Shown here in pieces: positions 1 to 64,000 of a stretch of 64,000 bases of DNA. The notes under the pieces were generated by a model. That model was not told the DNA's origin and did not search any database. It saw nothing but the letters and a program-made list of their open reading frames with translations. How positions within the stretch are numbered: position 1 is the stretch's first letter; each line of letters opens with the position of its first letter. Source of the stretch: Pseudomonas vanderleydeniana (GTDB lineage Bacteria > Pseudomonadota > Gammaproteobacteria > Pseudomonadales > Pseudomonadaceae); the NCBI RefSeq assembly GCF_014268755.2, contig NZ_CP077093.1:6570501-6634500 (forward strand), written 5' to 3'. A program made the position numbers and the translations under genes.

Positions 1-625
1 GGTAGTCCGGAGCATTGAAGATCGCCGAGCCGGCGACGAACGTGTCGGCACCTGCCGCCGCGATTTCACGAATGTTGTTCACGTTCACGCCACCGTCGAT
101 TTCCAGGCGGATATCGCGACCGGACGCATCGATCAGCGCACGGGCCTCACGCAGCTTGTCGAGGGTGCCGGGGATGAACTTCTGCCCGCCAAAACCCGGG
201 TTGACGCTCATCAGCAGGACCATGTCGACCTTGTCCATGACGTACTTGAGCACATCCAGCGGAGTCGCCGGGTTGAACACCAGGCCGGCCTTGCAACCGC
301 CATCGCGGATCAGTTGCAGGGAGCGATCGACGTGCAGGGTGGCTTCCGGGTGGAAGGTGATGTAGGTCGCACCGGCCTCGATGAAGTCGCCGATGATGCG
401 ATCCACCGGGCTGACCATCAGGTGCGCATCGATCGGCGCAGTGATGCCGTACTTGCGCAGCGCAGCGCACACCATCGGGCCGATGGTCAGGTTGGGAACA
501 TAGTGGTTGTCCATGACATCGAAGTGCACGATATCGGCGCCAGCGGCGAGAACGTTGTCCACTTCCTCACCCAGGCGGGCGAAATCGGCGGAAAGAATCG
601 ACGGAGCAATAGCGAAGGGCTGCAT
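1..625 (-). CDS. rpe: ribulose-phosphate 3-epimerase (C-terminus cut by window edge)
   Basis: Interconverts ribulose 5-phosphate and xylulose 5-phosphate in the pentose phosphate pathway, in the cytosol. The reading frame starts at an ATG at 625 and runs off the left edge, so about 208 of the usual ~224 residues are visible. The N-terminus [15 protein letters not shown], the metal/catalytic stretches [12 protein letters not shown] and DAHLMV, and the late GGVN and AGS segments are all standard for the TIM-barrel Rpe family. It lies downstream of the agt transport operon on the same strand, separated by REP repeats. In Pseudomonas rpe usually continues into gph and trpE, which would lie beyond this edge. 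No frameshift is seen in the visible part. Confidence 0.95.
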
Positions 626-768
626 GACGCACCTTATTGAACAGAATCACGGTGGCGCGCATTGTATACCTCATGTTTCGCCCAGCGCACCGTGACCGCG
701 ATAATTGGCCGCACATACAGCAGGCTTAAGCCTACGACTTTGGTCACCTCCGCGATATTACAGGCCCC

Positions 769-941
769 TGTAGGAGCCGGCTTGCTGGCGATCCACCGAA
801 GGCGGCCATCCGATACATCAATGGCGTCCGTGCGGCCGCTATCGCCAGCAAGCGGAGCGCCGCTCGGCCGGCTCCCACATTGACCGCGCCTGGCTCGGAA
901 GGCCGCGAACCCTGTAGGAGCGTGGCTTGCCCGCCAATAGC
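769..941. repeat. REP-type inverted repeat pair plus an extra half unit
   Basis: The 321-base gap between rpe and the agtD-like gene is mostly repeat. The left arm at 771-792 (TAGGAGCCGGCTTGCTGGCG...) is mirrored at 841-878 (ATCGCCAGCAAGC ... CGGCTCCCAC), with a 14-base GC-rich insertion inside the right arm. A partial third unit lies at about 912-941 and abuts the stop codon of the permease gene. The core GGCTTGCTGGCGAT recurs at 29581-29660, so it is a dispersed chromosomal family. Such Pseudomonas REP pairs commonly sit in 3' regions; here it may separate rpe expression from the transporter. I see no coding frame worth reporting in the gap. Confidence 0.8.
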
Positions 942-946
942 CGCCT

Positions 947-1771
947 TCAGGCCTGGGTGGTGCGCAGTTTCTCGCTGCGCCCACGCAGCCATTCCAGGGT
1001 CAGCAGCAGGATCACCGAGAAGGCGATCAGCAAGGTCGCGGCAGCGGCGATGGTCGGGCTGAGGTTTTCACGGATGCCGCTGAACATCTGCCGTGGCAAT
1101 GTTGCCTGCTCCGGGCCGGCGAGGAACAGCGTCACCACCACTTCATCGAACGAGGTGGCGAAAGCGAACAGCGCCCCGGAAATCACCCCCGGTGCAATCA
1201 GCGGCAGGGTCACCCGGCGGAACGTCGTCAGTGGCGAAGCTCCCAGGCTGGCGGCGGCGCGCACCAGATTGTGGTTGAAACCCTGCAAGGTCGCCGAGAC
1301 GGTGATGATCACGAAGGGGACGCCAAGCACGGCATGCACCACGATCAGCGACGAGAAGCTGTTGCCCAGCCCCAGCGGCGCGAAGAACAGGTAGCTGGCC
1401 ACGCCGATGATCACCACCGGCACCACCATCGGTGAAATCACCAAGGCCATCACCAGCGGCTTGCCGGGGAAGTTGCCGCGGGTCAGGCCGATGGCCGCCA
1501 GGGTACCGAACACCATCGCCAGCGCCGTTGCCGCCGGGGCAACGATGATGCTGTTCTTCAGGGCCCGCATCCACTCGGCGGAGGCGAAGAAGTCCTGGTA
1601 CCAGTGCAGCGAGAAGCCTTGCAGCGGATAGACCAGGAAGCTGCCGGCATTGAACGACAGCGGCACGATCACCAGTACCGGCAGGACCAGGAACAACAGG
1701 ATCAACCCGCACAGGATGCGCAAGCTGTAGAACCAGACCCGCTCGACGGGCGACATGTACGGACTGAGCAT
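947..1771 (-). CDS. agtD: ABC transporter permease, PotC/AgtD-like
   Basis: Inner-membrane permease of 274 residues for a polyamine/GABA/5-aminovalerate-type ABC importer. About six hydrophobic segments are visible, and the EAA loop that docks the ATPase reads VRAAASLGASPLTTFRRVTLP. It ends the operon; the gap to the preceding permease is 13 bases, so the two are co-transcribed and probably translationally close. The length is usual for the PotC family. The symbol rests on remembered synteny with P. aeruginosa PA0603-PA0607, where agtABCD lies upstream of rpe; the substrate itself cannot be read from this subunit. Putrescine/spermidine transport is the alternative. Confidence 0.85.
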   Translation of the reverse strand: MLSPYMSPVERVWFYSLRILCGLILLFLVLPVLVIVPLSFNAGSFLVYPLQGFSLHWYQDFFASAEWMRALKNSIIVAPAATALAMVFGTLAAIGLTRGNFPGKPLVMALVISPMVVPVVIIGVASYLFFAPLGLGNSFSSLIVVHAVLGVPFVIITVSATLQGFNHNLVRAAASLGASPLTTFRRVTLPLIAPGVISGALFAFATSFDEVVVTLFLAGPEQATLPRQMFSGIRENLSPTIAAAATLLIAFSVILLLTLEWLRGRSEKLRTTQA

Positions 1772-1784
1772 TTCGATTCTCTCC

Positions 1785-3032
1785 TTAACCCAGGCTCAGG
1801 CGGCTAGCGCCCACCAGCCGGCTGTAGATCAGGTACAGCAGTACGGTCGCCAGCAGCAGCAGGCCGCCCAGCGCCGTCGCCATGCCCCAGTTGATGCTGG
1901 TGTTGGTGTAGAAGGCGACGAAATAGCTGACCATCTGGTCGTTCGGGCTGCCCAGCAGCGCGGGGGTGATGTAGTAACCGATCGCCAGGATGAACACCAG
2001 CAGACAACCGGCACCGACACCGGCGTAGGTCTGCGGGAAGTAGACCCGCCAGAAGCTGGTGAACGGATGGCAGCCGAGGGAAATCGCGGCCCGCATGTAG
2101 GTCGGCGAGATGCCCTTCATCACGCTGTAGATCGGCAGGATCATGAACGGCAGCAGGATGTGCACCATGGAGATGTAGACCCCGGTGCGGTTGAACACCA
2201 GCTCCAGCGGCTTGTCGATCACGCCCATGGCCATCAGCGCACTGTTGATCAGGCCGCCCGACTGCAGCAGCACGATCCACGCCGCGACCCGTACCAGGAT
2301 CGAGGTCCAGAATGGCAGCAGCACCAGGATCATCAGCAGGTTGCTCTTGCGCGCCGGCAGGTTCGCCAGCAGGTAGGCCAGCGGATAGGCCAGGAGCAGG
2401 CAGATCGCGGTGATCACCAGGCCCATCCAGAACGTACGGGCGAAGATGTCGAGGTAGATGGCCTGGTCAGGGGTGGCCGGGGCCAGTTCGCCGAGGTCGT
2501 CGATGCGGTGATCGACGGCCGCCAGCAGGTAATAGGGGGTGACACTACTGGTATTGCGCCGGATCGCCTGCCAGTACGCCGGATCGCCCCAGCGTTCGTC
2601 GAGGGCTTCCAGGGCTTCCTTGTAGGACGTCGGCTCAGCCTTGAACGGCAGCGAGCGGGCAGTCTTGGTCAACAGGCTGCGATAGCCGGCCAGCTCCATG
2701 TTCAGGCGCTTGGACAGGTCGCCCAGATTCTGGTTCTTGCGGGCTTCGCCCAGCTCTTCACCCAGGGCCTTGTAGGCTGCCTCACCGGGCAAGCCCTTGC
2801 CATCCCAGGCCGACACGGCCGCCACGGTGCGCGGCAGGGCGCTGATCACCTCAGGGTTGCCGACGCTCTTGTAGAGCAGCGCGACGATAGGGACCAGGAA
2901 CACCAGCAGCAGGAACAGCACCAGCGGTGCGATCAAGGCCTGGGCCTTCCAGCGGTTGACCCGCTCGGCACGCGCCAGGCGCTGCTTCAGGGTGGGACTG
3001 GTCCCCTCGTTCAGAGGAACGGTGATGGCCAT
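1785..3032 (-). CDS. agtC: ABC transporter permease, PotB/AgtC-like
   Basis: Inner-membrane permease of 415 residues. The first transmembrane helix (LIAPLVLFLLLVFLVPIVAL, about residues 33-52) is followed by a long periplasmic insertion of roughly 140 residues before the remaining helices. That insertion makes it longer than E. coli PotB (~285 residues), and it is a known trait of this Pseudomonas/rhizobial subtype. The EAA loop reads YMRAAISLGCHPFTSFWRV. I chose the ATG at 3032 because a GGAG lies 7 bases upstream; the frame stays open further up to 3134, but only through REP sequence. It pairs with the PotC-like permease to form the membrane channel. Confidence 0.86.
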   Translation of the reverse strand: MAITVPLNEGTSPTLKQRLARAERVNRWKAQALIAPLVLFLLLVFLVPIVALLYKSVGNPEVISALPRTVAAVSAWDGKGLPGEAAYKALGEELGEARKNQNLGDLSKRLNMELAGYRSLLTKTARSLPFKAEPTSYKEALEALDERWGDPAYWQAIRRNTSSVTPYYLLAAVDHRIDDLGELAPATPDQAIYLDIFARTFWMGLVITAICLLLAYPLAYLLANLPARKSNLLMILVLLPFWTSILVRVAAWIVLLQSGGLINSALMAMGVIDKPLELVFNRTGVYISMVHILLPFMILPIYSVMKGISPTYMRAAISLGCHPFTSFWRVYFPQTYAGVGAGCLLVFILAIGYYITPALLGSPNDQMVSYFVAFYTNTSINWGMATALGGLLLLATVLLYLIYSRLVGASRLSLG

Positions 3033-3080
3033 GACGAACTCCGGAAATCTTTGATCAATCGAGAATGCAGCGACACATCG

Positions 3081-3211
3081 GTGGCGAGGGGGCTTGCCCC
3101 CGTTCGGCTGCACAGCAGCCGTAAAACCATGCAATGCGGTGTACCTGATACACCACAGGCACCGGTTTCAGGGCCGCTTCGCGCCCCAACGGGGGCAAGC
3201 CCCCTCGCCAC
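3081..3211. repeat. REP pair: perfect 24-base inverted repeat
   Basis: Positions 3081-3104 and 3188-3211 are perfect reverse complements over 24 bases (GTGGCGAGGGGGCTTGCC... at the left), separated by 83 bases. Each arm is itself nearly palindromic (GGGGGCTTGCCCCC). A smaller hairpin CGGCTG-cacag-CAGCCG sits between them at 3105-3121. The block lies inside the agt operon between the binding-protein gene and the first permease gene. REP/hairpin elements in this place commonly protect the upstream mRNA and lower permease expression relative to the binding protein. Confidence 0.85.
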
Positions 3212-3244
3212 CCCGCTCACGCCTGCAAGAGGACGAGTCGGGGG

Positions 3245-4288
3245 TTACTTGGCAGCCCAGGCGTTGAAGCGCTGCTCCAGTTGCTCGCCGTTGTCAGCCC
3301 AGAAGCTGACGTCGATCTGCACCTGGTTGGCGATGTTTTCCGGAGTGGTCGGCATATCCTTGAGGATGTCCTTGGCCAGCAACGGTACCGCCTGGGTGTT
3401 GGCCGGGCCGTAGGCGATGTTTTCCGAGTAGGTCTTCTGCTGCTGTGGCATGACCGAGAAGGCGATGAACTTCTTCGCCACGTCGGCACGTGCCTTGTCC
3501 AGGCCCTTCGGAATGGCCCAGGCATCGAAGTCGTAGATGCCGCCGTTCCAGACCACCTTCAGGTTGCTTTCCTTCTGTACCGCGGCGATGCGACCGTTGT
3601 AGGCCGAGCTCATCACCACGTCACCCGAGGCAAGGTATTGCGGTGGCTGGGCACCGGCTTCCCACCACTGGATGTAAGGCTTGAGCTCGTCGAGTTTCTT
3701 GAACGCGCGATCCTGGCCATCCTTGCCGGCCAGTACCTTGTAGACGTCCTTCGGCGCAACGCCGTCGGCCATCAGGGCGAATTCCAGGGTGTACTTGGCG
3801 CCCTTGCGCAGGCCGCGCTTGCCCGGGAATTTCTTGGTGTCCCAGAAATCGGCCCAGCTGGTGGGGGCGGACTTGAGCTTGTCGGCGTTGTAGGCCAGCA
3901 CCGTCGACCAGACGAAGAAGCCCACGCCGCAAGGCTGGATGGCGCCCTTGACGTAGTCTTCGGTCTTGCCGAACAGGGCCGGGTCCAGTTGTTCGAACAT
4001 GTCTTCGTCACAGCCGCGCGACAGCTCCGGCGACTCGACTTCCACCAGGTCCCAGGACACGCTCTTGGTGTCGACCATGACCTTGACCTTGGCCATTTCA
4101 CCGTTGTACTCGCCGGCGACGATCTTGCCGTTGCCCGCCTGTGCTTCCCAAGGGGCGTAGAACGCCTTGACCTGGGCCGCCTTGTTCGCGCCACCAAAGG
4201 ACACCACGGTCAGGTCGGTCGCCGCCATGGCATTTGCCGCGCACATCAGCCCTACTGCGAGGGCACTGAATTTCAGGGATTTGAGCAT
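3245..4288 (-). CDS. agtB: periplasmic substrate-binding protein of the agt/polyamine ABC importer
   Basis: A 347-residue extracellular solute-binding protein. The signal peptide MLKSLKFSALAVGLMCAANAMA is followed by a predicted cut before ATDLTVVSFGG. The mature part has the PotD-like two-lobe layout with motifs such as WDLVEVESPE and LAYNADKLKSAPTSW. It is encoded between the ATPase and the permeases, with a 70-base gap to the ATPase gene and a REP pair after it. By synteny it corresponds to the P. aeruginosa binding protein for 4-aminobutyrate and 5-aminovalerate; the ligand is inferred, not visible. Putrescine or spermidine would be the other common ligands of this family. Confidence 0.87.
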   Translation of the reverse strand: MLKSLKFSALAVGLMCAANAMAATDLTVVSFGGANKAAQVKAFYAPWEAQAGNGKIVAGEYNGEMAKVKVMVDTKSVSWDLVEVESPELSRGCDEDMFEQLDPALFGKTEDYVKGAIQPCGVGFFVWSTVLAYNADKLKSAPTSWADFWDTKKFPGKRGLRKGAKYTLEFALMADGVAPKDVYKVLAGKDGQDRAFKKLDELKPYIQWWEAGAQPPQYLASGDVVMSSAYNGRIAAVQKESNLKVVWNGGIYDFDAWAIPKGLDKARADVAKKFIAFSVMPQQQKTYSENIAYGPANTQAVPLLAKDILKDMPTTPENIANQVQIDVSFWADNGEQLEQRFNAWAAK

Positions 4289-4358
4289 TTATTCTTCTCT
4301 CCACGAGTGCAGGTTGGTGAAGCACGGGGCGATGGGTTCGCCTCTTGGGGTACAGCGA

Positions 4359-5483
4359 TCAGCTGGCGTCGAGCACCGGGTCCAGCGCGCGAACGTGCTC
4401 GACCTGCCAGCCAAGGGGAACGACATCACCGACCGCCAGCGCCGGATCGAGCTCGGCGATGGGCTGTTTCACGAAGAAGTCGGTTTTGCCGCAAACCTCC
4501 AGGCGCACGCGAACGTGGTCGCCCAGGTAGATGAATTCGGCCACGCGGCCGGAGAAACGATTGGCGCAGGACTCACTGGAACCGTTGAGGCTGATGCGCT
4601 CGGGACGGATCGACAGGGTCACCGGCTCGCCGGTCTTGCCGACATTCACCGCCAGAGCCTCGACCTTCTCGCCGCGGCCCAGTTCGACCACGCAGCGATC
4701 GCCACTGTGGCTGTGCAGGCGTCCGCTGAGGCGATTGTTCTCGCCGATGAAGTTGGCGACGAAGGTGTTGCGTGGCTCTTCATAAAGCGTGCGCGGTGGC
4801 GCGATCTGCTGGATCTCGCCCTGGTGGAACACCGCCACCCGGTCGGACATGGTCAGGGCTTCGCCCTGATCGTGGGTCACGTAGACCACGGTCACGCCGA
4901 GGCGTTGGTGCAGGTGCTTGATCTCCATCTGCATGTGTTCACGCAGTTGCTTGTCCAGCGCGCCCAGCGGCTCGTCCATCAGCACCAGCTGCGGTTCGAA
5001 CACCAGCGCCCGGGCCAGGGCCACCCGCTGCTGCTGGCCACCGGACAGTTGCGCCGGGTAGCGTTGGGCGAACTTGTCGAGCTGGACCATGCCCAGCACA
5101 CGCTTGACCCGCTCGCTGATGTCGGTCTTGCTCAAGCCGCGCACGCTCAGCGGGAACGCCAGGTTCTCGGCCACGGTCATGTGCGGGAACAGCGCATAGT
5201 TCTGGAACACCATGCCGATATCGCGCTTGTGCGGCGGCACGTTGTTGATGGAGCGTCCAGCCAGCTGGATCTCGCCAGCGGTCGGCGTTTCGAACCCGGC
5301 CAGCATCATCAGGCTGGTGGTCTTGCCGGAACCGGAAGGCCCGAGCAAGGTAAGGAATTCGCCCTTGCGAATGTCCAGGTTGAGGTCCTTGACGATCAGG
5401 TTCTCGCCATCGTAGCTCTTCTGCACACCACGAAAGCTGACCAGGATGTCCTTGGCCCCAGCGCTTGAATCAACCTCGCTCAT
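4359..5483 (-). CDS. agtA: ABC transporter ATP-binding protein, PotA/AgtA-like
   Basis: ATPase subunit that powers the importer from the cytoplasmic face. Walker A GPSGSGKTTS, the Q-loop, the signature LSGGQQQRVALARAL, Walker B LVLMDEPLGALD and the H-loop THDQGEAL are all intact, followed by a C-terminal TOBE-type domain from about residue 240 to the end. I chose the ATG at 5483, giving 374 residues, with AAGGTG in front. A GTG two codons upstream at 5489 is also open. It is the first gene of agtABCD, and the regulatory palindrome at 5590-5609 lies about 110 bases upstream. Confidence 0.9.
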   Translation of the reverse strand: MSEVDSSAGAKDILVSFRGVQKSYDGENLIVKDLNLDIRKGEFLTLLGPSGSGKTTSLMMLAGFETPTAGEIQLAGRSINNVPPHKRDIGMVFQNYALFPHMTVAENLAFPLSVRGLSKTDISERVKRVLGMVQLDKFAQRYPAQLSGGQQQRVALARALVFEPQLVLMDEPLGALDKQLREHMQMEIKHLHQRLGVTVVYVTHDQGEALTMSDRVAVFHQGEIQQIAPPRTLYEEPRNTFVANFIGENNRLSGRLHSHSGDRCVVELGRGEKVEALAVNVGKTGEPVTLSIRPERISLNGSSESCANRFSGRVAEFIYLGDHVRVRLEVCGKTDFFVKQPIAELDPALAVGDVVPLGWQVEHVRALDPVLDAS

Positions 5484-5516
5484 ACCCACACCTTTTTGTT
5501 TTGACTGCCGTGGACT

Positions 5517-5545
5517 AAGCCTAGTGAAGGCTGCACACAGCGCAA
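5517..5545 (-). promoter_or_regulatory. weak sigma-70-like promoter before agtA
   Basis: On the minus strand TTGCGC (5545-5540) and TAGGCT (5523-5518) are 16 bases apart, and a transcript would begin about 30 bases before the ATG. Both boxes are poor matches, which fits a promoter needing an activator such as AgtR. This is an inference. Confidence 0.3.
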
Positions 5546-5589
5546 ATCGGGGGGTGTGAGAGATTGTCCTCAGCAGTCTGGAAGAGTTG

Positions 5590-5609
5590 TTGTAGGGATC
5601 GCCCTACAA
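5590..5609. promoter_or_regulatory. 8-4-8 perfect palindrome, candidate AgtR operator
   Basis: TTGTAGGG-ATCG-CCCTACAA is a perfect dyad in the 245-base region between agtA and agtR. Its centre is about 50-60 bases upstream of the candidate -35 box for agtA, a normal place for a LuxR/FixJ-type response regulator to activate. It could also simply form an RNA hairpin. No other dyad of this quality is seen in the region. Confidence 0.5.
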
Positions 5610-5728
5610 GGATGACGCAATTGGATAAGCCGAGAAGCACTTTGCCATGACCGCCCGCATAACAGCGTCAGCCAACCGCCTGCCGCTGTCGCTAATGGAT
5701 ATGCCGGCGCTTTTCCGGCGGGCCCGCG

Positions 5729-6358
5729 TCAGAGCAACTTGTGCTCCATGGCGTACTTCACCAGCTCGGCCAGGGAGGTGATGTTGAGCTTCTGCATCAG
5801 CCTGGCCTTGTGGGTGCTGATGGTCTTGCTGCTCAGCGCCAGTTGCTGGGCGATATCGTTCACGTTGGCCCCCTGGGCCAGGCGCTCGAATACCGAGAAT
5901 TCGCGTTCCGAGAGCAGCGCGTGCAGTGGCCGCGAGTCGGTCAGGCCGACCTCGAAGACCATCCGGTCGGCCAGCTCCGGGTCGATGTAGCGCCCGCCCG
6001 CCGCCACCTTGCGAATGGCGGTCAGCAGCAGGGATGGATCGCTGTCCTTGGTCGCATAACCGGCAGCGCCGATCTTGAGGGCCCGAGCGGCCATCTGCGC
6101 CTCGTCGTGCATCGACAGCACGAGAATGGCCGGCGGGTCGCTCAACGCGCGGATCCGCGGAATGGCCTCCAGGCCGTTGACGCCGGGCATCGAGATATCC
6201 AGCAGGACCACCTCGCAGGGCGTGTGCCGCAAGGCCTCCATCAGTTGCTCGCCATTGCTCGCCTCCCCCGCCACCTGCAGGTCCTTGGCCAGGCCGATCA
6301 ATTGCTTGATGCCCTCGCGGACGATGGTGTGGTCTTCGGCTACCAGTACGCGGATCAC
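5729..6358 (-). CDS. agtR: LuxR/NarL-family response regulator, AgtR-like
   Basis: A 209-residue response regulator. The receiver domain (about residues 1-120) has the acidic pair E8/D9, phospho-acceptor D54 in VLLDISMPG and a conserved Lys/Thr region. The C-terminal helix-turn-helix of the LuxR type spans about 145-205 (LSEREFSVFERLAQGANVNDIAQQLALSSKTISTHKARL). It starts 26 bases after the stop of the sensor kinase gene, so the two form an operon. By synteny this is P. aeruginosa AgtR, which activates the transporter in response to 5-aminovalerate/GABA. The palindrome at 5590-5609 is its most likely target here. Confidence 0.88.
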   Translation of the reverse strand: MIRVLVAEDHTIVREGIKQLIGLAKDLQVAGEASNGEQLMEALRHTPCEVVLLDISMPGVNGLEAIPRIRALSDPPAILVLSMHDEAQMAARALKIGAAGYATKDSDPSLLLTAIRKVAAGGRYIDPELADRMVFEVGLTDSRPLHALLSEREFSVFERLAQGANVNDIAQQLALSSKTISTHKARLMQKLNITSLAELVKYAMEHKLL

Positions 6359-6384
6359 GTTCTACTCCTGCTCGGTCAAAAGGC

Positions 6385-8790
6385 TCACATGGCCTGCGGC
6401 GGGTCCAACGGTACACGAACACTCAGGGTCGTGCCCTCGCCAACGCTGCTTTCCAGCGACAGGCTGCCGCCCAGCATCAGCACCCGCTCACGCATGCCGA
6501 CCAGGCCGAACGAGGTCGGCCGGCCGCTGGACGCGGCGAAACCCACGCCATCATCGCTGATGGTCAGGCACAGGTCCTGCCCGTCGATCGCCAGCGTCAG
6601 TTCCACAGTATGCGCCTGGGCATGGCGCATGACATTGGTCAGCGCCTCCTGAAGAATCCGAAACAGCCCGGTGGCCTTGGCATCGCTGAGCGCCGGCAGG
6701 TTTTCCGGAACCTGCACCAGGCACGGGATCTGCGTACGGGCCTCGAAACGCCGGGCCTGCCACTCGATGGCCGAAGCGATGCCGGCATCGAGAATCGGTG
6801 GACGCAAGGCGGTCGCGACATCGCGCACCAACTGGAACAGCTGCGCGATCAGCTTTTTCATGCTGTTCAGGCGCTCGTTCAGCCCTGGGTCGAGCTGCGC
6901 ATAGGCCAACTCGCACATGGAGGTCTCCAGCTTGAGCACCGTCAGCATCTGTCCCAGCTCATCATGGACTTCCCGGGCGATACGGGCCTTTTCCTCTTCG
7001 CGGACGCTTTCCAGGTGCGCCGACAGCTCGCGCAGCTGCTCCCGCGAGCTGGCCAGCTCCAGCTCGATACGCTTGCTTTCGGTAATGTCCCAGACGATAC
7101 CGTCCCAGACCATCGTGCCATCGGCCAGGCGGCGGGTGATGGCCTTGATCTCGGCCCAGCGCTGCCGGCCGTCGCGGGTCATGATCCGCCCCTGCCATGC
7201 CCAGTCGCTGTCGGAATCGATCGCCAGGTCCTGGACGCGGTGATAGTCGGCGCGATCATCCGGATGGACCACGCTGCGCAGGCCGATCTCCTGCCGCCGC
7301 AGGGTCGCGGGCGCATGACCAACCAGGCTCTCGCTGCCCTCGCTGATATACGGGAAATACAGTTCGCCGGTCTGCGGCACCCGTTCCAGGCGGAACACCA
7401 GGCCCGGAACGTTGGCCGCGATCCCCTTGAGCCGGGCCTCGCTCTCCTGGAGCGCGGCCAGGGCCCGGCGTCGCTCGGTGACATCGTTGAGATAGACCAC
7501 CAGGTACTCGCCATCGCGAAAGCGCAGGAAGCTGAGGGACACGTCGGCCGGCAGGATGCTGCCATCGGCTCGCCGGCATTGGGTCTCGAAGCTCTGCGGC
7601 GCCTCGTCGCTGGCCCGCGCGCGCTTCCACAGGTTCAGCCAGCGGTCCATGTGCAGGTTCGGTTCGAAGTCGATCAATGGCCGATCGAACAACGCACCCG
7701 GTGGATAGCCGAGCATCTCCTCGGCCGCCCGGTTGGCATAACGCACGTGGCTGTCCCAGTTGACCCAGAGAATACCCACAGTGCTCTGGTCAATGGAAAA
7801 CTGGGTCAGGCGCAACGCCTCCTCGCTGGCTTCGCGCCGCGCCAGGTCCTCGCGGGCGGCGAGCAGGGCCTGTTCCAGGCTGCGCTGCTGGCGGCGCAAC
7901 CAGAACACGATCGCCAGGCCGGCCAGGAACATCACGACCAGCAGCAGGCACAGGTTCTGCCAGAAGCCCGGTGACGCCGACAGGCGCGGATACTTGGGCT
8001 GCAGCCAGCGCAGATGAAGTTGGTCGAGGTCCCGGGCGGGAATCGCATGCAACGCCTTCTCGACGATCCCGGCCAGCTCCGGCCAGTCGCGTCGACTCGC
8101 CACCCGCAACAGTTGCGGCAAGCCGATATCACCGACCACCGCCAGGCCGGCAAACTCCTCCTCGCCGGACAGGCGACTGAGCTGTGCCTCATCGACCACC
8201 GCATAGCGGGCCTGCTGGCTCAACAATAGTTGCAAGGCCTGACGCTCAGCCGGCACGCCCTGCAGGTTGAGGTTGCTGTAGGTGCTGCGCAGGTAATCGG
8301 CGATGGCGCTGGGCATGCGCACGGCGACCCGGGTCTGGCTGTCGAGTTTTTCCAGCTCGACCGCGCCCGCACCATTACGCTCGCCGACCACCAGTTGCGG
8401 CACCCGCATGTACGGGTCGGAGAACAACCACAGGCGCAGGCCCGCCGGCGTCTGGGTCAACCCTGGTGCCATGTCGACCTCATCCTCCTCCAGCGCCTTC
8501 TCCAGTTGCGCCTGGTCGGGGAAATTACGCCAGGTCAACTCGACGTTCATCGCCTTGGCCAGCCACTGCATCAGCTCGACATTGGCCCCGGACAAACGCT
8601 GCAGGCGTCGGTCGTATTGCGCATAAGGCGCCTGCAGCACCAGGCCGACCCGCAGCTCGCGGTGTTCGTCGAGCCAGCGATGCTGCTCGCTGGAGAGTGG
8701 CAGGCCAGGCACCGGCGCAGCCCAGGCCATCAAGGGAAGACACAGCCAGCCGATAACCCAAAGACAGCAAAAACGCATGATTCGACTCAT
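6385..8790 (-). CDS. agtS: membrane sensor histidine kinase with periplasmic solute-binding domain, AgtS-like
   Basis: About 800 residues. A signal/anchor segment is followed by a bacterial extracellular solute-binding family 3 domain (about 25-265), a transmembrane helix (LLLVVMFLAGLAIVFWLRR, about 285-303), two PAS/PAC units (about 330-450 and 455-585), a HisKA_3 dimerisation region with the phospho-accepting His near residue 609 (AREVHDELGQ), and a HATPase_c domain (N-box near ALTNVMRHA, G-box DDGVGF). It is predicted to sense a ligand directly in the periplasm and phosphorylate AgtR. The start is uncertain: ATG at 8790 or 8778, or TTG at 8802. It is divergent from the DUF3530 gene, sharing a ~65-base promoter region. 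Confidence 0.87.
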   Translation of the reverse strand: MSRIMRFCCLWVIGWLCLPLMAWAAPVPGLPLSSEQHRWLDEHRELRVGLVLQAPYAQYDRRLQRLSGANVELMQWLAKAMNVELTWRNFPDQAQLEKALEEDEVDMAPGLTQTPAGLRLWLFSDPYMRVPQLVVGERNGAGAVELEKLDSQTRVAVRMPSAIADYLRSTYSNLNLQGVPAERQALQLLLSQQARYAVVDEAQLSRLSGEEEFAGLAVVGDIGLPQLLRVASRRDWPELAGIVEKALHAIPARDLDQLHLRWLQPKYPRLSASPGFWQNLCLLLVVMFLAGLAIVFWLRRQQRSLEQALLAAREDLARREASEEALRLTQFSIDQSTVGILWVNWDSHVRYANRAAEEMLGYPPGALFDRPLIDFEPNLHMDRWLNLWKRARASDEAPQSFETQCRRADGSILPADVSLSFLRFRDGEYLVVYLNDVTERRRALAALQESEARLKGIAANVPGLVFRLERVPQTGELYFPYISEGSESLVGHAPATLRRQEIGLRSVVHPDDRADYHRVQDLAIDSDSDWAWQGRIMTRDGRQRWAEIKAITRRLADGTMVWDGIVWDITESKRIELELASSREQLRELSAHLESVREEEKARIAREVHDELGQMLTVLKLETSMCELAYAQLDPGLNERLNSMKKLIAQLFQLVRDVATALRPPILDAGIASAIEWQARRFEARTQIPCLVQVPENLPALSDAKATGLFRILQEALTNVMRHAQAHTVELTLAIDGQDLCLTISDDGVGFAASSGRPTSFGLVGMRERVLMLGGSLSLESSVGEGTTLSVRVPLDPPQAM

Positions 8791-8854
8791 CCACACTGAC
8801 AAATACTGACCAACCCATTAGGCTGCCAGGATTACCTCTGGCCTGGAAAATCCG

Positions 8855-9850
8855 ATGCCCCTTGTCTACCGCTCGGCACTGCCTGCGCTGTGCCTGTCGA
8901 TGATCCTACCGCTCGCCACACCGGTCCTGGCGGCAGACCCGGCACCTGCACCGGCGAAAGAAGCCGCAGCCGAAAAACCGGCCGAACGCCAGTCTCTCCC
9001 CGAACGCAGCCAGGAAGACGCCACCGCCCTGGAGCGGCAGTTGCCGCAACAGGAGCAACAACAGCTGCAGGCGGCCGGCGACACGTTCCTGGCCTTGTGG
9101 AAACCGGCCAACACGCCAACCCCCAATGGCGCAGTGATCATAATCCCTGGCGCCGGCGAAACCGCTGACTGGCCTCAAGCTATTGCCCCGCTGCGCAACA
9201 AATTGCCGGATGCCCGCTGGAGCAGCCTGAGTCTGACACTCCCGGACCTGCAAAGCGACGCCTCCCAGCCACGGGTGGCTGACGCCCCCAAACCGGCGGA
9301 ACCGGCGACATCGAGCAACAGCAAGGACGCCAGCACCACCAGCAAGCCGATCGAACAGGCGGCCAGCGCGGAAACCGACACTCCCGACCAGGCCCCGGCC
9401 GCCACCGCCGAGGACCCGCTCAAGGGCGACGCCGAGCGGATTTTCGCCCGCCTCGACGCCGCGATTGCCTACGCACAACAACAGAATGCGCGCAGTATCG
9501 TGCTACTCGGCCATGGCACCGGCGCCTACTGGGCAACCCGCTATCTGGTCGAGAAAGCCTCGCCACAAGTGCAGAAGCTGGTGCTGGTGGCCGCGCAAAC
9601 GCCGGTCAGCGCCAAGACCGACCTGGCACAGTTGACGCCCGAGCTGAAACTGGCCACGGCCGACTTCTTCTATCAGGACAAGACGCTGGATCGCAAAGCC
9701 GCCCTGTTGCGCCTGCAAGCCAGCAAACGGCAAAAGACCTCCAACTACACTCAGGTCGGGCTGAAAGCGATGCCGGGCAACCCGGGCCAGGAGCAGCTTG
9801 CTCGCCGGGTCCGCGGCTACCTGAACCCTCAGGACCAGGACAGCCAGTAA
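8855..9850 (+). CDS. DUF3530 family exported alpha/beta-hydrolase-like protein
   Basis: 331 residues. A signal peptide (MPLVYRSALPALCLSMILPLATPVLA) is followed by a low-complexity Ala/Pro/Glu stretch, then an alpha/beta-hydrolase-like core. A strand-turn NGAVIIIPGAGETADWP (about 90-107) and a nucleophile-elbow-like VLLGHGTGAYWATRYL (near residue 217) are visible. A second Ala/Ser/Lys-rich insert lies around 145-190. At the elbow the sequence is GHGTG, so the usual catalytic Ser of GxSxG is Thr. The function is unknown; a periplasmic location is inferred from the signal peptide. It is convergent with the djlA-like gene. Confidence 0.75.
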   Translation: MPLVYRSALPALCLSMILPLATPVLAADPAPAPAKEAAAEKPAERQSLPERSQEDATALERQLPQQEQQQLQAAGDTFLALWKPANTPTPNGAVIIIPGAGETADWPQAIAPLRNKLPDARWSSLSLTLPDLQSDASQPRVADAPKPAEPATSSNSKDASTTSKPIEQAASAETDTPDQAPAATAEDPLKGDAERIFARLDAAIAYAQQQNARSIVLLGHGTGAYWATRYLVEKASPQVQKLVLVAAQTPVSAKTDLAQLTPELKLATADFFYQDKTLDRKAALLRLQASKRQKTSNYTQVGLKAMPGNPGQEQLARRVRGYLNPQDQDSQ

Positions 9851-9889
9851 CATCTGCGCAGGGGCGCCAACCCACTTGGAAGACGCCAC

Positions 9890-9919
9890 GGGGCTGCCGG
9901 AAGCCTCGTGGCCAGCCCC
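9890..9919. terminator. possible shared hairpin terminator
   Basis: GGGGCTG (9890-9896) and CAGCCCC (9913-9919) form a stem in the gap between the convergent DUF3530 and djlA-like genes. There is no strong T-run on either strand, so this is only a weak terminator candidate. Confidence 0.3.
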
Positions 9920-9940
9920 TATCCCCGAAGCCTTTTCAGC

Positions 9941-10708
9941 TCAGCGAAAATCCCGCCGTTCACGGACCAGCGCGTAGGCCTGGTGCAACTCGCGAGTCTT
10001 CTCGGTCGCGTCCTGCACCTGGGCCGGCGTGGCACCGCTCCCCGCCACCTTGTCCGGATGATGGCGACTCAACAGGCGTCGGTAGGCCCGCTTGATCTGG
10101 GACGGTTCACTGGTAGCGGTCACCCCGAGGACCCGCAGGGCCTCCTGATAGCTGCCAGCGCTACTCATCAATGGCTTGCGGCTTGGCTCATAGTCGCCCG
10201 CCAGGGCCAGGACCTGCTGCGTCGTCCAGCCCAGCCACTTGCCCCAGAGCAGAATCAGCTCGCGCTCCTCCCGTCCGGTCCGGCCATCGGCCCAGACCAT
10301 TCGCCAGCAGGCCCGCAACACCCCTTCGGCCGCATGGGGCTGGGCCTTGAGATGACGCAGGTAGCCACGCAGGCTGTCCTCCCCCGACTTGCCACGATTG
10401 AAGGCGGCAATCGCTCGACGCTGGGCCGCTTCGCCCATGTCCAGTTGACGCATTTCCTGACGCGCCTGCTGGATGTGCCCGTCGACCACGCGCCCATCGC
10501 TCTTGGCCAGGCGGCCGAGCAACACGAACAACAGCTCGTCATTGCGCAGCGCCGGCTTGCCCCCCAGGCGCTCACGCAAGTGTGCCCAGCTGTGCAACTG
10601 CAGGCGCCGGTCCAGCGCCTGCCCCAGCAATGCGCCCAACATGGCCCCCGGGATGCTGGCAATGGCAAAGCCCGCCCCGGCTCCAATCAGAGTCCCTGGC
10701 CACAACAT
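9941..10708 (-). CDS. djlA: DjlA-like membrane-anchored J-domain co-chaperone
   Basis: 255 residues. The N-terminal hydrophobic, glycine-rich segment GTLIGAGAGFAIASIPGAMLG is the dimerising membrane anchor seen in DjlA. It is followed by a TerB/DjlA-type central domain (about 55-165) and a C-terminal J domain (about 188-250) carrying the DnaK-stimulating HPD motif in RLLSRHHPDKV. I chose the ATG at 10708: it follows the murU stop codon by one base (TGATATG), implying translational coupling. The open frame upstream to 10768 is the shadow of murU. It likely recruits DnaK to the inner membrane. Confidence 0.85.
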   Translation of the reverse strand: MLWPGTLIGAGAGFAIASIPGAMLGALLGQALDRRLQLHSWAHLRERLGGKPALRNDELLFVLLGRLAKSDGRVVDGHIQQARQEMRQLDMGEAAQRRAIAAFNRGKSGEDSLRGYLRHLKAQPHAAEGVLRACWRMVWADGRTGREERELILLWGKWLGWTTQQVLALAGDYEPSRKPLMSSAGSYQEALRVLGVTATSEPSQIKRAYRRLLSRHHPDKVAGSGATPAQVQDATEKTRELHQAYALVRERRDFR

Positions 10709-10709
10709 A

Positions 10710-12406
<1,697 letters not shown>

Positions 12407-12419
12407 TACAAGGGTCTCC

Positions 12420-12456
12420 GACGGCGCTAGCCGTCAAGCGGGTCATGCTTTATTAT
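12420..12456. promoter_or_regulatory. remnant amgK/lptD divergent promoter region
   Basis: A dyad GACGGC-GCTA-GCCGTC (12420-12435) and an AT-rich TATTAT (12451-12456; GATAAT on the other strand at 12457-12452) lie between amgK and the intron. TATTAT could be the -10 of lptD and its complement that of amgK. No convincing -35 is visible, so the call is tentative. The intron enters 10 bases to the right of this hexamer. Confidence 0.4.
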
Positions 12457-13529
12457 CCAGCATCTTGTGCGACACGTGCGACGTGTCTCCCTTACTTCGA
12501 GGTGTAGAGCCATCTTGAAGGACTTCGCAAGAAGTCGATTGCTCGGGAGCCTAATCCCTTGAACCAAAGCCACTTTAGAAGTCTATTGCCTTCAAGGACT
12601 TACCGCAGCGGCGGAATGGCAACCCCTAGGTCGGAAAGCGCTTTGCAACACGACCAAAGACCGGCATACCGGCTCTTAAGCGCATGCTGATCCTCAGTCC
12701 TTCATGGACTCAACCCACGCGGGAGATAATCCCCGCTGGGGTTATCTCCTGTAATAGCAACAGGAGGTAACAAATCAAAGAGCAGGCTGTATACGCCAGT
12801 CCCTGACTCATCTTCAACCGGAGACACGAGCGAAAGTTCTGTCTGTCATTGTCCAACCGCTCTGAATGAACGGTAGCGGACTCGTTGTGCGACCAACGAT
12901 AGCCTAGGAAGACATGCGTCACTGGTAACGGTGGGGTGTGAAGCTCTTCCAACAATGTAGCCCCTTAGGGCATGTTCTTGCCGCGAGGCAAAACATGGAT
13001 GCTCGGAGCAGCACCGGGTTGAGGCGCTAGGCTGGCTGGCATGGGCAACATAGGTGAACTGCTGATAAACGCCGTAAGGATAGACGTGCCTAAGCTGCTG
13101 TCAGGCATTAACCAAAAGGTATGAGGCTAGTTATTCCTGTGGGATGTAGGAATACGTCGCTACAACGCCTCCGGTGAAAAGGCAGGCCCTAAACCAGTCG
13201 TGTGACAGGCAGGGAACGTGGTAAGCCCGTATAGCTGCCCTAGGGCAGGTGAACCGCAAGGGGATCTGTTGGCTGTGCGGGTATGGGATCGTAGAAAAAG
13301 CGAACGCCGGGCTGTAATGGTTCGGATAGGGGTTGAAACATCACCCCACGGGAAACCGGGCAAACTTCTGCGTGGTCTTTCGTCGCATGAACACTGAGTG
13401 AGTCTGTCTCAACGAAACTGAAGATTCAGAAAATCTGAATCTCTTCAACAACCTTACCCTGACGGGGACGTCCCTCCCCTCAGGGAGTAGGAACGTCTTT
13501 CGACCAGGGGTACCTGAGAGGAAGGCAGC

Positions 13530-15224
13530 ATGTTGGAACATAGCCAAACGGCAATGTCTGCGCCTTCTGGCGCTCCGCACGAGTGGCACGACATCGACTG
13601 GTGGCGTACTCAACGGAACGTTCGGACGATGCAGATACGGATTGCGAAGGCTTGTCGGGAAGGCAACTGGCGCAAGGTGAAAGCCCTGCAACGGATGCTG
13701 ACCCGCTCATACTCAGCCAGATACCTGGCTGTTAGGAGAGTCACTGAGAATCAGGGCAAGCGCACGGCGGGAGTCGACCGCGTGCTCTGGGATACACCCG
13801 AAGCTAAATGGAATGCGGCTATAGGGTTGAAACGCCATGGATACAAGCCCCAGCCGTTACGGAGGGTCTTTATTCCTAAGTCGAACGGAAAGGAACGCCC
13901 ACTGGGCATTCCAACCATGAGGGACAGGGCGATGCAGGCTTTACACCTACTGGCCTTGGCCCCCATTGCAGAGACCACCGGCGATCCTAATAGCTACGGC
14001 TTTAGGATCGAACGTTCCACGGCGGACGCAATGGGACAGTTGTTCGTCTGTCTGTCCAAGCGGCTATCAGCTCGCTGGGTACTAGAAGCGGACATACAAG
14101 GCTGTTTCGACCACATCAACCATGAGTGGCTGATCACCAATGTACCTACGGACAAGGTGATCCTGCGCAAATGGCTGAAAGCCGGAGTGGTCCATAAAGG
14201 TCAGCTTCAGGCAACTGATGCTGGCACACCACAAGGCGGGATTATCTCGCCGACCTTGGCAAACATGGCGCTGGATGGACTGGAGACACAGCTCAAGCAA
14301 CACCTGGGCGTGACGAGAGCCAAGAAGCTGAAGGTCAATGTAGTGCGATATGCAGATGACTTCGTCATCACCGGTGACTCGAAAGAGATACTGGAGGAAG
14401 TCAGATCTTGGGTAGAGCAGTTCCTGGCAGTCCGAGGGCTACAGCTATCACCCGAGAAAACGCGTATTACCCACATAGATGATGGCTTCGACTTCCTGGG
14501 ATGGAATTTCCGGCAATACAGCGGAAAGCTGCTGATCACACCAAGCAAGAAGAACGCAAAGGCGTTCTACAGCAAGGTGAAGGAGGTCATCAGCGCCAAC
14601 AAAGCGGCGACACAGGAGGATCTGATCCGCCAGTTGAACCCGATACTGCGAGGCTGGGCGTTTTACCATCAGCCCGTGGTAGCCAAGAAGGCGTACAGCC
14701 GCATGGACTACCAGATATTCCAGGCGCTATGGCGATGGGCAAAACGGCGCCACCCAAACAAAGGTCTGGAGTGGATCCGGAGGAAATACTTCCAGCCTAC
14801 CGAGGACCGAAACTGGGTGTTCCGTACCACATTGCTCAACGAGGCAGGAGGCAAAGAGGAGATCAGGCTATACACCCTTGAGGCTACGCCGATCGAGAGG
14901 CACAGGAAAATCAGCGGGGACTACAACCCGTTCGACCCTGCGATGGAGGAGATGGGCGAGAAGCTGCGAATGTCCCGAATGCTCGGGAAGATGAAATATC
15001 GCAAGCAGGTAGCACGTCTGTTCCAATCGCAAAAAGGGCTGTGTTCTCTGTGCAAGAACCCCATAACTAGGGAGACGGGGTGGCATGATCACCACATCAT
15101 CTATCGCTCACAAGGCGGTGGTGACTCTCTAAACAACCGGGTACTATTGCATCCCATTTGCCACCTGCAGCTTCACGCACGTGGTTTAACAGTGAACAAA
15201 CCGACTCCCACTTCGGGGGTTTAG
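13530..15224 (+). CDS. group II intron reverse transcriptase/maturase with HNH endonuclease
   Basis: 564 residues encoded in intron domain IV. The N-terminal part has RT blocks including KSNGKERPLGIPTMRDR, EADIQGCFDHINHEWL and GTPQGGIISPTLANMAL. The catalytic YADD is at residues 274-277. The maturase X domain follows at about 365-430 (LNPILRGWAFYHQ). A C-terminal HNH endonuclease at about 505-550 has the CxxC pair, an HH-I motif and a final C-x2-H. All motifs are intact, so it should promote splicing and target-primed reverse transcription. The start ATG at 13530 is preceded by GAGAGGAAGG. Base composition is clearly less GC-rich than the neighbours, a sign of transfer. Confidence 0.93.
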   Translation: MLEHSQTAMSAPSGAPHEWHDIDWWRTQRNVRTMQIRIAKACREGNWRKVKALQRMLTRSYSARYLAVRRVTENQGKRTAGVDRVLWDTPEAKWNAAIGLKRHGYKPQPLRRVFIPKSNGKERPLGIPTMRDRAMQALHLLALAPIAETTGDPNSYGFRIERSTADAMGQLFVCLSKRLSARWVLEADIQGCFDHINHEWLITNVPTDKVILRKWLKAGVVHKGQLQATDAGTPQGGIISPTLANMALDGLETQLKQHLGVTRAKKLKVNVVRYADDFVITGDSKEILEEVRSWVEQFLAVRGLQLSPEKTRITHIDDGFDFLGWNFRQYSGKLLITPSKKNAKAFYSKVKEVISANKAATQEDLIRQLNPILRGWAFYHQPVVAKKAYSRMDYQIFQALWRWAKRRHPNKGLEWIRRKYFQPTEDRNWVFRTTLLNEAGGKEEIRLYTLEATPIERHRKISGDYNPFDPAMEEMGEKLRMSRMLGKMKYRKQVARLFQSQKGLCSLCKNPITRETGWHDHHIIYRSQGGGDSLNNRVLLHPICHLQLHARGLTVNKPTPTSGV

Positions 15225-15233
15225 TAAAGACTT

Positions 15234-15308
15234 GAGCCGTATGCGCTGAAAGGCGCACGTACGGTTTTTAGGGGGGGACAGACCAGAAATGGTCTGTTCC
15301 TACCCAAC
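15234..15308 (+). other. group II intron domains V and VI
   Basis: Catalytic domain V (15234-15270) has the AGC triad strand, a GC-rich upper helix and the complementary ACGTACGGTT strand. Domain VI (15271-15308) is a stem of GGGACAGACC-type bases with the branch-point A bulged at 15302, six bases before the proposed 3' splice site. Domain V starts 9 bases after the RT stop codon. Confidence 0.85.
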
Positions 15309-15378
15309 TTTCAGACCATCGATAGGCGTGCGGCCCTTACCGCGGGCAGATGGCACGCAGGAAGCCCGGACTAATAAG

Positions 15379-18219
15379 ATGGCATTGAAATCCCCCGCGT
15401 TTCGTAGAAAGTTTCCGTTGCTGGTCACCGGCAGTTTGCTGGCCCTGCAACCTCTGGCCACTTCGTTCGTCGTTGCTGCTGAACAGTATGACTGTTCGGC
15501 CTCGGCTTCGGGCGCCTGGAATTGTGCGCCGAAAGCGACCACAGCCCAGTTGCCACCACGCCCCGTGCACGACGCCGGCTCGGTTGGTGGCCCCTCCCAG
15601 GCCACGGCGGACAGCGGCTCCGGCAGCGACAGCGCCGCGGCGCCCAAGCTGGTCACCGAAGCCAAGGGCCGTGGTCTGAAATCCCGCAGCGCCGATTACA
15701 GCCACCTCGACTGGGTTCCCCGCGAGAAGCTGACGCCTGCCCAATTGGCCGAGACCGGTCCTTACTGCTCTGGTGCCTATATCGAACCGATTCGTCCTGG
15801 CATGAATGACAAGACGAATAAAAGTGATGAACCGACCTTCATCGGTGCCAAGGCTTCGCGCTACGAGCAGGATCAGCAGCTCGCCAGCCTGGCCGGTGAC
15901 GTGGTCATGCGCCAGGGCAGCATGCAGGTCGAGGCCGACGAGGCGAACCTGTACCAGGCGGAGAACCGTGGCGAACTGAACGGCAATGTCCGCGTTCGCG
16001 ACAACGGCGCACTGCTGGTCGGCGACCACGCCGATGTCCAGCTGGACACTGGCGAAGCCAAGGTCGACAACGCCGAGTACGTCCTGCACAAGTCGCGCAT
16101 TCGCGGTAGCGCGCTCTACGCCAAGCGCGCCGAGAACGCGATCATCCGCCTCAAGGACGGTACGTACACCACCTGCGAACCGAACAGCAACGCCTGGCAG
16201 CTCAAGGGTAACAACATCACCCTGAACCCGGCGACCGGCTTCGGTACCGCGACCAACGTGACACTGCGGGTCAAGGACATTCCGGTCCTGTACACGCCGT
16301 ACATCTACTTCCCGATCGACAACCGGCGCCAGTCCGGTTTCCTGCCGCCAAGCTTCAGTTCGGGTGGCGACAACGGCTTCACGCTGGTCACGCCGTACTA
16401 CTTCAACCTGGCACCGAACTACGACGCCACGTTGTACCCACGCTACATGACCAAGCGTGGCCTGCTGATGGAAGGCGAATTCCGCTACCTGACCAAGTCC
16501 AGCGAAGGCCAGTTCGGCGGCGCCTACCTGAACGACGACAGCAATGATCGTTCGAAGCAGACCGACTCCGAGAAAACCCGCTACATGCTCAACTGGCAGC
16601 ACAAGGGTGGCCTGGACTCGCGCGTCCTGACCGAGGTCGACTACACCAAGATCAGCGACCCGTACTACTTCCAGGACCTGACCAGCGACCAGATCGGCGT
16701 CAAGGACAGCAGCAGCTACGTCAACCAACAAGCGGCCGTCAGCTATCGTGGCGACAGCTACACGGCAAAACTGAACGTACAGGCGTACGAGTTGGCCAGC
16801 GTGTCGAACATCACGCCTTACAACAAGTTGCCGCAGATCACCTTCAACGGCACGCTGCCCTACCACCCCGAAGGTCTCGACTTCACCTACGAGACCGAAG
16901 CGGTGCGTTTCGAGCGCAGTCTGCAAACCGGTAACTACTTCGACAAGGATGGTGGACCGTTCGATGCCAACGGGAACGCTGTTGGTACTCCGCGCCTGGA
17001 CACCAACGTCACCGGCCTGGCACGTGCCAACGGTGATCGCCTGAACCTCAAGCCAGGCGTCAGCCTGCCGCTAGACTGGACCTACGGTTTCCTGAAACCG
17101 TCGCTCAAGTACCAGTACACCAAGTATGACTTGGACCTGGGCAGCACGGGCAAAGCCGATATTGTGAATGCACAGTTTGCTGCAGCCGCCAACGGCACGA
17201 ACTACGTGGGTGGAACCTACAACAGCTCGCAAAGCCGTGGCGTACCGATCGCCAGCATCGACAGCGGCCTGTACTTCGACCGCAACACCAGCATGTTCGG
17301 CACCAACTATCGCCAGACCTTGGAACCGCGCCTGTTCTATCTCTATGTTCCAGAGAAGAATCAGGAGGACATTCCAGTCTTTGATACAGGCGAATACAGC
17401 TTCAACTACGCCTCGCTGTTCCGCGAGAACCGTTTCTCCGGTTCGGACCGTGTCGGCGACGAAAACAAGCTGTCCCTCGGCTTGACCAGTCGCTGGATCG
17501 AAGACAACGGCTTCGAACGCCAGCGCATCAGCGTCGGCCAGGCCATGTACTTCAAGGACCGTACCGTCCAGTTGCCTGGTGTCGACTATCGCACCCGTGC
17601 CGACGCCAAGGCCAACGTCTCGCCATATGCACTGGAATACGCCTACCGGTTCAACCATGACTGGCGCGCGACAGCCGACTACAACTGGGACCCGGACAGC
17701 CACAGCCCACGTTCGGGTAGTGCGATGTTCCACTACCAGCCTGAAGACAACCCGAACAAGGTCGTCAACGCCGGCTATCGCTATCGCAACGATCAGGTCA
17801 TCTACAACCAGAATACCGGTCAATGGCAGTTCGGCGGCGACTATGGCACTCCGGGCACCCCTGGCTACGTGAAGGACTACTACAAGATCCAGCAGCACGA
17901 CTTCTCGGTCATCTGGCCGATCGTGCCGCAGTGGAACGTCATCAGCCGCTGGCAGTACGACTACAACCGCAACCGCACGCTGGAAGCCTTTGGTGGTTTC
18001 GAGTACGACAACTGCTGCTGGAAACTGCGCCTGATCAACCGTTACTGGGTCAAGTATGACGAATTCAGTCAAGACGCCCCGCAAAACGAGAAAGGCGACC
18101 GCGGCATCTTCCTCCAAATTGTCCTGAAAGGTCTGGGCGGCGTTCTCGGCCAGAAAGTAGAAACCTTCCTCGACAAAGGCATCCAAGGTTATCGTGAACG
18201 TGAAGATCAAGCTTTCTGA
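15379..18219 (+). CDS. lptD: LPS-assembly protein LptD
   Basis: 946-residue outer-membrane beta-barrel that, with LptE, inserts lipopolysaccharide into the outer leaflet; essential in most Gram-negatives. The signal peptide ([34 protein letters not shown]) precedes an N-terminal OstA/jellyroll domain (about 170-300) and a C-terminal barrel rich in alternating aromatic strands. Cysteines near the mature N-terminus (YDC, WNC) and the adjacent pair in [10 protein letters not shown] fit the interdomain disulfides. I chose the ATG at 15379; the frame is open back to 15289 only through the intron end. Normal expression should require either splicing or promoter activity from within the intron. It overlaps surA. 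Confidence 0.93.
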
Positions 18220-19516
18220 TTGTCTGCGCCCGCTGATGCTGGGCGCACTGGCCCTGAGTGCCGCGGTTCACGCCGCGGTACAACCCCTGGACAACGTCGT
18301 GGCGATCGTCGACAACGACGTGATCATGCAGAGCCAACTGGACCAGCGCGTCCACGAAGTCCAGCAAAGCATCGCCAAGCGTGGCGGCGGCGTGCCACCG
18401 ACCAGCGTCCTGGACCAACAGGTCCTCGACCGCCTGATCGTCGAGAACCTGCAACTGCAGATCGGCGAACGTTCCGGCATCCGTATTTCCGATGAGGAAC
18501 TGAACCAGGCCATCGGCAGCATCGCCCAGCGCAACAATATGTCGATCGACCAGTTCAAGGCCGCCCTGGCCCACGACGGCCTTTCCTACGAGGACGCCCG
18601 CGACCAGGTACGTCGCGAAATGATCATCAGCCGCGTACGTCAGCGCCGGGTCGCCGAACGCGTGCAGGTCTCCGAGCAGGAAGTGAAGAACTTCCTCGCC
18701 TCTGACCTGGGCAAGATGCAGCTCTCCGAAGAACTGCACCTGGCCAACATCCTGATCGCCACCCCGGACAGCGCCAGCTCGCAGGCCATTCAGGCTGCCG
18801 CGGCCCAGGCCCAGGACATCTACCGGCAACTGAAGCAAGGCGCCGACTTCGCCCAACTGGCGATTGCCAAGTCCGGCAGCGACAACGCCCTCGAAGGCGG
18901 CGACATGGGCTGGCGCAAGCCGGCACAACTGCCACCGCCGTTCGACCAGATGCTGAGCAGCACGCCAGTAGGCGGCATCACCGAACCGGCTCGCGCCCCC
19001 GGTGGTTTCATCATCCTGAAGGTGCTGGACAAGCGTGGTGGCGAGACCCAGATGCGTGACGAAGTGCATGTTCGTCATATCCTGATCAAGCCGAACGCCA
19101 TTCGCAGCGAAGCCGAAACCCAGGCGCTGGCCCAGAAACTCTACGAGCGCATCCAGAATGGCGAAGACTTCGCCACCCTGGCCAAGAGCTTCTCGGAAGA
19201 CCCGGGGTCAGCCCTCAACGGCGGCGACCTGAACTGGATCGACCCGAAGGTGCTGGTTCCAGAATTCCAGGAAGTGATGGCGAAAACTCCGCAAGGCGTG
19301 CTGTCCAAGCCGTTCAAGACCCAATATGGCTGGCACGTGCTGGAAGTCCTTGGCCGTCGTGCCACCGACAGCACCAACCAGGCTCGCGAACAGCAGGCCA
19401 TGACCGTACTGCGTAACCGCAAGTACGACGAGGAACTGCAGACCTGGCTGCGCCAGATCCGCGACGAAGCCTACGTTGAAATCAAGCTCCCTGGCGCAGA
19501 CCAGGCAGCCAAGTGA
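18194..19516 (+). CDS. surA: periplasmic chaperone / peptidyl-prolyl isomerase SurA
   Basis: 440 residues. The signal peptide ends near ALSAAVHA, followed by the SurA N-terminal chaperone domain (about 28-170) and two parvulin domains (about 175-275 and 287-385; [10 protein letters not shown] and [10 protein letters not shown] open them). It escorts outer-membrane proteins, including LptD itself, to the BAM complex. Two GTG starts are possible, 18194 and 18200, both inside the 3' end of lptD, so the genes overlap by 20-26 bases and are translationally coupled. It overlaps pdxA by four bases. Confidence 0.92.
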
Positions 19517-20502
19517 ACCCCAAGCGTTTTGCGCTGACCCCCGGCGAGCCGGCAGGCATAGGTCCAGACCTGTGCCTGCTGCTGGCCTCGCAGCCCCAGC
19601 CCCACCCCCTGATTGCCATTACCAGTCGTGATCTGCTCTCCGAGCGAGCCACGCGACTGGCAGTGGCCGTCAACCTGTTGCCGGTGGGACCGGGCAATTG
19701 GCCCGAACAGCCGGCCCCCGCCGGCAGCCTCTATGTCTGGGACACACCCCTGGCGGCATCTGTCGTCCCCGGACAGCTGGACCAGGCCAACGCGGCCTTC
19801 GTCCTGGAGACCCTGACTCGCGCCGGCGAAGGCTGCCTCGACGGTACTTTCGCCGGCATGATCACCGCCCCTGTCCACAAGGGTGTGATCAACGACTCCG
19901 GCATCGCATTTTCCGGACATACGGAATTCCTCGCCGACCTGACCCATACCCGCCAGGTCGTGATGATGCTGGCCACCCGCGGACTGCGAGTGGCACTGGT
20001 CACCACGCACCTGCCGCTGCGCCAGGTGGCCGACGCGATCACCCCGGAGCGCCTGGAGCGCGTCACACGCATTCTGCATACCGATCTCAAGGAAAAATTC
20101 GGAATAGCCCAGCCGCGAATCCTGGTGTGCGGGCTCAATCCCCACGCCGGTGAAGGTGGTCATCTGGGCCACGAAGAGATCGACGTCATCGAACCGACCC
20201 TGGAGCGTCTGCGCAGCGAGGGCATGGACTTGCGCGGTCCGCTGCCCGCCGACACTCTGTTTACCCCCAAATATCTGGAGCACTGCGACGCGGTGCTGGC
20301 GATGTACCACGACCAGGGCCTGCCCGTGCTGAAATACAAAGGCTTCGGTGCGGCAGTCAATGTGACCCTTGGCCTGCCGATCATTCGCACGTCAGTCGAC
20401 CACGGCACCGCCCTGGATCTGGCCGGCAGCGGCAAGATCGATACCGGCAGCCTGCAAGTCGCCCTGGAAACCGCCTACCAGATGGCCGAGACCCGTTTAT
20501 GA
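19513..20502 (+). CDS. pdxA: 4-hydroxythreonine-4-phosphate dehydrogenase
   Basis: 329-residue NAD-dependent enzyme of pyridoxal phosphate synthesis that oxidises 4-phosphohydroxy-threonine to the product used by PdxJ. Metal and substrate residues are visible in SGHTEFLAD and in [12 protein letters not shown], and the early [12 protein letters not shown] loop is typical. It begins with GTG at 19513, overlapping the surA stop codon (GTGA), and overlaps rsmA by four bases at its end. Length is normal. Confidence 0.93.
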
Positions 20503-21317
20503 GCGAGCAATACCAACACCGGGCGCGCAAGCGCTTCGGCCAGAACTTCCTGCACGATGCCGGCGTGATCGATCGCATCCTGCGGGCCATCCGTGCCAAG
20601 GCCGAAGACCGCATGCTGGAAATCGGCCCGGGCCAGGGCGCCCTGACCGAAGGCCTGCTGGGCAGCGGTGCCCAGCTGGACGTGGTGGAACTGGACAAGG
20701 ACCTGGTCCCGATCCTCAACCAGCAGTTCGCCGGCAAGCCAAACTTCCGACTGCATCAGGGCGACGCACTGAAGTTCGACTTCACCACCCTGAACGCCGC
20801 GCCGAACAGCCTGCGGGTGGTCGGCAACCTGCCTTACAACATTTCCACCCCGCTGATTTTCCACCTGCTGGAAAATGCCAACCTGATCCGCGACATGCAC
20901 TTCATGCTGCAAAAGGAAGTCGTCGAGCGCCTGGCTGCCGGCCCTGGTGGCGGTGACTGGGGGCGCCTGTCGATCATGGTTCAGTATCACTGCCGCGTGG
21001 AACACCTGTTCAACGTCGGCCCCGGCGCCTTCAACCCACCGCCCAAGGTCGATTCGGCGATCGTCCGCCTGGTGCCCCACGAAGTGCTGCCGCACCCGGC
21101 CAAGGACCACCGCCTGCTCGAACGCATCGTTCGCGAAGCCTTCAACCAGCGCCGCAAGACCCTGCGCAACACGCTCAAGGCCCTGCTCAGCAGCGCCGAG
21201 ATCGAAGCCGCCGGCGTCGATGGCAGCTTGCGTCCGGAGCAGCTGGACCTGGCCGCCTTCGTCCGCCTGGCCGACAAGCTCAGCGAACAGGCGGACAAAC
21301 AACCAGTCGTCGACTGA
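20499..21317 (+). CDS. rsmA: 16S rRNA (adenine1518/1519-N6)-dimethyltransferase
   Basis: 272 residues (also called KsgA). It dimethylates two adjacent adenines in helix 45 of 16S rRNA late in 30S assembly. The N-terminal [10 protein letters not shown], the SAM-binding [14 protein letters not shown] and the catalytic motif [10 protein letters not shown] are intact. It starts in an ATGA overlap with pdxA. A 121-base gap then separates it from apaG, so apaG may have its own promoter; CTAGACT at about 21385 resembles an RpoS -10 but is not convincing. Confidence 0.94.
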
Positions 21318-21438
21318 CAGCCGATCCCACCGTGCCCGGGTACGACGCCAGGTAGCATATCTGGCCTACTACCCGGCACTTGACCTAGACTGAGAGCCAT
21401 CAGTCGCGTCTTTCGCTTTTGTTTCCAAGGCCTCTCGC

Positions 21439-21819
21439 ATGTCCGATCCCCGCTATCAGGTCGACGTCAGCGTCGTCACCCGGTTCCTTGCTGAACAATC
21501 CCAGCCCGAACAGAACCGCTTCGCCTTCGCCTACACCATTACCGTGCAGAACAACGGCCAGTTGCCTGCCCGATTGCTTTCCCGCCATTGGGTGATCACC
21601 GACGGTGATGGCCATGTGGAGGAAGTCCGCGGCGCCGGCGTGGTCGGCCAGCAACCCCTGATCGAGGCCGGAGCCAGCCACACCTACAGCAGCGGCACGG
21701 TCATGACCACCAAGGTCGGCAACATGCATGGCAGCTACCAGATGCTGGCCGAGGATGGCCAGCACTTCGACGCCATTATCGCGCCGTTCCGCCTGGCCGT
21801 CCCCGGAGCCCTGCACTGA
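21439..21819 (+). CDS. apaG: ApaG domain protein
   Basis: 126-residue single-domain protein of the ApaG (DUF525) immunoglobulin-like beta-sandwich family. The hallmark GxGxxG-like stretch [12 protein letters not shown] and the [18 protein letters not shown] segment are present. The biochemical role is unsettled; it has been linked to metal/phosphate binding and to the neighbouring Ap4A hydrolase only by conserved gene order. It overlaps apaH by one base (TGATG), so the two are coupled. The start ATG 21439 has AAGG upstream. Confidence 0.9.
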
Positions 21820-22694
21820 TGGCGGTATACGCCGTCGGCGACCTGCAAGGCTGCCTGGAACCACTCAAGTGCCTGCTCGAGCGGGTTCGCTTCGACCCCG
21901 CCAGCGACCGCCTGTGGCTCGTCGGCGACCTGGTCAATCGCGGCCCGCAGTCCCTGGAAACCCTGCGCTACCTCTACCGCCTGCGCGATTCGCTGGTCTG
22001 CGTGCTCGGCAACCATGACCTGCACCTGCTGGCCGCCGCGCAGAACGCCGAGCGCCTGAAGAAAAGCGACACCCTGCGCGAGATCCTCGCCGCCCCCGAC
22101 GCGCCGGAACTGCTCGGCTGGCTGCGCCAGCAGAAGCTGCTGCATCACGACGCGGAGCGTAACGTGGCGCTGGTCCATGCCGGTATTCCGCCGCAGTGGT
22201 CGCTGAAGAAGGCCCTCAAGCTCGCCGCGGAAGTCGAGGCGGCACTGCGCGACGACCAGCAGTACCCGGCATTCCTGGCCGGCATGTACGGCAACGAACC
22301 GAACAAGTGGGATGGCGACCTGGAGGGTGTTGCACGCCTTCGGGTGATCACCAACTATTTCACCCGCATGCGCTTCTGCACCGCCGAAGGCAAGCTCGAC
22401 CTCAAGGGCAAGGAAGGCGCCGATACCGCTCCAGCCGGCTACGCGCCCTGGTTCAGCTTCAAGGAGCGCCGTACCCATGGCCTGAAGATCATCTTCGGCC
22501 ACTGGGCCGCCCTCGAAGGCGAGTGCGACGAGCCGGACATCTTCGCCCTCGACACCGGTTGTGTCTGGGGCGGCGCCATGACCCTGATGAACATCGACAC
22601 CGGCGAGCGCCTGGGCTGCAAATGCGACAGCCAGGGTGGCGTCGCACCACCGCCGACCCTGGCCGAGCGATTCCGCGCCTGGCTCTATCGCTGA
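21819..22694 (+). CDS. apaH: bis(5'-nucleosyl)-tetraphosphatase (symmetrical)
   Basis: 291-residue metallophosphatase that splits Ap4A into two ADP and can decap Np4-capped RNA. Metal-binding motifs of the PPP superfamily are intact: GDLQGC near the start, [11 protein letters not shown] and LGNHDLHLL, with a later VHAGI and a C-terminal GHWAAL. Coupled to apaG. By keeping alarmone Ap4A low it influences stress responses and biofilm formation in pseudomonads. Confidence 0.93.
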
Positions 22695-22730
22695 CCCAAA
22701 CGACCTACACGCCCCAGACCGGAGCCCATC

Positions 22731-23060
22731 ATGAGCGAATTCAAACGCATCCCCCCCGAACAAGCCCAGGCCCTGCGCGAGCAGGGCGCCGTAGTCGTCG
22801 ACATCCGTGATCCCCAGGCGTTTGCCCTGAACCACATCACCGGGTCGAAGCACCTGGACAACCACTCGCTGCACGATTTCATCACCCAGGCCGACCTGGA
22901 TAAGCCACTGGTGGTGTGCTGCTACCACGGCAACTCCAGCCAGAGTGCGGCAGCCTATCTGGCCGGCCAGGGCTTCTCCGAGGTCTATAGCCTGGACGGT
23001 GGCTTCGAACTCTGGCGTACGACCTATCCTGCGGAAATCGCTCAGGATATTTCCGAATAA
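22731..23060 (+). CDS. glpE: thiosulfate sulfurtransferase GlpE (single-domain rhodanese)
   Basis: 109-residue rhodanese that moves sulfane sulfur from thiosulfate to cyanide or thiols. The active-site loop [13 protein letters not shown] places the persulfide Cys in CxxGNSS as in GlpE. The N-terminal [10 protein letters not shown] is the rhodanese signature. It lies 36 bases after apaH in the same direction. Length is typical (E. coli GlpE is 108). Confidence 0.92.
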
Positions 23061-23077
23061 TTTTTTTCTTCCGCTCC

Positions 23078-23098
23078 AGCCCGCATGAACCGCGGGCT
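23078..23098 (+). terminator. weak hairpin after glpE
   Basis: AGCCCGC (23078-23084) and GCGGGCT (23092-23098) form a 7-bp stem in the 301-base gap before prkA. A T-run precedes rather than follows it, so termination would be inefficient. Low confidence. Confidence 0.3.
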
Positions 23099-23147
23099 AG
23101 AGCATTTCCTGACGAACGGTAAAGCGCAACTAATTGCGCATCCCGCC

Positions 23148-23178
23148 TTGACCTCCCCGATTCCGAACTATCCTTAAG
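23148..23178 (+). promoter_or_regulatory. candidate RpoS-type promoter for prkA-yeaH-spoVR
   Basis: TTGACC (23148-23153) is followed after 15 bases by CTATCCTTAA (23168-23177), close to the extended -10 favoured by RpoS (CTATACTTAA). It would give a leader of about 180 bases before prkA. The orthologous E. coli yeaGH operon is known to be RpoS-controlled. The match is by eye only. The rest of the gap holds small hairpins such as CCGGT-ac-ACCGG, with no ORF I would support. Confidence 0.45.
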
Positions 23179-23361
23179 CCCGAGGCCATCCAAATCAGGG
23201 GAGAGCCGGTACACCGGCGTACGGGTCATCGGTAGTAATTTTCAGGGCCATCGCTGCCTTGAAGGTGTTCTGGGGGGTAAACGGCAACGGTTCCAGCGTT
23301 GCATGCCAGCACTTGACTGACTGATCCGACACCGGCTCCAAGTATCGAGCGAGGTGACGTC

Positions 23362-25284
23362 ATGAGCATATTCAGCCATTTCCAACAACGCTTCGAATCC
23401 ACACGGCAGGAAGAACTCACGCTGCAGGAGTATCTTGAGCTGTGCAAGAAGGATCGCAGCGCCTACGCCTCGGCAGCCGAAAGGATGCTACTGGCAATCG
23501 GCGAGCCAGAACTGCTGGATACGTCCACCAACTCACGGCTGTCGCGTATTTTCTCCAACAAGGTGATCCGTCGTTATCCGGCCTTTGAAGACTTCCATGG
23601 CATGGAGGAATGCATCGACCAGATCGTTTCGTATTTCCGCCATGCCGCCCAGGGCCTGGAAGAGAAGAAACAGATCCTCTATCTGCTCGGCCCGGTGGGG
23701 GGCGGCAAGTCCTCCCTGGCGGAAAAACTGAAACAGCTGATCGAGAAGGTCCCCTTCTACGCCATCAAGGGCTCGCCGGTCTTCGAATCGCCGCTGGGCC
23801 TGTTCAACGCCACCGAGGACGGTGCGATCCTCGAGGAGGACTTCGGCATCCCCCGGCGCTACCTGAACACCATCATGTCGCCCTGGGCGACCAAGCGCCT
23901 GGCCGAGTTCGGCGGCGACATCAGCCAGTTCCGCGTGGTCAAGCTCTACCCTTCGATCCTCAACCAGATCGCCGTGGCCAAGACCGAGCCCGGTGACGAG
24001 AACAACCAGGACATCTCGGCGCTGGTCGGCAAGGTCGATATCCGCAAGCTGGAGGAGTTCCCGCAGAACGACGCCGACGCCTACAGCTACTCGGGTGCCC
24101 TGTGCCGGGCCAACCAGGGCCTGATGGAATTCGTCGAGATGTTCAAGGCACCGATCAAGGTGCTGCACCCACTGCTGACCGCCACCCAGGAAGGCAACTA
24201 CAACAGCACCGAGGGCCTGGGCGCGATTCCGTTCACCGGCGTGCTGCTGGCCCACTCCAACGAATCGGAATGGCACACCTTCCGCAACAACAAGAACAAC
24301 GAGGCCTTCATCGACCGGATCTACATCGTCAAGGTTCCGTACTGCCTGCGGGTCAGCGACGAGGTGAAGATCTACGACAAGCTGCTGCACAACAGCTCGC
24401 TGTCCAAGGCCCACTGCGCGCCCGACACCCTGCGCATGCTCGCCCAGTTCACCGTGCTCTCGCGTCTGAAAGAGCCGGAAAACTCGAACATCTATTCGAA
24501 AATGCGCGTCTATGACGGGGAAAACCTCAAGGACACCGATCCCAAGGCCAAGTCGATCCAGGAATACCGCGACGCGGCGGGCGTCGACGAAGGCATGAAC
24601 GGCCTGTCGACCCGCTTCGCGTTCAAGATCCTGTCGAAGGTCTTCAACTTCGACCCCCACGAGATCGCCGCCAACCCGGTACACCTGCTGTACGTGCTGG
24701 AACAGCAGATCGAGCAGGAACAGTTCCAGGCCGAGACCCGCGAACGCTACCTGCGTTACCTCAAGGAGTACCTGGCACCGCGCTACATCGAATTCATCGG
24801 CAAGGAAATCCAGACCGCGTACCTGGAGTCCTACAGCGAGTACGGCCAGAACATCTTCGATCGCTACGTGCTGTACGCCGACTTCTGGATCCAGGACCAG
24901 GAATACCGCGACCCGGAAACCGGCGAAATCCTCAACCGCGTTGCCCTCAACGAGGAACTGGAAAAAATCGAGAAACCGGCCGGCATCAGCAATCCGAAGG
25001 ATTTCCGCAACGAGATCGTCAACTTCGTGCTGCGCGCCCGCGCCAACAACAACGGCAAGAATCCGACCTGGCTCAGCTACGAGAAGCTGCGGGTGGTGAT
25101 CGAGAAGAAAATGTTCTCCAACACCGAGGATCTGTTGCCGGTCATCAGCTTCAACGCCAAGGCCAGCAAGGAGGATCAACAGAAGCACAACGACTTCGTC
25201 ACCCGCATGGTCGAACGCGGCTACACCGACAAACAGGTACGCCTGCTCTCCGAGTGGTACCTGCGGGTTCGCAAGTCGCAGTAA
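23362..25284 (+). CDS. prkA: PrkA-family serine protein kinase (YeaG-like)
   Basis: 640-residue AAA-related protein kinase. The N-terminal AAA-type region contains the P-loop LLGPVGGGKSSLAEKL (near residue 110), and the C-terminal PrkA kinase-like region follows from about residue 410. It is induced in nutrient stress and stationary phase in E. coli as YeaG, together with YeaH. A strong Shine-Dalgarno GAGGTGA lies 5 bases before the ATG. It is the first gene of the conserved prkA-yeaH-spoVR set; a 140-base gap follows it. Confidence 0.93.
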   Translation: MSIFSHFQQRFESTRQEELTLQEYLELCKKDRSAYASAAERMLLAIGEPELLDTSTNSRLSRIFSNKVIRRYPAFEDFHGMEECIDQIVSYFRHAAQGLEEKKQILYLLGPVGGGKSSLAEKLKQLIEKVPFYAIKGSPVFESPLGLFNATEDGAILEEDFGIPRRYLNTIMSPWATKRLAEFGGDISQFRVVKLYPSILNQIAVAKTEPGDENNQDISALVGKVDIRKLEEFPQNDADAYSYSGALCRANQGLMEFVEMFKAPIKVLHPLLTATQEGNYNSTEGLGAIPFTGVLLAHSNESEWHTFRNNKNNEAFIDRIYIVKVPYCLRVSDEVKIYDKLLHNSSLSKAHCAPDTLRMLAQFTVLSRLKEPENSNIYSKMRVYDGENLKDTDPKAKSIQEYRDAAGVDEGMNGLSTRFAFKILSKVFNFDPHEIAANPVHLLYVLEQQIEQEQFQAETRERYLRYLKEYLAPRYIEFIGKEIQTAYLESYSEYGQNIFDRYVLYADFWIQDQEYRDPETGEILNRVALNEELEKIEKPAGISNPKDFRNEIVNFVLRARANNNGKNPTWLSYEKLRVVIEKKMFSNTEDLLPVISFNAKASKEDQQKHNDFVTRMVERGYTDKQVRLLSEWYLRVRKSQ

Positions 25285-25424
25285 CGGCAGCTGCAAGCGC
25301 CAGGCTGCAAGGTCGTCGACACGTCATCCAGCGTGCCGGCGGCTGCGGCAGCCAACCGCTTGTCCCCGAGTTTCCAGCCCGGTGCTGGAAGCCTGTAACG
25401 TGAAGCTGCCCGGAGGGCTCCCCC

Positions 25425-26696
25425 ATGAGCTATGTGATCGACCGACGCCTCAATGGCAAGAACAAGAGCACGGTGAACCGCCAGCGCTTCCTGCGGCGTT
25501 ACCGTGACCATATCAAGAAGGCGGTCGAGGAGGCCGTGAGCCGCCGCTCCATCACCGACATGGAACACGGCGAGCAGATCAGCATTCCCGGTCGCGACAT
25601 CGACGAACCGGTGCTGCACCACGGGCGTGGTGGCAAGCAGACCGTGGTCCACCCCGGCAACAAGGAATTCACCACTGGCGAACACATCCCCCGCCCCCAG
25701 GGCGGTGGCGGTGGGCGCGGTCCCGGCAAGGCCGGCAACTCCGGGGAAGGCATGGATGAATTCGTCTTCCAGATCACCCAGGAGGAGTTCCTCGAGTTCA
25801 TGTTCGAGGACCTGGAACTGCCCAACCTGGTCAAGCGCAACCTGACCGGCACAGACACCTACAAGACCGTCCGCGCCGGGATCAGCAACGAGGGCAACCC
25901 CTCGCGCATCAACATCATCCGCACCCTGCGCTCGGCCCATGCCCGCCGTATTGCCCTGTCCGGCAGCAGCCGGGCGAAACTCAAGGAGGCCAAGGCCGAA
26001 CTGGAGCGGCTCAAGCGCGAAGAGCCGGACAACTTCGGCGATATCCAGGAGATCGAGGCAGAAATCGAAAGACTCAGCGCCCGTATTCACCGGGTGCCGT
26101 TTCTCGATACCTTCGACCTCAAGTACAACCTGCTGGTCAAGCAACCCAACCCCAGCTCCAAGGCCGTGATGTTCTGCCTGATGGACGTATCCGGCTCGAT
26201 GACCCAGGCGACCAAGGACATCGCCAAGCGCTTCTTCATCCTGCTGTACCTGTTCCTCAAGCGTAACTACGACAAGATCGAAGTGGTGTTCATCCGCCAT
26301 CACACCAGCGCCCGGGAAGTCGACGAGGAGGAATTCTTCTACTCACGGGAAACCGGCGGCACCATCGTCTCCAGCGCCCTGAAGCTGATGCAGGAGATCA
26401 TGGCCGAACGCTACCCGACCAACGAATGGAACATCTATGCCGCCCAGGCTTCCGACGGCGACAACTGGAACGACGACTCTCCGATCTGTCGCGACATCCT
26501 GATCAACCAGATCATGCCGTTCGTGCAGTACTACACTTATGTAGAGATCACCCCGCGCGAACACCAGGCCCTGTGGTACGAGTACGAACGCATCAGCGAG
26601 GCGTTCAGCGATACGTTTGCCCAGCAGCAGCTGGTATCGGCCGCCGATATCTATCCGGTCTTCCGTGAACTCTTCCAGCGCAGGTTAGTGACATGA
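25425..26696 (+). CDS. yeaH: YeaH/DUF444 family protein with von Willebrand A-like fold
   Basis: 423 residues. After a basic N-terminus and a Gly-rich stretch ([15 protein letters not shown] near 88-102), the C-terminal half carries a VWA-like MIDAS line [17 protein letters not shown] (DxSxS) and later SDGDNW. A charged coiled-coil-like stretch lies around 185-215. It works with the kinase PrkA in stress survival; the molecular role is not known. It has a four-base overlap with spoVR (ATGA) and a Shine-Dalgarno GGAGGG before the ATG. Confidence 0.92.
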
Positions 26697-28264
26697 CCGC
26701 CAGAGAGCAGAAACAGGCCAAGCGCCAACCCCTTTCCACTGGCTCGGAATGGACCTTCGAGCTGATCCAGGCCTACGACCGCGAAATCAGTCGTATTGCC
26801 GAGCGCTATGCGCTGGACACCTACCCCAACCAGATCGAGGTGATTACGGCCGAGCAGATGATGGACGCCTATGCCTCGGTGGGCATGCCCCTGGGCTACC
26901 ACCACTGGTCCTATGGCAAGCACTTCCTTAGCACGGAAAAATCCTACAGCCGTGGCCAGATGGGGCTGGCCTACGAGATCGTAATCAACTCGGACCCCTG
27001 CATCGCCTACCTGATGGAGGAAAACACCATCTGCATGCAGGCACTGGTAGTGGCGCACGCCTGCTACGGCCACAACAGCTTCTTCAAGGGCAACTATCTG
27101 TTCCGCACCTGGACCGACGCCAGTTCGATCATCGACTACCTGGTGTTCGCCAAGCAGTACATCACCCAGTGCGAGGAGCGTCATGGCATCGACGCGGTGG
27201 AGGACCTGCTCGACTCCTGCCACGCCCTGATGAACTACGGCGTCGATCGCTACAAACGACCCTACCCGATCTCCGCGGAAGAGGAACGGCGCCGGCAGAA
27301 AGACCGCGAAGAACACTTGCAGAAGCAGATCAACGACCTGTGGCGAACCATTCCCAAGGGCACGGATAAATTCAGCGAGAAGGACAACGCCCGCTTCCCG
27401 TCCGAGCCGCAGGAGAACATTCTCTATTTCATCGAGAAACACGCACCGCTGCTGGAGCCCTGGCAGCGGGAAATCGTGCGGATCGTGCGCAAGATCGCTC
27501 AATACTTCTACCCGCAACGCCAGACCCAGGTGATGAACGAGGGCTGGGCCACGTTCTGGCACTACACCCTGATGAACGACCTCTACGACGAAGGCCTGGT
27601 CACAGACGGTTTCATGATGGAGTTCCTCACTTCCCACACCAGCGTCGTGTTCCAACCCGGCTTCGACAGCCCCTACTACAGTGGCATCAACCCCTATGCG
27701 CTGGGCTTCGCGATGTACCGGGACATCCGCAGGATGTGCGAGGAGCCGACCGAGGAAGATCGTCGCTGGTTCCCCGAGCTGGCCGGCAGCGACTGGTTGT
27801 CGAGCATCAAGTTCGCCATGAGCAGCTTCAAGGACGAGAGTTTCATCCTGCAGTACCTGTCGCCCAAGGTCATTCGCGACCTGAAGCTGTTCAGCATCCT
27901 CGACGATGATCAGCGCGACGACCTGCTGGTACCCGCCATCCATGACGAAAGCGGCTACCGAACCATCCGCGAGACCCTGGCCGCACAATACAACCTGGGC
28001 AACCGCGAACCCAACGTGCAGATCTGGAGCATCGACCGCCGCGGCGATCGTTCGCTCACCCTGCGCCACCAGCAACACAACCGCAAACCCCTGGGCGACT
28101 CGACCGAGGAGGTACTCAAGCATCTGCACCGCCTGTGGGGCTTCGACATCCACCTGGAAACCCTGCAGGGCGACCAGATCATGAAGACCCATCACGTACC
28201 GCCCAAGGGCGAGCATGGTGAAAACGAATACGGTCGACTGGACCTGGCCGTCATTCACCTCTAA
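26693..28264 (+). CDS. SpoVR family protein (YcgB-like)
   Basis: 523 residues, matching the SpoVR/YcgB family throughout. It has an N-terminal region with [26 protein letters not shown], a His-rich centre ([13 protein letters not shown] and [11 protein letters not shown], which look like metal-binding HxxxH-type sites), and a C-terminal SpoVR domain. In Bacillus SpoVR affects spore cortex; in non-sporing bacteria it forms an operon with prkA and yeaH and is stress-related, function unknown. It is translationally coupled to yeaH. The hairpin at 28274-28325 follows directly. Confidence 0.92.
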
Positions 28265-28273
28265 GTTGCAGAC

Positions 28274-28325
28274 ACCTCCGTTGGCGGGCAACACAGGTTA
28301 TCCTGTCCGGCTAACGGAGGTTTTT
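28274..28325 (+). terminator. terminator-like hairpin that contains the cca ribosome-binding site
   Basis: ACCTCCGTT (28274-28282) pairs perfectly with AACGGAGGT (28313-28321), and an inner stem ACAGG-ttat-CCTGT (28293-28306) caps it. The 3' strand is followed by TTTTTC, as in an intrinsic terminator for the prkA-yeaH-spoVR transcript. The same strand supplies the Shine-Dalgarno GGAGG of cca (ATG at 28327), so readthrough RNA would have this site masked. Confidence 0.7.
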
Positions 28326-28326
28326 C

Positions 28327-29556
28327 ATGCAGATCTATAAAGTTGGCGGCGCGGTGCGTGACCGCCTGCTGGGCCGGCCTGTCACCGATGTCGACTGGGT
28401 CGTGGTCGGTGCCACCAGCGAGGAAATGCTCGCCCAGGGCTTTCGCCCGGTCGGAGCCGACTTCCCGGTGTTTCTCCACCCCAGAAGTGGCGAGGAATAC
28501 GCCCTGGCTCGCACCGAACGCAAGAGCGGGCGCGGTTATGGCGGTTTCACCTTCCACGCCAGCCCCGAAGTCACCCTCGAAGAGGACCTGATCCGTCGCG
28601 ACCTGACGATCAACGCCATGGCCGAGGACGATCATGGCCGACTGACCGACCCCTACCACGGCCAGCAGGATCTCGAAAACCGCCTCCTACGCCATGTTTC
28701 CCCGGCGTTCGCCGAAGATCCCCTACGCGTACTGCGTGTGGCCCGCTTCGCCGCGCGCTATGCCGGCCTCGGCTTCACCGTCGCGCCACAGACGCTCGCA
28801 CTGATGCGCGAGCTGGCAGAATCGGGCGAGCTGGAAGCGCTGACACCTGAGCGCAGCTGGAAGGAAATCTCCCGCGCCCTGATGGAAGAGCAACCCCAGG
28901 TATTCATCCAGGTACTGCGCGACTGTGGCGCCCTGGCAGTCCTGTTTCCCGAACTCGACGCCTTGTTCGGCGTGCCGCAGCCCGCCGCGCATCATCCGGA
29001 AATCGACACGGGTCTGCATACCCTGAGCGTACTGGAGCAGGCCGCGCGTCATCAGCAGCCACTGACCGTGCGCTGGGCCTGCCTGCTGCACGACCTGGGC
29101 AAGGGACTCACCCCCGAGCAAGAGTGGCCGAGGCATATCGCCCATGAGGCCAGGGGACTGACACCGATCAAGGACGTCAACGAGCGCTACAAGGTGCCCC
29201 GCGACTGTCAGGAACTGGCCTTGCTGGTCTGCGAGTACCACACTCACGCCCATCGTGCACTGGAGTTGAAGGCTTCGACCCTGCTGGAGTTGCTGCAGAG
29301 TTTCGATGTCTATCGTCGTCCGCAACGTTTCGAGGAGTTCATCGCCGCCTGCGAGATGGATGCCCGCGGGCGCCAGGGACTGGAACAGCGGGATTATCCA
29401 CAGGCCGCCTTCCTGCGCGGCGCAGCGCTGGCCGCCAAGGCCGTCGCGGTTCAGCCGCTGCTGGAAAAGGGCCTCAAGGGACCACAACTCGGCGAGGCGC
29501 TCAAGCGCGAGCGCCTGAATGCCCTCAAGGCCTACAAGGTAAAACACACTGCCTGA
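28327..29556 (+). CDS. cca: multifunctional CCA tRNA nucleotidyltransferase with HD domain
   Basis: 409 residues. Adds or repairs the 3' CCA of tRNAs. The class II nucleotidyltransferase head starts at once, with [23 protein letters not shown] holding the catalytic DxD, then [10 protein letters not shown] and the neck region [10 protein letters not shown]. The C-terminal HD phosphohydrolase domain (about 225-330; CLLHDLGKG) gives 2',3'-cyclic phosphodiesterase/phosphatase activities in the E. coli-type enzyme. The strong Shine-Dalgarno GGAGG is part of the hairpin stem just upstream. A REP pair follows the gene. Confidence 0.93.
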
Positions 29557-29575
29557 AAGCCCCCGAAGGACATCT

Positions 29576-29672
29576 GGGAGTCGGCTTGCTGGCGATAGCG
29601 GTGCATCAGGCACCGCTATCTCATTGAATGGCCGCCTGCGGCGGATCGCCAGCAAGCCGGCTTCCACAAGGG
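29576..29672. repeat. REP pair between cca and folK
   Basis: TCGGCTTGCTGGCGAT (29581-29596) is mirrored by ATCGCCAGCAAGCCGG (29645-29660), and an inner hairpin AGCGGTG-catcagg-CACCGCT lies between them. It has the same family core as 771-878. It sits between convergent genes, so it may act as a transcription barrier. Confidence 0.85.
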
Positions 29673-29689
29673 GTGCGCGGCGTGCCGAC

Positions 29690-30220
29690 TCAAGCAGCGG
29701 GTGTCAGCAATTGCGAAGGGGTCAGTTGCTGTCCACGCCACTCGAATGCAACAGGAGACAACGCCTGGTCAATCAGTGCCTCACTCCACAGTGTCGCAAA
29801 ACTCTTCCCGGCTTCAGGATGCAGCTTTTGCGGCGCGATCAAGGACAATGGCCACAAGACGAACGCATTTTTCAGGATTTCCGCGCGGGGCAGGATCAAC
29901 CCGTCGAAATTACCCACCTGCTCGCCATACAGCAGGACGTCGATATCCAGCGGCAAACCCTTGCGGTCCGGCGCATAGCGACCGTTGTCGGCCTCGATGA
30001 ACTTCAATCGACGATCCAGCTCCATCAACGGCAGGTCGGTCAGTGCCGACACCACCAGGTTGAAGAACGGCCCGCTCTTGATCCCCACCGGCTGGCTCTC
30101 GAACACCGCCGAGCAGCGGATATCCGTCAGGAACCCGGCCAGGGCATCGAGACCCGCACACAAATGGGTTTCGCGCTCGATATTGCTGCCGAGCCCGAGA
30201 TAAACCTGAGTTAGCGACAT
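29690..30220 (-). CDS. folK: 2-amino-4-hydroxy-6-hydroxymethyldihydropteridine pyrophosphokinase
   Basis: 176-residue HPPK of folate synthesis: transfers pyrophosphate from ATP to 6-hydroxymethyl-dihydropterin. Visible motifs are VYLGLGSNIERETHL at the N-terminus, the substrate region ESQPVG and FFNLVV, and the catalytic RKGLPLDIDVLLYG with the two metal Asps. It overlaps the end of folB by 10 bases, so the pair is coupled. Pseudomonas often carries a second folK near panB; this is the folB-linked copy. Confidence 0.9.
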   Translation of the reverse strand: MSLTQVYLGLGSNIERETHLCAGLDALAGFLTDIRCSAVFESQPVGIKSGPFFNLVVSALTDLPLMELDRRLKFIEADNGRYAPDRKGLPLDIDVLLYGEQVGNFDGLILPRAEILKNAFVLWPLSLIAPQKLHPEAGKSFATLWSEALIDQALSPVAFEWRGQQLTPSQLLTPAA

Positions 30221-30564
30221 CCGCGCTCGATCTCCACGCCCACGCCCCGGGCAGCCGCAACCGCCCCCGGCTTGGTCAACTTGAGGTGCAGCCAGGGAAT
30301 CTGGAATTCACTCATGAGCACTTCGGCCAGGCGCTCGGCGAAGGTTTCCACTAACTGGAACTGCGACTGCTCGGCAAAAGCCTGGATGCGCGCCGACACG
30401 CTGGCGTAGTCGAGCGCCAGGGTCAGGTCATCCCCTGCCGCGGCTGGGCGGTTGTCCCAGGCGAAACTGAGGTCAAGACGCAGGCATTGCTTGATGCCGC
30501 GCTCCCAGTCGTAGGCCCCGATCACCGTGTCGACTTCCAGGCCTTCGATAAACACTCTGTCCAA
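30211..30564 (-). CDS. folB: dihydroneopterin aldolase (FolB)
   Basis: 117 residues. Converts 7,8-dihydroneopterin to 6-hydroxymethyl-dihydropterin, the FolK substrate. The start [21 protein letters not shown] is the family signature with the pterin-binding Glu/Tyr region, and LDYASVS and the C-terminal KLTKPGAV, which supplies the active-site Lys, follow. I chose a TTG at 30564 because GGAGAAGAG lies just upstream; the frame is open to another TTG at 30588, with a Cys-rich extension that looks unreal. Divergent from plsY. Confidence 0.88.
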
Positions 30565-30638
30565 GCACTCTTCTCCGCAGCACGACAAGGGCGCAATGCG
30601 CCGTTAGAATCAGGGCGTCCTCGCCCGGAATGGTTAGC

Positions 30639-31208
30639 ATGTTTTGGTTACTGGCGATCCTCGCCTACCTGCTCGGCTCTCTGTCCTTCGCCATCTTGCT
30701 CAGCCGCCTGACCGGTACCCCCGATCCGCGAATGAGTGGCTCGGGCAATGCCGGCGCCACCAACATGCTGCGCCTGGCCGGCAAGAAACTGGCGATCCTG
30801 ACCCTGCTCGGCGACCTGCTAAAGGGCCTGCTGCCGGTACTGATCGCCGGGCTCGCCGACCTGACACTGCAACAACAGGCCTGGATCGGCGTCTGTGCCG
30901 TCCTCGGCCACCTGTTTCCCCTGTACTTCCGCTTTCGCGGCGGCAAGGGCGTGGCGACGGCGGCCGGCATGCTGCTGGGGCTTTACCCACCGGCCGCGCT
31001 GCTGGCCATCGCCACCTGGATCCTGACCTTCTACCTCACCCGCACCAGTTCGCTGGCCGCGCTGATCGCCACGCCGCTGACCCTGCCACTGCTGGCCTGG
31101 CAGGAGCCGGCGGCGCTGCTGCCGATGAGCGTACTGACCGGACTGATCGTGTGGCGCCACCGTGGCAATCTACGCGACCTTTTCGCCGGCCGCGAACGGC
31201 ATTTCTGA
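30639..31208 (+). CDS. plsY: acyl-phosphate:glycerol-3-phosphate acyltransferase
   Basis: 189-residue inner-membrane enzyme that makes lysophosphatidic acid from acyl phosphate (supplied by PlsX), the first step of phospholipid synthesis. Five hydrophobic segments and the three cytoplasmic PlsY motifs are visible: [10 protein letters not shown], the KG-rich [12 protein letters not shown], and [11 protein letters not shown] chose the ATG at 30639 ([14 protein letters not shown]); an in-frame ATG three codons upstream is also possible. Confidence 0.92.
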
Positions 31209-31250
31209 ATGCTGCCCGCAAAACCCGTTCAAGCCGTTGGCTGACGCCAC

Positions 31251-32276
31251 TCAGAGTGGCGGCAACTGCTCCATCGGCCAACGCGCCTGCACGCTGATCG
31301 CCAGGCTCTCATGCTGCCCGGCCTGCAGGCGCTGGCAACCGGCGAAGGCAATCATCGCGCCATTGTCGGTGCAGAACCTGGGGCGCGCGTAGAACACCTC
31401 GCCCTTCAGGTCACCGAGCATTTTCTCCAGGGACTCGCGCAAGGCCTTGTTCGCACTGACGCCACCGGCGATCACCAGGCGCTTCATACCGGTCTGCTTC
31501 AGGGCCCGCTTGCATTTGAAGGTCAGAGTCTCCACCACCGCCTGCTGGAAGGCCAGCGAGATGTCGCAACGGGTTTGCTCACCGTCGTCTCCAGCGCTGA
31601 CGCACTGCTGCCAGGTATTGAGGGCAAAGGTCTTCAGGCCGCTGAAGCTGAACTCCAGGCCCGGTCGGTCGCACATCGGCCGCGGGAACACGAAGCGTCC
31701 GGGCACGCCCTGCTCGGCCAACCGTGCGATTTCCGGACCACCGGGATAATTCAGGCCGATCAGCTTCGCGGTCTTGTCGAAGGCTTCGCCGGCGGCATCG
31801 TCCAGGCTTTCGCCCAACACGCTGTACTGGCCGATCCCGTCGACCTTGACCAACTGCGTGTGGCCACCCGAGACCAGCAGCGCCACGAATGGAAACTCCG
31901 GTGGCTGCTCCTCGAGCATCGGCGCCAGCAGATGACCCTCCATATGGTGCACGCCCAGTGCAGGAATATCCCAGGCGAACGCCAGTGCCTGGGCGCACGA
32001 GGCCCCGACCAGCAAGGCACCGACCAGGCCCGGACCGGCGGTATAGGCGATCGCATCGATCTCCGTCGGTGCACAATCGGCCTCGGCCAACACCTGGCGG
32101 ATCAACGGCAGCATGCGTTTGACGTGGTCGCGCGAAGCCAGCTCCGGCACCACGCCACCATAGGCGCGGTGCAGATCGATCTGGCTGAACAGCGCATCGG
32201 CCAGGAGTCCGCGTTCACTGTCGTACAGCGCGACGCCGGTCTCGTCGCAGGAGGTTTCTAATCCCAGTACTAGCAT
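31251..32276 (-). CDS. tsaD: tRNA N6-adenosine threonylcarbamoyltransferase TsaD
   Basis: 341 residues. Transfers the threonylcarbamoyl group to A37 of ANN-decoding tRNAs with TsaB/TsaE. The ASKHA fold starts with [19 protein letters not shown], the metal-binding histidines are in [12 protein letters not shown], and the nucleotide region includes [10 protein letters not shown] and a C-terminal [10 protein letters not shown]. Essential in most bacteria. It is divergent from rpsU across about 190 bases, a conserved arrangement in gamma-proteobacteria. Confidence 0.94.
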
Positions 32277-32470
32277 GGGTTTGCGCCCTGAGGCTGAATT
32301 CGAAGGCGCGCATGATAGTCGTCACTCCCCGGCCCGACCAGCGGTTTTCGATCAGAGGCTTTGCATTCCGCGTCCCGAGGGGTTAACATCCGCAACCCTT
32401 AAAAACCGATGATCTCCAGTGCGCTTTGCCTGAGGACATCTCCCCCGGTAATGAATGAAGGTAGCTCTGG

Positions 32471-32686
32471 ATGCCAGCCGTCAAAGTTAAAGAGAACGAA
32501 CCCTTCGACGTAGCTCTGCGTCGTTTCAAGCGCTCCTGCGAAAAAGCCGGTGTTCTGGCTGAAGTTCGTAGCCGCGAATTTTACGAGAAGCCAACTTCCG
32601 AGCGTAAGCGTAAAGCAGCAGCTGCTGTTAAGCGTCACGCCAAGAAAGTTCAGCGCGAACAGCGCCGCGCCGTTCGTCTGTACTAA
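32471..32686 (+). CDS. rpsU: 30S ribosomal protein bS21
   Basis: 71-residue basic ribosomal protein ([20 protein letters not shown]...), needed for mRNA 5'-end interaction during initiation. First gene of the macromolecular-synthesis operon rpsU-dnaG-rpoD. Its stop codon lies in the middle of the dyad at 32675-32696, and a terminator-like hairpin follows at 32717-32737. Confidence 0.97.
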
Positions 32687-32696
32687 TACACAGACG
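32675..32696. promoter_or_regulatory. LexA-box-like dyad across the rpsU stop codon
   Basis: CGTCTG-N10-CAGACG, whose core CTGTACTAATACACAG (32678-32693) fits the LexA form CTGT-N8-ACAG exactly. It spans the last two rpsU codons, the TAA and ten bases downstream. In E. coli a LexA site is reported in the rpsU-dnaG-rpoD operon. The alternative is an RNA stem-loop (7 bp, 8-base loop). Confidence 0.5.
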
Positions 32697-32716
32697 TTCG
32701 CTGCAAGCTTCTGCCA

Positions 32717-32737
32717 AGCCCGGCCCTCAGCCGGGCT
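32717..32737 (+). terminator. rpsU-dnaG internal hairpin (attenuator)
   Basis: AGCCCGGC-cctca-GCCGGGCT is an 8-bp GC-rich perfect stem 31 bases after rpsU. No T-run follows, so it would be a partial terminator or processing block. This fits the known need for much more S21 than primase from one operon. The remaining ~385 bases up to dnaG show no gene I can support. Confidence 0.65.
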
Positions 32738-33121
32738 AATGGCATTTGCGGATATCGCTTGATGCTTCATCGTCGAAGCCATCCATATGGCCCAGACGAA
32801 CCCGCTTCACCACGTCAGAACTGGCTTATAGCCAGCGGTGCACGTCTTTACTGACGAGCCTACCAAGGCTACCGACGAGCACACCCTTTCCAGCTTGCGG
32901 GCAATTCCGTGGTCACCTTGACCTCCAGCGGGCCCGACAGCGACAGTGTACCCATCGAAATTCGACGCGCCGTTCGACTCAAGGCCAGCCGGTTTCGACA
33001 GATACATTTCCCGATGATGTTCGAGCAGACGACGAGCGGTCGCGCAGCCAACAGGCCCGCATGCCCCACGTCGACAAGCCCTTTCGGGATATACCAGCAG
33101 CGCAGTGACAGCGAGAACGCC

Positions 33122-35107
33122 ATGGCCGGGCTGATACCCCAGAGCTTCATTGACGACCTTCTGAACCGTACCGACATCGTCGACGTGGTCAGCTCGCGCG
33201 TGCAACTGAAGAAAGCCGGCAAGAACTACACCGCCTGCTGCCCGTTCCACAAGGAAAAGACCCCGTCCTTCAGCGTCAGCCCGGACAAGCAGTTCTACTA
33301 CTGCTTCGGCTGCGGCGCCGGCGGCAATGCCCTCGGCTTCATCATGGACCACGACAACCTGGACTTCCCCCAGGCTGTCGAGGACCTGGCGAAAGCCGCC
33401 GGCATGGAGGTCCCTCGCGAGGAGAGAGACAACGGCCGCGGGCGCAAGCCGCGCCAGCCGACCGACTCGCCGCTCTACCCGCTGCTGACCGCGGCTGCCG
33501 ACTTCTACCGCCAGGCGCTCAAGAGCCACCCCGCGCGCAAGGCCGCCGTCGACTACCTCAAGGGCCGAGGCCTGACGGGTGAGATTGCCCGCGACTTCGG
33601 TCTGGGCTTCGCCCCACCCGGCTGGGACAACCTGTTCAAGCACCTGTCCAGCGACACGCTGCAGCAGAAGGCCATGATCGACGCCGGCCTGCTGATCGAG
33701 AACGCCGAGACCGGCAAGCGCTACGACCGCTTCCGCGATCGCGTGATGTTCCCGATCCGCGACACCCGCGGCCGCATCATCGCCTTCGGCGGCCGGGTGC
33801 TCGGTGACGACAAGCCCAAGTACCTGAACTCGCCGGAAACCCCGGTTTTCCACAAGGGCCAGGAACTCTACGGCCTGTTCGAAGCGCGCAAGAACAACCG
33901 CAATCTCGACGAGATCATCGTCGTCGAGGGCTACATGGACGTGATCGCCCTGGCCCAGCAGGGCCTGCGCAACGCCGTGGCGACCCTGGGCACCGCGACC
34001 AGCGAAGAGCACATGAAACGCCTGTTCCGGGTCGTGCCCAGCGTGCTGTTCTGCTTCGACGGCGACCAGGCCGGCCGCAACGCCGCCTGGCGCGCACTGG
34101 AAGCCACCCTGGGCAGCCTGCAGGATGGCCGGCGCGCACGTTTTCTGTTCCTGCCGGAAGGCGAGGACCCCGATACCCTGATCCGCGCCGAGGGCACCGA
34201 CGCCTTCCGCGCCCGGATCAACCAGCACGCACAGCCCCTGGCCGACTACTTCTTCCAGCAACTGACGGAAGAGGCCGACCCGCGCTCGCTGGAGGGCAAG
34301 GCCCACATGGCCACCCTCGCCGCACCGCTGATCGACAAGGTGCCGGGCGCCAACCTGCGCATCCTGATGCGCCAGCGGCTGACGGAAATCACCGGCCTGA
34401 GCAACGAGACGGTCAACCAACTGGCCCAGAGCGCACCGACAGAGATGCCGGGCGCCTACGACCAGGGCATCGACTACGGCTACACACCGGACTATTCAGA
34501 CCACTCGGACTACTCGGATTACCACCAGCCGCAGGAGGCCTACCTGCCCCAGCAGCAGGAGTGGACACCGAAGAAGTCCGGCGGTGGCGGCAAGAAATGG
34601 GAAAAGAAGCCCTGGGACAAGAACGGCAAGCGCGGCGATCGCGACCAGCCTCATGCCCCAAGGATCCCGGCGCCCGTCGAGCCTCCCATCCAGGCGGCGG
34701 TGCGCACGCTCATCCACCACCCGCAACTGGCCGGCAAGGTCGAGACCGCTGGTCACTTCGCCGACGAAGACAACAGCACGACCCAGTTGCTGGTGGCCCT
34801 GCTCGAGGCCGTGCAGAAGAATCCTGGGCTAAGCTCCATTCAGATGCTTTCACGTTGGCACGGCACCGAACAGGGCCGGCTGCTGACCCGCCTGGCGGAA
34901 AAGGAGTGGCTCATCGACGGAGACAACCTTGAACAACAGTTTTTCGACACCATAACTAGCTTGTCAGCCCGCCAGCGCGAGCGAAAGCTGGAACAACTTC
35001 TCAGGAAATCGCGACAGAGCGACTTGAGCGCAGAGGAGAAAACCCTGCTGCTCGAATTGCTCAAACGCGATGTTCCTGCATCAAACCCGACCTCAACTGG
35101 CGCGTGA
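33122..35107 (+). CDS. dnaG: DNA primase
   Basis: 661 residues. Makes RNA primers for lagging-strand synthesis. It has an N-terminal zinc-binding domain (CCPFHKEKTPSF ... FYYCFGCGAGG, a CHC2 ribbon at about 40-65), an RNA-polymerase core with the TOPRIM site (VVEGYMDVIAL and FDGDQAG), then an Asp/Tyr/Gln-rich linker near 450-530 with DYSD repeats, and a C-terminal DnaB-binding helicase-interaction domain. I chose the ATG at 33122 (MAGLIPQSFIDDLLNR); the frame is open back to 32909, but that stretch does not look like DnaG. The leader of 435 bases holds the dyad and attenuator. Confidence 0.95.
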   Translation: MAGLIPQSFIDDLLNRTDIVDVVSSRVQLKKAGKNYTACCPFHKEKTPSFSVSPDKQFYYCFGCGAGGNALGFIMDHDNLDFPQAVEDLAKAAGMEVPREERDNGRGRKPRQPTDSPLYPLLTAAADFYRQALKSHPARKAAVDYLKGRGLTGEIARDFGLGFAPPGWDNLFKHLSSDTLQQKAMIDAGLLIENAETGKRYDRFRDRVMFPIRDTRGRIIAFGGRVLGDDKPKYLNSPETPVFHKGQELYGLFEARKNNRNLDEIIVVEGYMDVIALAQQGLRNAVATLGTATSEEHMKRLFRVVPSVLFCFDGDQAGRNAAWRALEATLGSLQDGRRARFLFLPEGEDPDTLIRAEGTDAFRARINQHAQPLADYFFQQLTEEADPRSLEGKAHMATLAAPLIDKVPGANLRILMRQRLTEITGLSNETVNQLAQSAPTEMPGAYDQGIDYGYTPDYSDHSDYSDYHQPQEAYLPQQQEWTPKKSGGGGKKWEKKPWDKNGKRGDRDQPHAPRIPAPVEPPIQAAVRTLIHHPQLAGKVETAGHFADEDNSTTQLLVALLEAVQKNPGLSSIQMLSRWHGTEQGRLLTRLAEKEWLIDGDNLEQQFFDTITSLSARQRERKLEQLLRKSRQSDLSAEEKTLLLELLKRDVPASNPTSTGA

Positions 35108-35121
35108 GGTCATAGCTCAGG

Positions 35122-35127
35122 TATAAT
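35122..35127 (+). promoter_or_regulatory. -10 TATAAT in the dnaG-rpoD gap
   Basis: A perfect TATAAT lies 48 bases before the rpoD ATG, giving rpoD its own promoter in addition to operon readthrough. No good -35 is seen at 16-18 bases upstream (the region overlaps the dnaG stop). Confidence 0.5.
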
Positions 35128-35174
35128 CCTCGGCTTGTTTTTTGCCCGCCAAGACCTTCAGTGGATAGGGTGTT

Positions 35175-37025
<1,851 letters not shown>

Positions 37026-37030
37026 TCAAC

Positions 37031-37056
37031 AAAACCCCCGGCCCGCCGGGGGTTTT
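37031..37056 (+). terminator. rpoD intrinsic terminator
   Basis: AAAACCCCCGG-cccg-CCGGGGGTTTT, a strong GC stem ending in a T-run, 6 bases after the rpoD stop codon. Confidence 0.92.
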
Positions 37057-37139
37057 GCTTTTCAGGGCGACACAAAAGCCTCCCCTCCCCCACAGCCCGT
37101 CTACACTCGTTTCAATCACCGTGCCATAACGAGACCGTT

Positions 37140-40100
37140 ATGCCCAGACTGCCAGCCCTGCTACTGCTGTCGCTGCTCGCCTGGACCGCAACGGCTGGCG
37201 CGTTAAATCTCACCGATGAAGAACGTGGCTGGCTCGCGGCCCACCCGGACCTGCACCTGGGCGTCGACACCTCTTGGCCGCCGTTCGAGTTCCGCGACGA
37301 AAACGGGCTCTACCAGGGACTGTCCGCCGACTACATGGCGCTGGTGGCGAAACGCCTAGGTGTCGGCATCACCCTGGGCCAGCCGATGAGCTGGACGGCC
37401 GTGTTGCAGCAGGCCCGCGACAACCGGCTCGACCTGCTGCCCAGCGTCATGTCCACCCCCGAACGCCAGGCCTACCTGGCCTTCACCCGCCCCTACCTGG
37501 ACTTTCCGATCGTCATCCTCGCCCATGCCGGTGGAGCCAAGCCACGCAACATGAAGGAGTTGTACGGCCTGAAGATCGCCGTGGTCGAGAACTACGCCCC
37601 CCACGAACTGCTACGTACCCACCACCCGGACCTGAACCTGGTCGCGCTGCCCAACGTCAGCTCGACGCTTGAGGCTCTGGCCACCGACGAGGTCGATGCA
37701 GTGGTCGGCGATCTCGCCTCCAGCGTCTGGAGCCTGCGCCAGCTCAAGCTCGACGGCCTGTACGTCAGTGGCGAAACGCCTTATCGCTACCAACTGGCGA
37801 TGGGCGTACCGCAGGACGAGAAGATCCTGGTAGGCATCCTCGACAAGGTCCTGGCCGACATGAGCCCCGCCGAGATCGACGCCCTCCAGAAACATTGGGT
37901 TGGCAACGTAGCGACCGGCGTCTCGTACTGGAACGATATCCTGACCTATGGCCTGCCAGGCATCCTGCTGCTGGTCACCGTGCTGGCCGTGGTGATCCGC
38001 ATCAACCGGCGCCTGAGCTCGGAAATCTCCCGCCGGGTAGCCCTCGAACAGGAACTGCGCAGCAGCGAGTACCACTACCGCGGCCTGGTGGAGAGCCTGT
38101 CGGCGATAGCCTGGGAAGCGCGGATGGGTGACTACACCTACACCTACGTCTCCCCCCATGCCGAGGCCCTGCTCGGCTATCCCCTGGCCCACTGGCTGGT
38201 GCCGGGCTTCTGGCGCAGTATCACCCACCCCGCCGACCTGACCCGCGCCCATGCCTTTTTCGACCACAAGGTCCTGGCCGGCCTCGACCACAGCCTCGAC
38301 TACCGGGTGATCACCGCCGACGGTCGGACCCTGTGGGTGCGCGATATCGTCAGCCTGATCGGAGAGGGTGACAACCTGCTCATCCGCGGACTGATGATCG
38401 ACATCAGCGAAACCAAGCACACCGAAGAAGCGTTGCGCCTGTCGGAACAGAAGTTCGCCTCGGTATTCCAGCAATGCCCCGACATCCTGGTGATCGCCCG
38501 CCTGTCCGACGGCTGCCTGCTGGAGGTCAACGAGGCCTTCGAGGAGCAGATCGGCCTTGGCGCCAGCCAGGTCATCGGACGAACCGCCACCGAGCTGAAC
38601 ATCTGGGGTATCGAGGGCGTTGGCCCCGGGCTGCTGCAACGTCTGCAGGGCGGCAGCATCCGCAACCTGGAAATGACCTTTCGCCGCAGCAACGGCGAGC
38701 TGTTTACCGGGCTGATTTCCGCCGAGGTCTTCGAACTCGATACCACCCCGGCGCTGGTGGTCGTGGTCCGCGACATCAGCCAGCTCAAGGAAACCCAGCA
38801 GCAGCTGCAGATATCCGAGGAAAAATTCGCCAAGGCCTTCCACGCGTCGCCGGACGGCATGCTATTGAGCCGCCAGCGCGACGGCATGCTGCTGGAGATC
38901 AACGAAGGCTTCACCCGCCTGACCGGCTACAACAGCGCCAGTTCGCTGGACCACTCCGCCATGGACCTGGGCCTGTGGGTCGACCTCAACGAACGCAAGC
39001 ACATGCTCGAACTGCTGCAGCGCGATGGTTTCGTCCGTGACTTCGCCTGCCATATCCGCCGCAGCGACGGGCAGATCCGCCTCTGTGAAGTGTCCAGCCG
39101 GCCGCTGCCCATCGCCGATGAGGAGTGCATGCTGACCATCGCCCGGGACATCACCGAACGCCACCTGATGCAGGAAAAGCTGCAACAGGCCGCCACGGTC
39201 TTCGAAAGCACCGCCGAAGGTGTACTGATCACCGATATCCATCAGCACATCAGCGCGGTCAACCGGGCCTTCAGCGAAATCACCGGCTATAGCGAAACCG
39301 AGGCCCTGGGCAATACCCCGCGCCTGCTAGCTTCGGGTCAGCACGACAGTGCCTTCTACGCCGCGATGTGGCACCGCCTGAGCGCCGAGGGCCACTGGCA
39401 GGGCGAAATCTACAACCGCCGCAAGAACGGCGAGCTCTACCCCAGTTGGCTGACCATCAGCGCCGTGCGCAACCGCGACAAGACCATCACCCATTTTGTC
39501 GCGGTATTCGCCGACATCTCCAGCCTCAAGCACGCCCAGGCCCGGCTCGACTACCAGGCCCACCACGACCCGCTGACCGGGCTGCCCAACCGCACCCTGT
39601 TCGAAAATCGCCTGCAGGCGGCCCTGAACAGCCAGCTGGAACATGGCGGCCAGGGCGCGGTGCTGTTCCTCGACCTCGATCGCTTCAAGCACATCAACGA
39701 CAGCCTCGGCCACCCGGTCGGCGACCTCCTGCTCAAGGGCATCGCCCAGCGCCTGAAGGAACAGCTGCGGGACATCGACACCGTGGCGCGCCTGGGCGGT
39801 GACGAATTCATCATCCTGCTGCCCGGCCTGCACCAACCCAGCGACGCGGAGTACCTGGCCAACAAGCTGCTGGATTGCTTCAGCGCGCCATTCCAGGCCG
39901 GCGAACACGAGTTTTTCATCAGCGCCAGCATCGGCACCAGTCTCTACCCCCGCGATGGCGATGACGTCGCCACCCTGATCAAGAACGCCGATGCGGCGAT
40001 GTACCGCTCCAAGGCCAAGGGCCGCAACCGTGTCGAAAGCTACACCCGCGACCTCACGGCCCAGGCCAGCGAACGGGTTGCCCTGGAGCACGAACTGCGC

Positions 40101-40883
40101 CGTGCCATCGAGCGCCAGGAACTGTTCCTCTATTACCAACCCAAGATCAGCCTCGACGACGGCGCGCTGGTCGGCGCCGAGGCGCTGATCCGCTGGCACC
40201 ATCCAACCTACGGCGACGTCCCACCGGAGCATTTCATCCCGCTGGCGGAAGACAACGGCATGATCCTGCAGATCGGTGACTGGGTACTGGAACGGGCCTG
40301 CCGCCAGATGCAGCGCTGGGCCGATCGCTACGGCGAATTCGGCCCACTGTCGGTCAACCTTGCCGGCGCCCAGCTGCGCCAGCCGAACTTGCTGGCACGC
40401 ATCGAGCAACTGCTCAAGGACCACCACCTGCGCCCTGGCTGCCTGCAACTGGAGATCACCGAGAACTTCATCATGAGCCAGACCGAAGAGGCCCTGGACG
40501 TCCTGCACCAGCTCAAGCGCCTGGGGGTGCAGCTGGCCATCGACGACTTCGGCACCGGTTACTCCTCGCTGAGCTACCTCAAGCGCCTGCCGCTGGACTA
40601 CCTCAAGATCGACCAGTCATTCGTCCGCGGCCTGCCGGACGACCCCCACGATGCCGCCATCGTCCGCGCCATCATCGCCCTGGGCCGCAGCATGCAATTC
40701 ACGGTGATCGCCGAGGGTGTGGAAAACCTGGCACAGCAGGAGTTTCTCGCCGCCGAGGGTTGCGAACAGATCCAGGGCTACATCGTCAGCCTGCCGCTGG
40801 AAGCCGAAGAATTCGCCGCGACCTTTCTTCGCGTGATGCTTTCGGAGTTTTCGGATAGCACAGGAGAGAAACCGTCGTTATAA
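37140..40883 (+). CDS. rmcA: RmcA-like membrane sensor with PAS repeats, GGDEF and EAL domains
   Basis: 1247 residues. A signal peptide leads into a periplasmic solute-binding family 3 (Venus-flytrap) domain (about 25-250), a transmembrane helix (LPGILLLVTVLAVVIRI, about 268-284), four PAS units (about 305-795), GGDEF (motif at 886-890) and EAL (motif EAL at 1014-1016, plus DDFGTGYSSLSYLKRLPLDYLKID). The product-binding I-site RDID lies five residues before GGDEF. Both catalytic signatures are intact, so it could make and degrade c-di-GMP; P. aeruginosa RmcA, of the same architecture and place after rpoD, acts mainly as a redox- and nutrient-responsive phosphodiesterase. The stop codon overlaps the TATAAT of the next tRNA gene. 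Confidence 0.9.
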   Translation: MPRLPALLLLSLLAWTATAGALNLTDEERGWLAAHPDLHLGVDTSWPPFEFRDENGLYQGLSADYMALVAKRLGVGITLGQPMSWTAVLQQARDNRLDLLPSVMSTPERQAYLAFTRPYLDFPIVILAHAGGAKPRNMKELYGLKIAVVENYAPHELLRTHHPDLNLVALPNVSSTLEALATDEVDAVVGDLASSVWSLRQLKLDGLYVSGETPYRYQLAMGVPQDEKILVGILDKVLADMSPAEIDALQKHWVGNVATGVSYWNDILTYGLPGILLLVTVLAVVIRINRRLSSEISRRVALEQELRSSEYHYRGLVESLSAIAWEARMGDYTYTYVSPHAEALLGYPLAHWLVPGFWRSITHPADLTRAHAFFDHKVLAGLDHSLDYRVITADGRTLWVRDIVSLIGEGDNLLIRGLMIDISETKHTEEALRLSEQKFASVFQQCPDILVIARLSDGCLLEVNEAFEEQIGLGASQVIGRTATELNIWGIEGVGPGLLQRLQGGSIRNLEMTFRRSNGELFTGLISAEVFELDTTPALVVVVRDISQLKETQQQLQISEEKFAKAFHASPDGMLLSRQRDGMLLEINEGFTRLTGYNSASSLDHSAMDLGLWVDLNERKHMLELLQRDGFVRDFACHIRRSDGQIRLCEVSSRPLPIADEECMLTIARDITERHLMQEKLQQAATVFESTAEGVLITDIHQHISAVNRAFSEITGYSETEALGNTPRLLASGQHDSAFYAAMWHRLSAEGHWQGEIYNRRKNGELYPSWLTISAVRNRDKTITHFVAVFADISSLKHAQARLDYQAHHDPLTGLPNRTLFENRLQAALNSQLEHGGQGAVLFLDLDRFKHINDSLGHPVGDLLLKGIAQRLKEQLRDIDTVARLGGDEFIILLPGLHQPSDAEYLANKLLDCFSAPFQAGEHEFFISASIGTSLYPRDGDDVATLIKNADAAMYRSKAKGRNRVESYTRDLTAQASERVALEHELRRAIERQELFLYYQPKISLDDGALVGAEALIRWHHPTYGDVPPEHFIPLAEDNGMILQIGDWVLERACRQMQRWADRYGEFGPLSVNLAGAQLRQPNLLARIEQLLKDHHLRPGCLQLEITENFIMSQTEEALDVLHQLKRLGVQLAIDDFGTGYSSLSYLKRLPLDYLKIDQSFVRGLPDDPHDAAIVRAIIALGRSMQFTVIAEGVENLAQQEFLAAEGCEQIQGYIVSLPLEAEEFAATFLRVMLSEFSDSTGEKPSL

Positions 40884-40884
40884 T
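40879..40884 (+). promoter_or_regulatory. -10 box of the tRNA gene
   Basis: A TATAAT overlaps the stop codon of the rmcA-like gene and lies 14 bases before the tRNA 5' end. The -35 would fall within the rmcA coding sequence. Confidence 0.5.
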
Positions 40885-40898
40885 TCGCGGCCAACTGA

Positions 40899-40975
40899 GG
40901 GCCTATAGCTCAGTCGGTTAGAGCAGAGGACTCATAATCCTTTGGTCCACGGTTCGAGTCCGTGTGGGCCCACCA
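40899..40975 (+). tRNA. tRNA with CAU anticodon, probably tRNA-Ile2
   Basis: 77-nt cloverleaf: acceptor GGGCCTA/TGGGCCC with one G-U pair, D-arm GCTC..GAGC, anticodon loop CTCATAA (anticodon CAT), variable TGGTC, T-arm CACGG-TTCGAGT-CCGTG and encoded CCA. A G1-C72 pair rules out the initiator. The sequence around the anticodon and variable loop (GACTCATAATC ... TTTGGTC) resembles E. coli ileX more than elongator Met, so the C34 is probably modified to lysidine by TilS to read AUA. Elongator tRNA-Met is the alternative. Confidence 0.9.
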
Positions 40976-40981
40976 TCCTTG

Positions 40982-41005
40982 AAAGCCGCGCGTTGCGCGG
41001 CTTTT
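40982..41005 (+). terminator. tRNA terminator
   Basis: AAAGCCGCGC-gtt-GCGCGGCTTTT starts 7 bases after the tRNA CCA; a strong stem with a T-run. Confidence 0.9.
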
Positions 41006-41117
41006 GCGTTTCTGGCCTTTGCGTTTTCGATGGGCCTTCCAGTCTCAAGACAGCCATCATTGATCCGTCTGCGTGGGCGCATCAATAGAAACAGGCTACC
41101 CGCGCAAAACTGGACGC

Positions 41118-41180
41118 TGAGCCGAATACCTCGCACAATCGGCTCACCAAATGAGCCGAATAGCCCTTTTATTCGGCTCA
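41118..41180. promoter_or_regulatory. two tandem 29-base palindromes before fic
   Basis: Half-site TGAGCCGAAT occurs at 41118-41127 and 41152-41161; its reverse complement ATTCGGCTCA is at 41171-41180 and, with one change (AATCGGCTCA), at 41137-41146. This makes two 10-9-10 palindromes with a 34-base period, the second ending 20 bases before the fic ATG. It looks like an autoregulatory operator, possibly for the winged-helix end of the Fic protein itself. Confidence 0.7.
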
Positions 41181-41199
41181 CGCATCCGCCGAGGCCCCC

Positions 41200-42360
41200 A
41201 TGACCGAGCTTCCCTACTGGATCTGGCAGCAGCCCGACTGGCCCAACTTCACCTGGAAGGCCGACGTTCTGGCTACCCGCCTGCAGGCATGTGCTGAGGC
41301 CCAGGGACGTCTGCTCGGCATGGCTAGCGCCATCGACGGTGACAGCAGTGCCCAGAACGAACTGGATGCCCTTTTGCAAAACATCATCACCTCCTCGGCT
41401 ATCGAGGGCGAGCAGTTGAATGCCGGCTCGGTCCGTTCCTCGCTCGCAAGGCGCCTGGGACTGGCGGCAGATCACCAAGTCAGCCCCCGCAGTGAAGGCC
41501 TGGCCGAGTTACTTCTGGACGCAACCCAGCACCACGAACACCCCCTGAGCCTGGAGCGCCTACTGCACTGGCACACGCTGCTTTTCCCTGGCAACGAAGG
41601 CAATCTGGCACCACGGATCAATGTGGGCAGGATCCGGGGGAACGAGCCTATGCAGGTTGTTTCCGGGCGTCTCGATCGGCCAGTCGTACATTTCGAGGCT
41701 CCACCGCGCAACAGGCTCGATCAAGAGTTGGCAACCTTCATCCACTGGTTCAATAGCAGCCAAACGGACAACACACTGCATCCACTGCTACGTGCCGCCA
41801 TCACCCACTTCTGGTTCGTAACGCTGCATCCGTTCGACGATGGCAACGGTCGTTTGACCCGCAGCCTCACTGACCTGGCCCTGGCGCAGTCTGAGCAGCA
41901 AGCCATCCGTTTTTATGCGATGTCCGCCAGCATCCTTGAGGACCGCAAGGGCTATTACCAGATACTCGAAAGCACTCAGAAAGGTTTGATGGATATCACC
42001 GCCTGGTTGCAATGGTTTCTACAAACCTTGTTGCGTAGCCTGGAACAGGCTCAGCAGCGGATCGATCGGGTACTGATCAAGGCCAGGTATTGGCAACAGC
42101 ATCGTCAGCATCAACTCTCGACCGAACAATTGAAGGTGCTGAATCGCTTGCTCGATGGTGGCGATAAAGGCTTCGCGAACGGGATCAACGCCGCGCAATA
42201 TCAGGAGGTCGCGAAGGTCAGCAAGGCTACAGCGACTCGCCATCTGGCCGATTTGCTGGAAAAGCGCTGCCTGGTCCGCCTTCCAGGGGGAGGTCGCAGT
42301 ACGCGTTACCAAATCCCCGGCCTGCTGGCTACGGATCAAGTGAACCAACAATGTGAGTAG
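41200..42360 (+). CDS. Fic family protein with N-terminal DUF4172 and C-terminal winged helix
   Basis: 386 residues. The N-terminal DUF4172-type domain (LPYWIWQQPDWPNFTW) is followed by the Fic domain with the complete catalytic motif HPFDDGNGRLTR (210-221). An inhibitory motif S65-x3-E69-G70 (SSAIEG) precedes it, making this a class II self-inhibited Fic enzyme. The C-terminus (about 300-380) looks like a winged helix (VAKVSKATATRHLADLLEKRCLVR). It likely AMPylates an unknown target using ATP. It sits just behind a tRNA gene and between core genes, which suggests an accessory insertion. Tandem palindromes lie directly upstream; no partner antitoxin gene is seen. Confidence 0.88.
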   Translation: MTELPYWIWQQPDWPNFTWKADVLATRLQACAEAQGRLLGMASAIDGDSSAQNELDALLQNIITSSAIEGEQLNAGSVRSSLARRLGLAADHQVSPRSEGLAELLLDATQHHEHPLSLERLLHWHTLLFPGNEGNLAPRINVGRIRGNEPMQVVSGRLDRPVVHFEAPPRNRLDQELATFIHWFNSSQTDNTLHPLLRAAITHFWFVTLHPFDDGNGRLTRSLTDLALAQSEQQAIRFYAMSASILEDRKGYYQILESTQKGLMDITAWLQWFLQTLLRSLEQAQQRIDRVLIKARYWQQHRQHQLSTEQLKVLNRLLDGGDKGFANGINAAQYQEVAKVSKATATRHLADLLEKRCLVRLPGGGRSTRYQIPGLLATDQVNQQCE

Positions 42361-42382
42361 ACCTCACCGACGGAGTAGTACC

Positions 42383-42841
42383 TTGCCTGACAGCCGCATC
42401 CCCCTCGACGAAATCGATCGCCAATTGATCGCCGCCTTGCAGATCAACGCTCGCGAAAGCGTAGCCATGCTCGCCCGGCAGTTGGGCATTGCCCGCACGA
42501 CCGTGACCTCGAGGCTGGCGCGCCTGGAAAAGGCCAAGGTGATCACGGGCTATGGCGTGCGCCTTGGTCAGCGAGTGGTCGATGGCGGGTTGCAGGCCTA
42601 TGTCGGGATCACGGTACAACCGCGCTCGGGCAAGGATGTGGTGCGCAGGCTCAGTGCCATGGCACAGATCCAGCAGCTCTGTGCAGTGAGTGGCGAGTTC
42701 GACTACGTGGCATGGCTGCGCAGTGATTCGCCGGAGCAACTGGATCAGTTGCTCGACCAGATTGGTAGTGTCGAAGGGGTGGAGAAAACGACCACCTCGA
42801 TCATTCTCAGCAGCAAGGTGGATCGGGGGCAGCCGATTTAA
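42383..42841 (+). CDS. Lrp/AsnC family transcriptional regulator
   Basis: 152 residues. An N-terminal helix-turn-helix (ARESVAMLARQLGIARTTVTSRLARLEK) and a C-terminal RAM/AsnC ligand domain (GITVQPRSGKDVVRRL ... GEFDYVAWL). I chose a TTG start at 42383 with GGAG 9 bases upstream; a GTG at 42353 overlaps the fic end and is less likely. It lies 306 bases upstream of davB on the same strand, and a regulator of this family sits at the same place in P. putida, so control of davBA by lysine or a catabolite is a fair inference. Confidence 0.87.
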   Translation: MPDSRIPLDEIDRQLIAALQINARESVAMLARQLGIARTTVTSRLARLEKAKVITGYGVRLGQRVVDGGLQAYVGITVQPRSGKDVVRRLSAMAQIQQLCAVSGEFDYVAWLRSDSPEQLDQLLDQIGSVEGVEKTTTSIILSSKVDRGQPI

Positions 42842-42873
42842 TCGAGGACCAAGGACTTTGTACCCCTCAGGGT

Positions 42874-42968
42874 CTCTTCGCGGATAAATCCGGCTCCCAC
42901 GGCTCCCCGCGCCAACCGCCTATCCTGTGGGAGCCGGATTTACCGATGCGTCGGACCGCCGCGAAGAG
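42874..42968. repeat. nested REP-like inverted repeat upstream of davB
   Basis: The outer arms CTCTTCGCGG (42874-42883) and CCGCGAAGAG (42959-42968) enclose the inner arms AAATCCGGCTCCCAC (42886-42900) and GTGGGAGCCGGATTT (42927-42941). It fills a third of the 306-base gap. The rest (43010-43055) is AT-rich with GACG-N8-CGTC at 43032-43047, a conceivable Lrp-type site. Confidence 0.8.
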
Positions 42969-43147
42969 GCCAGCCCTTTCACTACAAAATGCCGAACAGA
43001 CTCGTCATAAAGCATCATTAATCAGCAAAACGACGACAATTTGCGTCTTATTTACGTTCTCCCCGCTACCTACAATGGCGCCAGTCTTTTCCTAACTACA
43101 CTTCCACCGGATACCACTTCCGGCAGGAGTCGCCAGCAAGGTCCGCC

Positions 43148-44830
43148 ATGAACAAGAAGAATCGCCACCCTGTCGATGGTAAAAAACCGGTCACCATTTT
43201 CGGCCCGGACTTTCCTTTCGCCTTCGATGACTGGATCGAGCATCCTGCAGGACTGGGGACGATTCCCGCGGAAAATCATGGCGCCGAAGTCGCCATCGTC
43301 GGTGCCGGTATCGCTGGCCTGGTGGCCGCCTACGAGCTGATGAAACTGGGCCTCAAGCCCGTGGTGTACGAAGCCTCGAAGATGGGCGGTCGCCTGCGCT
43401 CCCAGGAGTTCGAAGGCGCCAAGGGCATCATCGCCGAACTCGGCGGGATGCGCTTTCCGGTGTCGTCCACCGCCTTCTATCACTATGTCGACAAGCTCGG
43501 CCTGGAAACCAAACCCTTCCCCAACCCGCTGACCCCGGCCTCCGGCAGCACGGTGATCGATCTCGAAGGGCAGACCCACTACGCGGAAAAACTCGCCGAC
43601 CTGCCGGCGCTGTTCCAGGAAGTCGCCGACGCCTGGGCCGATGCCCTGGAGGACGGTGCGCGCTTCGGTGATATCCAGCAGGCCATCCGCGACCGCGATG
43701 TGCCACGCCTGAAAGAACTGTGGAACACCCTGGTACCGCTGTGGGACGACCGCACCTTCTACGACTTCGTCGCCACCTCGAAGGCCTTCGCCAAGCTGTC
43801 CTTCCACCACCGGGAGGTGTTCGGCCAGGTCGGCTTCGGTACCGGCGGCTGGGACTCGGACTTCCCCAACTCGATGCTGGAAATCTTCCGCGTGGTCATG
43901 ACCAACTGCGACGATCACCAGCACCTGGTGGTCGGTGGTGTCGAGCAGGTACCGCTGGGCATCTGGCGCCATGTGCCGGAGCGTTGCGCCCACTGGCCAG
44001 CCGGTACCAGCCTCAGCTCCCTGCACCACGGCGCACCGCGTACCGGGGTGAAACGCATCGCCCGCGCCGCCGACGGTCGTTTCGCCGTCACCGACAACTG
44101 GGGCGACACCCGCCACTACGCCGCCGTGCTCACCACCTGCCAGAGCTGGCTGCTGACCACCCAGATCGAGTGCGAGGAATCGCTGTTCTCGCAGAAGATG
44201 TGGATGGCCCTGGACCGTACGCGCTACATGCAGTCGTCGAAGACTTTCGTCATGGTCGACCGGCCATTCTGGAAGGACAAGGACCCGGAAACCGGCCGCG
44301 ACCTGATGAGCATGACCCTGACCGATCGCCTGACCCGCGGCACGTACCTGTTCGACAACGGCGACGACAAGCCGGGCGTGATCTGCCTGTCCTACTCGTG
44401 GATGAGCGACGCGCTGAAGATGCTGCCGCAGCCGATCGACAAGCGGGTCAAGCTGGCCCTGGACGCCCTGAAGAAGATCTACCCGAAAGTGGACATCGCC
44501 GCGCGCATCATCGGCGACCCGATCACCGTGTCCTGGGAAGCCGACCCGCACTTCCTCGGTGCATTCAAGGGCGCATTGCCCGGCCACTACCGCTACAACC
44601 AGCGGATGTACGCGCACTTCATGCAGGCCGACATGCCGGCTGAACAACGCGGCATCTTCATTGCCGGCGACGACGTGTCCTGGACGCCGGCCTGGGTCGA
44701 GGGCGCAGTCCAGACCTCGCTCAACGCGGTGTGGGGCATCATGAACCACTTCGGCGGCCGTACCCATGCCGAGAACCCAGGTCCAGGCGACGTGTTCGCC
44801 GACATCGGCCCGATCGCCCTGGCCGACTGA
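43148..44830 (+). CDS. davB: L-lysine 2-monooxygenase
   Basis: 560-residue FAD enzyme of the amine oxidase fold that oxidatively decarboxylates L-lysine to 5-aminopentanamide, first step of the Pseudomonas aminovalerate route. The Rossmann FAD motif EVAIVGAGIAGLVAAYEL (near 49-66) is followed by YEASKMGGRLRS and a C-terminal FIAGDDVSWTPAWVEGAV that closes the FAD site. Overall sequence agrees with P. putida DavB as I remember it, rather than tryptophan monooxygenase. Followed after 14 bases by davA. Confidence 0.93.
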   Translation: MNKKNRHPVDGKKPVTIFGPDFPFAFDDWIEHPAGLGTIPAENHGAEVAIVGAGIAGLVAAYELMKLGLKPVVYEASKMGGRLRSQEFEGAKGIIAELGGMRFPVSSTAFYHYVDKLGLETKPFPNPLTPASGSTVIDLEGQTHYAEKLADLPALFQEVADAWADALEDGARFGDIQQAIRDRDVPRLKELWNTLVPLWDDRTFYDFVATSKAFAKLSFHHREVFGQVGFGTGGWDSDFPNSMLEIFRVVMTNCDDHQHLVVGGVEQVPLGIWRHVPERCAHWPAGTSLSSLHHGAPRTGVKRIARAADGRFAVTDNWGDTRHYAAVLTTCQSWLLTTQIECEESLFSQKMWMALDRTRYMQSSKTFVMVDRPFWKDKDPETGRDLMSMTLTDRLTRGTYLFDNGDDKPGVICLSYSWMSDALKMLPQPIDKRVKLALDALKKIYPKVDIAARIIGDPITVSWEADPHFLGAFKGALPGHYRYNQRMYAHFMQADMPAEQRGIFIAGDDVSWTPAWVEGAVQTSLNAVWGIMNHFGGRTHAENPGPGDVFADIGPIALAD

Positions 44831-44844
44831 ACGGAGTCGAACCC

Positions 44845-45639
44845 ATGCGCGTAGCGCTTTACCAATGCCCGCCCCTGCCGCTGGACGTGGCGGGCAACCT
44901 GCAGCGGTTGCAGCAACTGCTGGCCGAGGCCCATGGCGCCGATGTGCTGGTGCTGCCGGAAATGTTCCTGACCGGCTACAACATCGGCGTCGAGGCGGTT
45001 GCCGCGCTCGCGCAACCCCGCGACGGCGCGGCGGCGCAACACATTGCCGCGCTGGCCAGGGCGGCGAATATCGCCATCGTCTACGGTTATCCGGAGCGTG
45101 CCGAGGACGGCAACCTCTACAACGCCGTGCAGTTGATCGATGCCCAGGGCAACAGCCGCTGCAACTACCGCAAGACCCATCTGTTCGGCGATCTCGATCA
45201 CTCGATGTTCAGCGCCGGGCCGGACGAGTTCCCGGTGGTCGAACTCGGCGGCTGGAAAGTCGGCCTGCTGATCTGCTACGACGTCGAGTTCCCGGAAAAC
45301 ACCCGGCGCCTGGCCCTGGCCGGGGCCGAGCTGATCCTGGTGCCCACCGCCAACATGGTACCGTTCGACTTCGTCGCCGACGTGACCATTCGCGCCCGCG
45401 CATTCGAGAACCAGTGCTACGTGGCCTATGCCAACTACTGCGGCCACGAAGGTGACATCCACTACTGCGGCCAGAGCAGCATCGCCGCGCCGGATGGCAG
45501 CCGCATCGCCCGCGCCGGGCTGGACGAGGCACTGATCATCGGCACGCTCGACCGCGCGGCGATGCAGCAATCACGCGCGAGCAACCGCTACCTGCTGGAT
45601 CGTCGCCCCGCGCTCTACGGCAACCTCAGCCGGGACTGA
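44845..45639 (+). CDS. davA: 5-aminopentanamidase
   Basis: 264-residue nitrilase-superfamily amidase that hydrolyses 5-aminopentanamide to 5-aminovalerate and ammonia. The Glu-Lys-Cys catalytic triad is visible in VLPEMFLTGY, YRKTHLFGD and LLICYDVEFPE. I chose the ATG at 44845 (MRVALYQCPPLPLDV) since it follows ACGGAG and the davB stop; the longer frame is a davB shadow. Its product is the substrate expected for the agtABCD importer and AgtS sensor at the left of the window. Confidence 0.94.
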   Translation: MRVALYQCPPLPLDVAGNLQRLQQLLAEAHGADVLVLPEMFLTGYNIGVEAVAALAQPRDGAAAQHIAALARAANIAIVYGYPERAEDGNLYNAVQLIDAQGNSRCNYRKTHLFGDLDHSMFSAGPDEFPVVELGGWKVGLLICYDVEFPENTRRLALAGAELILVPTANMVPFDFVADVTIRARAFENQCYVAYANYCGHEGDIHYCGQSSIAAPDGSRIARAGLDEALIIGTLDRAAMQQSRASNRYLLDRRPALYGNLSRD

Positions 45640-45687
45640 CCTGGCGTTATCCGCTAGCATGGACGCTTCTCTGAAACGGAAGTGTCC

Positions 45688-48174
45688 ATGCCAGCCCCCA
45701 ACGCCCAAGCCCTCCAATGCATCACCCTGGCCAACGGCCTGCGGGTCTCGCTACGCCATGCGCCACAGTTGAAGCGGTGCGCAGCGGTCCTGCGAGTGGC
45801 GGCGGGCAGCCACGATGCTCCCACAGCCTGGCCAGGGCTGGCGCACTTCCTCGAACACCTGCTGTTTCTCGGCACCGAGCGCTTCCCCGCCGCCGACGGG
45901 CTGATGGCCTACGTCCAGCGCCACGGCGGCCAGGTGAATGCGCAAACCCGTGAACGCAGCACCGAATTCTTCTTCGAACTGCCGCCCCAGGCCTTTGCCG
46001 GTGGGCTCGAGCGCCTGGTCGACATGCTCGCCCGGGCACGCCTGGCGCCAGACGAACAATGGCGCGAACGCGAGGTGCTGGAAGCGGAGTTCATCGCCTG
46101 GTCGCGGGACACCGTGGCGCAACGGCAATTCCAGCTCTACGCCGGATTGTCCGAACACCACCCCCTGCGCGGCGTGCATGCTGGCAATCGCGCCAGCCTG
46201 CAGGTCGAAGACCCGGCTTTCCAGCAGGCATTGCAGGCTTTCTACCAGGGCTTCTATCAGTCCGGACAAATGACCCTGAGCCTGGTCGGCCCGCAGCCGC
46301 TGGAGCAGTTGCAGGCCCTGGCGCAATCCCTGGGTGCCGACCTGCGCCCAGGCCAGGCGATCGAACAGAAAGCACCTGTGGCCCTGTTCGAGCATGGCAA
46401 GCGAAGTTATCAACAGGCCGGCGCTCAGCACCTCGACCTGCTGCTGGCCTGGGAAGAACTGCCCGAGGGCGCCCGGCAGGCCTTGGATTTCCTCTGCACC
46501 TGGCTCAACGACAGCCAGCCCGGCGGACTCGCGGCCGAGCTGCATGGGCGCCTGTGGATAAATTCGCTGAACGTCACGGTTCTCTATCAGTTCGCCGGAC
46601 AGGCCCTTGTGCGACTGGCATTCGAACTGGCGCCACAGGGCGTCGACCAGGGCGCCGAGATCGAGGCCCTGCTGGCCGATTGGCTGGGTTTCTTCGCCAG
46701 CCACGCCGACTGGCCCGGGCTGCGTCGGGAATACCGCCTGCTGCAGAACCGCAAGGCCCGCAGCAGCACGGCACTGGAGCGGGCCCGACAGGATGCCGGC
46801 GATGCTTCGCCAGAACTCTCGGACGCCGCCCTTTCAGCGCTCAAGGTCCTGCTGGGCCCTTTCGACAGCGCGCCTGTGGATAACCCGGCGGTGTCCTGGC
46901 GGCTACCGCCGGCCAATCCCTTCCTGCGCTCCACCGCGCCAGCCGAGCACCCGGGACTGATCCGCGGCCAGACCAGCGCCCATCGTGGCCTGCGCACCTT
47001 TGCCCAGGACCGCCTGCACAAGCGGCGGGACTCGTCCGCCATCACCCCTGTCGAGCTGCCGGCGAACGACAGCGGCGAGGCGGCACTCTACCTGCGTTGG
47101 CAACTGGATGACTTGCCTGGCACGCATGCCCTGCAAGCGCGGCTGAATCAGGGACTGCACACCCTGCGCGCCCAGGCGCGGCAAGCCGGTGTGGAACTGT
47201 CCTTCACCGTCCAGGCCAGTGCCTGGCAACTCCAGCTTATTGGCTGGCACGAACCGATCCCGGCGATTCTCGAACAGGCCCTGCGCAGCCTGACGACCCC
47301 GAGTGAGGCGATCTGGCAGGCTCCACCCGAGCCACCCAAGGCACTGATCCCTATCCGGGAACTGCTCAGGGCGTTGTCCGAACAGCCAGCAGCCACCCAC
47401 GTGCCCCCCCAGGCCTGGGATGCCGAGCGACTGCGCAGGCTCTGGTCCGAAGCCAAATGGCAGGGCCTGGCCCTCGGGTTCCCGACAGCCATCCAGACCG
47501 CACTCAACAATGCCCTGAGCCGTACCCCCGGCAGTCCGGCCCGGGAAGTACCGCAGCCACCCGTGGCCTCTGGCGAAAGGCGCTGGCAAACCGTGCCCTG
47601 CGACACGGCCGAGCAGGCCCTGCTGCTGTTCTGTCCGGCGCCCAGCGACAGCCTGGTCGACGACGCCTGCTGGCGGGCGCTCGGCCAACTGGTGCAGGCC
47701 CCGTTCTACCAGCGCCTGCGGGTCGAGTTGCAACTGGGCTACGCGGTCTTCAGCAGCGTCCGACAGATCCAAGGCCGAACCGGCCTGTTGCTCGGCGTGC
47801 AATCGCCCGGAACATCACTCGCACAGTTGTTGGGGCATTTCGAAAGTTTCCTGGTGCAACTCCCCGAGCGGATCGCCAGCCTGGACGACGACGCCTGGCT
47901 GGCCCAGCGAGAATCCCTGGCTGCCCAGTTCAACCTGGCGGACCTGCCACTGGCACAGGCCGCCGAGCTGCTCTGGCAGGCACATTTGGCCAACCACTCG
48001 TCGGATTATCTTGAGCAGCTCGCCTCGAATCTTCGCTGCCTGCAGCGCGAACAACTGCAGGTGGCCGCCCGGCAACTCGCCGAGGCCGCAGGCGGCTGGC
48101 TGTGCCTGGCCAACGGCGCCGCGCCGGACGCGGGCTCGCAGGCCAGGACGGGATCATTACCCGGGCTGCAATGA
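45688..48174 (+). CDS. pqqF: PqqF zinc protease (M16 family)
   Basis: 828 residues. The inverted zinc motif HFLEH (53-57) with a downstream Glu in the ERSTEFFFE region places it in insulysin-type M16 peptidases. In Pseudomonas PqqF, with PqqG where present, trims the modified PqqA peptide. I chose the ATG at 45688 with GGAAG in front; a GTG two codons upstream is possible. The C-terminal half is the inactive M16 repeat. pqqA follows after 131 bases; that gap holds two direct repeats of GTAATATT (48206-48213 and 48216-48223) and likely the pqqA promoter. Confidence 0.92.
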   Translation: MPAPNAQALQCITLANGLRVSLRHAPQLKRCAAVLRVAAGSHDAPTAWPGLAHFLEHLLFLGTERFPAADGLMAYVQRHGGQVNAQTRERSTEFFFELPPQAFAGGLERLVDMLARARLAPDEQWREREVLEAEFIAWSRDTVAQRQFQLYAGLSEHHPLRGVHAGNRASLQVEDPAFQQALQAFYQGFYQSGQMTLSLVGPQPLEQLQALAQSLGADLRPGQAIEQKAPVALFEHGKRSYQQAGAQHLDLLLAWEELPEGARQALDFLCTWLNDSQPGGLAAELHGRLWINSLNVTVLYQFAGQALVRLAFELAPQGVDQGAEIEALLADWLGFFASHADWPGLRREYRLLQNRKARSSTALERARQDAGDASPELSDAALSALKVLLGPFDSAPVDNPAVSWRLPPANPFLRSTAPAEHPGLIRGQTSAHRGLRTFAQDRLHKRRDSSAITPVELPANDSGEAALYLRWQLDDLPGTHALQARLNQGLHTLRAQARQAGVELSFTVQASAWQLQLIGWHEPIPAILEQALRSLTTPSEAIWQAPPEPPKALIPIRELLRALSEQPAATHVPPQAWDAERLRRLWSEAKWQGLALGFPTAIQTALNNALSRTPGSPAREVPQPPVASGERRWQTVPCDTAEQALLLFCPAPSDSLVDDACWRALGQLVQAPFYQRLRVELQLGYAVFSSVRQIQGRTGLLLGVQSPGTSLAQLLGHFESFLVQLPERIASLDDDAWLAQRESLAAQFNLADLPLAQAAELLWQAHLANHSSDYLEQLASNLRCLQREQLQVAARQLAEAAGGWLCLANGAAPDAGSQARTGSLPGLQ

Positions 48175-48305
48175 GCTTTATCCAAGAAAGCGGTCTACTT
48201 AACCGGTAATATTCAGTAATATTAGCTTGCTAAGCATTTGAACATCTCCCGCCGGAGGTGGACTATATGTATAGACACCCATCCACCCAACCGAAGGAGT
48301 CATTC

Positions 48306-48380
48306 ATGGCCTGGACCAAACCCGCCTATACCGACCTGCGTATCGGCTTCGAAGTGACCATGTACTTCGCCAATCGTTGA
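48306..48380 (+). CDS. pqqA: coenzyme PQQ precursor peptide PqqA
   Basis: 24-residue peptide [17 protein letters not shown]..., too short for normal gene callers. Glu16 and Tyr20, which are cross-linked by PqqE and become PQQ, are present and spaced correctly. The start ATG has AAGGAG 5 bases upstream. The frame is open to an in-frame ATG at 48267 with an even better Shine-Dalgarno (GGAGGTG), which would give 37 residues. An attenuator-like hairpin at 48399-48429 separates it from pqqB. Confidence 0.95.
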
Positions 48381-48398
48381 TCGGTCGACCTGCAGTGC

Positions 48399-48429
48399 AA
48401 CGCCTCGGCCTCGCCGGGGCGTTTTCGTT
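48399..48429 (+). terminator. pqqA-pqqB attenuator hairpin
   Basis: AACGCCTCGG...CCGGGGCGTTTTCGTTTT forms a GC-rich stem and a T-rich tail 18 bases after the pqqA stop. It should let pqqA be expressed in excess over pqqB-E, which suits a peptide substrate. Confidence 0.8.
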
Positions 48430-48456
48430 TTCAGTCCTTGAGTGAGTGACAGGACC

Positions 48457-49368
48457 ATGTACGTCCAGATTCTAGGTTCCGCTGCCGGTGGCGGTTTTCC
48501 CCAGTGGAACTGCAACTGCGCCAATTGCGCAGGATTTCGTGCCGGCAGCCTGCGGGCCACGGCACGCACCCAGTCCTCCATCGCCCTCTCCGACGACGGC
48601 GTGAACTGGGTACTGTGCAACGCCTCGCCGGACATCCGCGCCCAGCTCCAGAGCTTCGCGCCCATGCAGCCGGGTCGGGCCCTGCGCGATACCGGCATCG
48701 GCGCGATCATCCTGATGGACAGCCAGATCGACCACACCACCGGCCTGCTCAGCCTGCGCGAAGGCTGTCCGCACCAGGTCTGGTGCACCGACATGGTCAA
48801 GGAGGACCTGAGCACCGGCTTCCCGCTGTTCAAGATGCTGACCCACTGGAATGGCGGCCTCGACTGGCAACGCATCGAGCTCGAGGGCAGCTTCGCCATC
48901 GCCGCCTGCCCCCACCTGCGTTTCACCCCGCTGCCACTGCGCAGCGCCGCCCCGCCCTACTCGCCGCATCGCTTCGACCCGCACCCGGGCGACAACATCG
49001 GCCTGATCGTCGAGGACCTGCGCACCGGCGGCAAGCTGTTCTATGCCCCGGGCCTGGGCAAGGTTGACGAGCCGCTGTTGCAGATCATGGCCGAAAGCGA
49101 CTGCCTGCTGGTGGACGGCACCCTGTGGGACGACGACGAGATGCAGCGTCGTGGCGTTGGCACCCGCACCGGCCGGGAAATGGGCCACCTGGCACAGAGC
49201 GGCCCCGGCGGCATGCTCGAAGTGCTGGAGCGCCTGCCAACACAGCGCAAGGTGCTGATTCACATCAACAACACCAACCCGATCCTCGACGAAGACTCGC
49301 CACAACGCGCCGAACTGCAGCGACGCAACGTCGAAGTTGCATACGACGGCATGAGCATCGAGCTGTAG
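48457..49368 (+). CDS. pqqB: PqqB, metallo-beta-lactamase-fold oxidase
   Basis: 303 residues. The opening [21 protein letters not shown] is the family signature, with a CxCxxC cluster. The metallo-hydrolase-fold metal site lies around [13 protein letters not shown]. It hydroxylates the PqqA-derived Tyr in a late step of PQQ synthesis, according to recent work on the family. I chose the ATG at 48457 with AGGA just upstream. It is 12 bases before pqqC. Confidence 0.94.
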
Positions 49369-49380
49369 GAGCACAACCCC

Positions 49381-50133
49381 ATGAGCGATACCCCACTGTC
49401 CCGCGCCGAATTCGAACAGGCGCTGCGTGCCAAGGGCGCCTACTACCACATCCATCATCCCTACCACGTGGCGATGTATGAGGGCCGCGCTACCCGCGAA
49501 CAGATCCAGGGCTGGGTCGCCAACCGTTTCTACTATCAGGTCAACATCCCCCTGAAGGACGCGGCGATCCTGGCCAATTGTCCGGACAGGGAGATCCGCC
49601 GCGAGTGGATCCAGCGCCTGCTCGACCACGATGGCGCCCCAGGTGAAGACGGTGGCATCGAAGCCTGGCTGCGCCTGGGCCAGGCGGTCGGCCTCGACCC
49701 CGATCAACTGCGCTCCCAGGAACTGGTGCTGCCCGGCGTACGCTTCGCCGTGGACGCCTACGTCAACTTCGCCCGCCGGGCCAGTTGGCAGGAGGCGGCC
49801 AGCAGCTCGCTGACCGAACTGTTCGCGCCGCAGATCCACCAGTCGCGCCTGGACAGCTGGCCGCAGCACTACCCCTGGATCGATCCCGCCGGCTACGAGT
49901 ACTTCCGCACCCGCCTCGGCCAGGCGCGGCGCGATGTCGAACACGGGCTGGAGATCACCCTGCAGCACTACACTACCTACGAGGGGCAGCAGCGCATGCT
50001 GGAGATTCTCCAGTTCAAGCTTGACATTCTCTGGAGCATGCTCGACGCCATGAGCATGGCCTACGAACTGAACCGACCGCCCTATCACAGCGTGACCGAC
50101 CAGCGGGTCTGGCACCGAGGAATCGCCCTATGA
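49381..50133 (+). CDS. pqqC: pyrroloquinoline-quinone synthase PqqC
   Basis: 250-residue cofactor-free oxidase that carries out the final ring closure and eight-electron oxidation to PQQ. All-helical family motifs are visible: [38 protein letters not shown] and [13 protein letters not shown]. It overlaps pqqD by four bases. Confidence 0.96.
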
Positions 50134-50405
50134 GCTTCGATCGCCAGTTGACCCCGAAATGGCGCGCCGGCTACCGCTTCCAGTACGAACCGGCGCAAAA
50201 GGGCCATGTGCTGCTGTACCCGGAAGGCATGATCAAGCTCAACGAGAGCGCCGCCCTGATTGGCGGCCTGATCGATGGCCAGCGCGACGTGGCAGCCATC
50301 ATCGCCGAGCTGCAGCAACAGTTCCCCGACGTAGCCGAGCTCGGCGAGGACATCGAGCAGTTCATGGAGGTCGCCCGTGCAGAGCACTGGATCGAACTGG
50401 CCTGA
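50130..50405 (+). CDS. pqqD: PqqD, PqqA peptide chaperone
   Basis: 91-residue RiPP-recognition element (winged-helix-like) that binds PqqA and presents it to PqqE. The typical [27 protein letters not shown] segment is present. ATGA overlap with pqqC and a 29-base overlap with pqqE. Confidence 0.95.
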
Positions 50406-51543
50406 ATCCGGCCTGCCGGCCAAGCCGGAAGTCGGCCTGCCGCTGTGGCTGCTCGCCGAGCTGACCTACCGCTGCCCGCTGCAATGCCCGTACTGCTCGA
50501 ACCCGCTGGACTTCGCCGGGCAGGGCCAGGAGTTGAGTACCGCGCAGTGGTTCAAGGTACTGCGCGAGGCGCGGGAAATGGGCGCTGCCCAACTGGGTTT
50601 TTCCGGTGGCGAGCCTCTGGTGCGCCAGGACCTCGTCGAGCTGATCGCCGAGGCACGCCGGCTGGGCTTCTACACCAACCTGATCACCTCCGGCATCGGC
50701 CTGACCGAGCAGAAGATCAGCGACTTCAAGCAGGCTGGCCTGGATCATATCCAGATCAGCTTCCAGGCCAGCGACGAACAGGTGAACAACCTGCTGGCCG
50801 GCTCCAGGAAGGCTTTCGCGCAGAAGCTGGAAATGGCTCGGGCAGTGAAGGCCCACGGTTATCCGATGGTGCTGAACTTCGTCACCCACCGACACAACAT
50901 CGACCGGATCGACCGGATCATCGAGCTGTGCCTGGCCCTGGAGGCGGACTTCGTCGAACTCGCCACCTGCCAGTTCTACGGTTGGGCGCAACTCAATCGC
51001 CAGGGCCTGCTGCCGACCCGCGAACAGTTGCAACGTGCTGAACGCATCACCAACGAGTACCGCGCCCGACTGCAAGCCGAGGGCAACCCGTGCAAGCTGA
51101 TCTTCGTCACCCCGGACTACTACGAGGAGCGCCCGAAGGCCTGCATGAACGGCTGGGGCAGCGTGTTCCTCACGGTCACGCCGGACGGCACCGCTCTGCC
51201 TTGCCACGGCGCACGACAGCTACCGGTGCAGTTTCCCAATGTGCGCGACCACAGCCTGCAACACATCTGGTACGACTCGTTCGGCTTCAACCGCTTTCGC
51301 GGCTATGACTGGATGCCCGAACCGTGCCGCTCCTGTGACGAGAAGGAAAAGGACTTCGGCGGCTGCCGCTGCCAGGCCTTCATGCTCACCGGTGACGCCA
51401 GCAACGCCGACCCGGTCTGTGCCAAGTCGCACCACCACGACGTGATCCTGCGAGCCCGCGAGGAAGCCAGCCAGGACGGCCCTAACATCGAGCAGCTGGT
51501 ATTTCGCAACGAGCGCAACTCGCGCCTCATCGCCAAGGGCTGA
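50377..51543 (+). CDS. pqqE: PqqE, radical SAM peptide cyclase
   Basis: 388 residues. Radical SAM enzyme that forms the Glu-Tyr carbon-carbon bond in PqqA. The CxxxCxxC cluster motif is in [11 protein letters not shown] (near 33-40), with the SAM GGEPL. The C-terminal SPASM cysteines are in ACMNGW, ALPCHG, PCRSC and GGCRCQ, for auxiliary clusters. The start is a GTG at 50377 inside pqqD, giving coupling. Last gene of pqqABCDE here; pqqG or other accessory genes are absent downstream. Confidence 0.94.
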
Positions 51544-51573
51544 GCGACATGCCAGCCCCTCTGGCCCTGCGGG

Positions 51574-51894
51574 TCAGGCGAGTATCTGCAACCCGTGCTT
51601 CTGCACGATGCTCAACAGCTTGAGCGCCATGCCGCTGGGCTGTTTGTCGCCAGCTTCCCACTGCTTGACCGTCGACACGCTGGTGTTCAGGTAACGGGCG
51701 AACACCGGTTGGCTGACATGATTGCGCTCGCGCAACGACTTGATCTGCTCGGGGGCGATTTCGTCCGGCACCGGTGCAAGGCACGACTCGTCGAACTCGC
51801 GCATGGTCGCCTTGCTGATCGCTCCGATAGCGCGCAATGCGCTGGCCGATTCGTGAACCGACTGCAATGCCTCGGACTCATACCGCTTGTTCAT
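51574..51894 (-). CDS. XRE-family antitoxin (HigA/NadS-like)
   Basis: 106 residues. A C-terminal helix-turn-helix (IKSLRERNHVSQPVFARYLNTSVSTVKQWEAGDKQPSGMALKLL, about 50-92) of the HigA/NadS type. The gene overlaps the upstream toxin gene by 17 bases, so the order is toxin first, as in higBA-like modules. It should neutralise the toxin and bind the palindrome at 52264-52280. It is convergent with pqqE across 30 bases. Confidence 0.87.
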   Translation of the reverse strand: MNKRYESEALQSVHESASALRAIGAISKATMREFDESCLAPVPDEIAPEQIKSLRERNHVSQPVFARYLNTSVSTVKQWEAGDKQPSGMALKLLSIVQKHGLQILA

Positions 51895-52243
51895 AAGCTA
51901 TCTCCACAAACTTTTTCATTTCCAGCAGTTGCCGAATCTGCCGGCTGCTCAGGTTCTCATAGGCTTTGGCCAGCGCCTTGAAGGCACTGAGCTCCTGCTG
52001 GCTGATATTTCCTTGGTCACTCTTGGCGAACAGGAACTGGAAGACCCAGTAGCACCCGCCCCGGGCCAGCACGATGGAGCGGTGGCGATTTTCGTTCAGG
52101 CGTTTCTTCCACACCCCACCACCCAGATTGTCAGCCTGCCCCCTGATCACCGCTCCGATTGCCAGCACCAGTTCGGCGTCGTCGATCCGTGCCTTCCTGG
52201 CGCTGACGGCGAACCCCCTGGTCTTGAAAACCCTGTATCGCAT
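51878..52243 (-). CDS. RelE/HigB-type toxin
   Basis: 121 residues, family of type II RelE/YafO-like toxins (MRYRVFKTRGFAVSARKARIDDAEL ... GGGVWKKRLN ... VLARGGCYWVFQFLFAKSD). The basic Arg/Lys set is consistent with an mRNA interferase. I chose the ATG at 52243 with GGAGAAGG upstream; the longer frame to 52384 passes through the promoter and is rejected. Toxin-first order and shared promoter are standard. The module sits between two core loci, pqq and the aminotransferase, so it is probably horizontally acquired. Confidence 0.85.
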   Translation of the reverse strand: MRYRVFKTRGFAVSARKARIDDAELVLAIGAVIRGQADNLGGGVWKKRLNENRHRSIVLARGGCYWVFQFLFAKSDQGNISQQELSAFKALAKAYENLSSRQIRQLLEMKKFVEIAYEQAV

Positions 52244-52260
52244 GGAAATCCTTCTCCAAA

Positions 52261-52290
52261 AACATACCACCCGGTGGTATATAAATTCAA
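52261..52290 (-). promoter_or_regulatory. toxin-antitoxin promoter with palindromic operator
   Basis: On the minus strand TTGAAT (52290-52285) and TATGTT (52266-52261) are 18 bases apart, and a perfect 8-1-8 palindrome ATACCACC-C-GGTGGTAT (52264-52280) fills most of the spacer and touches the -10. A repressor bound here would block polymerase, the normal autoregulation of type II modules. The toxin ATG lies 18 bases downstream of the -10. Confidence 0.75.
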
Positions 52291-52364
52291 ATCCTCGAGC
52301 ACTTTTTCCGCCCAAAGGCAGCGTCGCGCCCCGCCCAGGAAGAGCGCACCGGGATACCGCCCAT

Positions 52365-52402
52365 AAAAAAACACCCCGTGCCAAAAGAGTCAGGCACAGG
52401 GC
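52365..52402 (-). terminator. terminator of the aminotransferase operon
   Basis: On the minus strand the stem CCCTGTGCC/GGCACGGGG (one mismatch, arms at 52401-52393 and 52382-52374) is followed by a run of T (the A-run at 52365-52371). It lies about 60 bases after the aminotransferase stop. Confidence 0.75.
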
Positions 52403-52460
52403 GACGCGTTATACCGCGAGACGGTTCGGAATAAGGCTCAGGAAAAGGCGACGAGTCGAG

Positions 52461-53744
52461 TCAGACGGCAATACCCTTGCGGCATTGCACCTGGGCGGTA
52501 CGTACGCGGGAGAAAGCTCGGCCCAGGCGCAGGAGCATCTCGTCGATGGTGCCCTGGCTGACCGTCAGGGCCGGAGAAAAGCGCAGGCTGTCGGCAGTCG
52601 GGGCATCGAGCAGCAGGCCTTCCTGCAATGCGGCCTTGACCACCGCATCCGCCGAGGCGTCGCTCAAGGTCAGGCCCCAGAGCAGTCCGGCCCCCCGCAG
52701 TTCGCCATGTTCATAACGTCGCGCCAGCCGGTCGAGGCCCTGTTGCAGATGCAGCCCGCGCTCGGCCACTTCGTCGAGGAAATCGTGCTTGAGCACGGTA
52801 TCGAGCACCGCCAGGCCGGCAGCACTCATCAACGCATTGCCATGATGGCTGCCACCGATCTCACCGTGTTCGAAACAACAGGCCGTGCCCCGGGCCAGCA
52901 GCGCCGACAGCGGCGCGCCACCGCCCAGGCCCTTGCCGAGGACGATGATATCGGCGCGTACGCCATACAGTTGCTCGGCCAGCAGGCTGCCACAGCGCCC
53001 GATGCCGGTCTGCACCTCATCGAAGATCAGCAGGATGCCCAGTTCCCGGCACAACCGCTCGACGCCCTGGAGGTAGTCGCGGGTCGCCGGGGTCACGCCC
53101 GCTGCCCGTTGGATCGGTTCGAGCATGATCGCCACGGTCTTGGCGTCCACTGCGGCGTACAGGGCTTCCAGGTCGTTGAACGGGACCTGGCTGAAGCCGG
53201 GCAGTTGCGGCTCGAAACGATTGCCGAAGCAGTCCTGGCCAGATGCCGACATCGCCCCGAAGCTGCGACCATGGCAGGCATTGTTCGCGCTGATGATCCG
53301 GTAGGCACCGCCACGATGCAGCTGGCCCCACTTGCGCGCCAGCTTGATCGCCGCCTCGCAGGCTTCCGAACCACTGTTGAGAAAATGCACCTGGTCGCTG
53401 TCAGTGGCACGACACAGACGGTCGGCCAGTTTCGATTGCGCCGGGTTATGAAAACCCGCGCCGACATTGATCAGACCGTGGGCCTGGTCCGCCAGGGCAT
53501 GGGCCAGCACGCCCGGGCTATGACCGAGGCTGTTGCTGCCGCCACCCTGGCTGAAATCCAGGTAAGCGCGCTCCTCGCTGTCCCACAGCCAGGAACCCTG
53601 GCCGCGGACGAACACCGGGCTGGGGCGCTCGGCGGCGGGCATCAGGTACTCGCTGGGTGCATGCTCATGCCGTGAACGCGGCTGGAAATCGGCGGTGAGG
53701 TCATCGAGGCTCGGCTGTGGCCGGCGCAGCTTGAACAGATTCAT
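52461..53744 (-). CDS. class III PLP-dependent aminotransferase (acetylornithine aminotransferase-like)
   Basis: 427 residues. Fold-type I class III layout: the PLP-phosphate loop GSEACEAAIKLARKW, NACHGRSFGAMSASG, IFDEVQTGIGR with the ring-binding Asp, and the Schiff-base Lys in IIVLGKGLGGGAPLSALL. The substrate is not certain: acetylornithine, GABA, 5-aminovalerate or a diamine are all possible for this class, and the annotation in related genomes is usually acetylornithine/acetyl-diamine type. It starts at ATG 53744 overlapping the MOSC stop (ATGA); the open frame further upstream is the MOSC gene read in another frame. Confidence 0.85.
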   Translation of the reverse strand: MNLFKLRRPQPSLDDLTADFQPRSRHEHAPSEYLMPAAERPSPVFVRGQGSWLWDSEERAYLDFSQGGGSNSLGHSPGVLAHALADQAHGLINVGAGFHNPAQSKLADRLCRATDSDQVHFLNSGSEACEAAIKLARKWGQLHRGGAYRIISANNACHGRSFGAMSASGQDCFGNRFEPQLPGFSQVPFNDLEALYAAVDAKTVAIMLEPIQRAAGVTPATRDYLQGVERLCRELGILLIFDEVQTGIGRCGSLLAEQLYGVRADIIVLGKGLGGGAPLSALLARGTACCFEHGEIGGSHHGNALMSAAGLAVLDTVLKHDFLDEVAERGLHLQQGLDRLARRYEHGELRGAGLLWGLTLSDASADAVVKAALQEGLLLDAPTADSLRFSPALTVSQGTIDEMLLRLGRAFSRVRTAQVQCRKGIAV

Positions 53745-54439
53745 GCGCGCAGACCTTCCAATGGCAGCCCGAGCAACCTGGCCGACCAGTCCTCGACCTT
53801 GCCGGTGCGCAGGCGGCGGATGGCGATGTCGCGCCAGCGCGAGGACAGCGCCGGGCAATCCACCAGTTTCTTCAGCCCGGCATGCTCCAGCGGTTCGGTG
53901 TAGAACGCGTGCAGGGCCCAGGCCACGCTGAGCCCGGGATAACTGCGCTGCAGCAGCTCGAAAGGTTGGTCGTCGCTGACGAAACCGGGCTTGAGTACCC
54001 GATAGAACCAGCCGCAGCGTCCCGTGTCCTGGGCCTGCCGTGGCAGTTCGGCCAGGCCCCAGCGGTGGCTGAGGCGGTAGCAGGGCGAACGGGGCTGGCT
54101 GACCTGCAGCAACGCACCGCCCCAGCGGAACAGGTCGCCCAGGCAGACATGTTCCTCGGTCAGCCCACGGGTCGACAGATTCTCGCCAAAGGCCGGCGCG
54201 GCCCAGTCGAGCTGTGGATGCCGTTTGCGCCAGTAGTCGTAATGCTCGGCCGGGTAGTGATGCAATGCCCGCTCCGGTCCGCTGTGGAAACGCGGATCGC
54301 CCTGCTCGTCGCTGCCCAGCCCCTGTGGCCATAACCAGAGCCGGCTGGCAACCCGGTGTTTATCCGTATCGCTGATCAGACCCTGTCCGAGATTTTTTGC
54401 CTTGCCTATGTAAACACCATCCACGCAAACGGTATTCAT
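53741..54439 (-). CDS. MOSC domain protein (YiiM-like)
   Basis: 232 residues. The MOSC core has the conserved Cys in QVSQPRSPCYRLSHRWG, FGENLSTRGL and the C-terminal 3-alpha domain (about 170-220), as in YiiM. MOSC proteins handle molybdenum cofactor-bound sulfur or reduce N-hydroxylated substrates. It is coupled to the aminotransferase and divergent from the LysR gene, which may regulate the pair. No ferredoxin domain is attached. Confidence 0.85.
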   Translation of the reverse strand: MNTVCVDGVYIGKAKNLGQGLISDTDKHRVASRLWLWPQGLGSDEQGDPRFHSGPERALHHYPAEHYDYWRKRHPQLDWAAPAFGENLSTRGLTEEHVCLGDLFRWGGALLQVSQPRSPCYRLSHRWGLAELPRQAQDTGRCGWFYRVLKPGFVSDDQPFELLQRSYPGLSVAWALHAFYTEPLEHAGLKKLVDCPALSSRWRDIAIRRLRTGKVEDWSARLLGLPLEGLRA

Positions 54440-54528
54440 CGCACGCTCTGGCCCTGTAAGCCCTTTGATTTGGGGTTAGACTAGGCCTCCCGGGCGTTCA
54501 CGGCCATTTCGTTTTTCGAGCATTTTCG

Positions 54529-54543
54529 ATAAGTACTGCTTAT
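54529..54543. promoter_or_regulatory. ATAAG-N5-CTTAT palindrome at the LysR start
   Basis: ATAAGTACTGCTTAT is a perfect 5-5-5 dyad that overlaps the ATG of the LysR gene by two bases, within the 102-base divergent region to the MOSC gene. LysR-type regulators bind such interrupted dyads and often repress their own gene. Confidence 0.45.
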
Positions 54544-55471
54544 GGATTTCAAGCAACTGCGTTATTTCGTCGCGGTGTATGAAGAAGGGCATGTCGGCCG
54601 CGCCGCCGAACGGCTGTCGATCTCCCAGCCGGCCCTGTCGCAACAGATACGCCACCTGGAACACAACCTCGATGTCAGCCTGTTCGAACGCAGCAGCAAG
54701 CGCCTGTTGCCGACCCTGGCCGCCCATACACTGTACAACCATGCCCTGCCGCTGCTCGACGGCATGCAACGGGCCCGCGAAGCGTTGCGCAACTTCCAGG
54801 GCCAGGCGCTGCGGACCCTCGCCATCGGCGTGCTGCAGACGGTGCACACCAGCCTGGTGCCACAGATGCTCGAACGGGTACGCAAGGCCCATCCCCACCT
54901 GGTGGTGCAGATCTACGAATTGACGGGTCTGGAGATCGAGCGGCGCCTGCTCAATGGCTCGCTGGATATCGGCATCAGTTATCTGCCGCCACGCCAGCCA
55001 GGGCTGCACGGCCTGCCGCTGTACGAAGACGAACTGCAACTGGTGATCCCCGCCGAACATCCGCTGCGCGAATTCAAGAAAGTCTCGGTCGGCCAAGCGG
55101 CGGAGCTGCCGATGCTACTGCTCGGCGAAGAGTTCCAGATCCGCCAGATCTGGCAGGCGCAACTGGCCAACCTGGGGCGGCGCCCACAGGTCCAGGCCGA
55201 GCTGAACAACATGGCGGGAATTCTCGACAGTCTGCCTCACACCCGCCTGGCCACCGTGCTGCCGGGTCGCTCACGGGATGAGCATGACGATCATGACCTG
55301 CTGTGGAAGCCGTTGACCGAACCTCGGGTGTCGCTGCGGGTCGGCCTGGTGTGTCGCGATGTGCAGCGCCAGCAGGCTTCGCTGGAACTGCTGCGGGTGC
55401 TGCTGGACGACGTGATGAACAGCCAGGTGACGCACCTGCCGGGGACGGCCGGGCTCGACGGCCTGGGCTGA
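54542..55471 (+). CDS. LysR family transcriptional regulator
   Basis: 309 residues. The N-terminal winged helix (MDFKQLRYFVAVYEEGHVGRAAERLSISQPALSQQIRHLE) and a C-terminal LysR substrate-binding domain (about 90-295) are typical; it reads closest to the CynR/CatM group. It is transcribed away from the MOSC-aminotransferase operon, the usual place for its activator. The inducer is not known. Confidence 0.88.
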   Translation: MDFKQLRYFVAVYEEGHVGRAAERLSISQPALSQQIRHLEHNLDVSLFERSSKRLLPTLAAHTLYNHALPLLDGMQRAREALRNFQGQALRTLAIGVLQTVHTSLVPQMLERVRKAHPHLVVQIYELTGLEIERRLLNGSLDIGISYLPPRQPGLHGLPLYEDELQLVIPAEHPLREFKKVSVGQAAELPMLLLGEEFQIRQIWQAQLANLGRRPQVQAELNNMAGILDSLPHTRLATVLPGRSRDEHDDHDLLWKPLTEPRVSLRVGLVCRDVQRQQASLELLRVLLDDVMNSQVTHLPGTAGLDGLG

Positions 55472-55494
55472 GAAAACTTTTTCGCGGACAAAAG

Positions 55495-55518
55495 AAAACC
55501 CCGCCGAAGCGGGGCTTT
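55495..55518 (+). terminator. terminator after the LysR gene
   Basis: AAAACCCCGC-CGAA-GCGGGGCTTT, 24 bases after the LysR stop codon. The A/T flanks make it useful on both strands. Confidence 0.85.
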
Positions 55519-55667
55519 GCAGACTGTTTCCCTGACATCCATTTCGCTCCACCATCCTGGCGGAATCCTACGTGTCCGTGTTTTGCTTTGAGCTTCCTGC
55601 TCGACGTCCTTCATGTGTAGATTACTGCTGGATCCAATAGGGCGATATGGGCAAACAGCAGCGCGTT

Positions 55668-55687
55668 ATGTAAGCAAATGCTTACAT
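55668..55687. other. AT-rich palindrome downstream of the first acyl-CoA dehydrogenase gene
   Basis: ATGTAAG-CAAATG-CTTACAT is a perfect 7-6-7 dyad 13 bases beyond the stop of the minus-strand dehydrogenase gene. It may be a weak hairpin terminator or an unrelated protein-binding site; no T-run follows on the minus strand. Confidence 0.3.
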
Positions 55688-55699
55688 GCCAATTCCGCC

Positions 55700-57478
55700 T
55701 CAGAACTGCTCGGCATCGAGCAGGAACAACGATTCGCTGCCAGCCCTCACCGATGCCGTCAACGAGTGGATCCGTGGCAGCAGGCGGGCGAAATAGAAGC
55801 GCGCCGTGCCCAGCTTGCTGGCGTAGAACGCGTCTTCCTTCTCCTTGCCCAGCGCAGCCCTGGCCATCAGCGCCCACATGTAGGCATAGGCGGTGTAACC
55901 GAAGGTGTGCAGGTATTCGACCGATGCCGCGCCGATCTCGTCCGGGTTGGTCCGGGAGCGGTCCAGCACCCAGTCGGTCAGGTCGTCGAGGTTGTCCAGG
56001 GCTGCCGCCAGCGGTTTGGTGAACTCGCTCAGGTCGGCACTCGCGGTATCGATGAAGTGACGCACTTCCTCGGCGAACAGGCGGTAGTAGGCACCGCCGC
56101 TGCCGACGATCTTGCGGCCCACCAGGTCCAGCGCCTGGATGCCGTTGGTGCCTTCGTAGATCTGGGTGATACGCACGTCGCGCACCAGTTGCTCCTGGCC
56201 CCACTCACGCACGTAGCCATGCCCGCCGAAAACCTGCTGGCCATGCACCGTGGCTTCCAGGCCCAGGTCGCTCAGGAACGCCTTGGCCACCGGCGTCAAC
56301 AGTGCGACCAGCTCGTCGGCACGCTTGCGGGTCGCCGCGTCCTCGCTGAACTTGGCGGTGTCCAGCTGCATCGCCACATAGGTGGAGAACGCACGGCCAC
56401 CTTCGTTCGCCGCCTTCATGGTCAGCAGCATGCGACGCACATCCGGGTGGACGATGATCGGGTCGGCCGCCTTGTCCTTGGCCTTCGGCCCGGTTGGCGA
56501 ACGGCTCTGCAGGCGGTCACGGGCGTACTCGATGGCGTTCTGGTAGGAGCGCTCGCCGGAAGCCAGGCCCTGGATACCGACGCCCAGGCGTTCGTAGTTC
56601 ATCATGGTGAACATCGCCGCCAGGCCCTTGTTCGGCTCACCGACCAGGTAACCGATGGCCTCGTCGAAGTTCATCACGCAGGTCGCCGAGGCCTGGATCC
56701 CCATCTTGTGCTCGATCGAGCCGCAGGTCGCCGGGTTGCGCGCGCCCAGGCTGCCATCGGCATTGACGAGGAACTTGGGCACCAGAAACAGCGAGATGCC
56801 TTTCGGGCCGGCCGGCGCATCAGGCAGCTTCGCCAGTACCAGGTGAATGATGTTCTCGGTCAGGTCGTGCTCGCCACCGGTGATGAAGATCTTGGTACCG
56901 CTGATCTTGTAGGAGCCGTCCGCCTGGGGCTCGGCCTTGGTGCGGATGATCCCCAGGTCGGTACCGGCATGGGGTTCGGTCAGGCACATGGAGCCGGCCC
57001 AGGTACCGGCATACATGTTCGGCAGGTAGGTGGCCTTGAGTTCTTCGCTGGCGTGGGTGTTGATCGAAACGCAGGCACCGGAGGTCAGCATCGGGTACAG
57101 GCCGAAGGCGAGGCTGGAGGAGTTGATCATCTCCTCGACCTGGGCCGACACGGCCTTGGGCATGCCCATGCCACCAAAGGCCGGGTCACCGCCGACGCCA
57201 ACCCAGCCGCCTTCGGCATAGGTCTGGTAGGCCTGCGGGAAGCCCGTCGGCGTGTAGACCGCGCCGTTGTCCCAGCGGCAGCCTTCCTCGTCGCCAGCGC
57301 GGCTCAGGGGAGCGATGCTCTTGGCGGTGACCTTGCCGGCTTCCTCGAGGATCGCCTCGACGGTTTCCGCATCCACGGTCTCGGCCAGGGCAGGCAGTTG
57401 CGCCCAGAGATTGGCGACCTCGAAGACTTCATTGAGGACGAAGCGCATATCGCGCAGGGGCGCTTTGTAGTCAGCCAT
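55700..57478 (-). CDS. acyl-CoA dehydrogenase (FadE2/PA0508-like)
   Basis: 592 residues. First oxidation of acyl-CoA in beta-oxidation, FAD-dependent, passing electrons to ETF. A N-terminal extension ([18 protein letters not shown]) is shared with the two paralogues in this cluster. The FAD/substrate motif is MCLTEPHAGTDLGIIRTKA, followed by FITGGEHDL and a C-terminal helical domain with the catalytic-Glu region YEGTNGIQALDLVGRK. I chose the ATG at 57478 behind GAGG. In P. aeruginosa a similarly placed enzyme (PA0508) is reported to act on medium-chain acyl-CoA; chain length is not readable here. Confidence 0.88.
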   Translation of the reverse strand: MADYKAPLRDMRFVLNEVFEVANLWAQLPALAETVDAETVEAILEEAGKVTAKSIAPLSRAGDEEGCRWDNGAVYTPTGFPQAYQTYAEGGWVGVGGDPAFGGMGMPKAVSAQVEEMINSSSLAFGLYPMLTSGACVSINTHASEELKATYLPNMYAGTWAGSMCLTEPHAGTDLGIIRTKAEPQADGSYKISGTKIFITGGEHDLTENIIHLVLAKLPDAPAGPKGISLFLVPKFLVNADGSLGARNPATCGSIEHKMGIQASATCVMNFDEAIGYLVGEPNKGLAAMFTMMNYERLGVGIQGLASGERSYQNAIEYARDRLQSRSPTGPKAKDKAADPIIVHPDVRRMLLTMKAANEGGRAFSTYVAMQLDTAKFSEDAATRKRADELVALLTPVAKAFLSDLGLEATVHGQQVFGGHGYVREWGQEQLVRDVRITQIYEGTNGIQALDLVGRKIVGSGGAYYRLFAEEVRHFIDTASADLSEFTKPLAAALDNLDDLTDWVLDRSRTNPDEIGAASVEYLHTFGYTAYAYMWALMARAALGKEKEDAFYASKLGTARFYFARLLPRIHSLTASVRAGSESLFLLDAEQF

Positions 57479-57636
57479 GGCAAACCTCGCAAGATCTAGA
57501 ACGATAGGGCCCGCGCTGGGCCGATTTCCGAAGGCCTGAGTGTACAACAACAACTTTTCAGACACATAGGGTCATCACGTGACGTTTTTGTTATTTTTAG
57601 TCACATACCTGCAGGGATTGTTGCGGAGAATGTGCC

Positions 57637-57664
57637 GGCCTCTTCGCGGGCAAGCGAAGAGGCC
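57637..57664. terminator. strong hairpin between two acyl-CoA dehydrogenase genes
   Basis: GGCCTCTTCGC-gggcaa-GCGAAGAGGCC is a perfect 11-bp stem 18 bases after the stop of the 57683-59479 gene. It is either an intrinsic stop without T-run or a single REP unit of the same GAAGAGG family as 42874-42968. Confidence 0.65.
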
Positions 57665-57682
57665 CCAAAGCCCCCTCATAGC

Positions 57683-59479
57683 CTAAAGGGCAAACACCTC
57701 GGCCGGCAGACGCATCAGACTCTCGCTCCCCGCCTCCACCGCCGCCCGATGAGCGGTCGTACGCGGCAGCAAACGCTTGAAGTAGAACTCGCACGTCGCC
57801 AGCTTGCCGCGGCAATAATCCGCGTCGCCGCGGCCATCGTCCAGCTGTGCCTGCGCCACCAGTGCCATGCGCAGCCACAGATAGGCCAGGACGATATAGC
57901 CGCTGTACATCAGGTAATCGACCGCCGCCGCCCCGACTTCATCCGGGTTCTGCATGGCCGCCTTGCCGACCAGCAGCGTCAGGTCGCCCCACTCCCGGTT
58001 CAACTGATCGAGTCGTGTCACCTGGGCCGCCAGTTGCGGATGCCCGGCGTTGGCTTCGCAGAACTTGTGCACGATCCGCGTGAAGCCGCGCAGCAGCTTG
58101 CCCTGGCTGCCGAGCACCTTGCGCCCCAGCAGATCCAGTGCCTGGATGCCATTGGTGCCCTCGTAGATCGGTGCGATGCGGCAATCACGTACCAGTTGCT
58201 CCATACCCCACTCGCGGATGAAACCGTGGCCGCCAAACACCTGCATGCCGTGGTTGGTGACCTCAAGACCGGTCTCGGTCATGAAGGCCTTGCAGATCGG
58301 CGTCAGGAACGCCAGCAGGTCCTCGGCCTCCTGGCGCTGCTCGGGCTGGGCGGCGCGATGGGCAATGTCGAGCCACTGCGCGGTGAAGTAGGTCAGGGCC
58401 CGGTTGCCCTCGTTGAACGCCTTCATGGTCAGCAGCATGCGGCGTACGTCCGGGTGCACGATGATCGGGTCGGCAGCCTTGTCCGGTGCCTTGGGCCCGG
58501 TCAGGGAACGCATCTGCAGACGTTCGCTGGCGTAGCGGACCGCCCCCTGGAAGCTGGTTTCGCCCAGGCACAGGCCCTGCATCCCGGTACCCAGGCGGGC
58601 ATGGTTCATCATGGTGAACATGCAGTTCAGGCCCTTGTTCGCCTCGCCGATCAGGAAGCCTGTGGCGCCATCGAAGTTCAGCACGCAGGTGGCCGAGGCC
58701 TTGATACCCATCTTGTGCTCGATGGCACCACAGTTCACGCCGTTGCGCTCTCCCGCTTCGCCGGCCGCATCGGGCAGGAACTTGGGCACGATGAAGAGCG
58801 AAATGCCCTTGGTGCCCGCCGGTGCATCCGGCAGCTTGGCCAGCACCAGGTGGATGATGTTGCGGCTCATGTCGTGTTCACCGGCAGAGATGAAAATCTT
58901 GCTGCCGGTCAGCGCATGGCTGCCATCGGCCTGGGGCACGGCACGGGTCTTGATCAGCCCCAGGTCGGTACCGCAGTGGGCTTCGGTCAGGCACATGGTG
59001 CCCGTCCACTCACCTGCGGTCAGCTTGCTCAGGTAGGTCTGTTTCTGTTGCTCGGTACCGTGGGCGTGGATCGCCGACATGGCGCCATGGGTCAGGCCGG
59101 GGTACATGCCCCAGGAGGTGTTGCTCGAGCCGATCATTTCGCTGATCACCAGCCCCAGCGATTGCGGCAGGCCCTGCCCGCCATACTCTGGATCGGCCGC
59201 CAGCCCATGCCAGCCGGCCTCGACATACTGGGCAAAGGCCTGCTTGAAGCCCTTGGGGGTGGTCACCACGCCCTTGTCGAAATGGCAGCCTTCCTCATCG
59301 CCGGAGCGGTTCAGCGGGGCCAGCACCTGTTCACAGAACTTCGCGCCTTCCTCCAGGATCGCCGCGACCATGTCCGGGCTGGCATCGCTGGCCCCCAGGT
59401 GCTGGTAATGGGTGTGGAAATCGAAAACATGGTCGAGCAGAAAGCGCATGTCGCGTAGCGGGGCTTTGTAGTCAGGCAT
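57683..59479 (-). CDS. acyl-CoA dehydrogenase (PA0507-like)
   Basis: 598 residues, same layout as its two neighbours: [18 protein letters not shown] start, MCLTEAHCGTDLGLIKTRA FAD-binding segment, FISAGEHDM, and [16 protein letters not shown] near the catalytic Glu. The ATG at 59479 has GGAG 8 bases upstream. It follows the diguanylate cyclase gene by about 90 bases on the same strand. Substrate chain length is unknown. Confidence 0.88.
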   Translation of the reverse strand: MPDYKAPLRDMRFLLDHVFDFHTHYQHLGASDASPDMVAAILEEGAKFCEQVLAPLNRSGDEEGCHFDKGVVTTPKGFKQAFAQYVEAGWHGLAADPEYGGQGLPQSLGLVISEMIGSSNTSWGMYPGLTHGAMSAIHAHGTEQQKQTYLSKLTAGEWTGTMCLTEAHCGTDLGLIKTRAVPQADGSHALTGSKIFISAGEHDMSRNIIHLVLAKLPDAPAGTKGISLFIVPKFLPDAAGEAGERNGVNCGAIEHKMGIKASATCVLNFDGATGFLIGEANKGLNCMFTMMNHARLGTGMQGLCLGETSFQGAVRYASERLQMRSLTGPKAPDKAADPIIVHPDVRRMLLTMKAFNEGNRALTYFTAQWLDIAHRAAQPEQRQEAEDLLAFLTPICKAFMTETGLEVTNHGMQVFGGHGFIREWGMEQLVRDCRIAPIYEGTNGIQALDLLGRKVLGSQGKLLRGFTRIVHKFCEANAGHPQLAAQVTRLDQLNREWGDLTLLVGKAAMQNPDEVGAAAVDYLMYSGYIVLAYLWLRMALVAQAQLDDGRGDADYCRGKLATCEFYFKRLLPRTTAHRAAVEAGSESLMRLPAEVFAL

Positions 59480-59569
59480 GGTCGTTTCTCCGGCAGCAGA
59501 TGACTCAACCTACTGTCGGCGCCCGCCACCGGGCAATCACAGTCCAGCCGCTGAATGCTCCACCATCAC

Positions 59570-60865
<1,296 letters not shown>

Positions 60866-60936
60866 GGGTAAAGCTCCGACCGGCAGATTCAATAGATGGC
60901 ATTGTGCCTTTATTTGCGCGAGTAAAGCACAAAGAA

Positions 60937-60952
60937 TGTGACAGAGATCACG
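60937..60952. promoter_or_regulatory. CRP/Vfr-type site upstream of the diguanylate cyclase
   Basis: TGTGACAGAGATCACG fits TGTGA-N6-TCACA in all but the last base. Its centre is 80 bases before the chosen start codon. The site would let cAMP-Vfr control this cyclase. Confidence 0.5.
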
Positions 60953-61055
60953 AATGCACTCTCTTTAACGGCAGGGCTCGGCTTCTTCTTAGCGTTTTAG
61001 TCAGGAATTTTCACGATTGACGCCAATAAATCGGCAATACGAAAAACGCCCATGA

Positions 61056-61089
61056 AAAAGCCGCTTCCCCCGAAGGAGAAGCGGCTTTT
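61056..61089 (-). terminator. terminator of the third acyl-CoA dehydrogenase gene
   Basis: AAAAGCCGCTTC-ccccgaagga-GAAGCGGCTTTT, a 12-bp stem with A/T flanks on both sides, about 20 bases after the stop codon at 61110. It works on either strand. Confidence 0.9.
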
Positions 61090-61109
61090 CGAGGTCACTC
61101 CGGCAGGAC

Positions 61110-62915
61110 TCAGTAGCCCAGGCTGAAGTTCTCTTCCTGCATGTCCATCAGGTTGTTGGCACCCGACAGCATGGTCGCCACGAGGGTCCGGGTACGCGGC
61201 AGGATACGCTGGAAGTAGAAGCGTGCGGTCTGCAGCTTGGCGGTGTAGAACGCCTCGTCGGTGGTACCCGCAGCCAGCTTCTCGGCGGCCAGGCGCGCCA
61301 TGTCGGCCCAGAAGTAGGCCAGGCAGGCGTAGCCGGAGTACATCAGGTAGTCCACCGAAGCGGCGCCGACTTCCTCGCGGTCCTTCATCGCCGCCATGCC
61401 CACTTTCATGGTCAGCTCGCCCCACTCCTTGTTCAACGCGGCCAGTGGTGCAACGAACTCGCTGACCGCCGCGTTGCCTTCGTTGGCCTGGCAGAACTTG
61501 TGGACGATCTTGGTGAAGCCCTTCAGTGCCTCGCCCTGGGTCATCAGCACCTTGCGACCCAGCAGGTCGAGGGCCTGGATACCGGTGGTGCCTTCGTACA
61601 GCATCGAGATGCGGCTGTCGCGAACGTTCTGCTCCATGCCCCACTCGGCGATGAAACCGTGGCCGCCGTAGATCTGAACGCCATGGTTGGCGGCCTCGAA
61701 GCCGACCTCGGTCATGAAGGCCTTGGCGATTGGCGTCATGAACGCCAGCAGTGCGTCAGCCTTCTTCTTCTCTTCCTCGTCCTGGCCGTACTTGACGATG
61801 TCCACCTGCTTGGCGGTGAAGTACACCATCGCCCGGTTGCCCTCGGCGAAGGCCTTCATGGTCAGCAGCATGCGACGCACGTCAGGGTGCACGATGATCG
61901 GGTCAGCGGCCTTGTCCGGCGCTTTCGGGCCCGTCAGGGAGCGCATCTGCAGACGCTCGCGAGCGTACTTCAGGCCACCCTGGAAACCGATCTCGGCGTG
62001 GGCCAGGCCTTGCAGCGCGGTACCCAGGCGAGCGGTGTTCATGAAGGTGAACATGCAGTTCAGGCCCTTGTTCGGCGGGCCGATCAGGAAGCCGGTGGCG
62101 CCGTCGAAGTTCATCACGCAGGTGGCGTTGCCGTGGATGCCCATCTTGTGTTCGATCGAGCCACAGGAAACGGCGTTGCGCTGGCCAACCGAACCATCGG
62201 CGTTGGGCAGGAACTTGGGCACGATGAACAGCGAAATGCCCTTGGTGCCGGCCGGTGCATCCGGCAGGCGCGCCAGGACGATATGGACGATGTTGTCGGC
62301 CATGTCGTGTTCACCGGCCGAGATGAAGATCTTGGTCCCGCTGACCTTGTAGGAACCGTCAGCCTGAGGCTCGGCCTTGGTGCGCAGCATGCCCAGGTCG
62401 GTGCCGCAGTGCGGTTCGGTCAGGCACATGGTGCCGGTCCACTCGCCGGAGACCAGCTTGGTCAGGTAGGCCTCCTGCTGCTCGGGGGTACCGTGCTCGG
62501 AAATGGTGTTCATCGCACCGTGGGACAGGCCCGGGTACATGCCCCACGACCAGTTCGCCTCGCCGACCATCTCGCTCACCGCCAGGCCCAGCGACTCCGG
62601 CAGGCCCTGACCGCCGTGCTCGACGTCATGGGCCAGGCTCGGCCAGCCGCCTTCGACGAACTGCTTGTAGGCTTCCTTGAAGCCGCTCGGGGTCTTCACG
62701 CCCGACTCGCTCCAGGTGCAGCCTTCGGTATCACCAACACGGTTCAGCGGAGCCAGTACCTGTTCGCAGAACTTGGCGCCTTCTTCAAGGATGGCGTTGA
62801 CCATGTCCGGAGTAGCGTCCTGGCAAGCCGGCAGGCTCTGATAGTGCGCTTCGTAGCCAAGCAGTTCGTCACGAACGAAGCGAATATCACGCAAGGGGGC
62901 CTTGTAGTCAGGCAT
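61110..62915 (-). CDS. acyl-CoA dehydrogenase (FadE1/PA0506-like)
   Basis: 601 residues, with the cluster's [19 protein letters not shown] start, [28 protein letters not shown] and [17 protein letters not shown] chose the ATG at 62915 behind AGAGG; the longer frame to 63011 crosses the operator and promoter and is rejected. By place, next to bioD and the 97-residue gene, this matches P. aeruginosa PA0506 (FadE1), a long-chain enzyme in the PsrA regulon. The promoter and PsrA-like box at 62977-63021 support fatty-acid induction. Confidence 0.9.
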
Positions 62916-62976
62916 AGCGATAAACCTCTGCTGATGAAACCTGGAAATAAGCGACCGCGTCGATTTGCCACGCCGG

Positions 62977-62992
62977 TCAAACAGTTGTTTGA
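62977..62992. promoter_or_regulatory. PsrA-type operator
   Basis: TCAAACAGTTGTTTGA is a perfect dyad with core CAAAC-N4-GTTTG, fitting the PsrA consensus (G/C)AAAC-N2-4-GTTT(G/C). It begins on the minus strand just downstream of the -10 box, so a bound repressor would cover the start site; long-chain acyl groups release PsrA. Confidence 0.75.
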
Positions 62993-63021
62993 AACATACG
63001 TTTGCGCCCAAGCCTTGTCAA
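62993..63021 (-). promoter_or_regulatory. sigma-70 promoter of the FadE1-like gene
   Basis: On the minus strand a perfect -35 TTGACA (63021-63016), a 17-base spacer and -10 TATGTT (62998-62993). The remainder of the 354-base gap up to the 97-residue gene (63022-63224) shows no gene or further motif I can support. Confidence 0.75.
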
Positions 63022-63224
63022 GCGTCGTTCATGAGCCATTGGTCATACGCAGCCCACAATACGCACAGGAAATGACCTGCAACCCTGAAGGCAGCGGCTG
63101 GCGCCAAGGAAAGAATAGTCCAGGGAAAAGATGATCTATCGAATGCGCGCGTATCAGCGCCGAGCGTCATTGACGCCAGTTGCGGGAAAAGGGGGAGGTG
63201 CCGGGCACGAGACTCGCGCAGGGC

Positions 63225-63247
63225 AAAACGGGCGCCTTCGCGCCCGT
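63225..63247 (-). terminator. terminator of the 97-residue gene
   Basis: ACGGGCGC-CTTC-GCGCCCGT (63228-63247), followed on the minus strand by a short T-run (AAAA at 63225-63228). It lies 22 bases after the stop codon at 63270. Confidence 0.85.
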
Positions 63248-63269
63248 CAGGATAACGACGAAAGAGGGA

Positions 63270-63563
63270 TCAGGCGTAGGTGTCGATCAGCGTGCCCAGC
63301 GCCTTGTCTGCCGCCTTCTCGACCTTGGCGCCCAGTTCGACCTGGAGCTTGCCCTGGGACAGGTCGACCAGACTGCTCGACAGGTCCTGCTGGCTACGGT
63401 CCAGCGACAGCAGGCGCTCGACCTGGGAGTCGGAAGACTGGCTCTTCAGCGAACGCTCGACAGTGGTATTGGCGATCTGGCCGGCGGCCTGGTCTACACG
63501 GTTCTGCCCGGACTGAATAGTGCTCAGACCGGCATAAAAAGCGGTGCTACCTGAGATTTCCAT
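63270..63563 (-). CDS. conserved small protein of unknown function
   Basis: 97 residues, start MEISGSTAFYAGLSTIQSGQNRV at ATG 63563. No signal peptide or transmembrane helix. The N-terminal third (YAGLSTIQSGQNRVDQAAGQIANTTV) has the spacing of hydrophobics and the Gln/Asn pattern seen at the N-terminus of flagellar rod and hook proteins, but the rest does not fit, and no function can be given. The remainder is charged and helical (RSQQDLSSSLVDLSQGKLQVELGAKVEKAADKALG). A protein of this kind lies between bioD and the fadE-like gene in other pseudomonads (PA0505 in P. aeruginosa, from memory). It has its own terminator. Confidence 0.8.
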   Translation of the reverse strand: MEISGSTAFYAGLSTIQSGQNRVDQAAGQIANTTVERSLKSQSSDSQVERLLSLDRSQQDLSSSLVDLSQGKLQVELGAKVEKAADKALGTLIDTYA

Positions 63564-63690
63564 GGGCGAACTCGACTGTGAAAAACGGTTACAGGCTGCA
63601 TTGAAGCAGAACCCGGGCAAGAATGCCCGTCAAAAACACTAATGGCACAATGCCTGGCAATAGGCAAAAACTAGCGCCCTGCCCTGTCCA

Positions 63691-64000
63691 TCAATCCAGC
63701 AGATCCAGCTGCAAGTGCTCTGCCACGGCTTGTGCGGAGGCCGTCTTGAGCTTCGGCACCCGCCCCAGGCACGGCGCCGGCAGGCGTTCGGCCAGCGTCG
63801 CGAGGTTCTCTTCCAGACGAGAGGTCTTCGGCTCGATGATGTTGGCCACCCAACCGGCCAGTTGCAGGCCATCACGGGCAATCGCCTCGGCGGTCAGCAA
63901 GGCATGGCTGATACAGCCCAGGCGCACACCCACCACCAGGATCACCGGCAACCCCAGGCCCCGGGCCAGGTCCGACAGGTTGGCCTGGTCCGCCAACGGC
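63691..64000 (-). CDS. bioD: dethiobiotin synthetase (N-terminus cut by window edge)
   Basis: Penultimate enzyme of biotin synthesis: makes the ureido ring of dethiobiotin from 7,8-diaminopelargonate, CO2 and ATP. Only the last ~102 codons are inside the window (ending at stop 63691-63693). Visible family segments are LPVILVVGVRLGCISHALLTAEAI, which holds the Lys/Gly substrate region, and LAGWVANIIEP. The P-loop would lie beyond 64000. The rest of the bio genes are expected to the right. Confidence 0.9.
   Translation of the reverse strand, partial: PLADQANLSDLARGLGLPVILVVGVRLGCISHALLTAEAIARDGLQLAGWVANIIEPKTSRLEENLATLAERLPAPCLGRVPKLKTASAQAVAEHLQLDLLD

Follow-up and report, generated by a model that had tools for sequence, protein, structure and literature searches.

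How does transcription reach lptD in Pseudomonas vanderleydeniana, where a group II intron stands in the leader of the gene, and why does the intron stand at exactly this place? LptD is essential, so transcription must reach the gene by some route; its expression may depend on splicing, on readthrough or on a promoter inside the intron. The window, i.e. the whole stretch of DNA that was analyzed, comprises 64,000 nt of contig NZ_CP077093.1, and all positions given here refer to it. The features of the locus are listed in Table 1.

Table 1. Features of the lptD locus in the window, with strand and basis of assignment.
Feature	Position	Strand	Basis or remark
amgK, divergent neighbor	11381–12406	−	60 bp of upstream region left
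−10 hexamer of lptD, TATTAT	12451–12456	+	T12451 and A12452 (exon −16, −15) unpaired by the intron, other four bases paired
IBS2 (12454–12458, exon −13 to −9) and extra paired base 12453 (exon −14)	12453–12458	+	
IBS1, CATCTT	12461–12466	+	Exon −6 to −1; co-variation with intron positions 675–680; inferred transcription start lies inside
Group II intron, complete	12467–15308	+	Rfam matches, 5′ end shared with relatives, empty sites
5′ region preceding the domain 1 core match; terminal hairpin 12471–12487	12467–12880	+	Strongly structured
Domain 1 core (Rfam group-II-D1D4-7)	12881–13026	+	Rfam
EBS2 (13078–13082) and extra exon-pairing base 13076	13076–13082	+	Co-variation
EBS1	13141–13146	+	Co-variation
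EBS3 candidate, pairs with exon +1	13179	+	Co-variation
Intron-encoded protein (IEP): reverse transcriptase, maturase, HNH	13530–15224	+	564 aa
Domains 5 and 6	15232–15308	+	Rfam
Rest of lptD leader (3′ exon)	15309–15378	+	Sequence, empty sites
lptD	15379–18219	+	Followed by surA at 18194

The intron and its place at lptD

The intron measures 2842 nt, begins with GTGCG and ends with CTACCCAAC. The 5′ GUGYG motif, the domain 1 core, and domains 5 and 6 are all present. The Rfam D1–D4 model matches the core with 119 bits (E 1.4e-24), and the D5–D6 model matches over its full length with 63 bits. The region ahead of the core has a fold z-score of −5.26 and probably includes a large 5′ extension. 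The reading frame of the IEP is open and contains the RVT_N, RVT_1, GIIM and HNH domains; its best match in the PDB is 6me0 (E 3.1e-186), which we take to be the T. elongatus IIB intron. An earlier reading of the DNA from its letters (the sequence-only reading) had described the intron as intact, and the two Rfam matches and the open 564-aa frame bear this out. A second GTGCGAC at 12476 was considered as an alternative 5′ end and rejected; the end was placed at 12467 because relatives start at the same base and most of them have the adjoining GACACG/CGTGTC hairpin. The three pairings of the IIB subclass (EBS1–IBS1, EBS2–IBS2 and EBS3–IBS3) were recovered by co-variation. Assignment to class C, whose members insert at terminators, was rejected, as the HNH domain and the EBS2–IBS2 pairing are both present. 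A scan around the intron returned five terminator-like sites, all on the minus strand.

The intron is co-directional with lptD and ends 70 nt before its ATG, and the gap between TATTAT and the insertion is exactly 10 nt, in agreement with the sequence-only reading. From its distance to the −10 box, the transcription start of lptD is expected at about 12462–12463. The intron would then begin a few nucleotides past the likely start, in line with the sequence-only reading, by which it may start almost there. That the intron cuts the amgK/lptD control region in two also holds: the 130-bp region is split. A strict sigma70 scan of 12300–15450 found no plus-strand site; the same scan missed the native lptD −10 and so does not decide on an internal promoter. 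In the open-licence literature, no paper on the transcription start sites of PA0595 was found.

The sequence between the two genes has some further features. On the other strand, TATTAT reads GATAAT over nearly the same bases (12451–12457). We conjecture that amgK and lptD may share one symmetric −10 element, in which case the intron would replace the region upstream of the −10 of amgK. A short way upstream of the −10 box, at 12420–12435, the sequence GACGGCGCTAGCCGTC forms a perfect palindrome of 16 nt; the empty sites of relatives largely preserve it, and it is perhaps a regulator site. Elsewhere in the window, Rfam models matched over their full length to the small RNA RsmY (55495–55611, minus strand) and to a tRNA gene (40899–40972).

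The joined flanks of the intron were searched in 57 genomes, of which 36 (the own genome included) gave matches; 30 loci were returned, one being the window's own. At all 29 loci of relatives examined, the joined flanks correspond to an uninterrupted site, and there is no target duplication. The empty site that the sequence-only reading would expect in relatives is thus found, and the −10 box it pointed out is conserved where there is no intron (TATTAT in 28 of the 29 sites, TATCAT in one).

The 7.03-Mb genome itself holds a single match to the intron. A set of 398 Pseudomonas genomes, sampled evenly out of a larger group, was also searched with the intron DNA, and 62 gave some match. In at least eight of the 398, the lptD site is occupied by a member of this intron family (G000, G070, G279, G124, G082, G060, G272 and G331); G272 is counted from two contigs, both broken within the intron, and G331 by way of copy L033. 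P. fuscovaginae IRRI 6609 (L031) has a copy that is 97.9% identical and stands at the same lptD site. Between this strain and the window, synonymous divergence (dS) is 0.058 for the IEP and 0.333 for lptD (894 codons). As the value for the IEP is far lower, the intron must have reached the site after the two had parted, in at least one of them. The IEP has a dN/dS of 0.10–0.17 and is thus under purifying selection; together with the contrast in dS, this indicates an intron that has been kept working and arrived recently.

In the IEP tree, the lptD-site introns do not form one group. The window's intron (L001), L002, L003 and L031 cluster together; L011, L012 and L032 cluster apart, L033 stands alone, and L008 groups with introns from tig sites. 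The 3′ side of L008 is tig sequence. In one Pseudomonas draft genome, an lptD-site intron is followed by tig sequence (L161, G124:C27, 1425–5278), and the lptD contig of the same genome starts inside an intron (L164, G124:C4, 1–1190). This arrangement is the product of either recombination between two introns or misassembly.

Insertion sites of the lineage

Insertion sites were gathered by intron similarity alone, using a DNA search of the genus and a protein search (best 80 of 455 relatives). The 110 loci with an IEP match gave 100 usable 5′ ends, and these fall into 41 distinct target families, each of which was counted once. The 100 sites take in the window's own and at least one contig twice (L011, L032). 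Eight loci had no 5′ end by pattern and were dropped (L023, L025, L026, L027, L030, L042, L081 and L105), and two were excluded because the 5′ end fitted poorly (L093, L103); among these, L025, L030, L093 and L103 are without TAnnnT 10 or 11 nt before the candidate end.

In 33 of the 41 target families, a TAnnnT hexamer is separated from the intron by 10 nt; in five, the distance is 11 nt. At any other spacing from 0 to 44, it occurs in zero to two families. Counted per site, the numbers are 83 and 12 of 100, respectively. As a background, TAnnnT is found at 267 of 115,148 positions (0.23%) when the host flanks of these loci are counted. Chance placement was rejected, as the fixed spacing across the family far exceeds this background. 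Three families lie outside the rule: L070 (GAACGT, after a stop codon), L100 (TAATAA) and L107 (AATAAT). The sequence-only reading had called a group II intron in such a position uncommon. This is not supported for the lineage studied here: the hexamer lies 10 or 11 nt upstream at 95 of the 100 sites, and the lptD site alone is occupied in no fewer than the eight Pseudomonas genomes named above.

For contrast, we used 17 distant introns with a 5′ end, picked by eye where several candidates existed, with IEPs 38–57% identical in the best segment (an additional one, L156, gave no 5′ end). Fifteen of them are without TAnnnT at 7–14 nt, and two (L145, L159) have it at 9 nt. The hexamer of L159 (G729; IEP about 38% identical) is TATAAT, and this intron is perhaps a second promoter-inserting lineage. 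Three distant relatives (L144, L146, L157) lie inside what reads, by eye, like a tRNA-Gly gene.

No −35 element was enriched upstream of 40 hexamers (mean best match 2.75/6 compared to 2.68 when shuffled), and a −35 element was therefore rejected as a component of the target. The identity of the sites as promoters thus rests on the −10 hexamer, its conservation and the gene context. The downstream gene was taken as the longest ORF starting within 450 nt, and 30 of the 40 ORFs found were scanned. Since ORFs were sought on the strand of the intron only, co-direction of these genes is by construction. A family could be assigned to 27 of the 30, and most are housekeeping genes: tig, coaBC, mrcA, glnS, fimV, ispB, secA, an aminotransferase, psd, rpiA, prfB, uvrC, hpnD, ribF, an MFS transporter, fmdB-like, ppsA, rnt, pyrG, acuI, hisZ, ybaK, guaB, amgK, serS, acetolactate synthase and the lptD of Duganella. 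Seven of the assignments (mrcA, ispB, aminotransferase, MFS transporter, ybaK, amgK and lptD) score below the curated cut-off, in some cases because the locus is cut short. At L096, the start of a tRNA-Tyr gene lies 2 nt past the intron. The empty sites of other targets also keep the hexamer, with TAGAAT at 25 of 25 tig loci; for mrcA, 22 of 25 loci were matched and 12 aligned across the junction, 11 of them with TATAAT. The promoter reading was kept on four grounds: the hexamer is fixed, it is conserved without the intron, the genes support the reading by what they are and how far away they lie, and one site adjoins a tRNA gene. Among the dropped loci, the intron of L027 ends 4 nt before a tRNA-Met gene (893–969, minus strand).

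One genome, Burkholderia sp. OK233, has six introns at six different targets. When introns at the same site in different hosts are paired, the introns resemble each other more closely than the downstream flanks do in 116 of 145 pairs (9 of the 41 families; the pairs are not independent). L018 and L019, for example, have identical introns and downstream flanks of 89.6% identity; in family L016, none of the three pairs has the intron more alike than the flank.

The IEP tree (quick method, midpoint root) places 96 promoter-type rows, three stop-codon rows and L145 in a clade with a support of 100. L145 and L159 are long branches, and the placement of L145 is unsure. The IEP frame is open in 99 of 99 rows, which were chosen for near-full-length matches. 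The distance to the domain 1 motif could be matched in only 58 of the 100 introns, and the distance from the 5′ end to the IEP start was used as the measure of the 5′ extension instead. It is 871–1363 nt in the 100 sites and 534–844 nt in 16 of the 17 outgroup introns. The stop-codon rows (L070, L082, L086) are one target family, inserted right after a stop codon with GAACGT in the place of the hexamer. By eye, the gene before the intron of L070 ends NRRTELNVQN and then stop, so that the stop codon belongs to a gene other than groEL. L025 and L030 branch just outside the promoter-type clade, with a 5′ exon that reads like the end of groEL and distances to the IEP of 1017 and 1033 nt; the insertion lies, by eye, inside the stop codon after groEL-like GGM repeats.

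A monophyletic subset of introns with a large insertion at the 5′ extremity is mentioned in the accessible part of PMC4465626, citing Michel et al. 2007. The Azotobacter groEL intron and the lineages that Michel, Costa, Doucet and Ferat (2007) call "specialized" may be related to the introns here, whose 5′ region is long and which have a groEL-like site (L025, L030) nearby in the tree. The target of the Azotobacter intron is a stop codon, whereas that of the lineage here is a promoter. Michel et al. 2007 may already describe part of this lineage.

Pairing between exon and intron

Weighted co-variation over the 41 target families assigned intron positions 675–680 to exon −1 to −6 (EBS1) and 612–616 to exon −9 to −13 (EBS2). 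For EBS3, intron position 713 pairs with exon +1 at an observed frequency of 0.80 against an expected 0.47 (z 4.2), with some 3′ ends off by a few bases. Intron base 610 forms a Watson–Crick pair with the third base of the hexamer in all 41 families (25 T–A, 9 C–G, 5 A–T and 2 G–C), while the best of 20,000 shuffles reached 28. EBS2 is fully paired in 38 families, and all six bases of EBS1 are paired in 35. Full pairing of both is absent in nine of the 41 families, and it occurs in one of 1640 non-cognate combinations. Compensation is also seen within the lptD site, where the host of L003 has A for C at −9 and its EBS2 has T for G. The intron L022 has the variant T in EBS2 against the ordinary exon C, which is a mismatch. 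Beyond EBS1, EBS2 and base 610, no further exon-pairing stretch was found in the intron 5′ region (next best z 2.7). No conserved 3′-exon base such as T+5 of EcI5 was seen in 40 rows, about ten of which have a 3′ end that is off by a few bases.

When the hexamer is read in the register locked to EBS2, T1 is present in 39, A2 in 41 and T6 in 40 of the 41 families, and bases 3–5 show compensated variation. The near-invariant T1 and A2 take no part in pairing with the intron. Sites with the 11-nt spacing shift the register of EBS2 by one; EBS2 is therefore anchored to the hexamer instead of the insertion point. The intron RNA can pair EBS1 with exon −1 to −6, and EBS2 plus the extra base with bases 3–6 of the −10 hexamer and the two bases that follow it; these intron bases co-vary with the promoter of the host.

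The accessible parts of PMC2882425 and PMC3706431 describe the IIB1 introns TeI4h and EcI5, which likewise pair through EBS1, EBS2 and EBS3 and have A-15 read by the IEP; in selection experiments, the TeI4h IEP favors A-15 and C-16 (PMC2882425), which are the positions of A2 and T1 here. The lineage here differs from them in having T-16, A-15 and T-11 nearly fixed over 41 targets, and in its longer 5′ region. The T. elongatus introns are found in intergenic sites, within a tRNA gene and an IS element, inside other introns and in a small number of genes, with no −10 rule in the available text (PMC2882425).

Reading of the promoter and its meaning

We consider it likely, judging from the sequences compared, that the intron at lptD is a mobile IIB-type group II intron whose lineage homes to sigma70 −10 elements of housekeeping genes. 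The −10 rule across 41 target families makes lptD one target of a promoter-homing lineage and not an odd accident, and it suggests an intron family specialized for promoters. A fuller scheme, which we hold with as much doubt as belief, is that a clade in Pseudomonas, Burkholderiales and relatives uses the promoter core as a fixed target code. The IEP would read T-12 and A-11 of the −10 element (promoter numbering), the co-varying EBS2 and the extra pair would read its remaining bases, and the intron would land at about +4, take over housekeeping promoters and splice from a 5′ exon of a few nucleotides without IBS2.

Insertion by a promoter-homing lineage would proceed in steps. The IEP would read the T-A of the hexamer, comparable to the TeI4h IEP at C-16 and A-15, and help to melt the DNA. 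The RNA would then reverse-splice into the coding strand, immediately past the start site. The host promoter would stay whole and transcribe the intron with a 5′ exon of about 4–5 nt. Splicing would restore the native leader, so that lptD and the genes behind it stay expressed, and the intron would gain a housekeeping promoter. As IBS2 and part of IBS1 lie upstream of the inferred start, splicing would have to use a truncated IBS1 and no IBS2, or RNA begun further upstream.

Three other explanations were weighed. It is possible, though we are inclined to doubt it, that the RNP only reads sequence, recognizing TA....T at the fixed distance anywhere, and that insertions outside promoters were lost or never transcribed. 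The stop-codon sites (L070, L082, L086), which keep A2 and T6 outside a promoter, are consistent with this, as is the reading of A-15 by the TeI4h and EcI5 IEPs in the accessible parts of PMC2882425 and PMC3706431. However, only one of the 41 families is clearly without a −10-like hexamer, and loss elsewhere would account for sites lying near promoters but would not, on its own, account for the fixed spacing of 10–11 nt. We regard it as unlikely that the RNP invades open complexes, inserting into the non-template strand where RNA polymerase exposes it. In the promoter, IBS2 and the greater part of IBS1 would lie at about −9 to +4, in the transcription bubble, and the spacing of the hexamer is flexible by one base. 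RNA polymerase would be expected to occlude the bubble, however, and the stop-codon branch inserts without a promoter-like hexamer. It is quite improbable that lptD is driven from within the intron or the 3′ leader, with splicing irrelevant for the host: the 70-nt leader or the late intron could carry a start site, but the exon–intron pairing and the IEP frame are kept, and the strict scan, a weak argument in view of the native promoter it missed, is empty on the plus strand.

The promoter-homing reading has parallels in other elements. Class C introns and attC introns similarly target a general expression or recombination signal and hence have many sites; they differ in being of another ribozyme class, in having no endonuclease domain and in recognizing hairpins. 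The Ty3 retrotransposon inserts at the start sites of tRNA genes. It is likewise a retroelement that inserts within a few nucleotides of transcription starts, but its machinery is unrelated and is guided by transcription-factor proteins. In the open-licence literature, as far as its text is available and with most subscription papers outside it, no report of promoter insertion as a rule for group II introns was found.

The accessible part of a 2015 review gives three specificities of bacterial introns (homing sites, terminators and attC) and places most bacterial group II introns outside housekeeping genes (PMC4424553). A clade at the starts of lptD, secA, tig, pyrG, serS, prfB and others would break both statements. 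If the promoter code is true, it would add to the target specificities of bacterial introns, and the lineage would provide a natural, retargetable RNP that reads promoters. By inserting a few nucleotides past the start, the element leaves the promoter whole and may thereby gain steady transcription. It also poses the puzzle of how an intron splices when most of its 5′-exon recognition sequence would be untranscribed. The lineage offers 41 natural examples of retargeting, an extra exon–intron base pair among them.
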